Positions 1 to 64,000 of a stretch of 64,000 nucleotides of DNA are shown here, piece by piece. Within the stretch, counting starts at the first letter, position 1, and every line of letters begins with the position of its first letter. Under the pieces are notes generated by a model. It saw only the letters and a list, made by a program, of their open reading frames with translations, had not been told where the DNA came from and did no database searches. Location of the stretch: contig NC_133232.1 of assembly GCF_040436345.1 (NCBI RefSeq), positions 26,876,315 through 26,940,314 of the forward strand, in the 5' to 3' direction. Both the position numbers and the translations under genes were made by a program. This stretch comes from Pagrus major. Taxonomy: Eukaryota; Chordata; Actinopteri; Spariformes; Sparidae.

Positions 1-813
1 GTGCTCCTGTGTGTATGCGTGTGTGTGTGTGTGTGTGTGTTACAGAGGATTGTGTCTTATAATCTTGATTTTGTTTGGACATTACCAACACGATTGGGGT
101 TGAACCTGATAAATCCTCATTGATTTATGACTAATCATGGGACACTGGGGGGGGGTGGAGTGTGACTGATAATTGTTTGCATCGTGCTGACTAATGTGTG
201 GCCCGGGGGCTTTTGGTGTGCTTTAACACTCGACACAGCTGTCATCAAGACCGCTGCCTCACACAGACAGAGCTGATTGCATTAATGCTGTATGTTGAAA
301 TGTATGAGGTCCCGGTCTGTCTGACAACACAGTCCAATCACCAACTCAGGTTTGCTGTTAACATGGCCATCTGTTGCCATGGTGACAGGGTCAGCAGCGT
401 GGGTCAGTGAAAATGAATGGGCCTGTTATCCATTTCCTGTTGTTTTTTGTTAATTTAAGAGCCTCCTTGACTTTGTCGCCTGTTAGTCTGCTAGCAGGCG
501 TTGTCATAGATACATGGTGATGAGAGACCACGTGGGAGGAGAAGAAGATAGCTTGGTTTTATCAACAACTACTGTTTACACAGTTTTTGTGTAATGCTAA
601 ACTAAACTGCAAAAAGCTGAAGATGAAGAAACTAAAGTTCTGTGAAATTTGCTTTTTTTGTGTGTTTTCTTGCATTTTATTGACTAAATAATCAACTTTG
701 AAAGTTTTGCTGATTTGCAGCCCTCTGCATGACTGTTAGGTCATGAAAAGCTATGCTGTATTGTTGGTCTTGTTGGTTTGGGATTTTTTTTTTACCGTTC
801 AGTTTACTTTCAG

Positions 814-3800
814 GGCATGAAAGGTAAAATTGACGAGTACAGCGACTCTGACGAAGACCAGCACGATGCCTACCTGGAGAGGATGAAGGCAGAGGGCAAG
901 ATCAGAGAGGAGGGCAACGACAGTGACGAATCAGATGCCGAAAGCGGTGAGTAACAGTCTTAGTATGATAGAAGTAGGAAATACATGTTGAGTTCATGAG
1001 ATCAGTGGGTTTGATCAGAGGCTGTTATGTCCCATTTCACCCTTCAGATGAGTCGTTTAATCCCGGAGAAGAAGATGACGACATTGCGGAAGAGTGAGTG
1101 ACTTTTTGTTAATTTTTCTTTCTGTCACCCTGACTTTGTTTCAACCAGCTGAAGTAACTCCTGGCTTCCTGTCCTGTTTTCTCCATATCTGTCAATCAGG
1201 TACGACAGCAATGCCTCTGCAAGCGACAGTAGTGAAGATGGGGACGATAGTGAGGATGAGAGCGCGAAGAAGAAGAAGGCAAAGAAAGCCAAACCGGTTA
1301 AGGAGAAAAAAGAAAGGAAACCACGGAAAGAGGTAAGTCAACAGGAAGAAGACGAGAGAAATATCAGGCTGTAAGGAAGATTCAATCAGAAACGTTTGTG
1401 TTTTTCTTGAAAGGATGCCCCTAGTATTGAAAGTAGCTGTACAGTATATATTAACTTGGATCACTGCACATATTTACCCGTTGATTTCCTTTATTTTCTA
1501 CCATAGAAGAAGAAGAAGCAGAAAGACACTGGCGGCCCCAAGAGGCCCATGAGTGCCTACATGCTGTGGCTCAACTCTAGCCGCGAGCGGATTAAGTCTG
1601 AGAACCCGGGCATCTCCATCACAGAGATATCCAAGAAGGCCGGAGAGATGTGGAGACAACTGGGCAAAGACGAGAAGGAGGTGAGGAGATAGAACAAGGA
1701 GGACGAGACAGAATAAGATTTACTCCTCTGCCCTCACAACACTAGAGAGAGTATGTGTTCAAGGAGTATGGCTGTGACCATAGAACAATATATGTAAAAG
1801 CTGTATGTCGGATCAGTTCAATTAAAATAGATTTGCTTTGCTAAGCTTTCGTTTTATTAATTTAAAATTCAAACTTGAGTTTTAACTGTATTCTTTGCAC
1901 TCATTGTTTCTCAGCGTGACACAAACATTGTGTCTGAGTAACCTAAAACACTTTCTTTATGTAACTCAAAATTGAAAATGAACCGAATTAAATCAAGTCA
2001 TTTGATGTCATATTCGTATCAACACTGTTTGCTGCAAGGATAATTTTCTCTTATCGTTGTTAGTCTATTTGGTCTCGGAGTCTTCTGTGAGTCTGGGGAT
2101 TTTCTTTAGAGTTAAAATGTATACAAGTATCTTGCAATAGGTTATATTTTAAATCAGAGAAAAAGAAATTAAGTTGATGTAGTGTATAAAAGGCATTTAG
2201 CTGAAAGTTATTTGCTCCCTCCAGGTTATGCTTTGTCATGACTGCCAACATGCCCGAATCTTTCACCTACGTCCGAAGCAAGCCTAGCCTTATCTTATGT
2301 CTAAAGCAAAAAAGACAACATATTATAATGTGCAGTCTTTGTCCCATGATGTTTGTTTCATTCTTCTGCTTTACACTTGACTGCCTCTCTGTCATCTTCA
2401 GGAGTGGGACACGAAGGCTGCAGAGGCCAAGAGGGACTATGATAAAGCAAAGAAGGAGTACAAAGAGAGTGGTGGAGGATCAACCTCGGTTTCCAAGAAG
2501 TAAGGCTCGCAACACAAAACAACACAGCTTTTTTTTCCCCTTGTTGCAACCTGTCTCAATTATATGCACCTTTTTTTTTTTTTCTCCCAACTCTTCACCC
2601 GTTAGGGAGAGTAAAAAATCTGCTGGTAAAAAGGATGACAAAAAGAGGAAGTCTGCAGGAGGAGATAAGGACAAGGAGCGAGGTGGCAACGACAGCTTCA
2701 AGAGTCGAGAGTTCATCGAGACGAGCGAGAGTTCATCGGACTCGGACCACAAGAGCAAGTCCAAGAGGAAGAAGGTAAAGGCAGTAATGGTTATTGTGAT
2801 TATCTGCAGCAAAATCCATTAGCATATTCATCCTGTCCATCTCTGTGACAGCACTTGCTGCAGTGAGTCAGTTTTCTGGATATCAGTTTATTTGTATTAA
2901 TACACGCATTAGGGAGCTGCATTGTTCTCCACCACTAGCTGTTACAAAATGTCTTATAATTGTTTCTGACGAGCAGGTTTCCATTATATTCTAGTGCTGG
3001 ACAGTATAACCAACAAAGTAAACACCCACAGTGTGGTTCAGGTGGTTGTTTGCTTGCAGTATTGACATAAGTGCACTAAAACAATGTGTGGTAGTATTAA
3101 ACTCTAGTTGAGGACAGCAACACTACGATATACTGTAGCTGAAAAACAGCTAAAGAGCTTTTTTGTGTCATTTGGAAAAAAAAAATATTATGAAAGCTTT
3201 TTAGTGAGCAGCCGGTGATTTTATTTTCAAAGTGTTTTATGTTTGAGGGAATCTAGTCGTTCAAAGTGACTGAATGGTTTGAGGAGGAAGAGAGAGGACT
3301 GTTGAAAGAAGCTGACAGCCTGCAGGTCTGATTGAGGGACAGCTGCAGGGGAACCAAACCTAGACTCAAAATAGAAAGCGCTATATAAAAGGTGTCTGAA
3401 GGTCCTTTTTAAAAAGGTATTTGACGAACTGAGAACTCAGAGACTCAAAAATCAAACTTGTGTGGCTGTTCATATACCTAGGTTGACTGCCCAAGTAAAG
3501 CATATGTGTTGGAAACGCTGTACTTACCTGCAATGTTTGAATATGATCAAGGTGATTTGTCCAAAAATCTTTAATTTGATATTAAAAAAAATATTTTGAA
3601 AAGGTTTTGAAAGCGTTTAAGTGTCACCATGGCTACATATCTCCACTATATCATGTGGCTAAATTCATTGATGTGACGCAGCTATAATCAGACCAATCCT
3701 GTTTTTTGTTTTGTTTTTTTTTTCCTTTTATTTTTTTAAAAACAAAACCTATATTGCTATTTGAGAGCTAAATAATCCAGTATATACTGTATGTCAACCC

Positions 3801-3968
3801 TAATGTTATCATGTGAAATGTGGAATAAAAACCATCTTGTTTTTGTTACGTATTACACCCACACATTGTACTGATCTGTTTTTTAAAATATTTTTTCAGC
3901 AGGAATCAGACGAGGAGGAGGAAGAGGCTATGTCCACACCTGCCAGCTCTGAGGAAGAGTCTGACTAA
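814..3968 (+). CDS. ssrp1: SSRP1, FACT complex HMG-box subunit (3' half of gene)
   Basis: Coding exons: 814-946, 1048-1093, 1200-1332, 1507-1680, 2402-2499, 2606-2774 and 3900-3968 (stop TAA 3966-3968). All junctions are GT-AG and phases join, giving 273 residues of the C-terminal part; the N-terminal exons lie left of the window. SSRP1 pairs with SPT16 in the FACT histone chaperone, which loosens nucleosomes during transcription and replication in the nucleus. Visible in order: the motif DEYSDSDEDQHDAYLERM typical of SSRP1, an acidic Ser/Asp/Glu stretch, a Lys-rich linker, one HMG box (from GGPKRPMSAYMLWLN in exon 1507-1680 into EEWDTKAAEAKRDY in the next exon), then a Lys/Ser-rich tail ending EEESD. 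The last intron ends in tandem cagcag, so one Gln may be optional. Fish can have two ssrp1 copies; I cannot say which this is. Confidence 0.95.
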
Positions 3969-4327
3969 ACACACACACTTTAACCCGGCATACACACAAA
4001 CCAAGGACCAAGCATTTATTATCTCCATGTTGAGATCTCACAAATGGGCTGACAGAGTACAAACACATCTTGTGAGGGACTCTGAAAGCTCATGTACTAT
4101 TTGATACGACAGCTCAGTGAAATGGTGGTATACTGGTGTACCACTCTTCCCAGAAATCTTGATGGGGGTTTTTTGTTTCATCTCACCCATGGGGATGGTT
4201 GATGTAGTTTTATAGCAATGAGGAGAGTAGGAGTTATTAGTTGCGAACAGTTTTCGTTCCTCCCGAGTAAAGCATTTACAAACAGGAGTTAAGTGTTTTT
4301 TTGTGTTTTGTCATGTTTTCAGGCTTA

Positions 4328-4337
4328 AATAAATAAA
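4328..4337 (+). terminator. ssrp1: poly(A) signal of ssrp1
   Basis: Two overlapping AATAAA hexamers occur about 360 bp after the ssrp1 stop codon. They are the first good signals downstream, which implies a 3' UTR of roughly 380 bases. A further aataaa follows at about 4350. Confidence 0.6.
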
Positions 4338-4359
4338 TGCATCATTTTTAATAAATCCT

Positions 4360-7300
4360 CACTTTGCTGTTTGTTTTTTGTACGCTGCTTTTCTACACCA
4401 ATTCCCCAAAAAGTTAAGACACTGTAAAACATCATAAAAACAATAATTTGCAAGTGACTGTTCTCAGTACACACATTAATACATTTTACTGTTATTTCCC
4501 ACCACATGAGAGGATGCAACTACTGTATCCACTGTAGTAATGATGCTGGAGCTCAGGGAGATTCCTTCTACATTACCTTACAGAAAAAGCCCAAAAACTG
4601 TCACTGTAGTCATCATACTCTGCACTGTTGTACATCAGATCCATTAAACAGGCGGGTGGTTGGGGAGTGTGTGTTATCAGGGAGAAGTTACATGGAGACC
4701 CTGGTGAATGTTTGAGAGGTTTCACATGGGGCCGAGGTCTAAGTACACAGCGGTTTGTAAAAGGTCTGCTCTACTGGGGTCGAACGGGGTGGTTTTTAAG
4801 AGCCAAACACTACCGGATGTGTGGTTCACCTCAACTTTGACCGTGTTGATGATAAGATACTCTTCCTGCTGCAGTCAGACTGACCGGCTGTCCTGAGAAT
4901 GACCCCCCCCCCAGATTTACTGTCAGTTGCACGTTGTTATATTTTTGACATTAATTTCTGTCTCATGGAGCCATATGAATTGATTTTTGCATTAAGATCC
5001 CCCCGTGACCTCAGTTCCCTTAGTACAGTATGACTGCACATTAAAGTGTGTTTACAAGACTTGAGTACGACTGCGTAGTTTAAAAAAGTAGTGACGCCTT
5101 TTGTGGCTCCAGAAGAAGCTGCGTGTAACCTCATAAGTTGCATCAAGTGAGCTGACTCAGTGGCCAAGTTGCATTGTGGGTAACATAGGCCATGTCCTTT
5201 ATTGATCTATTCAATTGCGACCACTGTCCATGGCCTAAAATGCGATGTAGACCAAAGCCATGTTTCTGAATCTCTCCATTTGTTGTGGGACTGTTAAATC
5301 AAAATACTGCAGTAAATCTCAATTCTGATACCTGAACTTTTTGTATTGGCCAATACTTAGTACCAATCCGACACCAGTGTGTTACAAAACATGCACTTTA
5401 GATGTATTATCAGTGGTACTACAGACCCTGTATGGATGTGCTTGAAGCTACACAGCTTGGTTGCTGTTAACGGATATTGGCTGCTTGTACTGTAAAAAAC
5501 AAATCTGTTAAGTTGCGTTCATGTGTAAAGGACGGCTCTGAGAAGGGCCAGTTTCCAATTACATTGAATTTTGATTAAATTATGTGGTGTTGGATTGGTG
5601 CTTAGATTCGTGTACTCACCGATGCCACTTCCAGCATTTTAGGCAGCATCGGAGGCCTTTCTGAGACGGGTATCATTATCGAAACAACCCTACCTGAGAC
5701 CAAAGTGACTGAGCGACCATCATTCTCATCCCCAGCGCCAAAGTCCAGTCAATGTTTAGTAAATGCAAATGTAGCTGTAGCAGAACTGACAGAGGAAGAC
5801 TGTGTAGGTGCTCCATGTGGTGTGTGCATGTATGCGGTTGCATGCCATCATGTCCTTAATGTTGCGGTTAAAGACGTATTGAGTGTGGATGTGTTTACAT
5901 AGAACCCTTCCGGTTGTATGATGATCACTTTCACGGTGGTTTCACCTTTCACAAAGAAATCCATGCGACGATCTTCCACTCCCTCTTCGAGTCCGTCCAA
6001 TTCTACCATCTGACAAATAGTGTCTCATATTTGTTCGTGTATAGGTTTCACAGTATCATTGTCCATTACAGAAATGCTGTGATAGCCGTTACAGTCACAT
6101 GCAGCCTGAGAGCTTGTTTGTACGTCCAAAACGTGCATGTGTGTTTATGTGTTTCTTGTCTTGTCTTAGGTTACCATTAATTGACCACAAACATAATGGA
6201 CCCACTTAAGAAATGACATAGTCTCCGGGCACATACATCTACACACACGCACGCACGCACACACACTGTCATTGCTTCATTACATTATCTGCCTGATGTG
6301 AGAGACCGTAATGCTGTCCGTGCTTGTGAGTGTATTGAGAAGTGGTCGTATCATATGTCACAGTTATTGCAGTTGTCAATAACGCCACAGTTTGTAATCT
6401 ATTACAATGCATTCATACTTGAGCCTCTTATAGGGGCCTGACAGTATTGAATGAGATGTATTTCTCTGTACTGTTAATGTACAGAAGTGAACATAATGTT
6501 GTTTAATGGAGACATTTATTATGCTTGGATTTGTCTTCACAATTAAAGTCATGACAGCTTCTTCCAAGAAACCTTAAAGGGACCTCAGATGAACCTTATC
6601 CTGGCTGACCTCGAGTCTGTCCTGTCAGTTTTAACGTAAAATGTTCCTGGATGTTAGTGTAATAATAATCATAATAATTACTAGATTGGGATCATACCAG
6701 CCGTGACATCAGTGTGTTCACGTTCAAACCAACGAGTACTACACGAGTACTCAGTACTCATTGGAAGGACCGGGCTTGTCTTTGAACTCGGCCTTCATTT
6801 TAATCTCAGCTACACCTGTAAAGTTGTGTGACTGTATCTTGCACAGTTGTGATGCTATCGTGCTGACAAAATTGACCTCAGACAGACCAATAAAGTGAAA
6901 ACAATACCAGCTGCGTCAGAGTGGACGGGAATGATTTTAACTGGGTTACAGTCATCTGTATATAAACACATTAATATGCAATGACTTAGGGGGAAAAAAG
7001 TGGGTCCTGGTCCAAAATATACAGAATGTTTTGATCTGATAGCAATGTATTTCTGCATATTGACATTTTTACATAAATGCAAAACACGCACAAACATTTT
7101 TGATAAGAATCCCCTGAAGCTGCATCAGCTGGGTCCTCTGTGAGGATCCCATCATGATCAGTTCCTACATGGAGCTGCTCACAACAAGGTCTGTGGGTTA
7201 TCCAGAGTAACTGGTTCATGATTTCTGAAAAGAGACGTTACTGTAGAGTTTTACAAATGTGTTTTTTGCTGCTTTGAGCCTCACAAGCTGAGTGGCAACT

Positions 7301-7900
7301 ACTTCCATTTTAATCAAGAGAAGGCTGACATCTCTGCGGCCAATATCTCCAAAACTCTGCCACTCGCACCAAAATAAATAATAATTTCACTTAATGAAAG
7401 AATATGTTAAAAGCTAAGCAGATTCTTAGAAATGTTCATAACTGATGAGTGACTCTTTGATGAAAACCTCACAAAGTACCAGCTGATGCAACAGTAATGT
7501 ACCTGTATCTTATTCAAGTAACAATCTTTAGGAAGTGTGTGACATCTGACCAGAGTGAATAAATGAAAACTAACTTTTATTCTGTCACATTGATATTAAA
7601 GTCTGTCAAAGAGCCTCGCTGTGAAAGGAACCAAAATAGACTAACCATAACCTAAACTAAGCATCCAAGAAGTGTTAAAAACCCACTGAAAGGATGTCAA
7701 AAACAGTATCTGGAGCAAATCAAAACGGATTCATGTGATATTGATTAATGTTCCTGAATAATTGTGTGTGTTTTCAACTGTACACAGCTGGAATTAGCCA
7801 GAGATGGTGAGAGAAAAGAGGCATGGGAGGTGGGGATTTGTGGTAAAGAAGGCAGGAGAAAGAGGGAGGGACAGAGGGACACGTTCACATCCTCCTCTCG
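4360..7900. other. intergenic region between ssrp1 and p2rx3
   Basis: No exon-like reading frame with splice sites was found; the short ORFs here show no family resemblance and unbiased composition. The stretch holds a decayed dispersed-repeat relic at about 5300-5720 and a (CA)-rich run at 6241-6267. Just upstream of p2rx3 there is a purine-rich tract at about 7800-7880. Confidence 0.55.
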
Positions 7901-7937
7901 TTCATTAGAGTAAAGTAAGGGGAGGTCCAGTTTGTGT

Positions 7938-7943
7938 TATAAA
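7938..7943 (+). promoter_or_regulatory. p2rx3: candidate TATA box of p2rx3
   Basis: TATAAA lies about 224 bp upstream of the p2rx3 start codon, directly followed by a ccaat word. A start site about 25-30 bp downstream would give a 5' UTR of roughly 200 bases that contains one short upstream ORF starting near 8006. This is inferred from position only. Confidence 0.35.
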
Positions 7944-8166
7944 CCAATGAAACAAAGACAGTGAGCTGGAGGAGAGAGACAGTGAGGTTTCACCATCACA
8001 CATCTAATGAAGCAGGTGAACGCAGGTCATTCCAAGGAGCGAAGACCAGTGTGAAGATTAAGACCACATTTACTGTCATTAGAGTCACGAGTGAGTCTTC
8101 ACATTCAGACACTGCACCTGTTGAGGCTGGACTCTCTCACTCTCTGACTTGCAGTGACGAGCAGCC

Positions 8167-11100
8167 ATGGGCTCCTGGGCGTGGGGCTGCATCACCGATT
8201 TCTTCACCTACGAGACGACCAAGTCTGTGGTGGTCAAGAGCTGGTCAGTGGGCATCATCAACCGGATCGTACAGCTGCTCATCATCACATATTTTGTCGG
8301 GTCAGTGGCTCATGTTTGAATTTCATGTTTGCATGTTCTGTGGGGTGATTGGGATTTCTGATTATCTGTCGTCTTCTCTTGTGAAACCATTGATTTTCCC
8401 CAAATGTTTTCATTCACCTCTAATGACATCCTCTACTGAGCTTTCTGCAGCCACACAAACACAACGGAAGTGGTTGGAATTTAATTTATGGGGCTAAACG
8501 CTTTGAAATATCATCATCAAAACTCAACAGCAGCGTGGATTTTCAGAAACGTTTCCCCTGGGACGACTTTCAGATGAAACTGTTTTGTGAAACTGTCTTC
8601 AATTTCCAAATGGCCAGACACCAAGTGGTTATTGATAGAATATGTCTCTATGTATCTCTTTAATTTAAGACAAAAGAAAAGTGAAGTGAAACCAAACACT
8701 GCGCCTCACACACTTAACGTCACCTTTATTAAACTGTCCAAAACTAGATCCTTGACTGAAGTAAGAGTATAAATACAATGGTGCAAAAATACTGTAAAAT
8801 GCATTCAGAATTGTACTTAAGTAAAAGACAGGAAGTATCATCAGCTGAATGTTATCAAAGTACTCAGAAGAATGAATCTTGTCAGTGTTTAGTTTTATGA
8901 GGATTACTGATGATGCATGAATTGGATTTGCTTTTTATTTCAAAAGTTGAATCTTTAAGAATATAACTAGAAACTATAGCTGTTAAATAAATGTGGCGTA
9001 GAACTGAAGATATGAAATCTCCTCAGTACAAGTACAAATATCTCAATATTGTACACAACCTGAGTAAATGTATTTAGTTACTTAAATACCTGCACAAAAG
9101 CTAGAGCAAAGGGGTAAAATGTGACAAAGGTCTCCAGTCACAATCCAATTGGGATTTCTTTTTTAAGTGGAGAAAATCTGCAGGTAGAGTCAGATTTAGT
9201 TTGGACTTGTTTACAATGCAACTACATTTTTAATGGATAGTTTTCTGTCTTTGTCTTTAGGCACCGTGGTGACTCTCCTGTCCAGCATCCAATTTAAAAC
9301 CGGTCCAATTTAAAAAACATGAAACTGACATCCTTGAAAAATCCAGATGGTTGTTTACTATTACTAACACTTACTGCAGAGCCAAAAGCATTTCCAATAT
9401 ACTTAAATATTTTCTTAACCATCTGGATGAACTTTTTTCTGTTTTCTAATCCAAACAAAGATGCTAGTCTGCAATAATAATGTGAACCAAACATTTTCGA
9501 CTTTCCATTATTTTATATTTCCAAACAAAATGATGCTTTAAGATTTTACTGAAAGGTCTGTACCAAACGAACAAGGACATGTAACTTCCAGCCTCCTGGA
9601 TCTGAAATACAGTTACAACTTGGGAAAGTGGCTAAAATACTTTTTTTTTTTTTCTTGGGCGCAACAAACTAAATATTTTCTCATCCAGATAGTTTAAAAA
9701 AAAGTCTTTCCGGGATCTGGAAATACATTAAGGACAGCAGAAAGTGATGTTGAACAACCGTCTGTGTAACAGTGAAACTGAATTTTTTTTTTTTTGTTAT
9801 TTTTATATGAAAGTATATTTTAAAGGTACAGTACACCCCCAAATTTAGAAAAAATACATAGTGGAGTCTCCTCCACTTCAACTCTTGAACTTCTGTTAAA
9901 TCTTTTCTGCTGTGTCCTTTCCTCCTGCAGGTGGGTCTTCATCCACGAGAAAGCTTATCAGACAATCGACACCGGCATCGAGTCCTCGGTAATGACCAAA
10001 GTAAAAGGCTTCGGTTACCATCACAACAGGGTGATGGATGTGGCCGACTACGTCTTCCCCCAGCAGGTGTGTGACCCTGTGAACACACGGTTAATAAGTT
10101 TGACCTTTGACCTTTGGTGCAACCACTGCTTTCAGATTACTATCTTCTTTCATTGTGAAATGCACATTTTGAACATTATGTAGCATCACATCAACATACA
10201 TTACACTCTGCTGTGTTTCAGGGTGCTGGCGTGTTCTGCATCATGACCAAACTCATCATCACCGAAAATCAGTTCCAAGGCAGATGTGCAGAGGTGAGGA
10301 GACACACTGAAATCACCGGTTAACATCAGCTTCACTGGATCTTACTGTTACACCGATTACATTTCATGGGCTTGCTCTGAGCTGTATTACTGAGTTCTTG
10401 GTCTGCTCTCACATTCTAAGGCAGCGTTCTCCTGATAGTTTCTATATCTGCGTTCATGGCCAAGTGTAACTGGGATTTTGCAGTCAGAGCCACCTGCAAG
10501 CCCTTCGATCCATCCTTTAGACTCAGGACCATCTTTAAAAAGCTTCTTTGAAAACATTTCATTAATGTAAATAACTATATTTATTGTATTGTATTTCATT
10601 TGTGTGCCTGATATTACTTATATGGAAAAACTGAAGGGAAGCACACAATTATTCGAGGCAGGTGAGGAAAGATCGTGAACATTTATGCTGAAAAGGACCG
10701 GTGCCTGTCCGGTGTTTTGACCAGCTTTGTGTCACTACAGCCCAGTCTAATGCAAGAACCATCGTTCCAGCTGTGAAATGCTTCTTCAAGTTCCTGTACA
10801 CGCTCACATTTGAGTTTATGTGTGTGTGTTTCAGACTGGTAGGAGGTTCAGTTGTTTCAGAGATGAAGACTGCCACGAGCATTATGGCACCATCCTTGCC
10901 AACGGTGAGTCTACTGTAACTTACTTAGCAAACTATTTTCAAGTGCGCTTGTTATTAATATCCTGATGCACAAGAAAAACTCCATCATCCCTGGTGGAAG
11001 TTTCTTGTTACGCTGAGTCTAGTCCACATGTACACTGGTATATTTCAAGCAAAAACGGTGTTCGTCCAGATGGCCATTCCCGTACACTGGGCATACGCTA

Positions 11101-11863
11101 GAGTTGTAAACAGGCAGCAGATCGTATGCCCCGTGGTTGGTTGCTTCTTTACAGAAAACGTTATGAATGAGGGAGGGAAACGTGACCGCTCTCCACAGAA
11201 TCCTCCCTGAAAATTCAGCCGCTGCTTTTGTTTGTCTTTTCCATCATTGTATTATCAATATCCATTAGTGTCTTTCTAAATATAAACGATACAACATCTT
11301 TCACATCAATGTACAAACTGTAATATTCCTATATCATCACACATACTCTGAGTTCACATTTGCCAGTGATACCACAAACAATGATAGGGCCTAATCAGGA
11401 AGAGAAGAGAAATCTCTGTTTCCGACCTTCCACTGCAAATGGATATCTTCTCCCTGGATGGAGTTTCCCAGAAGGTCAATTTTCAGCTTAAAAACTGTTT
11501 ACATGTGTACGAAAGGCCAAAACGCATAGAAAAAGCTCTGTTTTAAGGAATACCAGTGTACGTGTGGACAGGGCCTAATCCGAAAAGCAGGAACAGCTAA
11601 GGCACAACCAACTTTGCTTCAGTTTGCATTGGTTGTTTTATCTTTAAAGTCAGATACAAGAGCTGCTGGGTAAACACACAGAGTTACTTTTGACTGTTGG
11701 AACATTTCAGAGATGAACAAACAGGCCGCTCACTCTCCTCACCTTCTGTCTCACACACCAGGCGTAATAACAGGTGTTTGCCTCGACGCCTCGAATGACA
11801 CCAAGGGTCAGTGTGAGATTGAGGGATGGTGTCCAGCTGAGAACGATGCTGTAACGATGTAAG

Positions 11864-11906
<43 letters not shown>

Positions 11907-12090
11907 TAGGTATGCCTGTGCACCAGATCAAATAATCAAACACTGGAAGCCTCAATTGTCATCCTCACCCCTTCTTCCCTGTCAACATCCTCCCTAGCGA
12001 ACCGATGCTGGATGTGAACAACTTCACCATCTTCATCAAAAACAGTATTCGTTTTCCGCTCTTCAGTGTCACCAGGTAGGTCACACACAG

Positions 12091-12163
<73 letters not shown>

Positions 12164-14335
12164 CTCTCTGATTTAAGGAGTTGAAAACGTAACCTTCATA
12201 AAAAAATTTTTTTATCGAAAAACATGAACTCACTCTCTCTCAGAGGGAACTTTCCCAAGTCAATGACTTCGGCAGAGATCAAGAGATGCACCTACCACCC
12301 GAAGAACAACCCCTTCTGCCCCATCTTTCGTGTGGGGGACGTGCTGAACTACACCGGGCAGAACGTGCAGGACCTGGCGGACAAGGTGATCTGTCCTCTG
12401 TCTTCTCCTTCCTCTTCTTTCTAAAATCCCCTGCACCCTTCATGCTCAAGGTTTAAATGTTGTAGCTGCACAAGAAACTACACAGTTTTGTTGACATGCA
12501 GCGGGAAAGGAGAAGGGTTGCTCTGTCATGAAAGATAAGCTCGATGGCAGTAAGAGAATATTGGACTATGAAAAAGAAAAATTCAGATCGACTTGGCAAA
12601 TTTGTGCTGATGACCAGCAGCACGCTGCCTTGACAGTACTGATCTTTTAGGGGACAGAGAGCTGAAGAGTCTAAATTATAGGAAGCTACGGTAGCTTATT
12701 AGCTAGTTTGAACCAATAATGTTTATTTATCCTCCTCTGCATGCTAACCAGCTAGCCCTTTTTATAATACCACTCAGAGCTCCCAGTACGGACCACTAGC
12801 TGCACGTCTTACTGATGTAACAACAGCTACAGTGAGCAACAGTGAGCGGTTCCTCTATTTGTTTGGAGTACGAATTTGAGAGGTGGCCAATTCTTACATA
12901 TCGCACCTTTAATTGCGCCAATACGTCTTTTTAAAAGAAATATTGTCCCATGTGAACCTGTTGTCCCGTAAGCGACAGAACAAAACATACAGGGCTTGTT
13001 AGCTTCGAGTTGTTTATTTTCTTACTTCTGTAACTTTTTTATTCAAACAAAATGGCGTACAATAGTGCACAAAATGACAAGGGTCTATCTTTTCTTCGTC
13101 CCTCTCTTTCAGGGCGGAGAAATAGGAATAAACATCCAGTGGAAGTGTAACCTGGACTGGAACGTTGAGGACTGCGTACCTGAGTACTCTTTCACACGAC
13201 TCGACAAACCGTTTGAAAAGAACGCCGTCTCCAAAGGCTACAACTTCAGGTAGTGAGTCTGATTCATCCTCTCGATGTGTCCTCATCCTTTGTATTGCTT
13301 CTCAAACCTTTTTTTTTTTTTTTATCTGTCTTTGAATGCAGATTTGCCAAATATTTCAAGACAGAGAATGGGACTGAATTTCGGACACTTCACAAAGCAT
13401 TCGCAATCCGCTTCGATGTTATGGTCACTGGAAATGTGAGTGCGCCTGCATGTGTGTGTTTGTGTACTTTTAAAACACATTTTTAGACCTCTTACTTGAC
13501 ATTTATTGCAACACTGTTCAATGAACATGTGTCTAAATGTGTCTTTAAAAGTGTTAGAATCATACAAATTGTTTCCAGCAGCAACTTAGGGGATTGTCAC
13601 AGATGTACAGTGTTATTTAATTTAATTTAAATGTTTATTTCATTTTATTTGCACACACAGATTAAATAAAATCAGATATTTAAAAGATAAGAGATGTGTC
13701 AGGAGAGGTCGAAAAGCCATCGGGCTTATACAACAGACCTCCCCAATAAAAATTCATATTTCTCTCTGAAATGTCACAAAACGTTAAAATGACATAATGT
13801 CACCTACACTGACTACATCTCTGCCCGTCTCGCTCTTCCAGGCAGGAAAGTTTGACACAATCCCAACACTGATCAACTTGGTGGCTGCCTTCACCTCTGT
13901 CGGACTGGTAGGAATTTCTGCTCTGGCTGAAGATGATTAAAAAATGTGGGGGGGGTTTTTTTCTTCTCGCTGTCAGCTTTCATCACACTTTTTCTGTCTG
14001 TGTCGGCAGGGTGCGGTTCTCTGCGACATTATCTTACTGAACTTCTTGAAAGGGGCAGACCAGTACAAAGCCAAGAAGTTTGAGGAGGTGATGAGTTTTT
14101 TTTTATTTTTTTATAATACAGTTGCATGCATTTATAGACAGCAGCCTGACTTTGACCCAGAAAATTGAGTCTAAATGAACATATTTTCATTGTTTTGTCC
14201 ATCCAGGTGTCGGAGGCTCAGATAGCAGCATCTGTTGCTCAGAGCCCAGGCAGCCAGTTTTCACTGAAACCAGGTATGAAGAGCTCGTACGACTCCGGAG
14301 CCCTGTCCCTCGACACCACCGACCAAACTATGTGA
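8167..14335 (+). CDS. p2rx3: P2X purinoceptor 3, ATP-gated cation channel
   Basis: Twelve exons: 8167-8300, 9931-10066, 10222-10293, 10835-10904, 11762-11858, 11998-12075, 12244-12385, 13113-13249, 13342-13435, 13842-13907, 14010-14087 and 14207-14335. They encode 410 aa; human P2RX3 has 397. The product is a trimeric plasma-membrane channel opened by extracellular ATP, known from sensory neurons. N-terminal [10 protein letters not shown]-like sequence (here [10 protein letters not shown]) and VVVKSW match P2X3 closely, including the YxTxK site. TM1 is about residues 27-47; the ectodomain carries all ten P2X cysteines; ATP-contact residues are the lysines in TKVKG (about 68 and 70), NFRF, and the Lys in [11 protein letters not shown]2 is in exons 10-11, followed by the YxxxK trafficking motif in YKAKKFEEV. 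The cytoplasmic tail after exon 11 is unlike the mammalian one. The gene lies next to ssrp1, as in mammals. Confidence 0.95.
11869..11902. repeat. (CA)n microsatellite in p2rx3 intron 5
   Basis: About 17 uninterrupted CA units start 10 bp after the exon 5 donor. Confidence 0.95.
12092..12160. repeat. (CA)n microsatellite in p2rx3 intron 6
   Basis: About 34 CA units, followed by a short (TC)n run, start about 16 bp after the exon 6 donor. Confidence 0.95.
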
Positions 14336-14711
14336 CCGGACACCATCTGAAGAAGTGGACATCCCTCTGTCTCTCTCTTTCCTTTATTGCCCTGCAAGAT
14401 ATTGATTATTCCTCTTCAGCTTCTCAAGATCCTGCTGTTAGTTTTAGTTTGACAAGCCTATGAAATTAGGGAGAAGGAGGACAACGATTTTGCAACTAGA
14501 AGTGGGTGTCGAAGGAAAGGAAATAACAACAACTGGCACACTGGAGCCTCCTGCATACTCCCCCTAAAAAAAGATTTAACTCGTCACCATTTAGATGAAG
14601 CGTAATTAAAGCTACACTCATTAAAATCAGAGGGAAACGTCAAGCAGTGAAAATGTTTATTTTATTGTCAGCAGTTTCATTTTACGAGACATTTTGCGTC
14701 GTCTTGACGCC

Positions 14712-14856
14712 AATAAAAATGCAACCTTCTGTTTGTCAGCCAAAATATTAAAGCTGAACAAAAATCCCCCTCTCATTTCCAGTTAGCTTCGCTCGAACAA
14801 ACCAGAATTTGAAAAACATGTTCAGTACGAAAAAATAAAGTTGTTTGCGTAATAAA
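14712..14856 (+). terminator. p2rx3: poly(A) signal cluster of p2rx3
   Basis: AATAAA occurs at 14712-14717, 14834-14839 and 14851-14856, 380-520 bp after the stop codon. Alternative cleavage is possible; which signal is used cannot be told from sequence. Confidence 0.5.
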
Positions 14857-14947
14857 TTTTGGAGTATTTCTCTTTCTTGTCCTTCACAAATAAAAGCACA
14901 GAAGAGTTGTCGAGCTGTGTAAAGACAGGGTTAATACTGACGTGTAA

Positions 14948-14967
14948 GTGTGTGTGTGTGTGTGTGT
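14948..14967. repeat. (TG)n microsatellite
   Basis: Ten TG units in the intergenic stretch after p2rx3. Confidence 0.9.
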
Positions 14968-15839
14968 TATGAGAGGGGGGCAGCAGTGTGGGGGAAATGT
15001 GCGTGTGGTTTGAGGTTTACAAATGGGCCATTATTAGTCTACTTCTGGGTAATGGCGCACAGTGCAGACTAATGGACTAATGTGGGTCCTCTTCTTTATT
15101 CTCGTCAGTCCAAACAGAATCCAAAATGATCTGCTTATTTCTCAGGTTTCCTCCCACATTTTCATGTCAGACATTTATGTAATTCTCTCTGTCACACACA
15201 TACTGTACAGTTCACATTTTAGTATCCCCGCTCCTCTCTCCGTCCCCCCCTCCGTCTCATCAAAACTGTGACCTCGGCACTAATAGATGAGCTAAAGAGC
15301 CTCTTAATGGCTCTGACAGTGATTTATGAGAGAAGATAGCTGCGAAGGGAGGCCACAGAGGAACTGACAGCAGTTAGCCGCCAAGTTTGATGTACTAATA
15401 TAATCACACGAATCCATATAATGCATGTAAGGGAAATGACTCTAAAGTACTCTATCTCGTGCTGGTCACTTTGTAGTTTTTTCCAAGTTTTCTGGACAGC
15501 ATTTGAAGGCAAAGCAAGACTGGATGTGTGTGCCACTGTGAGACATAAAAGACAGATAATATCATTTATTCAGATGATCCTCATTAAGAATAATAAATAT
15601 ATGTGATTGGGATAATGAGGCTGGAGGATGTGTGTTTCTAAAGTCCCCCTCCAGTCAAAAATATTTTCCTTCTTGTTCCTACAGTTGAATGTTTGAGCTT
15701 CGCTGTGTAAAATGATGTATGTGGAGAGTCTGACACTAGAAGGCTGTTTTCACATTCATTGCATCAATTTACAAGGGTTGTAATATTGAAATTTGGGTGT
15801 TTTTCAGGATATCAAGAAGTTAGGATGGTAACTTTATGA

Positions 15840-16080
15840 TAGAAGAGAAGAAGGATACCACTCGCTCTCGTATCTGAGCTGTGAATATGAATCTACTTTA
15901 CTGCTTATGGCCGGTCCTACAAAGACTGGGAAAAGAGGGAAACTGCTAGCCTGGTCCTATCCAAAGGGAACAAAATTCACCCACAAGCAGATCTGAAGTG
16001 CACTAATTAACATATAATGAGTTAATAAGTGCATTTTTATATCCTCAATATCTTGGGTTTGTTTGTTTGCTGTAGTTTCA
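15840..16080. repeat. dispersed teleost repeat, copy A
   Basis: Contains the words gataccactcgctctcgtat, gaaactgctagcctggtcc and aacaaaattcacccacaagc, which I recognise as parts of a very common teleost interspersed repeat. A second, differently truncated member lies at 58330-58600. Family name uncertain; the copy is degraded. Confidence 0.55.
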
Positions 16081-16199
16081 TCCATATAAACATTACATCT
16101 GTTTCGTGTTTTTTGTCTTCTTTTCTCTGTCTCTATGTATAATTGTACTGCAAAGTCTTTTTTCACTTTTTTCAGTCTAGTTTAACACTCAAAAATATT

Positions 16200-16537
16200 T
16201 GCTTAAGACATTGATTTTATGTATCTCAAAGACATAAAATTACACAAGTTCTACATAAAGTATACCATTAAATGCGAAGTACTTCCATCATGTTGAGTCG
16301 ACATGAATAAATTCTGCTTAAATTAATGCAATTTCTCAAGTATTATACATAAATAATAAAAATAATACTTGTGGATAACTTTTATGTAGAATACTTGTAA
16401 AAAGTCATTAACTTGATTTAAGAAGATTACGTTTTTTAAGTTATTCACATCGACTCAACATGATGGAAGTAGAATTACATGGAAATTGTATAATAATATA
16501 TGTCATTGAAATACATAAAGTCAGTGTTCTTGGGAAG
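16200..16537. mobile_element. palindromic MITE-like element
   Basis: Two imperfect arms of about 150 bp face each other. The best core is a 21-bp exact match between 16281-16301 and the reverse complement of 16450-16470. Outer parts also pair: around 16203-16230 (ttaagacattgattttatgt) with the complement of about 16510-16536. The centre (16335-16372) is itself a small hairpin. No coding capacity, so a non-autonomous inverted-repeat element is likely; no clear target-site duplication was identified. Confidence 0.6.
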
Positions 16538-16559
16538 TGACATTAAATACATGAATGTT

Positions 16560-17960
16560 TTTAATTTTCAATTTTGTGATTTAGTTTAAAATGACCTCAA
16601 AACATCGATGATCAAGTATTTACGTTTAAAGTAATCAGAACTGATGAAACAAGAGACTAAAAATTCTTAATTTATTTTTCACAGAAATACTTAATCTTCG
16701 TCTCATGTGTTGATCAGAGTTCTGATTAAATTTGGGCTGGGGCCCGGAAGATTTTCTGAGTTAGAATTATAAATATTTTATAAATATTTCTTATCACATG
16801 ACTGTATTGTGTTTTTATGTGCGGGACCCCAGGACGACTAGAGGCACATCCATGTGCTTCTAATGGGGAAACAAAACATAAACTAAACATAAACATATCT
16901 CATTGGTTTAATCGATACAAAACCAAAGTGTAAAAATGATACAGTGAAGATTAAATACACGAGTGGTACTAGTCTTGTCATCCAGCTCACAGAAAGACAG
17001 TGAATATGCATATTTCACAAACTGTTGAACTGTTCCTTTAATGTTTAGTCCCCACATGGAAGCGCCAATGTAGCTATAGGGTATACCATCCTATTAGATG
17101 ACGTTCGGAGTATAAACTCAGTGCTCAGGCGCTCCTCTACAGCAAACAAATGGGTTCAAAATGTGTTTTCAACATTTCAAGAGTTGAATGGAGAGCTGCA
17201 GACGAACAGAAACCACTGATGGTCTGCAACCGCCACGGCTTCAGCTCTAAATTTGTATCTCTTTCCTCCTCTGGGGTTAATTTCCAGGATGGCCGGACAG
17301 GGGCCATTACCAAGAGACAGAGTGATACAGACAGCAGACCAGACAGCCAAGTAGGAGGAAGACACAATATTTCTGATAAAAGCGGTAAAAGCTGGTGAAG
17401 GAATATTTACTCCAGTAATCAAATCGGCTAAACTCTCATGCAGCTGATGACACATTGGCAGCAATCCAGCCAAGATGGATGGACAAAGAGGAGAGGGCGA
17501 ACAGAACAAATCTCTTCAATTAAAACTGACAGTTGATGCTCAAAGAGCTCAGTCCTCGTGGGAGGAAAAGGTCGACTTGTTACCAGTTTGAACCTCTGTT
17601 GCAGCTGGAGAAGTCTAATATGACAGTTTTCCCTTCAAGAACTGCTGCTGAAGTGCTGCTAAGCAAAGTGACGTTGCTGATGAGTAGATGGTTGTTGTTG
17701 CAGATGCTTCAAAATAAAAACATGACTGGTCTGGAGAGGGACGTGGAGCATACATAGTCCAGACAGAAATCCAGCAAACTTTCTGTGTGGCTCTGCTGAA
17801 CATGCGCTCATCTTAATTCTGCATTTTGTTGTCTTTTAAGTCTTAAAATCACGTCCTTCACAAGACAAGTGTGAGAGAATCCCAGAGAGGAGAGATAATG
17901 ATGCAATTAACACGTTTCAGGGTTTTCAAAGACAAATCTGTGTGCTCTTCTTTTGCAGTG
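16560..17960. other. intergenic region between p2rx3 and the unidentified reverse-strand gene
   Basis: No exon with supportable splice sites was found. Near 16890-16980 a fragment with ggtttaatcgatacaaaacc and aaagtgtaaaaatgat resembles the tail of the same repeat family as copy A. Short ORFs around 17150-17510 lie opposite each other on both strands and match nothing I know. Confidence 0.5.
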
Positions 17961-17963
17961 TCA

Positions 17964-20900
17964 CTATCTGGGCTTCCTCCCCGTGTTCTTCCTCTTCAGA
18001 GCCCGTATCCAGGCAGGGAGAACGGGCCGGCGTGCAGGCGCCAAATCTTCCATCACCGCCCGCTCCGACTCCAACTCCTGATCTATCAAAGAGTCCTCGT
18101 CCGCTGCTGATGCTGAGTCCTCCTCTGAATCTGTAGCAACCTCATCCATCTCTGGAGGCTCTATGGTCATCACCTCCTCTGAGAAATGGACCCGCCGGTT
18201 CTCCTCAACTCGCCTCTGATCCAGAGAAAGATGATTGGAATAAAAAAAAAAGAAAGACGAACAGAAAAAGGCGGAGAAAGAAGAGGTTAGATGTTGATAA
18301 AATGTCATATTTACTTACTTTTAAGAAGAAGAAGAAGAAAATCATCAAATACTTTTTGTTTTCTGAAATGTTTCTGGGGCTGTTTGACCACAACAACTGC
18401 ATTGTGGGAGAATCGTGCTTTGTCTACACACTCAAACCTGCTTAGAAGTCGGTCTGGACTGGTGACACAGACCGACTGTGTAGAGAGCATTTTTTCATTT
18501 TCTATCACAAGGAGGCAGTGTGACACATTCAATCTTACCCTTTTTGTCACTACTTCCATTGAAGACAGTGAATCCTGGGATATGGAGTGTTTGAGGACCC
18601 CCTTGGGAACATGAGAAAAAGGACTAAAAGAGGATGGAGACAGAGGTGGAGGAGGAGATTTGAGGGTGTACAAAGGCATGACGCTGTCGTGTTGCGAGCC
18701 TCCTGTCGTCTCCATCAGAGGGCTGCTTGTTAGGCTCAGTGGCGATCTGGACCCCTCTGTGGGGCGGGAGACAAGAAAATTAAGTATCTAAAGTAAGAAA
18801 TATGTGATTAGTATCTGATTATGTAAGGTATACAGCTGTTCTGACCTTTGTTTGCCTCTTTTGCATCACTTATTATGCCGGTTTGAGGCCTCTCGTCTCT
18901 CCTCTCAGCTGACTGATGCTGTCTCTTTCTGTTGAGATGGCCTCTGCTCTTCAGCGCTGAGCTGTTCAAAATATCTGCAGGCTGCATTCACAAACAGATA
19001 ACAAGGTTACCAACATACAAGAGAAAGCAAAGATTTAGGGAAAGTGCTTGTGATTGCTTCCAGCATGTTGATGGTACAGTAAAGTCATCAGAGAATCTCT
19101 ATTAAAATGCATTATAAATCATTTCTAACCCGTGTGAAGGATGGAGGTGTAAGTTGTTGTCCTGGTCCATTGTCTCCAGACCGCACACCTGATTGGGTGT
19201 GTCCATGCTCCATTGGTTCTGATTGGTCGGCCCCTCTGTGAACATCCTGCTGTTGTCTTCCCTCTGAAACGTCCATGCTGACAGGTTGGAAAGCATCAGG
19301 CGATATTTGTGCCCTGCTGAAGTTTGTAACTGGAGACGCCTCAGTGCCTCTGAAGCTCCACTGTTTGTCCACACCTCCCTGGTGGTTCATAATCACAGAT
19401 GTTTGGCTGCTGTTATAAGGATTTGGTGGGATTTTTGGTTCTTCCGATGGTCTCTGAATGGCTGAGGCGGCTGAGAGGTTTGGGTTGAGGAACTTGGCCC
19501 ACTCTTGACCCGTGACGATCTCATCCAGCAAGCTAAAGGAGCCCAGGCCGAACTCAAAGTCACCAGCAGACCTGCCACAAGAGAAAAGACTCTGTAAACT
19601 CAATGCAGTGTGTTTATATGATCACCTGAGCGCCAAAATCAGGCCCTCAGTTCAAAGTATTAAACAAAATCAGAAATTCGTCTCTGAGGATTTCACTAGC
19701 TGTGCAACTTAGGACGCCCTTGATGCTTTACCCAATGATTCAGATGATAAGTCATCACAAAAGATCAAAACAAACGATGAATTGATCTTTCTAACAAGTG
19801 CTGTCTGATTTACCTTATTCCTCTGTGCCATAGAGCTCTATCGTTGTCCAAAATACATATCAGATACTATGTTATTTTGAGTCAGTCACATACACTGAAT
19901 ACTCACCAGCACAGTGGTTTCCAACAGTTGTTGTCTGAAGTATTGTATGTTATTGTAACACTATGTTTTATTAGACAATACACAGTGATCCTGTCCACGT
20001 TAAGGCTTGGTTTCTCTGTTTTTAGTGGTCAAGTCTGCATTTGGGCTACCTCTACTATTTTTAAACCATTTTTCTGTTTCTTTCTATCTAATTCATCTTC
20101 TCTACTCACTTATAAACTAGTCCTTATGCTTTCTCAATCGCAGTATGTGGTGTTCAGGTGTTACAGCTGACTCGGTTTGGTTTCCTGTGTTGTAATCTGA
20201 TTTGTGTGATGATTTATTTTTTGCTTCAGAGGGTGTAGAAGTTGAAAGCATTGCTTTTGGTCTTTTAATGGGATTTGTTGACTACAAAGAAGAAAGAATA
20301 TAAATCGAGCCTCGTCAACCATCATAGGTGATTCTCTCAGTCTGTGTGTTTTCTCTTTTACGGGTGGTACATCTAAGAACATTTACTCAGATACTGAACC
20401 ATTTTATGCTACATTATTCTCCTGCTGCACACAACATCTCAGAGGGAAATATGGTACTTTTTACTCCACAACATTTATTTGGCAGCTGTAGTTACAAGTT
20501 ATTTTGCAGAGTTAAGAAAATCCATTATAAGCAGAGGTACGCCGATTATTGGCCCTGGCCGATTATCAATTCAGCATTTTTCCGATTATCGGTATCTGTG
20601 ATTCTTCTGTCAGATTGCTGATAAAATAAACTAATTTTAAAAGTGTGCTACTTTGCAACATCCTCTCACACAATGCCCCGCCCACGACAATATCTGAGCG
20701 GTAACACGTCCCAATTAACAGCCCATAAAAAATTAAATAGTCTAAATCTGCAAAGTAACTGCTAATTAAATTTATCAAATAAATGTAGAGGAGAGGAAGT
20801 ATGAAGTAGCAAAAAATGGAAATACTCAAGTACCTCAAAATCGTCCTTAGGAACAGTACTTGAGTAAATTGTACTTCATTTTTGTAATTCATTTTTACTG

Positions 20901-22534
20901 CAAATGAATATCGGTCCCAAATATCAGTTTTCAGTCTCACTGATTTCTAATAATCGGTATCATATCATATCATATCATATAACACAGACCAGTCTGTATA
21001 CAGCTGATAGTTACATGTAATACAGTATTTTTAAATTATGGTATTACTTTCACTTAATTAAAACATCTGAAACTTCTTCAATCAATGGTCTCATTGATAA
21101 TGTTTACTGATGAGGAATGCTATCAAAACCTAATGAGGATTTCGTAATGTGAGAGTATGAAGTGAAGATGTCTGATGACAGACGCTGTCAGTGGCGGGGT
21201 GTGTTTGGCACATCAGACCAGAGAGGGAACAAATATCAGATCAAAATAATGTCACAGCTGTGGTTGGAAACATCTCAGAAATACCTCACATATCTTCCCC
21301 GTGTTGCTTTAGAGCTGAGCCATAAATCAACAAAACCTGGCTGTGAGTACTTTGAGCCAGTTTCGTTCTGACTTCAGCGCGGCCTTGTGTGCATCTTTAC
21401 ATATTAAGGACATATTTGTTGGTTGATTACCTCGTATACCCTTCACTGGTGCCGTCATCTGTGTGCGTCAGGGAGGTTTTACCAAGATCGCTGCCGTCTG
21501 GTGAAGGGAGGGTCCTTTCTTCCTCCTTGTTGGCGGCGTTGATAAGAGATTCTGCTGTTGACGGCTGGTTTTGAGGTGAAATCTGTCAAGTAATGGAGCT
21601 TCAGTTTTACGCCAAGGTGTCAAACAACAACAAGAGAGATCATCAATCAAAATGCACTACTCACTTTATTTCCTTGCTCACTCTTCTGCTCTTCTCTCTG
21701 TTCTTCTTTTTCCTTTTTGCCAAAACTCCCCGGCCTGTCCCTCCACCTCTCCTTGATCTTCTGAGTCCATCTTCTGGTTTTATTCTCTGATGATCGCTGT
21801 TTTCTTCTGAAGCTGCTGTTTGCCGGGACAATCTGCATGTCTTTACTTTGTGCCGAAGCTCCAAATCCTCCATTCCCCACATGAAACACTTTATTCTCTT
21901 GACTTCCTGTGTCAAGATTTGCTTCTGAGGTCTTCATAGACCACACATAGGATTTAGGTGTAAAACTCTGGTTCTGGTACTGATTCTGTCCCACGCTTGT
22001 TACGGCATTTTTGTGCGTTGTCACTGCAGAGCTGCCAAAACTCACCCTCTCCCCATCAGACCTCTCAAAGGAAGTGATATCAGCATCCTTGAGTGATTTA
22101 GCAGGAAACAGCTGCTCTGTACCAGTTGGGGTGATCCCAGGCTGTGTGGACTGTCCCACCACCCTGTTCTCACCCATGTCACCATCAGTGTTGTCTTTCT
22201 GGGTGGGGGAGGAAATAAGACCCCTGTCCACTTCACCGCCAGGACCTGATTGTTGTATTTCCACACCTTTGAGGGCAAAGTTACTGTCCGCAGCAGAGAT
22301 CCCCGACTCATTTGAGGGGACACCATGAGATCCAAAGCCATTTACACGACTGTTGTTTACATTCTGGAGGTTGGAGGCTCCTCTCTCTCCATCTTGCCCC
22401 CATGTGGGAGCAGGTGTGTTGGGAACAGGTGGGTGCAGGTATGCCTGGCCCTCCCTACCCGGCTGGAGCTTTAGTCTCTGCAGCATGGACTGCAGCAAGG
22501 CCTGACTGTCTGTTGGATTACGTGACTGAGACAT
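17964..22534 (-). CDS. unidentified 689-aa low-complexity protein with PP1-docking-like RVHF motif
   Basis: Six exons on the minus strand: 22534-21665, 21582-21431, 19571-19130, 18981-18846, 18756-18539 and 18215-17964 (stop TAG). All borders are GT-AG and phases join. The sequence just before the ATG reads as an acceptor (cttcctag|ATG), so an upstream non-coding exon is likely. I do not recognise the family. Visible: an N-terminal block MSQSRNPTDSQALLQSMLQR; a long Ser/Gln/Asn-rich region; a strongly basic patch (SENKTRRWTQKIKERWRDR) near residues 250-270; a block with FGLGSFSLLDEIVTGQEWAK in exon 3; and in exon 6 RRVHFSEEV followed by an acidic stretch and a basic C-terminus (LPAWIRALKRK). 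RVHF fits the [RK]VxF pattern by which many proteins dock protein phosphatase 1. No signal peptide or membrane segment is seen. The function is unknown. Confidence 0.75.
20530..20985. repeat. dispersed repeat relic with gattatcgg words, ending in (CATAT)n
   Basis: Repeated words such as gccgattat, ccgattatcggtatc and aataatcggtatcat, then about four CATAT units at 20959-20980. A related relic with gccgataaaa and atatcggctgatat occurs at 51490-51820 in stx3 intron 1. The family was not identified. The copy sits in intron 2 of the unidentified minus-strand gene. Confidence 0.45.
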
Positions 22535-22559
22535 CTAGGAACTGAACTGTATCAACTCC

Positions 22560-24370
22560 CGAAGACACAGAAAAGCATGACAACAATTGAGTGCACGTAA
22601 GTACTATAATATAGTCCGCTGAACAGGGATGGATTCCCACACAGTCTTATGTAATGTGTTGCTTTCAAAAGAAACTGGAGACCATGACAGAAGAAATCAG
22701 CTGTGAATCATGTCACCGCTTTGTCCAATTGTTGTTCTTTTGACATCTGCGGTGGTTGTTTCCTTCTTTTTTCATATTCCAGTCTGTTTTCATTATCCTC
22801 GTCACAGTTTCTCAACACAAATTTTAAGGCAGGTCCATCTCTTGAAGTTTAGTTCCTCAGCTTGGATAGAAATTCTCCTCTTTCTCTGTGTAGGCTGCTT
22901 CTTTTCACGGATGTTTCGCTGTCATTCTGCCTCCACTCTTCCATAATCCCCAAAAGTCTCAGCAGCAGTCTGACTCTTGCCTTCTCGTGTCTTTTCTCTT
23001 TCACCAAATGTCCGTGGTTTCAGTATATGGGGGTTGTTTTAGTCACACCTCTCGTTTATCACCGCTGAAGGGAGGAGAGACGGTGCACAGGAGCGTTCCT
23101 CAGGTCCTACAAACTGAAGCAGACCAACGAGAAAGACCAGTGAGGTGAGATAATTGTGCATTGACAGTGACTCTCCCTCTCTCTCTTTCTCTCTCTCTGC
23201 CCATCTTTCTACTCGCCCTTCCTTCCTTCCTATTTCTCTCCCTAGCTCTCTCGCTCACACATGTGCACACACACCCAGTTTCTTACCACCGTGACCGTTG
23301 AGTGGTAATTACAGGGCATATTTTAGTGAGCAGCTGCTATTAATACGTCTTCAGAATGAAAGGAATATAGAAATGTCAGCAATGACCTTTGGTATAACCT
23401 GTTTTAAAAGAAACTATATGTGAACTTTTGTCTTTTTTGTGAACTAAAAATGAGGTCTTTACTGTCGTTGTAGGAATAATATATGAGTTTTAGTAGAATC
23501 CCCCATCATGACACCGTACTAGAGACTGGAAAGTAATGAATTTTTGTCAACATTTCTTTATGTAAGCCACCAGTTAGTTACCCCTGCCACTGAGGTCATG
23601 TTTTCAGCCATTCCCATTTGTTTGTTTATTGGTTGGTTGGTTGGTTTGTCAGCAGGATTACACACACACTACTTAACGGATTTCAACCAAGGATTGGTCT
23701 CTGCCCAGAATAGACCTCATCAACTTTTGATACGGATGCAGATAAAGAGATTCATTTCTTAGGGAATATCAATCATATCGTTGGAACTTTGCAAAGGTAT
23801 GCACTCTATTGTGTGTCATTCTAGTTGTCCTATATTATATTACCTACCCACCCTTTATATTCCCCACTATACTTGAATACACATATACTGAACATTTTCT
23901 ATTTTAAGTTCAATGTTTGTTCATTCAAAATACAATAATAATAATAATTATTATTATTATATTAAAGAAAATGAGAATAAAATCCTTTACATCAGCGTCT
24001 TTTTCAAATCACTTCATTTTTTGGCTGTAAAAAACAACAATAAAGCCACAAAGATGTACATCCCTGCAAAAATACTAAGTTTTTGATCTTGAGTGGTTTT
24101 TAATGGTGCATGAAAAAAAGCTATTGAAATAATAATACAGAGAGAGTATTGCTCATTAAATTTAATAACTTATAGTTTGTTTTATTTAGCCTATAAACAT
24201 TAATTCGGCATAAAAGTAATTAGATAACAATAGCTTAATTTCTTTTTCCTCCAAAATAATCTCATGTCAAACATTTCTAAATACTCCACGTCCTTGTATT
24301 TCAAACGAAGCTGCTCGTGAAGACCTGACCACATTTTATTGACAAACATGCAGCTGTAAAAGATGTCAGT
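22560..24370. other. intergenic region upstream of rad9a
   Basis: Probably holds the promoter and a non-coding first exon of the minus-strand neighbour, which I could not place. CT-rich tract at about 23165-23250. At 23570-23760 lies a common teleost dispersed repeat (gaggtcatgttttcagcc, gtcagcaggattacacac, ggatttcaacc). Simple (AAT)n palindrome at 23935-23962. No coding exon was seen. Confidence 0.5.
23570..23760. repeat. dispersed teleost repeat
   Basis: The phrase order gaggtcatgttttc, ttggttggttggtttgtcag, caggattacacac, ggatttcaaccaagg matches a repeat that is frequent in teleost introns and intergenic DNA. Recognised from memory of the pattern; the family name is not certain. Confidence 0.5.
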
Positions 24371-24382
24371 TTAGAATCCCAT

Positions 24383-24480
24383 TGCGCATGCGTGTAGTCT
24401 TGACAACGTCCCTTTCACTTCCTGCCCCTCTGATTGGTCAGCAGTGCGGAAGCGGCTAATGGCGGCGTAAACAACGCAAA
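24383..24480 (+). promoter_or_regulatory. rad9a: rad9a promoter with NRF1-like site and inverted CCAAT box
   Basis: TGCGCATGCGTG at 24383-24394 differs at one position from the NRF1 consensus palindrome. It is followed by an ETS-like cacttcctg, an inverted CCAAT box (gattggtc, near 24431) and a YY1-like taatggcggcg. No TATA box is seen. This is the usual layout of a TATA-less housekeeping promoter about 300 bp before the rad9a ATG. Confidence 0.45.
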
Positions 24481-24714
24481 GATCGGAGAAAGACGCCGCT
24501 GAGTCGAGACGCTGTAGGAAAAAAATACAAAGTAAAAAATCGAGCTGTAACTGGACGGAGTATGTTTTCAACACTAGGAGGATTTCTGCTCGGTGCGCAA
24601 GCTATTCAACCCACACAGGTTCATTATTCGGTGATGTTTAGCTGCTAGTTTCGGCTAACTTTTAGCAAAGTTGGCTAACTTAACCAAAAAGTAACATTTA
24701 GTTAATTTATAGAA

Positions 24715-24830
24715 ATGGACTGCATCGTGACGGGAGGAAACGTTAAAGGTAGCAAACACTTCCTGCTTTCTTCAACCATATCTTTAACCACTACATAAAC
24801 ATCTGATAACAATTAGCTGTCAATCATAAT

Positions 24831-24869
<39 letters not shown>

Positions 24870-27800
24870 CGTCCAGTGCTGGCCAAAGCCATCCATTCTC
24901 TGTCCAGGATCGGTGACGAGCTCTATGTTGAGCCTCAGGACGATGGGGTGAGCTGCTCTGATGCTGTCATATAGACCAACACTTCCTCCTGCCATGCATA
25001 TAGTCTTGTTGCTTCCTGTTGAGTGCTGATTTGGGTTTTTTCTCTCTCTCTTGTAGCTGGCCCTGCGGTCTGTGAACTCCTCTCGGTCGGCATACGCTTG
25101 TTTCCTGTTCGCACCACTCTTCTTCAGCAGGTGCATACTGTTTATAAACGGCAATGTGTGTGTTTATGTGTGTGTGTGAGAGAGAGTGTGTGGCACTGAA
25201 CATCACAATTTTTTGTGAGGTTTAATCCTACTTCTTCTCCCATTTCTTGTGCAGGTACACCATCCCCAGTGGGCACGCTTTTCGCTGCAAGATGGCAATA
25301 AAGGTGTGCTGAGACAAAGAGATGAGCTACCTTTTTTTCTAATGCTTTGTACAGTTAATGTCTCACATTCAATACATTTACTTTGAGTGTAATCATCTAT
25401 GTCAGAGCCTTCATTCGTATGATATACATCTTCAACATCCCATCAGATGAGCTCAGTATTACTTTATCAACACAGATCAACAGTAGTTTGCCATCACATT
25501 AGCTGAGCTACTCCACAGCCTTTCAATAAGCCCATTGTTGGAAATAACCGATTCCATTTGCATGATTCAGAGTCTGATTAATGAGTGAACGTTGGAGTTT
25601 CTTTTCTGTACTCAACTTCAAACGCTGTCTTTCCTGTCCTGATGCTACTGTGGTGCAGTTTAGATGTTATCTTTGTGCAGATTCTTTGCAAACCCTCTTC
25701 CTTGTTTTAACAGCTGTAGATGACAGTTATTTCAGAGGGCAGATTATGTGTGGCCAAGCATGTTAAATCTTCACACATATTGTGCAAGAGGAGACTAATA
25801 ATTTTAGAGAGCAAAGTAAGGTGAATTTATATCTAAAATATCCTCAAATGTGATTAAAATAATTCCATAATTCCATTGATTAGGTTATTATTAGGTCATG
25901 TCACAATTATCATGTCGCAATATGCTTAAAACTCTTAAAAAGGGCCACTAGGTAAATGCTTGAATCACTTGACCTTACATTTTGTGTAGTAACAAATATT
26001 TTTTATTGCATCACAGACAGGACAAACATCTTTTTAAGTGAACATCCTTTTTAGTTAAAAACAATCGATAGAATTACTATTAATACCAGACTATTTCATT
26101 GCATATTTACATAGTCGTGCTCCTGTCCCTTTGCATGTATTTATTTTTAATCTTTCTTTTGTTCCTCTACGTTTGGCTCAGAGTGTGCAGGCTGTGTTTA
26201 GGTCTCTAGCGTCTCTGGAGAAGACAGTGGAAAAGTGTCACATCGGGCTGGATGAGAAGAAGAACCGCCTCACCTTTACCCTACACTGCAAACACGGTAT
26301 CAGCGCTTCACTTCCTTCTCACTTTGCTTTCCATGGATGATTTCAAAAGGATTACATCACGTTTTTCACAGTGACACACGTTTTATTTATTGTAGCACAT
26401 CATGCATTCATTGCATTATGGTCTACGTGCTTGTGTATTTAATTTAGTTTGGTATTTCCTCTGCAGGCCTCCTGAAGACACATAACCTGTCTTTCCAGGA
26501 CAGTGAAAGTTTACAGGCAGTGTTTGATAAAGACAGCTATGCCAACGTATTCAGATCCCAGCCCAGGTGTGTAAAATATTTCTTTCTGATCTCATAGTGT
26601 GTCCTTTTCTTTCAATGTTTGTATTCAGTTTTCTTTTACCTTGTAATTGTTGTTGAATACATTGTTAGACTAGAGTTGGTTGATTAAATTGATAAATACC
26701 AATAGAAGGATATTATGTAGCTGTTGTTTGAACGTTAGCTCACCACATCCGCAAACTGTAACATTGGTCCAACCCCACTAGTAGTAGTTTGTTTTTTTTG
26801 TCCTTTCTCACAGCTCAAATTTTATTTCCCCTCGCCCTCAGGCTGCTGGTGGACACAGTCGTGCACTTCCCTCCTTCTCTGGAAGAAGTAACTGTGTCAG
26901 TGAGTGATGAGCGGATGTGGGTCAGGAACCATGTGGAGGAAGAAGGTGACTTGGTATTCTGTTTTTTTCACCAACATACTCCACATAACTCACTGTTTAT
27001 TTATACAAATCTCACTAATCTTACATTGACTATTAAAGTAATTTTGAATCAAGAAGATCAACGTTTTATTGTGACTTGTACACTTATTTATTATCAGGGT
27101 CACTTTTTTGACAAACATAGCTCTTGCTGTTAATGACATAGAGAAAAAATGGCAACACAGGAAACAGGCGAGATATGAACCCAGTGGTGCCCTCTTGTGG
27201 TAGACAAGCAGAACAACAGAATTGCACTGAGTGGTCTAAGCTGTCTTTAGCCAATAGAGGTAGTTTTACTAACTCTGCAAGTTTACAGCAATGAAATAAA
27301 AGAATATACAGTTGATGATACAAAATGTGTCTCTGCTTTTGTCCTCTATTCACTCTTACTTTTCTCTCTGTTTCTCTCGCTGCCTGTTTCCCTCTCAGAT
27401 CGGTCCAAGTCCATGCTGACAGAGCTGTGTTTGGCTTCAGACGAGTTCGACCATTTCGCCGTCACAACTCAGAACAGCGTCACCTTCTGTCTGAAGGAGT
27501 TAAGGGTGAGACGGAGGACAAAGGGAGGGATGACAGGGCAAAAGAATAGGCGGATTAGTCAGGAGGGAGAGGACTGGGAAAATGGCCAGAGGGAGGGAAG
27601 TCCTTTGAGGGAAAGGTTACTGAGTGCAATATGACAGTTACAATTTTTGGTGGGTTGATCTTTTTTTACTTTTTAATAAAGATTTGTCCATTGATTTACT
27701 CATTAAAGGAGATCTGCTAAGTGACTTTTCATCATCTCTCCTCCAGGGTATGTTAGTGTTTGCAGAGTCCACTGGTCTCCCTATTTCTATGTACTTTGAT

Positions 27801-30041
27801 GAACCGGGCAGGTGAGCATACTCGCTTACAGATGTTAGATGACCATGTGTGTTGCCACAATGCACTGACATTTAGGTTTGTGCTTGTTTGTGTGTGTGTG
27901 TCAGTCCTGTAGTGCTTTCTGTAACAGACAGTGTCCTGGAAGGGAACTTTGTGCTGGCCACACTTTCTGACGACTCCAACCACCGGAAAAACATCTCTAG
28001 ACGGTAACAATGAAACAAAACTCAATGTTTAAAATGATTTGGAGAAAGCATTGTTATAGGGTGAAATGTATTTGTCAGCTACTGGCAGAACAAAGTTAAT
28101 ATAAAACAGTTTGTAAAGGCAGGCAGGAAATTGTAAGCATTCACAGTGCAGAGACGCTGCCTGATTGACAAGAACATAAATGAGGACAACTGTTTGAAAG
28201 ATGCTTCATTTTTGACATCCTCTGAGTGGAGAGTTGGTTTACTGGCAGAGCCTCTTTAAAGCCTCATCAAAATTGACACATACAGCAACGTAGTCCTCGA
28301 AAATGTATCCTGTGATGAAATCTTACGATGTACAGATGTCATAAAAGTAGCCGTGGAAGTGTGTGTGTGGCTAAGTTTTCAACACTTCCTCAATGTTCAG
28401 CTGTCATAAATGCCGCACAAAATTAGGTAATAGACATGGGCAGGGGTGGATCCTCAAGTCTGCCTTCGTTTTGAGTGTGGCATTGTTAAAGCCTCTTTTA
28501 AATCATTTGTGATCTCTGTTGCAACTGTGAAAAAAGAGTAGGGATTTCTGGCTGATTTCAACTTAGAAGGTTATAAGTATCAAAAACTTGAGAACTCTGA
28601 AGAAGAACGTTATTGGTAGAGTGACAAGTTTCAGCTTGTGGCCTTCATCAGGGTCATTCCTGTACAAATGTTAACAACACATTTCTCCAACTTGCCACTT
28701 AGCCACTTTGGGTGAGAGGGACCTCAATTGTCGAAAGTTAAATGACACTTTTGTAGAAGTTTCTCTCTGTACTTGTGTTTTCATCCACCTGTTGATGCGG
28801 CTAGTCTACACGATAAATGCTGAAGGTTTCTTGCCTGAAAGACTTTTTTTTACCTTCCTCTTTCTCATGTCACATTTGCCTTCCAGAGCGCACACACCTC
28901 CGCCCCCTCCCGATGATGACTTCATGAATGACGACATGGACTCCTACCTCATCGCTATGGATACCAGTATTGCGCCAGGTCCCTCTGCTACACGTCCGCC
29001 CACACCCCCATTAGCAGTTTCCACATGTTCAAAACAGCCTGCTGCAGCCAATCACAGGTCACGGCTAATTGCGGAGGAGGAGGAAGAGGAAGAAGCTGAA
29101 ATTGCGGATTCAGCTGGACCGCCTAATAAGAAGGTATGGTTTAGTTTTCACATGAATTAATGAAGTAATTAAAAGGCTCAGACGAACATGGAAAAAACTA
29201 GTAGATAAATATATCACAGAAGGAGAAGCCGCCAGTTTAAATACGTCTTTTTTTGTTAGCTAATTTAATCTTTGTTTACTGAAAACAACTCCACAGAAAT
29301 TTCAATCTCATTTTCAAAGACATATTGCAGACCGGACGTACTACCCGTTGTCATATTGACGAGGGAGTTCACTCAGTAAACAACGAATCTTAGAAAAATT
29401 GTACTGATTACAAGATTATTCCAGTTAGAATATTCAGTACAACAGACACGAGAAGGGAGCGAGATGGCTCACTCCTTAGCTGATTTCCTCTTCAGCTCCA
29501 GAAACAATTATGTGTTTAATTATTTTTTACCACTTGGAAAAATATTCATTCAGCGTTTTTCCTGTGGAAGGCTTTGGTGCACATATTTGGTGGAGGGTTC
29601 GTGCATTCACCCCCAACAAAAAATAAAAAAAATTTAATACAAAAAAATGCAATTTCACATAATTTTGGACCATTATTGCATCTGTTTATTTGGCATAGGT
29701 AGTGCGCAAAACAGCTTGGGTGCTGCAGACTAACAATGATAGGGAAAAACCTGTCATCAAGATGTGTCTCCTAACTGCTTCGGGTCAAAGGTTTTGTGTC
29801 TTAAAATGTGTCTCGTATTGGCAAACCATGTCAACTCTAGGCTTTAGGTAACAGTTTAATATAACCTGCAGAAATTACAGTTGTTTTTAAAACATATTAT
29901 CCTGATTTTTCTCCTGTGTTTCCCTTGCAGTTCTGCTCCCTGTTCTTTGGATCGGTTCTTCCTCCGTCTTCTCAGATGAGCACTCAACCAGTGACAAATC
30001 AGGAAGTGCTGGCCAGTGACAGTGAGGACGACGAACAATGA
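24715..30041 (+). CDS. rad9a: RAD9A, subunit of the 9-1-1 DNA-damage checkpoint clamp
   Basis: Twelve exons: 24715-24748, 24877-24947, 25057-25130, 25255-25303, 26182-26296, 26467-26566, 26842-26945, 27399-27505, 27747-27811, 27905-28003, 28887-29133 and 29931-30041. They encode 391 aa, the same length as human RAD9A. RAD9 forms the PCNA-like ring with RAD1 and HUS1 that loads at damaged DNA and activates ATR via TopBP1. The start [20 protein letters not shown] and the PCNA-like body (for example [20 protein letters not shown] and [13 protein letters not shown]) match the family closely. The last two exons encode the Pro/Ser-rich regulatory tail with the conserved [10 protein letters not shown] and a C-terminal acidic phosphosite cluster ASDSEDDEQ, equivalent to the human TopBP1-binding site by position. 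Intron 1 ends with a long (TG)n run against the acceptor. Confidence 0.96.
24833..24867. repeat. (TG)n microsatellite at the rad9a intron 1 acceptor
   Basis: About 17 TG units end 9 bp before exon 2 of rad9a, replacing the usual pyrimidine tract. Confidence 0.95.
28580..28665. repeat. short dispersed-repeat fragment in rad9a intron 10
   Basis: Contains gtgacaagtttcagcttgtg and gccttcatcaggg, a phrase that recurs widely in fish genomes within interspersed repeats. The fragment is short and its family uncertain. Confidence 0.35.
29134..29930 (+). other. rad9a: rad9a intron 11
   Basis: An AT-rich 797-bp intron. No reading frame with splice sites, RNA gene or clear repeat was seen in it. Confidence 0.7.
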
Positions 30042-30092
30042 AAAAACAGTGGACTGATGGACAGAGGGGAGAGAGATAGACTGGCTTGAACA

Positions 30093-30117
30093 TGTGTGTG
30101 TGTGTGTGTGTGTGTGT
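30093..30117. repeat. (TG)n in the rad9a 3' UTR
   Basis: About 12 TG units lie 50 bp after the rad9a stop codon. Confidence 0.9.
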
Positions 30118-30439
30118 TGTAATACTGTTACACACATGCCAGCTGCAGCACTAAAAAATTATTGACACCTGAACCTTTATTTTACATCTTCACCGGCCTG
30201 TACAAGTGTGTGTACAGGGTTTTCTTTTTTTTACACATGCAAAAATATGCAAAGACTGTACCGTACAGAACAGGATGGTTACTGCGAGTGTATTCAAACT
30301 TTATACTGAACTATAATGTGAATGGTGGAGTTGAAAATATGGAATTATGTGAAACATTTATGTGAAATGTGGGCATGAAGCACTTCCTGTATATTTCCGA
30401 TCGGTTTGTGATCAAGGTGCAACAAAACACAGCTCCTCA

Positions 30440-30445
30440 AATAAA
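30440..30445 (+). terminator. rad9a: poly(A) signal of rad9a
   Basis: AATAAA 400 bp after the stop codon; it is the only clear plus-strand signal before the convergent gene begins. Confidence 0.6.
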
Positions 30446-30482
30446 AGAAACATATTTTTCAAAAGTATGTAAACATAATGTA

Positions 30483-30488
30483 TTTATT
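30483..30488 (-). terminator. tbc1d10c: poly(A) signal of the TBC1D10-family gene
   Basis: tttatt on the plus strand reads AATAAA on the minus strand, 121 bp after the stop codon of the minus-strand gene. It lies only about 40 bp from the opposing rad9a signal. Confidence 0.5.
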
Positions 30489-30608
30489 TACATGTCAAAA
30501 AGTTCAAGTAGGACAAAGATTTAGGATCTCCGCTCAAACCAGTAAGCCTGAAGCACTCAGTAAAACGCCTCCTCATCCCTCCAGATCCAATAACAAAGAT
30601 TTGTTTTG

Positions 30609-33600
30609 TCAAAAGTAAGATTCAGAAAAAGAAGCTGAATATCTGAGCGTCTGTGATCCAGACTTTACAGCATGAGGCTCATCACTGCTCCCTTTCTCTT
30701 TTTGCACCTGGAAACTTTTCCCCCTCGTCTGCGGTTTCCTCCTTTCCTTTTCCAACTCCTTCTCTCTCTTCTTCCTCAACCTCTCCTCCTCTTTCTCCCT
30801 TCGCTCTTGCTCCCGCCGCCTCCTCCTCCGTTCCCTGGAGCTCAGTTTCTCCTCCGCTGCCACCACCTCTTCCTCAACCGTCCCTGTTACATCACTGAAG
30901 TCCTGAATCAGGATTTTGGGGACTTGCATTTTGCCCTTTGTCTTCGTCTTCTTGGGCTGCTCTCCTCCTCTCAGTCTGCGGAAGAGACCGAAACGTTTAG
31001 GCGGCTCCTGCTGCACCTCTGTCCTCTCTTCAGACGGTGATGAGGTGACTTCTGAAGGTGGAGTTTGGGTTGGGTTTACTTCAGTGAGTTTAACTTCTGG
31101 CTGATCAGGAATAGATTCTGATTGGCTAGTTTTCTCTGGCATGGTAAAGAGGTCTTCAGAGAGCCTACGTCCTAACCCACGAGAGCTGGACGACTTGCGG
31201 ATGCAGACATCTCCAGAGGAGCGGCTGCTGCGAGGCCCGGAGGCTTGTGTCAGGCCGCTGTCACCCAGCTCAGTCTGGTCTTTTACAAGTGGAGGCTCTT
31301 TTTCCTGGAGTTGGGGGTTACTGTCAGTATTGTTTGAGTCCGTTGGTTCAGTAGAAATGAAGACGTCGTCCTCTATTTCTGTGTTTTCTTGAACATTTTC
31401 TGTGCGTTTTTCCTCCTCCACAGCACCCTCAGCTGCCTGGACCTTTGGTTGTTCAGGTGGGGGTTCTTCAGTCGTGCTCACTTCCCCTGAACTCCCATCA
31501 GGCTCAGCGTTGAGATTCACTTCTTCAGTCTCGGCTGAAGACGCCTCTTTCTGTGGAGGTGCTATGGAGTCGGTAGTTTCTGTTGGTGCTTCCTCTGCTT
31601 GTGTCTGATCATTCTCAACGTCTGAGTGTGTTTCTTTTTCCTGTGAAGGCTCAGATGCTACTGCTTCACACTCTTCCTCTGAATATTGAGCAAGTGCCTC
31701 ACCTGACTCCGTCACTGTGTTGTTTGAAATAGGTGTTTCTGTCCCAGTCTTTGCATCAGCTACTAAATCTTCCTTGGGTTGGATGCATTCAGGTGAACAC
31801 AGTATTAATGTCTCTGCTTCTTTCTGTGAATCTATGTGCTGTTCTGACTCTATTTCTACTATTTCAGCCTCCAAATGTGCAGCCTCACCTTCCTCCACCT
31901 TCTCTTGAGTTTGTGCCAGTTCGTCAGTTTCTGTCTCTGTTTGGGTGTGGGCTTCTTCTTTCATGTCTGTTGTCTGGCTCTGTGAATCTATGTGCTGTTC
32001 TGACTCTATTTCTACTATTTCAGCCTCCAAATGTGCGGCCTCGCCTTCCTCCACCTTCTCTTGAGTCTGTGCCAGTTCTTCTTTCATGTCTGTTTCTGCT
32101 AATGACTCAGTGCTGTGGTATTTTCCATCAAATACGTCTCCCTGCGAGCTATTGTCTGTCTCTGTGATCACTTCCTGCTGCTGCTGGTGCGTCTCTGACT
32201 CCGCTGAAGGATCTTTGACAGTTTGAGCTTTGCTTTCGCCATCTGTGTCTGTGTCTGAACCTGGACTTGTCTCAGTTGTTGCGGAGACTTCCTCGACTGT
32301 GTCCACCTGTTGCACAGTTTCAGTTTCTGTGCTCTCAGCCTGAATCATCTGTTCCTCACTTGCGTCTACACTTTCCTCCGTCTCCACCTCTGTGTTTGCA
32401 TCAGCATCTTTCTGTATCTCCATCTGATTTTCGTCCACAGCAGCTGTATGGTCACTCTCTACCTCATGTTCTGGCTCTTTATTTGCATCTTTGACTTCAG
32501 TTTCCTGGTCAGTGTTTTCTTGACTCTGCTGTTCCAGAATTTGGGAGTGATTACAGGAGTCCAGCTCCTCTCCCTGCCGGGGAATATTTTCTAAAGTCTG
32601 ATCTTCGGCTTGACTTTTGGTTTGTTCTGTCTCCACGTTTAGTTCTTTGCTTTCCTCTGTCTCTTTGAGTTCACCCTCCTTGTCTTCAGTGACTCTTGAT
32701 TCCACTTGTTCAATCTGTTCTCCCTGCCGAGGAATATTTTCTAACGTCTGATCTTCGGCTTGACTTTTGGTTTGTTCTGTCTCCATGTTTATTTCTTTGC
32801 TTTCCTCTGTCTCTTTGAGTTCACCCTCCTTGTCTTCTTCAGTGACTCTTGATTCCACTTGTTCAATCTGTTCTCCCTGCCGAGGAATATTTTCTAACGT
32901 CTGATCTTTGGCTTGACTTTTGGTTTGTTCTGTCTCCATGTTTATTTCTTTGCTTTCCTCTGTCTCTTTGAGTTCACCCTCCTCGTCTTCTTCAGTGACT
33001 CTTGATTCTACTTGTTCAATCTGTTCTGTCACTATGACGGTTTCTTCTACCTGCTCTGTCGGTATCTTTTGGATGTTGTCCATCTTTTTAGATTCCTTTT
33101 GTTCAGTTTGTCCCGTCAGTTTCGGCTCGCTCTGTGTTTTCTGTTCCTCTGAAACTATGTCCTCCTCCTCCTGAACGCCCTGCACCTTCTTAAAATTTGC
33201 CCCAGTCCAGCTCCTAAAGTCTTCCTTCGCTCCCATTGAGACATGCCTTACAACTCTGCTGCTGCCGCCTTCCCCTTCGCCTGCGTTGGCCTTTCCCCCT
33301 TTCTTCCACCTCTTGTGAAGCATGGAGGGAGACAGCGAGAGAGTGGAGGCTGAGCGAGCGAGAGGGACGGACAAGTTCCCTTTCTCTCTCTCTTTCTTGT
33401 CCCGTTCTTCCTCGTGCTGCCGAGCCCTCGCCCATGCCATCCGATATCCCAGGCAACGACCTCTAGGGTCAAAAGTGGATGAGGGTCTGTCTTTCCTCCA
33501 CTTTTCTAACTCCTTCTCCGTCTGCTTCTCCAGATCTCTGGCCGACAGCTGCACTGAGCACACCTAAGAAAGAAGGAGGGACATTTATCTCATTTTTGTT

Positions 33601-36600
33601 TGACCATCGTTTTTTTTAAATTAAGACAATTAAAGTATTAAAATTGTTTGTTATTAAGATTCATGAAGCACCAAACCAAACAAAGAAATGTGATGACTTG
33701 ACAGCTCAGTATGGTGATAGCACAATTACAACAACGTATGTCATAGGCTGTTGTTTGTATAGACGGGTGACGAAATTAAAGGTAAAACATCATATAGTGT
33801 CTTAGTAAATTGTTGGACCACCATGAGATGTTTGAGTGTGCTTGAGCATAGATTTTTGACAAGTGTCTGCAACTCTACTGGAGGGAAGAAACACCATGTT
33901 GCTTCCCTCGAAGGGGACCCCAAATATTTCAGCAAAAATGCCTTCCACTTGTACAGATGCATCTACATTTATTATGTTTCCTAGACGCATGTGTTCATCA
34001 TGTGTTAAAATAAAGTTAAGCTGAAAAAATGAGTCAATATATGATCGAGATCGCAGGAGCATCCATTTTTTTATACAGGTAAAATGTGTTGCAACATACT
34101 ATAATAGCACTGTGGTGCCACAGAGATTTCCTGGCCTACAAATCATATTCACCACACGTATGTGAACATGCTTGTTTGGTACAAACCCCAGCATAAAATA
34201 ACATTAAACTGCAAAATGTACCGTTCCCACTAAAATTGTGCGTCCTCCAAAATATTTGCAAAATATATATATTTTTTTGTTTTTGCATATCATTCAGGAA
34301 CTTATTTTTTCCATCTTTTGGAAATGTTATTGCTTTTGCAGTCAGTTCTCTGATATTGAAAATGTAGAAAAAGTGGTCATTTCATGCTTAAGTTGAAGAT
34401 AACGTGCATAAAATCCTAAAAGTGCATTGGAGGAAACTGTTACACCTACTGAGCTCACATGTAAACAGATGTGTGTCTGTGTGGTTCAGTCAAAGTTAGT
34501 TGAAAATATTCAAACATTAACTACATTTGTTAACAGAATGCCAAGAAATAGCACTGACACGACTCAAATTCTTACATATTGCACCTTTAAAGCTCCAGAA
34601 AAAAATAGTAAGTGAACTTTGAGCTGTTTTGATAAACAACATTCGATTTCTTTGTACGATGAGCAAGAAAAACTGTTCATCTTGAAGTAACTGGCAGCTA
34701 GTAAACCAGCCACATTGTCGCTCTCATCAACACCAGCTATGTCTTTCATTCTTACTTCTGCGATGAAGGCGTCGTCTTCATCTTGGACCTGCTCCCTGAC
34801 ACCCCTCAGCCTCTCCAGAGTCTCCATTTGACCCTGACACTGCTTCCTCTGCTCAGCCCGGCCAAGCACCCGACGCACCAGCACCACCGCCACCTGGAGC
34901 AGCACCCGCACCCCTGCAGAGCAGTGGACATAATATAGGTATAAGTACCACAAGCAACATAATCAATGTCATATAATAACATAATGTAATCTTGTCTCCC
35001 TTTCAGGAAATAGTTTAACTTGCAGGACCCAAAAGCAGACTATATGGAGGACGTACCATAGCAGAAGAAGAGGTCCCAGACCCGCAGCAGTGTGTTGAAG
35101 GGCAGGTGACGTGTGAAGAGACACATCAGCCAGTCAGTGGCGAACATGAGGGGCTCCACCCCGTGGTGCTGCAGGTGTTTGTGTGCAGCTGGACACGTCC
35201 TTTTCAAGACCCAGGTCAGCATGGCAGCGTCGAACAGGACTCCTTCCTACAGGAGTACACTTAATTAGACAGGTCAAGAAAACAGATCTGAGTAATAATT
35301 TGTTTTATGGGTCTTTAATTGTGCTTAAGTGCTGATTATAGGGGAAATAGGCTTTTCCTTGAAAGAAGCATTGTATACTTTCCCATTTTTTATGTTCTGC
35401 TGAGCTGACTGATTAAAAGACTCTCTAGGTTGCACTAGAAATAACTGGAAGATATGATTTTCTTGATCATAAGTAGCAAATTAAATTAAAGAAAGGTCTT
35501 TGAAATGAGCCTTTAAAATAAAGGATAACTGAGATCCACACTGTGCACAATGTTTCTGTGAGTAGATGATTCATCGTGGCCTTAATGATGTTAATGTTTG
35601 TAAATTCATGGCATAAATAAACAGAAATCTGCCGCCTATCATGTAAATTATCTTTGTATGACAGGGTTAATATGTACATAATAAGTGCAGTGTCAGGTGC
35701 ATTTTGTAGGTCCTCACCAGCAGAGGGCTGTAGTATCCCGGCAGGTACTGCTCACTGATCTGCACCAGACACCAGAAGGCCTCCTGCCAACGGCACATAA
35801 AAAGACAATACGACAACATCGGATGCCACAATGGCTCATTTAATGTTGGATGATTGTGAGCATACAGAATTTTCTTAGTTATCCCTATTATTGTCAGGCT
35901 AGTTATGACTCTGTAGCAGTTTTTGTGCCATGGGACACAAGGCCAAAAAGCCAGTATTGTCACAAAAAAGATGAAACAGGAATCAGCAAAACTTCAATGT
36001 TTGAAAGTGAACAGAAGGGTAAACGCTGTTATTGATCGCTACCTCAGCCGGCATGTTCATCAGCAGCACTGCAGCCACTGGCCCCTGCGCCTGGCAGTAA
36101 CCCTCTTCTGGTTGGTACTGTGTGTAAGCTTTCAACACCCGGAACAAACCACGCTGCCTACACACAGACACACACATCGGCCACAAACCACAAGTTTAAC
36201 AACTTCTCATTATCATCATCTTTATAAGAGAACGACAGAGAAAGCAGGATTATAAAGATGCGGAGGTAGCAGCTGAGATAAACTGTAAAATTGTTCTGTA
36301 GCCGTCCAGCTTGTCAAGAGAAACCATCAGAAGCAGAAATGTTTCTTACCCATGTCCATCCTTGGAAAGGAACATTTCATGGAAAGGGAACTGTCGGTCC
36401 AGGTCTCTCTCGATCACATCCACCCAGCTCTGCAGAGCCGGCTGTGAGTCCAGAGACTAACAGAGACAAAAGATATTTTGAGTCAGCCACCTACAAACGC
36501 TACATGTTATTTTTAGATTTAAAAAAAGGGGGGGCTTTGTTGCATTATCTACTGTACCAAGCAGTGAAATAGTTCATATATTGCACCATGATGAGCCTAA

Positions 36601-39600
36601 TTTATGATTAGTGCTGCAACTAACAACCATTTTAATGAATTTATAGTTTAATTAATAGAAAGTTTAGAATAAAAATAGCAATATCTACCTATTTTAAGAT
36701 CCCACAGCAAACAGAGAATAGCATCTAAAAACGATTTGTTTTTGACCATTAGCTAGCTGGGAGTCAGAAAATAGTTCACGCAGCCCAAGGTGATGTGCTA
36801 AAATGGCTTCTTTTGTTAGTTCAAAGATATTCAACTTACAGTGATATAAAACTATTCACTCTGAGAATAGTAGAAATTCCTCACTTTTGAGAGGCTGGAA
36901 CTAGTTTTTTTGTCATATTTGTTTGATAAATGACACAGATAATGAACTGATGATGTCAAAGTTGAGCCAATACATCTTCTAATAGAGGAATCAAGTAATT
37001 CCTTCTCCAGTAATCACACTGCATCCTTTGCAACGAGGCTGTTGCACGTTCAGATATTTGTTGAAGCCCTCCGTCCGAGGTTGTTGCAGCTGATTTGAAA
37101 AGCATTTACAACAGTGGGAGTATTTAGTTTTCTTGCCTGGTAGAGGTTCACATTTTGCTTCATCCTGTCAGTCGCTCCACACAGCAGAGGCCAGCACTTT
37201 GCTCTGAGTGAGGCCGGGATGCCTTTCTGACACTGAACTTTAACCTGAAGGGACGTCGGTAACAGAGACACAGGATCAGCTCAGAGAATGAGGTGTCAGT
37301 ATGAATGCTGATAAGCCTCTTCTTTCTTACAGCAGACATTTTGAGACAAGCACAGGTGTTGTGACATTATTAGTGGCTTTGTTCTATTTGAGTCACTGGA
37401 AGCCACAAGTGTTACAATGAGCCAACATGTGCAATACAAGCACCGTGAAACTGAAGCAGATAAAATGAACTCAGCCGTAATTATTTTTATTATCTACTCC
37501 GCTTTTTCTTCAGTTTGGAAGTTTATTTACACAACATTTAATGGTACCTAAGATGGTACGCACCTTACTGCTCTTCTTCAACAAGATGCGATCCCATTGG
37601 ACCATGATGTTTATCCATTTAGCCTCCCTCTGCCTGACCATCTCAGGGGGTGGGCCCACACTCCTGACACAAAACAGCACATCAAACACCAGGTAAGTAT
37701 TTTAGCCTTTAATGTGTCTCATTCATTAACTGTACAGTCTAAAACAGGCATTTGACTGGAGACTCTTTATGTCAGAGTGCAGAGTTTCTGCATGCACTTT
37801 TTTGTGTTGTCATTATAGAGAGACAGCGCTCTGAAAATCAAGACAGGAAACAGGAAAACCACACGGTTGCAGTTTAAAGTCTCTATGGCAACAGGTCAGG
37901 ATGTTATCAATGGGGTGAACACGGCAGCAGGTAACAGTTTGTTCAGCGGGTCTTATCCTGAGTTGACACTGCTTCATCTAGTCCAGAATCTGTTCTTTCA
38001 TTGTTGATTAAATATAATGTGAATATGTAGTCAACTGATCCTGTACCTGAAAGTTAAAATGCTCCACTTTGTCATGTACACTTTCTAAGCTTGCACTCTT
38101 CCTGCTGAGGAGTTCTGCAGAATTATAAAAACCCACATTGACACAGCGCCACCAGATGGCCTGTCCTGCTTCAAAATGAATCCCTCTCCACACACCTTAA
38201 AGCCAACATGAATGGCATGCTTCTGAAAAACAGAGTAGTACTTTTGGAGTGACCCTATGAAAAATGACCACTAATGAATATTTCTGCCAACATGGCTAAC
38301 TGCAGGTTTTATGCACTGTTTTATTGACCCTTTATGTTTCTCCCCCTTTAAGCTGTCCCACTGCAGCTGTAAAGTCCAAACTTTACTTTCTGTGAAAACA
38401 AGGCTTCTCCCGCTCATTAGCAGAAACATTTTGCTCTTGTTTGGCCCACACTTTATATTAAGATTTTTTATTATCAAATAAATGGTTTGGAATTTGCAGC
38501 TTTCTTATTAAGACCTGTTTACTAATTGTATTCAGACTTCATTTTACTAATTGCAGTAGTGTATTATGTGTCCATTTGGCTCTGTGTTTTGGATGCAAAC
38601 ACACAATACGTGGTCTCTTTAGCAATATGTGCCTTTTCTTAAATACTGTATGTTTTATCATGTTGTATCACTAAACTAGACTAATCAGTGTGTCTGTGTG
38701 CAGGACAAAGTAGAGGGAGACTTCTGTGTGTTATGTCAAGAGCTGCGGTCAACTAGGAGATTTCTCTGCTGAGAATGGATGGACGGCCTTTTATCTTATT
38801 TTTAATGTTCTTATCTTATTTTGTTCATTTTTGTATCTGTGCACTATCAATATGATGTTGAAACCAGTAACACCCTGTTGTTTGTTGTTGTTTATAAAAG
38901 GGAATCTGTGTCTATGTATGTCTTGCCTGTGCTAAAGGCACAAGCACAATACAATACAGAGTAGTGGACCAGATACTGTGGTTAAAAAGGTTTTTGATTT
39001 TTCTCATTTTTTTTGTTCTGCTTTTTTTCTTGTAAAATACTGAAAATCTTCACCTCTAAAAGTCCTTCAAATGACTCGAATTTAAAATCCCTCTCAGCCA
39101 TAAACATTGAGATAGACATGAAAGACCTTGAAGCAATTTATGCAATTAGCATTAATTGATAAATCATCTGATCAGAGTGGTGGAAACATGCATGCATACA
39201 TCTATATATACCATTTGATAAAAATGTATGAAAACCTCACCGAGCAGCTATGTTTCAAATTAATCACAAACATTAACACATTTTTTCTTAAATTAATAAA
39301 TCTTGGTAACAGACATGAATTTTTAGACCTTGATGTTATGGGTGTCAGGGTATCATGATATTCACAATAACCGTGATATTAAAAAAAAGGAATATTGATA
39401 TTGTGTAATTGATACACGTATGATAATATCATGTGAATAATCCAGCGAAGACGTGAGGCCTTTTGCATCTCTGGTCTATGAGCTCATCTGGATGGCTTTT
39501 CACTAGTCATTGAGCATAATTGTTCTTTTTGTGTGCTTCCTGTACAGTTATGGTTACAGACGCTCTCTCTCGACCTCTCTGAACTCTTTTCTTTGCCAAA

Positions 39601-40141
39601 AAAGGCACAAAACACACAGTAAATGAAATTAAAGATAGATTTGATTGCTTGCATTTTATTTTTTCCAATTTCTATAGATATCTTGATAATATCGTTATTA
39701 TAAATTTGTTTGCCTATGATAATCATGTAGTGAAAATCTGATATCCTGACAGCACTACTTGAGGTAGCCATTTCTTGAACTGTATTTGGTGTTTAAATTG
39801 TCTATATTTGTCTGGATAGGGCAAATATTTCTAGTCGTATAACCACCTGAGCCTTTATTTGTCTTTCTACCATTTGACCTTTTTAGATAAAAATGTCAGA
39901 GAACAAAGAAGCAGTACAACTGTCGGTTTCGATACTGCAACAGTGCCAACCTCATTGTCAATATTTTAACAGTACACATGTATAAAAGTGGAACTGCTCA
40001 CCCAGCTGTGGATCCATTGGTCACAATGAAGCCAAACCGGTCTGTCTCAGGTTCCAGACCAGCCTCCGATCCTGCATCAGATCCAGAGCTGCAGTCCTCT
40101 TCACAGAGGCTCTTCTGGGCTGGACTCGATGGACTCAACAT
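30609..40141 (-). CDS. tbc1d10c: TBC1D10-family Rab GTPase-activating protein with very long acidic tail
   Basis: Nine coding exons on the minus strand: 40141-40002, 37663-37564, 37244-37137, 36456-36350, 36157-36043, 35783-35718, 35246-35057, 34913-34756 and 33563-30609; 1312 aa. A TBC domain (about residues 90-300) accelerates GTP hydrolysis by Rabs. Both catalytic fingers are present: Arg 137 in IERDLDR and Gln 174 in GYCQAQ. The N-terminal DRFGFIV and the stretch up to the TBC domain align with TBC1D10A-type proteins. Intron 3 uses a GC donor (CAG|gcaaga). Exon 9 encodes 984 aa of Glu/Thr/Ser-rich sequence, with three 50-51-aa repeats and a duplicated 33-aa block, a Lys/Arg/Glu coiled-coil-like stretch, and a C-terminal ESYF resembling a PDZ ligand. 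Mammalian members are about 450-810 aa, so the tail is unusual. The paralogue (c rather than a or b) is inferred from linkage to rad9a and ndufs8. Confidence 0.88.
31824..32078 (-). repeat. duplicated 33-codon block in the TBC1D10 tail
   Basis: 31980-32078 and 31824-31922 encode the same 33 residues (starting [20 protein letters not shown], ending EQHIDSQ). A 57-bp spacer separates them. Confidence 0.95.
32571..33026 (-). repeat. three tandem 50-51-codon repeats in the TBC1D10 tail
   Basis: Copies at 33026-32874 (153 bp), 32873-32721 (153 bp) and 32720-32571 (150 bp). Each begins [12 protein letters not shown] and ends TLENIPRQG. They differ at a few residues and by one codon, and all stay in frame. 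Confidence 0.97.
33564..34755 (-). other. tbc1d10c: TBC1D10 intron 8
   Basis: A 1.2-kb intron. It contains a minus-strand open frame of 86 codons (33802-34062) that resembles neither neighbour and is probably chance or a decayed repeat. Nothing else was recognised. Confidence 0.5.
37664..40001 (-). other. tbc1d10c: TBC1D10 intron 1
   Basis: A 2.3-kb AT-rich intron. A block around 39340-39740 is rich in gatat/tgata words and may be a decayed dispersed repeat. No exon was seen. Confidence 0.5.
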
Positions 40142-40144
40142 CTT

Positions 40145-40680
40145 ACTGAAAGACAAGAGGAGGCTGCTTATCATTCAGTGTGTGACTGTGTGTACTGTCA
40201 TCATGGTTATGTAAAGCTGATGCATCTGAGACGTATTCTTAACAATACCTCCTACATGTAGATATATCAACGTTCAGTACCTTAACCCCACCCAAAGACA
40301 CTGCTCTGACCTGATTACGTTAAGGCTTGTATTGTTAGTATCCAAAGTAAGAGGAAGAATATCTTGCTACACTTCATAACATTTTGAAGGTACATGCTTT
40401 ACTATGACATCTGCTGGCTCAGAGGTTTTTTAAACTTTTTTTTTGGCATTTTTGTGAAGGTTTACATTAACTTTCTTCCCTCCCTACAACCATAAACATA
40501 ATCACAACAAGAGGACAGTTTTTAAAGCGCTACAAATATGCTTTTAAATAAAATTACCTTTCACATTTCCGTCATGTTTGATCACTCGGTCTGAAGAGCT
40601 GAAGTGTGAGATCCTCCACTGATGAGAGAGGAAGACAAACTTCCTCTCTGTCTCTCTCTCTCTCAGTGCCTCCCTCCCTC
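40145..40680 (-). promoter_or_regulatory. tbc1d10c: 5' untranslated exon and upstream ORF of the TBC1D10 gene
   Basis: The coding exon is preceded by an acceptor (tttcag|taagATG, exon start 40145). A plausible non-coding first exon ends at 40558 (gtgaaag|gtaatt) and probably starts near 40600-40680. It contains a four-codon upstream ORF, ATG at 40575 and stop at 40561-40563 (MTEM), which could damp translation. All of this is inferred from splice-site appearance. Confidence 0.4.
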
Positions 40681-40829
40681 AGTACTATGAATGCATCATG
40701 CCCCTTTAAATAAACTTCCCTTATGTCAGTAAAATGAACTTTTCATGGAATATATTCAGTTGTAGCTGTCATGGAAGTGATACTCTGCTCAAATGTGATT
40801 CATCAAACATGACATCAGCATGAGTGATA

Positions 40830-40830
40830 A

Positions 40831-40864
<34 letters not shown>
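40830..40864. repeat. (AT)n-(GT)n simple repeat between divergent genes
   Basis: An alternating purine-pyrimidine run lies inside the head-to-head interval between tbc1d10c and ndufs8. Confidence 0.9.
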
Positions 40865-40979
40865 CCTCTTCCTCTTGTCTTGTCAACCTGTATGCTGCTT
40901 TTGCTTGCTGTGGGAAACACTGCAATTACACGCGCCCTGAAAGTTATTTAATCCGAGAAGGGGAAGCAACGAGGAGTAC

Positions 40980-41063
40980 ATGAACGCAACATAAATACAA
41001 TTGCGCAGTTCAGGGACCGACGTCTGTCAGCGTGTTGTTGCTCATCGAAAACTTGTGACAGAG
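40980..41063 (+). promoter_or_regulatory. ndufs8: putative 5' untranslated exon of ndufs8
   Basis: A strong donor (gacagag|gtaagc) at 41063/41064 with no open frame before it. The ndufs8 coding exon starts exactly at an acceptor (gtgtag|ATG), so an upstream non-coding exon is required, and this is the best candidate. The exon start is a guess. Confidence 0.4.
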
Positions 41064-42221
41064 GTAAGCCTAGTAAAAGGTCATTATAAACGGGAACTTC
41101 TCGCTGTTGATGATTATTTTAGGCTCCGGGAAAATGGACATTATTCATTGAGCTGTGACTCTGTATTCTGTTAAATGACCTTAAATTAACTAGCTATTAT
41201 GACATTAAACTTGGTCAGCAACGCATTTATAGTAAATTATGAAGTCAGAATTTACAATTTGGTATTAGGAACATATAAATAACCAAGTAAACATGTTTAA
41301 GGACACGCTGTGGGCATATAAGTAGTTAGCTTACTGTTACGTTAACCTGCGCCGAGTTTTGCTAGCGGTTATTTATTTGTAACGAGGCGTTCAGGTAATA
41401 TCGTACAGACAATCATTTGCTCTGCTAAATTGCCCATTTAGCGGATAGGACGAACAAATACCCCAGCAAAATATCTAAAATCAAGCTATCGTCGGCAGTG
41501 TATAGTTTGAAAAGATAGTATTAATATGTTTTACACTCAAGCCAGCTAATTAAAGTGAGTTAGAGATGCTTTAGTTATAGTTAGTCTCTCTTGTGAACGA
41601 GCGCCTTCCAACGATAAAACACACGTTAAATAAATATAAAATCCAGGCTACTTTTTCGTTTATATGGCCGGACTGAGCTTCTAGCAATAAAGGGAGCAAT
41701 CTCAGAACAATAGGCATTATTGATTACATCCGAATCGTACAACCGTGACGTGTTTCCGTTCTTCCCACTCTGCCGGCATGCCGTGAACGTGTCAGCTGCT
41801 GATGTAACAGCAGGGATTTGGGGCGCCAGATTAAAGGCGCTCGTGCTCAGCTGCTGTCAGTCTCCATCCCTCACAGTCCAGCAGGAGGATGGGCTGAAGA
41901 GTACTAAAGCATGGAGAACATTAGACATTTGTAAAGCTCTGGGTATTTATCTTTTAATGCATGATACCCCTGTGTAGTTTTGTTTGTGCTTTTTTTCCCC
42001 AGTCTACAATCTTGGATCAGATAATTGTACTCAATGCTCGAACATGATCCAATAAAAAGGGAAAATAAAAGTCTCCATCCCTCACTCGCTCTTCTGTTGT
42101 TTCCAGCGAAGAGCTTTTTTTTTTTTCTGTGTTGAAACACATGAGGTTTCCTGTTTTCTTCGGTGTAGATTTTAGTTCCTCCAGTGAGTCTCAACTATTT
42201 CAATGTGCTTTCTCCGTGTAG

Positions 42222-43752
<1,531 letters not shown>

Positions 43753-44086
43753 ACTCACCGTTGTATCTGCGCTCTGCCTGCAAAGACGTGTCATACATGA
43801 AAATGATACATCTTGTCTCCTCCCTATGCATTAAAGAGATTATTTGTAGCTTCACAGACGTTCCAGTGAAATGAGCAGTGAAACCTCTGAGCCTCAGATT
43901 CTGTCGTCAGGAAAAATATAAACACGCACAAATCGCATGTCTTGTGTTGTCAAGATGGATAAGATTGCACTTTTACGATGTTGACCATGTATCCTATGCA
44001 CAGTCTGTGATAGACTACTTTTCTGCTGCACTTTATCTGATGTAATAGTCCAAAAAAGTTTAATCATGTAACGTTGCCTATGCTGA

Positions 44087-44092
44087 AATAAA
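44087..44092 (+). terminator. ndufs8: poly(A) signal of ndufs8
   Basis: AATAAA about 335 bp after the stop codon. Only some 300 bp separate it from the ran promoter elements. Confidence 0.55.
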
Positions 44093-44353
44093 TCAACTAA
44101 CACTTCTTGTGCCCGTTGCATCGAAGCTCACTCTAAAATAGCCTTTAAATTGAATTGTCGAGAATAGCGATTGCAAATAATTTTGCTATTCAATTAATAA
44201 ATATTGTCATTTATGAAGCTAAAACCCCCAAATCTCTGGACCCAGCTGTAAAAACACAACTCTCTGGAGATGACCAGACATGCTGAATCATGGTCAGACG
44301 CTGTGGTGCGTTCACTGAACTCAAATGCGTTTTTTTTTTACCGCTGCGCTGGT

Positions 44354-44445
44354 CACGTGATAAGGGCGGAAACTGACTCACACTCCACGCTGAATCTCCC
44401 GCGAACGCAGCCATTTACCCCTTTTCTCTCTCAGTGGCGACACCG
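44354..44445 (+). promoter_or_regulatory. ran: ran promoter and putative first untranslated exon
   Basis: An E-box CACGTG (44354-44359) and an E2F-like TCCCGCGAA (44397-44405) precede a pyrimidine-rich stretch and a clear donor (gacaccg|gtaagt) ending a putative non-coding exon at 44445. There is no TATA box. A CpG-richer zone extends to about 45200. This fits a growth-regulated housekeeping gene; MYC/E2F control is an inference from the motifs. Confidence 0.4.
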
Positions 44446-45216
44446 GTAAGTCTATTTTCTCCTCTCATTGCAGGCCGTCCTGTATTTTTTAAGTTTGTGT
44501 TTGTCGGGAAAGTCAGCTTAAACACCTGGAAACTCAAAGGTATGCACTGGGTTCATGTGGCGTTGCGAGTGTAGCCATGTGACGGTGGAGCAACTAGATT
44601 AGGCCAAATAATTTCACTCCATGCTAAGTTAGCCTTTAGCTCGGAGGAAAAGAATGGCTTCCATGCCATGCAAGCTAACAGGCTAGCTAGCATAGCGTTC
44701 CCTCATTTTTACTGCTTTTGTTCTTGGGAACCCGCTCATATTTATTACCATAAGTGTATTTACTACTCTTGACAACGCCAATCTTGATTTCAGTCTGTGC
44801 GTGAAGCTGCGGTCATGTTGAAGTGGACGATGAACCGCAGCAGGGAACGCATCGCACGGCCTAGTCCGATTGTTCCAGTCGAACAAGAAAAAGTGCGGTC
44901 GCGCGTCGTATGGCGCACTCCAACCCTACTTAGCTTGTTAGCTAGCTAGCTAACAACCGCTCGCGTTGAATTGCGGGTTACGGGGCGATTTGTCGTGTTT
45001 GCGTTTACATTTTAATATGCGGCGTTTTGTGTGTTTGTTTGACGAACACTCATTTGAACACACGCAGACGCTAACTTGACGACAATACGCGTCCAGATGA
45101 TTTAACTAACTCAAGCCGCTGCGACGCCAAATCAGTAGATTGTCTTAGTGTTGCTGATGACGGAGAGCGTGCTAACCATCCCGCCTTGTTGTGTTTAACT
45201 TAGATACAACGAAACC

Positions 45217-47085
<1,869 letters not shown>

Positions 47086-47401
47086 CCTGTTTGTTCCCCG
47101 AAGTCCCACCCCCGCCCTCCCCCCCCGACCATGGACAGGAAGTTGATGGAGTTTTGCCCCTTTACTGTAAAATCCCTTAAGATTTTTTATTTTTTAATTT
47201 TTTCGTTTGTTTTGAAACTAAAAAAAAAACTTTGTGGAAAAGTTGTGGTTCTAATGTCACTGGTTAAGACACACCCACCCTAGTGTTGTCGTTGGCATGG
47301 CAACATGCTACTCTTCATCGTCGAGCAACCTCCACTGCACTTACCCAGCTCACATAACGCTGTTGTATGGTGTATTGGAACACTAAGGGGAGTAAACTTT
47401 G

Positions 47402-47407
47402 AATAAA
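47402..47407 (+). terminator. ran: poly(A) signal of ran
   Basis: AATAAA about 320 bp after the stop codon, preceded by a T-rich then A-rich 3' UTR. Confidence 0.6.
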
Positions 47408-47429
47408 AACATTCTCAATATAACATGTC

Positions 47430-50160
47430 TGGTTTTTTTATTTTCCCTCAACAGCAGGGACGCTTTGTAGTTGAGTCGGCCTTTTTTAATGGGAGGCATT
47501 TGAGTTGTCATATAAAACAAAGGTGAAACGGATGCAGCTCACCTGAATTCATTTATAATTATTTTTACCTGTGTCTTTCCTGCTTTGTCATGTCCTATGT
47601 GAAAATATTGCCTGCAGTGGGCCCTAATACAAGTGGATGTGGAAGTTGTGTGAACATGTTGGCACCTGACAACCTTTACTCTCTTCCATTGTGTCGGGCC
47701 GTGTCTATTTTACATGTCAACACCTGGATGAATTAAAGCTATCTGCATGGACAATGCATTTCTATAATCTGGGTGAACTCACCCTGTCTACCAAAACAGT
47801 TGGTTATAGTATGGAGCAGGTGTAATAAATACAATAACAAAAAACAGGTCTTGCATTATTAAACTTGAGGCCTTATCTTTCAGAGGTGTGGTGTGTTCAC
47901 AAATGTAGTTTTGAGAGCTTTATTATGCTCATAGTGCCTATTCTTGCATCAAATTAAAAATCCACGCATCACAAATTACCTGAAAGGAAAAACCTGTGGG
48001 AAAAGTTATTCCAGAATAGCAGCACTGATTGGGTCTGTAGACATACAATAAAGCTTCTGTATAGTCTGCTGTGTGTAACTGGCTTTGAATGAATATATGA
48101 AATACACAGCACACAGTAGGTGGTTGGTGGGAGTGTAATTAGGGGCCCCTAACTGGTAACTGTTGCCATGTAATACGGCATAATGATGGAGCTTGAATAA
48201 ATCAACAGAGGGGAAACCAGACAAAGCTGTTTCAACCATAGAAGGGTTATTATTTGAGCCTGTTCAACACACTGACGGCCACCAGATGTCATTCATGTTC
48301 TTCCATTCAGAGCCCAGAAGGATTACGTAATAGTTTAACTCTGCACGTCCGTAGTGACGTGTGCCCTCTACTGCATGGACCAGGGTGCAGCCTCACCATC
48401 CTCGAGATGCTTCTAATAGTCCACAGATGTAGACATAGTCTTTTCAAACCTATTAGACCTAGTGTCAAGTGCTTTGAATGTGTGCACCACCTTACAGGCC
48501 TTTCAGAGTGACCTCACAAGAGTGAACAAAAGCAAGTTTAACTCAGAACAAGGGCAACTGATCATGACATATAGGCAATATCTGTGAGGATGAGAGGGAA
48601 ATGGATGGATAGTGAGGAGAGAGTGTTTTGATGTCAAACTGTAAGCCTATGCATGCCTTCGTCTAGTGTAGCCTATCATTTTACTTAATTTACTCAACGT
48701 GGCAACACAGCATTCAGGAATTTAACAGGATATCTTTGGCTCAAACAAAAAACAAGTGTGTCTCAAAGTTTGTTTTAATCATGCATTAAAACAATTAAAT
48801 CAATTATTTCTTCTAAATGACATAATAAGCCTTCCAAACTTCATGAAAACAGGTAGTTGCTCTCCTCTGATTGGTTAACACTTTGGTTTTGTTAATGTTG
48901 TTTCTTCACATTAATGATTAAAATCTACTCAATTATCTCTTGCTGGTGCTACATTGCGTTAAAAAGTGAAAAAGCACGGCCTGTCCTGGCATATTGCCTG
49001 TCACCACATCCCTGCTAATATGATAACCCTATGTGCTGCTTTCAAGTTACATTACAAAAGCGGAAATACGACGATTCTAACTTTCCATAAGGCATACTTG
49101 AGCTTTTGGATAACTGGGAGCTCTAAGTGAGATAAAACTGACAACATGTATGATGAGCACCTCTTTGAAGAAACAAAACAACTCTGGGTAGTTTTATTTT
49201 GTAATCTTTGGTTGACATAGCTGACTCTCTGCCGCCAGTCCTGTTAATGCACCTAATTTGCTTTTCTTCATGTAAACTGAGGCAACACAGCATCTCATTT
49301 GTTGTGATAGGGTCAGTAGATTTGAACTTCAGGTAATCTTGCTCTTATTATGCCACTTTGAAGAAGGCCAGAGGAGAACACCTCCTTATGCATCTTAAAG
49401 TGCATCACTGAAATGAAGACATCAAGAAAAGACAATGTGTAATCTGCAGATTTATTTGAGATTATGTTGTATTTTGTGGTTTGTGGGGTGGAGTAAATAT
49501 TTCACACGCGTTTCAGTTCATTCTGGGTGTTTTTCACATCCACATATATGAATGACTGGCTTCAAACCCTGCTTTCATTATTAACCTTGACTGAGGAAGT
49601 TGGCGTGTTATAAATCAAAAGCTTCACATTTATAGAGTCGACCTTGAGGTGAGATTGTTATCAACCTGCCTCCATCATTTTGTTCAGCTGTGTGGTACCT
49701 CAATTATATATGAAGAACAATCATAGTTTTCACAATTATATACTCTTTGTACAAGAAAGGGGGAAAAAAACATCACCATCATAAAAGTGACACAAAGCAA
49801 ACAAGGCACTTTACCTTCACACAATAAATGAACTTAAATAGTGCAATGATACGTTATTTAAAAAGTAAATACATTTAATTGATACATAATAGTTTTATAT
49901 TAACAATAATATCGCATTTAATTTCCATGCATAGATACTTTATTTTAAAATGAAAAATATTTAATTGATATATATATAACACTTTTACATCAAAAGCTAC
50001 ATCGTATTTAATTCATATAAAATCATATTTTAATTAAAAAGTGAATCTATTTAATTGATCGCCATTAGTTTTCAATTCCAGCTGTTAGTTTCCTACGACC
50101 CCTGAACGCATCGTGCTGCAGGTGGCTCAGGGCGTGGCTTCCTTCATCTCGCTTGACGGC
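47430..50160. other. intergenic region between ran and stx3
   Basis: About 2.7 kb, AT-rich, without any supportable exon. Around 49850-50060 there are several similar words (taaatacatttaattgata, atatttaattgata, ctatttaattgatc) that look like a short degenerate tandem repeat. Nothing else was recognised. Confidence 0.55.
49845..50065. repeat. degenerate tandem repeat (about 60-70 bp unit)
   Basis: The phrase aaa..gtaaatacatttaattgat recurs three times (about 49860, 49950 and 50035), each followed by a tttta(a)-rich segment and an atcgcattta/atcgtattta word. Copies are diverged, so unit limits are approximate. Confidence 0.5.
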
Positions 50161-50168
50161 GTCTCGTC

Positions 50169-50180
50169 TGCGCATGCGTG
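50169..50180 (+). promoter_or_regulatory. stx3: NRF1-like site in the stx3 promoter
   Basis: TGCGCATGCGTG, the same 12-mer as in the rad9a promoter, about 390 bp before the stx3 ATG in a GC-richer zone without TATA box. NRF1 binding is inferred from the motif. Confidence 0.4.
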
Positions 50181-50559
50181 AGCCAGAGAAGTGCGTTTTA
50201 GAATGATTACTGGCCGGCGGAGGCAGATTATACGCCTCTACACAACTGTTGTTTTAATCCCCTGAGCGAGGAGATTTAGCAAAGAAAAAACACTGGTTTT
50301 AAACCCAGCAGCCATATTGTATGGAAAAACGACGGAAAGACTCCTCTTTTCTGAAAAAGTGTTGTCCTCAGACACCTCTGTCAAGACTTCTGGGGAGTTT
50401 GGTTTTCTTTCTCACTGGCGGTCGGTTTGTGTCGGACAGCTAGCCTGCCAGCTGGCTGAGGAGTTCAGAGACTGGGACTTGTTTTTGAGCCATTTTTTTA
50501 CACAATATTGTGCTCATCTTTTTTTTGGGTTAAAGGTGTGAAATTAACCGTGTAAAAAG

Positions 50560-53500
50560 ATGAAGGACCGATTGGAGCAACTTAAAGCGGTAAGAAGTGT
50601 TCAGGAAACGTTACATTTTCTTACACTGTCTCTTTTTTTCTTCAGTTTTGTCTGTGTGTACACTTTAAAAAGCCTTTCTTACAGGAAGAAATGAGAGTTA
50701 AGTAAATGAAAATTACATTATTTCCATTTTTACTTGAACACTTGGTACAACATACTGATCATTTGAACCAATAGTGTAACATGAGATGACCCCTGTGATA
50801 GATGTAGTAACACTGTAGGATGGGAAGTGATTTTGAAATGGGGATTTCAGGTAGAAGTCACTCAGTCATTCATCATTTTCTGTTGCTTTACAAGCAGCCA
50901 TGTTGCACAGTATTGTCTGACAATTACGTGTCAGAAATGTGCTGTTAATGGAATAAATAGTGTCATTTTTACTGGTTGGTCTGGTAAATCACCAGCTGTG
51001 TCAAGTTTCATGTTTAAGTTGGTGCCCTTGATTCCTACAGTATGATCCAGATCTGTGAATAAACAATCATTAATCAATTTACTTAATCTTAGCATTAGGC
51101 AGTTTCAGATTAAAATTGCAACAACAGCGTTATTTTGGTGGGATTTTCACAGATTAACTGTTGTCACTTGAGCTGAGAGCGGGAAATTAATCGGCAAACA
51201 TTTTAATGACTGATTAATTGTTATTTTTCCAGCAAAAATCATGTCAACATCTTTGGTGCCAGCCTCTTAAATGTGAGGATTTTGCTGCCTATCTCTGTCT
51301 CATATCAATGTTTATTGGACATATTTGGGTGTTGGACTGTTTACCAGACAAAAACAAGCAATTTGAAGACGTCACCATGAACATCTTGAAGTATTTTATG
51401 AACACATCGGTCAAGAAAATATTGGTTACTGTAGTCATAGTCACCACCACTACACGTTAAGCTATTCAGAATATGTTAATTATGGTTAGAGCCTGACCAG
51501 TACTCAATTTTTGGGGCTGATGCCGATAAAAAATTGTCATATTGATATATCGGCTGATATACAAACACTTATTGCAATGATCCCTCAAATTTGGTTATCA
51601 AACACTTGTGTCAAAGCTATGTAACAAAGGGAAAGCGACACCTGTGCACTGAAACCACAAACTTTACAGGTATTTTAATTATGAATTACTTCTGCTTTTC
51701 ACACAATAAGGTTTCATATCAGCGCATATCGGACAGCACACATGCCAACAACGATAAATCTGTGATAGGCCAATATTTGCCGATAACATCGGCTATTCGA
51801 TGTATCGGTCAAGGTTGAGAGTTTTAAAAATTGATACAAGATCAACAGTTGAAATGGAGTGAAGCAGTCAGACTGCATATCTTATACAGCAGCAACACAG
51901 AAGTAATTAGCAAACACAAACTTCCTTCCTTATGACAGTGAATACACTAGCTGCCCGCGGGGGTGAGGCTTTAATCCAATTGTAACTCAAGTCGGGATGT
52001 GTTGCCATAGCGACCTGAAACTGCTGGCCAAATATTTGCTGTGTTTAAGTTGTCCCCCCCTTCACCCCTCCAGACGTCTTTATCTCACACAGCTGGTTTC
52101 TTTTCAGGGCAAGGAAGTACGGATAGCAAGTGAAGTGGGTCAGTCAGTTGTTGGGAAGTTGACTGTATTTATGTTAAGACCTATAAAATGATCTACTGTC
52201 CTTTTCACCTCCACTTTTTCCAGTGTTTACACCTCCCTTTCTTTATCTTTCCTCTTTGTCCACACTCACCCACCGCCGCAGTTTTCCTCCGTGAGTTTTC
52301 TATCTAATGTTTAACTTCCCGGCAGTAATCTAGGCTGTATATTGGTTCCTGTGTGTGTTGGGGGTGGGGGAGTCATATGTTCATGTGAATATGGGCTAAT
52401 GCCAACACCGGCGTGATCACCTGATGTATGCTGTAGATTTAAGCAAAGAGGAGCAACAAGAAACGCTGACTTATAGTTTAACCTGGAGCTAAAGTCATAT
52501 GTGATCGTTTATATTGCCTTGTATGCTTTGAATACAGTTTCTTGCTCAGACAGTTGCCAAGAAGAACATCAGCTGACACTGTTGTACTGTTCACCATATT
52601 TCATTTCCATGACCCAGACTGAAGGCTGGAGATAATATGACAGCAGTTTTCTTCCAAAACCCATGTCCTCTACAGTTTTGTGTGCACAGTGTTTCCCATT
52701 ATTACCTCTCTGCTCCCCCACCTGGCTCAGATGTCAGCACAATGAATGGGGTAAATTGTACCAGAGCTAACACGGCTTCTTCTGCGGCACATGGAGTTTT
52801 TAAATCCCTTGTCAGATTTTAGCATTGCATTAACACAAGTCCTGATGGGAGTAGTTTGGCTTCTGTCACCACGCTGCTGTAAATCTGACCCCAGGTCCTT
52901 GTCCTGCTGCTGCAATCGCTACCGGCTCATTTTCTAAATCATCCCGTGGGAAAATCTAGTCCAGAGGGCTGCAACAAACAGTTGTTTTTATGAAATGATG
53001 AATCTGCCTAAAAAAACTGTGCAAAATTACCATAACAATTTCCTTCGGCCCAGGATGTTATTACATTGCTGGTTTTGTCTGACAAATTCTCCAAAGATGA
53101 TACATTTACTCAAATAATGACATATGAATAAATAAAGCAACTAATTCTCTCAAGTGATTGGCTGAAACTCTGTAAAGTTTGGCATTTTTGTTTGGAAAAA
53201 ATATAAAAATAGCTTTAGATGAGACGTCTGTCGATTACTGTCAAAAACTTAATGATTGATTGATTAATGTCTGTACATGTTTTTTACCGTATGTTAGGAT
53301 TATACATTCTGATTATCTCTTGAATGCGTGGCATTGTGATCGCCTGTAACAAGTTTGTCAGACCGGGCTGCACGCTCCTTATGACTGGACCAGCTGGATG
53401 GTGAAACTTGACTGATGAAAACGTGCGTCACGTTTTGGGTCTAAGCAGGGCTACTTCTTCAGTTTTGGTGAGAAGTTAAATGTGTTGATCTTAACGATGG

Positions 53501-56500
53501 GTCATTACAAACACACTATGTTTTAAAAATAGCAGGTAGTCACATAGTTAGGGTTGATGATGTGTTCATGGTGTGATGACTATTTCAGAAAATGACATCA
53601 TTATTTCTATCAGTTACAATGAGCCTAAAATGAATCAAAACAGGAGATTTTTTGCCTGAGCAAACACTGTTATATTTTCACAAAGATTTATGTCCTGACA
53701 CAAATTAAACTTGATTATAAACTTGAAATCTAGATGCATTTTTAAGCCTCCTCGCTGGTGATATTGTGGCCGTAGGCATTGTGTTTTCGCGTCCCTCCGT
53801 CCATCCGTCGCATTCTAGTGAACGTGATATCTCAAGAACACCTTGAGGGAATTTCTTCAAATTTGGCACAAATGTCCACTTGGACTCAAGGACTGATAGG
53901 ATAAAATGGTGAAGTCCTGACATTTTATATGCAAGAGGTCAAAGGTCAATTTCACTATCACGATATCATAATCTGCAAAAACTGTGGCCATTATTCAACG
54001 CCAAAGCTCAGGAACAGCAACTTGACCACGAGGCGGTGATTCTAGTTGATAACTAGAATTCAATACTGTAGATAAGCAAATGTACACAGTACGATAACCG
54101 TCAATTTTCAGACCTCACCATACCTTGAAACTTGTATACCGCTGCAACCCTTCATACAGTAAGAAAAAAAATCACGCAGGCCTTTAGAAATCAAACACAT
54201 GGATTCATCAAGATGCATCGATAATCGTTTGATAATAGCATTGTAGCCCTCTGAACCAAAATCAAACCGTATTATGGGGTTGAGAGATTCCCACTCTTAC
54301 GCTACATGACTTCCTTTTCAGCTCGGTTCAGCCTTTGTTCACCCTCTTTCTTAACTGTCTTCTTTCCACACCTCCACGATAAATATGTTATCTGGTACTG
54401 TTTTGTCATTTATGATTCTCAGAGACGAAGGTAATCAGCTCCCAGCTTCTTTTAGCGATGACGGAGTCACAGGAAAGATAACGAGGGATTGCTGGATTGT
54501 GTTTACATAGTTTTAAACATGATAATGAGTCATACGTGTTACAGGTAGTCACGCTTGTTTGAATATATTCTGAATGTACATTTTGTCATGGTAGTGTGGA
54601 GGCTGATGGGATGAGCTCAGTAAAAGTGCATGGTGTCTTTAAGTGCTTTGTTATTGTAGCCAGGGGTTGATCACTCTTTACTGTGCTGAACAGTTGATCT
54701 GACTTTCCAGAAAGATCAGTACAACGCAGTCTTATAAACCAGGATCCATTGAAACTGTGTGTTAAAAGAGGCCGTCAGTTTGTCAATCGAGAGGCAGAAA
54801 ACCACTAAAACCACTAGTCTAGTTTTCGCCGTGCTGAGGGGAATCGTGCACCATGACATATGGTGCTCTGAATGCAAAACAAACGTAATTAACTGATTTG
54901 AATGAGAGGAACAAGCCGGCGCTCAAGCTGACATACCCTTCACTCATGCACTGATGTGCAGCGCTTGCTCTATTTTTCTAATATTGATGTCTAGTTGTTC
55001 AAATGTTATCCACTGTGTGATTTAAGGTTTTGATGATTACACAATCTTCATGCAACTAAGCATGAGATTATAGCTGTTTTGTCAATTTTGGTTTTAAAAA
55101 AGGGGGGGCGGGGGAATCTTATTTGCTGCTTCACAGTTCACGCTGTCAGTCAACATTTTGGCACAGTTGCACAGAGGCATTAAATCTAGTTTGTTCTCAG
55201 GGTATTTATTTATTTTTCGTGGAATAATGATTAGAGGATGGGTGTTATTCTCCCTCTGCTAGACAAGCAGAAATTGCTGAAAAATACTGCTTAATGTGAA
55301 TCTATTTCTACAGTACACACTTGCCTTTTAAAACATTCAATATCCTATTGGACTGCAACTACAGATTATTTTCATTGTCGATTAATCTGTTGATTATTTT
55401 CTTGAGTAAATCGCTTAGTTATATGGTCTGTAAAATGTCAGAAAACGGTGAAAAATGTCAAGCAGTGTTTCGCAAAACCCAAGATGACGTCCTCAAATGT
55501 TTCAATGTGTCATCAAAATAGTTGACAACTAATCGATTACCTGTTGCAGCTCTACACGCTGCTAATCATGAAGGGTTGCTCTGTGCATAAACCAATCTCC
55601 ATCCCCCATGTTGTGGTCAGAAATCAAGTTTCTCCTCATGTCTTCTGGCAGCAATAGGTGTCTCTAGTTGAGTCACAAGATGAACAGAGTTTAAAAAGGA
55701 ATGATGTGGGAGATAAAGTCACTCCCTCTGACTGCTCCTGTCAGTATCAAACTGCCAGAATCAAATGCCTCTGTGTGTGTAGCCTTTGTCTGTTTGGTTT
55801 GTAAAAGCGTTTGTTGTGCACGTCTCTCTCCTCTTGTGTCTGCTGAATGAGAGACACTGGAAGGAAGTGAGTGCTTGTTCTTATCTCGCCGCTGCAGAAA
55901 TGCCGTGTGAGGGAGCATAATGTGTGAGGGCCAGAGTGTTGCAGCTTCATTGAATAACTATCTAAAAAACAAGCAGTTTGTCAGTGTGTGTGTGTGTGGT
56001 GTCCAGGGAGCTCTGTGTTCACAACTGTTGTTAGTTACAGCAGCCTGAACCAAATCGCCAAGGCTACATTTGCAATTCAAATATCAGATGAAGGGTAGAA
56101 AGTTAAAGGCGGTGTAAAACTCAACATTTGAACGGAAAGAAAGACGTTCTGTAGCAGTAAATGTTCCCAGTATGGTTACAAAACTTCGGATTGTTTCCAT
56201 CATTGATTAAACTTCTGCTTGTTTTCTTGATTGGTTGACTTGTTTATAAAATGTCTAAAAATAGTAAGAAAAAACAAAAAACAATAAACAGAATGGATTA
56301 CCACCTCACGTCCCTGTCATCCTTCAGTTTGGATTCCATAGTTATTCCATACATCCGATTGAACTTTTATGGGAGGGATAAAGTGGGTAAGCCCGGCCTT
56401 CAGCCATGGCGTAGGATTTTAGAGTGCCTGGAAACATGCAGGCTTTCCTTTGTGTATAATCTGAATAAATCAGGAAATCGCTGGACTGTATGTAAGGGCA

Positions 56501-59500
56501 AACTCGCACTTGGTCCGGTTGCTCCGTTCTGTGCCGAAGCACGATTGTCCCTCCTCACCAGTCCCCCCGCTGGGCTGCACTCACATTGCTTCTGCTGCAG
56601 CTGGGCCTAAACACTGTTACCTCTTGTGCATACGTCATCATGTCGTAGCAAGGTCGCAGCAAAATGAAGAACAACAATAGAGAACATGACTTTACTGACT
56701 TTTTTTGTGGCTTATTTTGTGTCGTTTTGGTCATAGACAGCCATCTCACACTCCTGGATTTCTTGATTATGCAAAGCGGTGTAACACGCACGATTATACT
56801 TCATGTCCCCGTTGCCCACCCGTGCTTGTGCTCATGTATGAGCAACAGTACCGTGCAGAAGCACACCTCTTCCAACCGTGCCAGGGCCAAGAAAGTGTAG
56901 AAGCAACCTGTGATCTGCTCGATTAATTTTTTAGGGATCTGTAAATAAACATGACAACAGCTGCGATACTGTTTTTTTTGTTTAGGACGACCAAGAATTG
57001 AGAGTTGACACGTTAACTTACAACATTTAAGATTCAAATTCCTTTTAAGTGTGAGACAAAACACAAACTACAAACAATTTGTTTTGGTTACTGTAGTAAA
57101 GCTTTGAAACATTCTTTTACTTTACATTTTCATTATTAACCTGATGCAAATCTGCATAGTATATTGATCACTCAAAACACAAGGTGACCAAAAGCTGATG
57201 CCTGGTTGCCTGGTTGCCCTGTTGTTGCAGCTGTAGCTCTGAGATCTTCTGCATTATTTAACTCAATAAAAAACAATGAACAGCGTGAGTTCATTCAAAA
57301 GTTAAAGAATAACTATCGTTAGAGTTGTTCTACTGCAGCATAATAAAGTGTAATATTGATATTTATTGAGATTACTGGTTTACAGACAGAAGCCGAGTCA
57401 GGTGATATGAGAGAGCAGTGAAGTCGACGGGTGTGTTGGCTAGTTTTTCCATGCTTTGACTTTGATCCTGGCTGACATTCTCCAGGAAAGTCAAGTGTCC
57501 AGACTTTAGACTCTGTGTCACCTGACACAAAACAGAAACACAAGCCAAGTTGTGTGGAGGGTTTAGTCGGCCAGCGACACTCTTTAGGTGCGCAGTGAAA
57601 ACACATTTGTCTGTAAAATGCAGAAGTAATGAAAAGAGAGGAAACAAAGTGCGCTAACTCTCCCTTTTTTAATTCATTGTTTGACCCTGGTTCTCCTCCA
57701 CCTAACACCGTCACAGCGGGGCCCTATGATGTCTGTTTACACTGTACAATGGCCGCTGTGGTTTCTTACAGCCAGTGGAAAACAGGTTGAGTTCCTGGAG
57801 CCCGGCCCTCACCATGTAAATACTCAGCAGCACTGCACTGCCCTGTGTTTACTGACTGTCCCTTGTGACACGTTTATGACTTCAGCAGAGTGAAGCTTTG
57901 ACAGACTTTATTGGGTGGAGGCTGATTAGGGTCAGACCAATATTTCTGGCTGATGCGTCATGCGGAGCTGTTAACCAGGAAGCAATTTCATTAGTAAGTG
58001 GTTGTTCATCGCCGAAATGCTGTTCGCAGGAAGAAATAAATCTCTAGACGAGAAGTACTCGGTATATTTGGACAAGATGGAACACACTCTTCCGAATTCA
58101 GTTAAAAATATAACAGTAGTATTGGCCTGTAAAAACTATAATTTTATTGTAAGATGATCATTACAATGCTGATTATCTTGAGCACATTATTGACTCAATG
58201 AAGACTTGGGATCAGACTTGACGTTGACTTAAATGTGTCCATTTGAGTATCAAAAATCGTCAAGTATTAAGATTTTTGACTCATCTCTGTTAAACTTCTT
58301 GCACAGCTGCTTAGTGTTTAGACAAAGTCAATAAGATGGTTCATTTTGGGAAATATGATTATTTGTTTTCTTGTTGCAAGTGACATACGGAGATTGATGT
58401 CACTCTCGTTTCTGTATGCTAAATATGAAGTCACACCCAGCAGCGGGTTAGCTTAGCTTAGCAAAGAGTAGAAACGACAGGTTGTTGTTTTATGGGCACT
58501 TACAGTATATGGTGGACTATTTCTCCGCTGTCCCCTGACAGTGACAACAAGACTCCAGGAAATAGTCCTGATGCATTCGAGAAGTTTGGCTTATTTTGTT
58601 GAATATCACCTCAAACGTGAAGATCAGCCAAATCTTGTGTAAGCTACCTTTCTGTTTGTGACTGATTACGGTGGCATATTGGCATGCAGCCTTTATTCAG
58701 TGCTGATACCTCGGACAGGTCTCTCTTGGAAAATCCTGCTCTCTGCGTTCATGAGCAGACAGAGCCGCCTCTTTATGGAGTTCTTGGACCAGATTGGATA
58801 AAGTGTGCAGGGATACCAGAATAGTTATTTTCTCATTTACTGCATGAGCAGGAGGAGGAGAGACATATGTTACTGACCAAACACTATCAAAGTGTTTACT
58901 CTTGGAATATAGAGCTATACAGGCACACAGAGGTAGTTTTTTTTACCCTTATCAACACAACAAAGACCTGAATAAATCTTTAATCTGGATGTGATGACGA
59001 CATACTTTACACGTTGAGCTTTAGAAAAACATGTTCTACACATCGCACGTTCTCTCTGGAGCTACTCTGATCCAGCCTTTACTTTTATCCTTTCAGACGT
59101 GTGATCAAGATGACGAAGAGGTGGAGATTGCTGTGGACAACGCAGCCTTCATGGACGAGTTCTTCTGTCAGGTCAGTGTGACTGTCGGTGCACAAGTGTG
59201 TGGGAACTGTACTTCTTCACTCGTATTTATGAGGCTGTACATGAATGAATGTTTGTGCGAATGCCTTCATTCTTTTGTCGTCTACATACACTTCAGTTTC
59301 ATGGCGTGTGGTGTGCTTGTTTCAGATCGAGGACATCCGGAACAGCATTGATAAAATTGATGAGAATGTGGCTGAAGTCAAAAAGCTTTACTCGGTCATC
59401 CTGTCTGCACCCACATCAGATCAGAGTAAGATACTCTACCACGACCAGCTTCTCTTCCTGTTCACCTGACTTGACTCACTTAGGGTCATATTGAGGAGGT

Positions 59501-62500
59501 TTTTCTTACCTAATCCCACTGTTTATCCTTTACAAGCTGCTTTCTGTCCCAATTTGAGTTAAATCAGACTTTTGTTAAGAGGAACTCACTCAAAACTCAG
59601 ACATAAAAGCATGATTTTCTTAAAGCAACATTGCAATATGTCAATGCAGCTTCACTGGATTGTAACAAGTGATAGCGTTTGAAAAAGACGGCAGATCTTA
59701 ACCTGGCGTCATTTAAATGTCGACGAGATAACAGTTTATTTGTAGTCGCAATAAGTGTGTGGTTGTCTCAACAGTCTTGGCTGTTTATTGCCACATGTCT
59801 CTTCCTTCCCAGAAACACAGGATGGCTTGGAGGCAATCACCAATGAAATAAAGAAGATGGCCAACAATGCAAGAAACAAACTCAAGAGTGAGTCTGCCAA
59901 CCACTAGCACACACACACACACAACTTGTCAGTGAAATTAAAGGGGATATTTAATAATTGATTTAATGTTAAATATTGCTGAAGAATTCAACTGAATCGT
60001 AAATCAATTGTTTGGTTCGCTTTCCAGCCATCGAGAGGAACCTGGAGTCAGAAGAGCAGGAGAGGGTGTCGGCTGACATGCGGATACGTAAATCACAGGT
60101 AAATAATGTCCGCCTGAAGTCTCAGGTCGCCTCTGCTTTTATTCTTACTCTTTTTCTCGTCTTTACTGCCTCTTCTTCTATTCTTCTTATGTTCTTCCTC
60201 TGATTATTGTAAAAGAAAAAGAAAAGGATAGTCTTTCACAATGAAAATTGAGAATGTAGAACCGTGAATCCAGAAAAGGTAACACGTAAAACATAAACAT
60301 ATATATAATTAATTGTTTTCCATTTAGTATATGTCAAAAAGAATCAGTACATTATCACATTCTGTTGTAGTTTATGTTTTCCACAGCGTCCCAACTTTTT
60401 CGGAATCGGGGTTGTTTGTTGACATTTGTGAGATGTGATTTCAGATGTGTCTTGGTCCTTAAGTTTAGGCCTCGAGGCAGATTTTTAGTACGTACACCAA
60501 GATAACATATGTGCTACTTCATTCTTTCCTGTGTCTCCCAGCATGCAGTGCTGTCCAGGAAATTTGTGGAGGTAATGACGAAGTATAATGAAGCCCAAGT
60601 GGACTTCAGGGAGAGGAGTAAAGGACGGATTCAAAGACAGCTAGAGATCAGTGAGTGGCAGTCACATAAATGGTCATAAAGTCATGTGATGGTGCCACGG
60701 TCTTAACTCAATAACACTTTTCTTTTCCATTCCAGCTGGAAAAGCAACAACAGATGACGAACTGGAGGAGATGTTGGAGAGTGGCAATGCTGCCGTGTTT
60801 ACCGCAGGGGTAAGAGTGTGTGCGCATGCATTTCCACCACTTTTATCAGTACTAAAACATTCACTTTGCCTTGACACTGATGATCATGTGGTTGAACTGA
60901 GAGAAGGCCAAGTTGTCATTGGTTCAGTAAAACGCCTCGTATCAACTTGTTAAAGATTAGCTGTGCGTGTGATTTGGCCTCAAAGTCAGTTTGCTCTCTT
61001 GTGACTTCTTGAGTGCCCCAATCCTCCCAATCAGCCTTTCTTAAGAGAAATAAATGAGAGACTGTGAAAAGATGCAAGAATGACAGCTCATGACAGAGTG
61101 CTGAGTTGTATTGTTTGATAAAATGAGCACCAGTGTATCTCAACTGAACAGACACAACAGCATGTGTGCTATATATTGTTGAGAAAGCCTCTCTACGCCT
61201 ATTGTGCTGAGGAGACGGTTGTGTCGAGTACAGTTCGGAAAGAATTTCTTGTGCAAGGATACAACTAGACACAGATCTGATAACATCTGACCATGAACAC
61301 AAATAGAGAGGGTGAGTCATACTAATATAACATTTGGTGCATGTAGTGGACAGCTTAGTTTGGTTAATGACAGTACAAAATATATACATCATAGGGGTTT
61401 TTGAATATTGATTTTGTGTTAATAAAATATCACCTCTTAAATCGTTTCCTCTTCTTTCCGTACTCGCTTTTGTTATAGCAAGTGGCGGTAATGAACCTTA
61501 AAGCTGGTCGCCATCCGCCATTAAACAGTAAAATGTATTAAGTGTAATGGTTCTCTTTGTAAGCTTCTGTACAGTTATTGCTACAGACAGTTGGTTTAGT
61601 CCTGTTAAGTATGATAAATGGAGTGCAGTCTCATAGCGCTTTTAGCATAAGTGGTTCACATACACGCTCACACATCTCTCTTGACCATTGGGATCAACTG
61701 GAGTTCAGTGTCTTGCTCAGGGACACTTTGAAATGTCGACAAGAGGAGCCAGGAATCAATTTGCCCAACCCTGCAATTATTGGATACTACCTACTGATCC
61801 ACAGCCACTGCTGTTCATTGAGCTACACACTGGCTGCTAGGGTTAATACAATTACCTCTCATTTCCCGTTGAAGCGGCAGACACTTCTCTTTGTGAGGAC
61901 TTTATGTAGTTCTCTGTATCACTATGAGATGGACTTATATTCAGTTCCTCATGATTTACCTCCCTGCCTTTTCCTGTCAGATGCAAACTAAACTGGATCA
62001 CGGCCAATCTCTGCCACGCTGACAAGAAATTGAAAGACGAGATATTAAAAATGAGCCTGGGACATATCTTCATGTCAAAAGTGATGAGATGTTGGTGGTA
62101 ACTATAGACCTCTCCCCTGCACAGATTGTGGACTCTGGGATCTCTAAACAAGCCCTGAGTGAGATTGAGTCCAGACACAAAGACATCGTCCGTCTGGAAA
62201 GCAGCATCAAGGAGCTGCACGACATGTTTGTAGACATTGCCATGCTGGTGGAGAGCCAGGTACAGTACATCCACCTGCCAGCCATCATTTCATCCACCCG
62301 TCAGTTAAATCAGGAACTTCTCATCTGTTTCATTCATTCTGAACCTTTCTCCACGGCTTTGTGTTCAATCCTGACTTCTCTCTGTTTGTTTTTCTTCCTG
62401 TCGTCACTGTGATCTGACTATCAATCTGCATCTATGTCTATTTCCTCTTTTACAGCTCCATGCCTTTCTCACACCTCTCTTCACCTCTCTTCTGCCACCT

Positions 62501-63418
62501 CCACCTCCATCTCATCACCCAACATTGCTGGAACCAACATGAATGCATTTAGTAAGATGTACCAATAAAACACCATCGTAGACATCAGAGCAGACTTGAA
62601 TGAACACAAACACATATTCAGTCTTCATTTTATGCACATGCATACAGAAGTCTAACCACATATTTCTTGCTTGCCTGCGTCATGCTTTCTGAGGGCAAGG
62701 CTGGTTTGAGGTAAGGGCTGCACTCCTCTGCTTTGTGTTGTGTCATTTTGCCTGAAAACTCTTGTTTTCCTTGTGTCTTTATTTCCAGTTTTTAGTTTGA
62801 AGAAGTTTGTTACAAAAGTCTGTTTTAAAGGCCTTTGTGTATTTTAACCAGAACTATACGTTTGTTCTGCTCTGTTTCTCACTGATTGTGGTTTTGTTTT
62901 TCAGGGTGACATAGTAGACAACATAGAGCAGAATGTGTCCAAGTCAGTGGACCACATAACGGTGGCAAAGGAACAGACCAAAAAAGCTGTAAGGTACCAG
63001 ACCAAAGCTCGTAAGGTAATGTAATTCAGCCAAGTGCTGCATCAGTCTGCATCAGTCTGCTTCTGACTTCTTCCTGTTTTTTTCTGCTTATCTCCAAGAC
63101 ATGTGACATTTTTTTCACAGTTTGACACATTTGAACCACACAGTGTGCGTACTGATCACACTCCCTCATCCTGCCGATCACACAATCGTTGCATTCTCAA
63201 TGCTTTGGTTTTTGTTTCTCTCTCTCTCTGTCTTTCTCTTGCTGTTGTTTTTTGATTTCTTTGCTTCTGTTGCTTTCCGTCACCTCTGACACCGTGCCAC
63301 ATGTTAGGGTGGGATGATCGACAGGATTGAGAGCAACATGGACCAGTCAGTGGGCTTTGTGGAGCGGGCCGTAGCAGACACTAAGAAAGCGGCAAAGTTT
63401 CAGCAAGAGGCTCGACGT
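50560..63418 (+). CDS. stx3: Syntaxin-3, plasma-membrane t-SNARE (3' end outside window)
   Basis: Exons: 50560-50589, 59097-59171, 59326-59425, 59813-59887, 60028-60098, 60542-60650, 60736-60809 and 62125-62259. Two alternative versions of exon 9 follow, at 62905-63015 and 63308-63418. With one exon 9 the frame gives 260 residues; the transmembrane exon(s) lie beyond 64000. Syntaxin-3 is the Qa-SNARE for apical and ribbon-synapse exocytosis, pairing with SNAP-25-type and VAMP proteins. Start [10 protein letters not shown] is identical to human STX3. The Habc domain spans about residues 28-150 and the SNARE motif starts near residue 185 ([19 protein letters not shown]). The ionic-layer Gln is the last residue of exon 8 (LVESQ). 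Exon phases match human STX1/2/3 genes. Intron 1 is 8.5 kb. It could in principle be another STX1-4 member, but the N-terminus and [15 protein letters not shown] favour STX3. Confidence 0.93.
51490..51820. repeat. dispersed repeat relic with gccgata words
   Basis: Contains ggctgatgccgataaaa, gatatatcggctgatatac, gcgcatatcggacagc and caatatttgccgataacatcg, related to the relic at 20530-20985. Unidentified family, degraded copy. Confidence 0.45.
53740..54060. repeat. dispersed teleost repeat in stx3 intron 1
   Basis: Phrases gtgatatctcaagaacacct, gagggaatttcttcaaattt, ggcacaaatgtccacttgga and ggtcaaaggtcaatttcac form a block I recognise as one of the most frequent teleost intronic repeats. The family name is uncertain. 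Confidence 0.6.
56500..56930. mobile_element. possible decayed DNA-transposon relic
   Basis: Words such as ccgaagcacgattgtccctc, tacgtcatcatgtcgtagca and tgcttgtgctcatgtatgag recall hAT-like non-autonomous elements of fish. Terminal inverted repeats could not be defined, so this stays tentative. Confidence 0.3.
58330..58600. repeat. dispersed teleost repeat, copy B
   Basis: Contains ttcattttgggaaatatgat, gtctgtatgctaaatatgaa-like sequence, cagcagcgggttagcttagc and ctccaggaaatagtc, in the order typical of a very common teleost repeat. Copy A at 15840 shares the middle part of the family. Confidence 0.55.
60810..62124 (+). other. stx3: stx3 intron 7
   Basis: A 1.3-kb intron containing the repeat at 61650-61840. 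An open frame at 61578-61991 runs through that repeat and is not a gene. Nothing else was recognised. Confidence 0.6.
61650..61840. repeat. dispersed teleost repeat in stx3 intron 7
   Basis: Phrases gttcagtgtcttgctcaggg, acactttgaaatgt, gaggagccaggaatcaattt and ctactgatccacagccactg match the order of a frequent fish repeat. It is degraded and its family name uncertain. Confidence 0.6.
62905..63015 (+). other. stx3: stx3 exon 9, version a (STX3A-like)
   Basis: 111 bp, phase 0 to phase 0, flanked by tttttcag and gtaatg. It encodes the C-terminal half of the SNARE motif, 37 residues from [20 protein letters not shown] to YQTKARK, matching the ubiquitous mammalian STX3A version (DNIE, VDH, YQ.QARK). 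Confidence 0.9.
63308..63418 (+). other. stx3: stx3 exon 9, version b (STX3B-like)
   Basis: 111 bp, phase 0 to phase 0, flanked by catgttag and gtgagt. It encodes an alternative 37-residue C-terminal SNARE half, from [20 protein letters not shown] to FQQEARR. It resembles the retina-enriched mammalian STX3B and syntaxin-1 ([23 protein letters not shown]). Confidence 0.9.
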
Positions 63419-63899
63419 GTGAGTGACTACAGTCAGGAAGAGCGGCCTGGTTTCCCAAAAGCAACGGAAATAGTCACTTGCTACAGAATAGTAGGCAGCG
63501 ATTATAGGTAGTACAAAGAAGAGAGAGACAGTAAGAATGAAATTCGACACCTCGGGACAAAGATTGTGTCAGAGTTCATAAGCCCGGCCTTGTAATAGAA
63601 CGCGGTTTCGTAGCACAATCAATGGCTTAAGATTTGCAGCAACACAAGGTGATGTAATTCAGTAAGATGCAGTGCAAGCACACATTCCTGGTAAATAGCT
63701 TTGCAACATAAACGGCGTATTTCTACTGTTGCAATCATTCCAACAAAAGACAAATTGGCTTGTGTTACGATAAATAAAAGAGTTTTAAAGTTCTGTTCTG
63801 CTGTGCAATGTTGAGCATCTGTAAGATATTAGACTCATGGATCTGCGACACAAACTGGCCGTCCTGCTTGATATGAGAGTGATACAAGAAGGGTTAGGC

Positions 63900-64000
63900 T
63901 TTAAAGAGTTTAATATGGTTAGATGATTCAGTTGTAATCCGAAAGAGAGAGTGGATTTCGGATTACAACTGAATCATCTGATCATATTAAACTCTTTAAA
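63900..64000. repeat. near-perfect 45-bp inverted repeat at the window edge
   Basis: 63900-63944 is the reverse complement of 63956-64000 with two mismatches (near 63917 and 63919) and an 11-bp loop. It may continue past the edge. It lies in an stx3 intron, so the RNA would fold into a long hairpin. Confidence 0.9.

Follow-up and report, generated by a model that had tools for sequence, protein, structure and literature searches.

From our analysis of a 64,000-nt stretch of the Pagrus major genome (hereafter the window; C18 26876315-26940314 of a genome of 785.9 Mb in 25 contigs), the stx3 gene, which fills the final 13.4 kb of the window on the + strand, was found to carry two homologous versions of exon 9, here called 9a and 9b. 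This exon pair is very probably the STX3A/STX3B switch of the fish stx3 gene, and we infer that both exons are used, never together. The exons of the gene within the window are as follows.

50560..50589, + strand: exon 1, coding part, with a putative donor (the single MKDR match across the window's three + frames)
59097..59171, + strand: exon 2, from open frame and splice sites
59326..59425, + strand: exon 3, from open frame and splice sites
59813..59887, + strand: exon 4, from open frame and splice sites
60028..60098, + strand: exon 5, from open frame and splice sites
60542..60650, + strand: exon 6, from open frame and splice sites
60736..60809, + strand: exon 7, from open frame and splice sites
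62125..62259, + strand: exon 8, common to both isoforms, ending at the zero-layer glutamine of the SNARE motif
62905..63015, + strand: exon 9a, STX3A-type C-terminal SNARE half, by its match to human 9A
63016..63307, + strand: intron between 9a and 9b, 292 nt
63308..63418, + strand: exon 9b, STX3B/STX1-type C-terminal SNARE half, by its match to human 9B

The MKDR string used to locate exon 1 is presumably that of mammalian STX3. Exons 2-8 (59097 to 62259) follow one another in matching phases with AG/GT borders, and 9a and 9b, which are identical at 62/111 nucleotides and 15/37 residues, are each 111 nt long, in phase 0 and flanked by AG/GT borders that make their splice sites compatible. The first-pass annotation had placed two 111-nt exons of the same phase, 292 nt apart, after stx3 exon 8, and its coordinates, lengths and spacing proved right to the base. 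Joining exons 2-8 to either 9a or 9b yields an open frame of 250 residues in each case. The Pfam Syntaxin model (PF00804) was matched at 132.7 bits, and Syntaxin and SNARE models were found in both spliced forms, the SNARE model (PF05739) scoring 31.1 bits in the 9a form and 26.9 bits in the 9b form at a cut-off of 26.8; the best solved-structure relatives of the 9b form are syntaxin-1A entries. We also scored 720 open candidates of the form AG-111 nt-GT from both strands of the window and of seven syntaxin regions of 30-33 kb (the overlap of the window with the C18 region being counted twice) against four reference halves, and none but the previously identified exon 9s (81-186) rose above a score of 20, with the reservation that three of the references come from genes of those exons and the fourth from the C2 stx1 exon, so that such rows are self-matches. 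On these sequence scores, an origin of the exon pair by chance is excluded.

The types of the two exons were assigned against human 9A and 9B sequences, which we rebuilt from the junction probes given in part of PMC8263458. Fish 9b shares 32/37 residues with human 9B and 18/37 with 9A, and fish 9a shares 21/37 with human 9A and 17/37 with 9B, which bears out the earlier reading of the first exon as STX3A-like and the second as STX3B/STX1-like. Hydrophobic or small residues are retained at SNARE layers +1 to +8 in both exons, in a layer numbering that we take as given and that agrees with PMC9183232; a passage of the same paper puts the zero layer at the splice border in mammalian STX3A/STX3B too. 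What lies behind exon 8 is a same-phase exon pair offering one SNARE half of each type, the arrangement that characterises the STX3A/STX3B switch.

Such a switch also calls for alternative membrane anchors, and within the next 8 kb past the window we found three candidate membrane-anchor exons ending in stops (positions in L005).

L005 2541: stx3 anchor candidate 10a, KTVIIVVIVVVLLAILALIIGLSVGLKQS followed by the stop
L005 4394-4471: stx3 anchor candidate 10b, KMIFIGVCCAVIVLIIVIVIITQTV followed by the stop, between the A- and B-type anchors
L005 7110: stx3 anchor candidate 10c, KKMMITLCCAIIGIVGFSYLYSFFS followed by the stop

Alternative anchors of A and B type are thus available downstream, as three candidates and not two. 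The first-pass annotation had suggested looking to the right of the window for matching pairs of exon 10, and the alternatives are indeed there. Candidate 10a resembles human 10A and the stx2 anchor (z 7.4 and 9.3 when 10a is shuffled, 5.9 and 8.5 when the partner is), and reaches z 4.2-4.8 against the b-type stx1 anchors as well. Candidate 10c resembles the anchors of a second stx3 copy on C1 and of both stx1 genes and human 10B (z 6.9-8.2, and 6.3-8.9 in the reverse comparison). Candidate 10b is closest to the stx4 anchor (z 6.0), with several others at z 2.3-3.8, and is without a clear counterpart; it is likely to be an stx3 anchor exon, not a certain one, as the anchor scan also returned two implausible matches elsewhere, in other syntaxin regions. 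By analogy with human 9A-10A and 9B-10B, 9a would most likely be joined to 10a and 9b to 10c. Given the order 9a-9b-10a-10b-10c, a 9b-10c transcript must skip two further anchor exons, so that either both choices are coordinated or mixed forms exist. The region past 9b also holds a near-perfect hairpin, 466 nt 3' of that exon (window 63885-64000 to L005 1330, about 64015), with 60-nt arms that are 93% complementary and an 11-nt loop. A genome search that skips very common words found it at this place only, and Rfam returned only below-threshold microRNA matches on both strands, which sets aside a known microRNA.

To place the pair among its relatives, the genome was searched with exon 8, which gave 12 matches. 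Seven gene regions (30-33 kb) were studied, with two C22 and two C16 matches in long open frames (297-328 codons) and a weak C9 match (E 0.23) left out. Gene names were given by resemblance, and the exon 9 types are listed below.

C18 stx3, the gene of the window: types a and b
C1 stx3 copy, 30-kb region: type b only
C2 stx1, about 13988000 (L008), - strand: a-like and b, with the 9a-like exon accompanied by a second anchor exon
C23 stx1: type b only
C5 and C12, stx2-like: type a only, one exon 9 each
C20, stx4-like: its own exon 9 type

The anchor exon of the C12 gene was not found in the 10 kb scanned. The 9a-like exon of C2 stx1 (GGLVNNIERRVLEAQDYVEQAKETIPKCKKFKKASKR) is 111 nt long, in phase 0 and 209 nt upstream of the canonical exon 9; it scored 81 against at most 20 for all non-exon candidates, and the match of the stx2 exon to its first 23 residues has E 9e-5 within the 30-kb region. 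The additional anchor exon of this gene reads KVMLIGGCVAVCLTVLIISLAVGLS up to its stop. A proline near layer +7 and a diverged last third indicate that the 9a-like exon may be a modified or decaying form. In exons 6-8, C2 matches rat STX1A at 93/107 residues and C23 at 86/107; the C2 gene would be the stx1a-like one rather than C23, in a 1a/1b naming that is provisional.

In the C1 stx3 copy, 8/45 residues of exon 8 differ from the window gene, and its 9b is identical at 37/37 residues with 20 nucleotide differences, all synonymous. Besides this 9b, a single b-type anchor exon was found in the 30-kb region, and six query peptides (E 1 or less) recovered no 9a relic there, only short chance-like matches. 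Conceivably, one of the two exons in the window could be a disused relic, the C1 copy now supplying the b form, and the b-only content of the C1 region would allow such a division of labour between the copies. The purely synonymous divergence, with 0/37 residues changed, indicates instead that 9b of the window gene is still constrained, and for 9a the frame and splice sites are intact and an anchor exon of the same type exists; we regard a relic as very improbable.

With regard to the age of the pair, a fish-specific exon duplication was rejected in three tree tests (p-AU 0.004 for protein, 0.0017 for DNA and 1.9e-6 in the third test), in agreement with the first-pass suggestion that the pair is older than the fish-tetrapod split; all our trees contain one fish genome with human and rat rows, and the C2 9a-like exon is a long branch in them. 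The groups have moderate support: in the protein tree the b exons form a group (86/99) and the a exons are not one group, the DNA tree has an a group (95/97) with stx4 inside b, and the tree of exon 9 joined to the anchors has both (a 89/88, b 64/87). A single clade of all a-type exons including that of C2 was not rejected (p-AU 0.49). The tree of exons 6-8 puts stx3 with stx2 rather than stx1 (89/95), with C23 misplaced beside stx4, and the 9b tail of stx3 groups with stx1, so that the tail and the body of the gene point to different relatives. This conflict between gene body and tail, together with the a-like exon of C2, speaks for a 9a/9b pair that was in place before the STX1/2/3 split and was later lost unequally among the genes, an age that we consider probable. 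The ancestral STX1/2/3 gene would have carried the pair and later partly lost it: the stx2-like genes would have kept a, C23 stx1 b, C2 stx1 and C18 stx3 both, and C1 stx3 only b.

A tandem duplication in stx3 alone before the fish-tetrapod split, with the STX1-like 9b produced through convergence or gene conversion with stx1, is in our estimate unlikely. The 37 residues of exon 9 hold little signal, and by themselves they do not reject one stx3 clade (p-AU 0.076 for protein, 0.055 for DNA); an independent, stx1-only origin of the C2 pair was only just rejected (p-AU 0.048). Once the anchor exons are added, in a joining that assumes the 9a-10a and 9b-10c pairing, the stx3-only duplication is rejected (p-AU 0.015). 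It would also have to contend with the a-type exon that C2 stx1 has in the same place, with the a type of the single exon 9 found in each stx2-like gene, and with the affinity of stx3 exons 6-8 to stx2. Taking the pair as older than the STX1/2/3 split, the a/b tail choice would be an ancestral chordate switch, and C2 stx1 would retain a usable a-type half (37 codons, 209 nt upstream) and a second anchor, with a distant branch point immediately downstream of the a-exon donor keeping the choice exclusive. We give this fuller proposal an even chance.

How the two exons of stx3 could exclude each other was then considered. Exons 2-8 joined to both 9a and 9b remain open (287 residues), which rules out exclusion through decay of frame-shifted transcripts. 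Double inclusion would not be prevented by the reading frame alone, and exclusion would therefore have to act at splicing. Three features ahead of 9b bear on this.

63144..63307, + strand: AG-free zone before 9b, 164 nt, pyrimidine-rich
63150..63156, + strand: candidate distant branch site TACTGAT, A at 63155, a full YNYURAY match at the 5' end of the AG-free zone
63284..63290, + strand: competing candidate branch site CTCTGAC at ordinary distance, full consensus, 19 nt before 9b

AG-free gaps of at least 164 nt are rare in the window (2/3995 on the + strand, one of them the zone before 9b, and 0/4440 on the - strand). The only other such gap, at 30839 on the + strand, lies opposite a 984-codon open frame (30609-33563, - strand) of low complexity that is E/Q/T-rich and built of near-repeats. 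Among 40 syntaxin acceptors (44 rows less four mis-assigned AGs, C1 e6 9914, C23 e6 5770, C23 e8 10198 and C12 e9 10947; window exon 2, with an AG-free zone of 21, and exons unplaced by tblastn are outside the 40), the two longest AG-free zones are those of stx3 9b (164) and C2 stx1 9b (191 of the preceding 209-nt intron), which are the two exons behind a tandem partner; the chance of this by rank is 1/780, the stx3 value having been noticed first and the C2 gene then used as a test. In the five exon 9s that lack a tandem partner the zones measure 23-94 nt. The count of CU-rich motifs is likewise highest before stx3 9b and second before C2 9b, a measure that tracks pyrimidine content as AG-free length does and is not independent of it. 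Exon 8 of the C1 stx3 copy (C1:35396000-35396134, - strand), for which no tandem partner is known, is preceded by 143 nt of AG-free, CU-rich sequence that ranks third on both measures, so long AG-free zones are not unique to pairs.

The zone before stx3 9b exceeds the 100-150 nt or more of AG-free sequence by which distant branch points are recognised. In human, according to passages of PMC1431707, 838/67,334 exons have an AG-free zone of at least 100 nt and 165/67,334 one of at least 150; distant branch points account, by the authors' estimate, for only one fifth to one half of the zones of at least 100 nt, and PTB regulation was a feature of each of the few cases examined experimentally by 2006. 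The long AG-free zones behind tandem partners suggest distant branch points, and for one upstream of stx3 9b the chance is slightly short of even. In OGDH exons 4a/4b, as described in part of PMC7969005, a branch point that lies at most ~50 nt past the upstream donor (25-41 nt in human, 46 nt in sunfish) enforces exclusion. In stx3, the first candidate inside the AG-free zone, the TACTGAT A, is at +140 from the 9a donor and 153 nt before 9b, which is too far, and an ordinary site is present as well; steric exclusion is consequently unsupported for stx3 itself, and a 9b acceptor under regulated repression is no less likely. The C2 stx1 intron is a closer match to OGDH than stx3, with candidate branch sites at +22 and +29 from the 9a-like donor (5/6 consensus match), besides weaker matches 36 and 11 nt before the exon.

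Exclusion could also be regulatory only, with PTB-type repressors and tissue-specific activators selecting one exon, the ordinary branch point 19 nt before 9b in use and no distant one, a reading to which we assign a little less than an even chance. For Musashi as a possible retinal regulator, the literature search listed a single paper, which mentions Stx3 once. The full-consensus CTCTGAC and the top rank of 9b in CU-rich motifs among the 40 acceptors agree with it, as does a 111-nt mouse Stx3 exon, 9A or 9B unspecified, that stands among the 50 highest-scoring predicted PTBP1-repressed exons (p 0.84; part of PMC3907290). The 20 nt before the 9b AG, however, are 60% pyrimidine, joint fifth-lowest of the 40 acceptors, and the pyrimidine tract and AG-free zone lie upstream of CTCTGAC, the layout described for distant branch points. 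In the mechanism with a distant branch point, a transcript would take 9a (general/epithelial) or 9b (retinal ribbon-synapse) as the second half of the SNARE helix, and a membrane-anchor exon past the window would follow the one chosen. The likely device would be a distant branch point placed within the AG-free, CU-rich 164 nt ahead of 9b, and PTB-type proteins would repress 9b outside neurons and retina. RNA pairing between introns, another conceivable exclusion device, was also computed: the duplex of intron 8 with the 9a/9b intron (-109.4 against a mean of -89.9, sd 6.9) was reached by 0/60 single-base shuffles of this repeat-rich sequence, and the other two flanking-intron pairs by 3/60 and 22/60 shuffles with single-base content kept.

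As for the protein, the first-pass annotation held that the C-terminal SNARE half decides complexin and SNAP partner choice. In the passages of literature consulted, this half is instead connected with the clamping of spontaneous release, with the size of the primed pool and with Munc18-1 levels, and none of them has it select complexin or SNAP partners; complexins 3/4 are described there as clamping STX3B complexes, and different SNARE partners of STX3A and STX3B are raised only as a possibility, in one review. In excerpts of PMC10957171, STX1A D231N,R232N has a smaller primed pool, and most STX1A-to-STX2 changes in this half, including V248K,S249E, give more spontaneous release. At 231/232 and 248/249, fish 9a has DN and KE and fish 9b has DR and VA. 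Positions 232 and 248 thus separate 9a from 9b in the same direction as STX2 from STX1A; at 249, 9a is STX2-like and 9b is neither STX1A nor STX2, and D231 is the same in both. The E259K change acts as an on-switch in mammalian STX3B (part of PMC9183232), and fish 9b, aligned with human 9B, has a glutamate at this place. We infer that a protein with the 9a half would be a general-purpose syntaxin under weaker clamping, and one with the 9b half the retinal form.

The STX3A/STX3B switch is known in human and mouse (passages of PMC11476516 and PMC8263458), and both forms have been reported from goldfish retina, as cited in part of a review (PMC11119284). The switch in a fish is hence not new. On the presence of both forms in a fish, the first-pass annotation is anticipated by the goldfish report, and the pair may go back beyond the STX1/2/3 split. 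The goldfish work, reportedly that of Curtis and colleagues in 2010, is said to have used RT-PCR; like ours it concerns both isoforms in a fish, and it differs in that genomic exon layout is given here. Compared with mammalian STX3 (9A-10A-11A versus 9B-10B-11B, part of PMC8263458), the gene, exon position, exon length and the types of SNARE half and anchor are the same, whereas the fish has a third anchor candidate (KMIFIGVCC..TQTV and stop) in between and a second stx3 copy with b only. The OGDH exons are similarly tandem and homologous, with a short intron and a long AG-free, pyrimidine-rich zone before the second; in OGDH and in alpha-tropomyosin-type exons the branch points have been mapped (parts of PMC7969005 and PMC1431707), whereas those of the fish syntaxins are candidates. 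C. elegans unc-64 exons 8a/8b also give a neuronal-type syntaxin alternative C-termini, chosen by an RNA-binding protein, but these are alternative last exons with the membrane segment, and a pair of SNARE halves is not described in the passages concerned (PMC4946901). None of the titles, abstract openings and passages covered by the full-text searches describes a distant STX3 branch point, another exon-9 pair within stx1 or an origin before STX1/2/3, and two papers on the origin of exon pairs (PMC9741552, PMC4465641) have no STX or syntaxin in the main text.

STX3B is needed for ribbon synapses and vision, and the fish locus offers a testable splicing hypothesis for its exon choice. This hypothesis, a distant branch point with PTB-type repression, links stx3 to a second case, stx1 in the same genome, stx1 being the main neuronal syntaxin. 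Should the pair be older than the STX1/2/3 split, the present-day chimeras exchanging the C-terminal SNARE half of STX1A and STX2 would retrace a natural exon swap near the zero layer. In essence, if the ancestral switch is true, what separates the neuronal syntaxins (STX1, STX3B) from the general ones (STX2, STX3A) today would be the gene-by-gene sorting of the splice choice of one gene.
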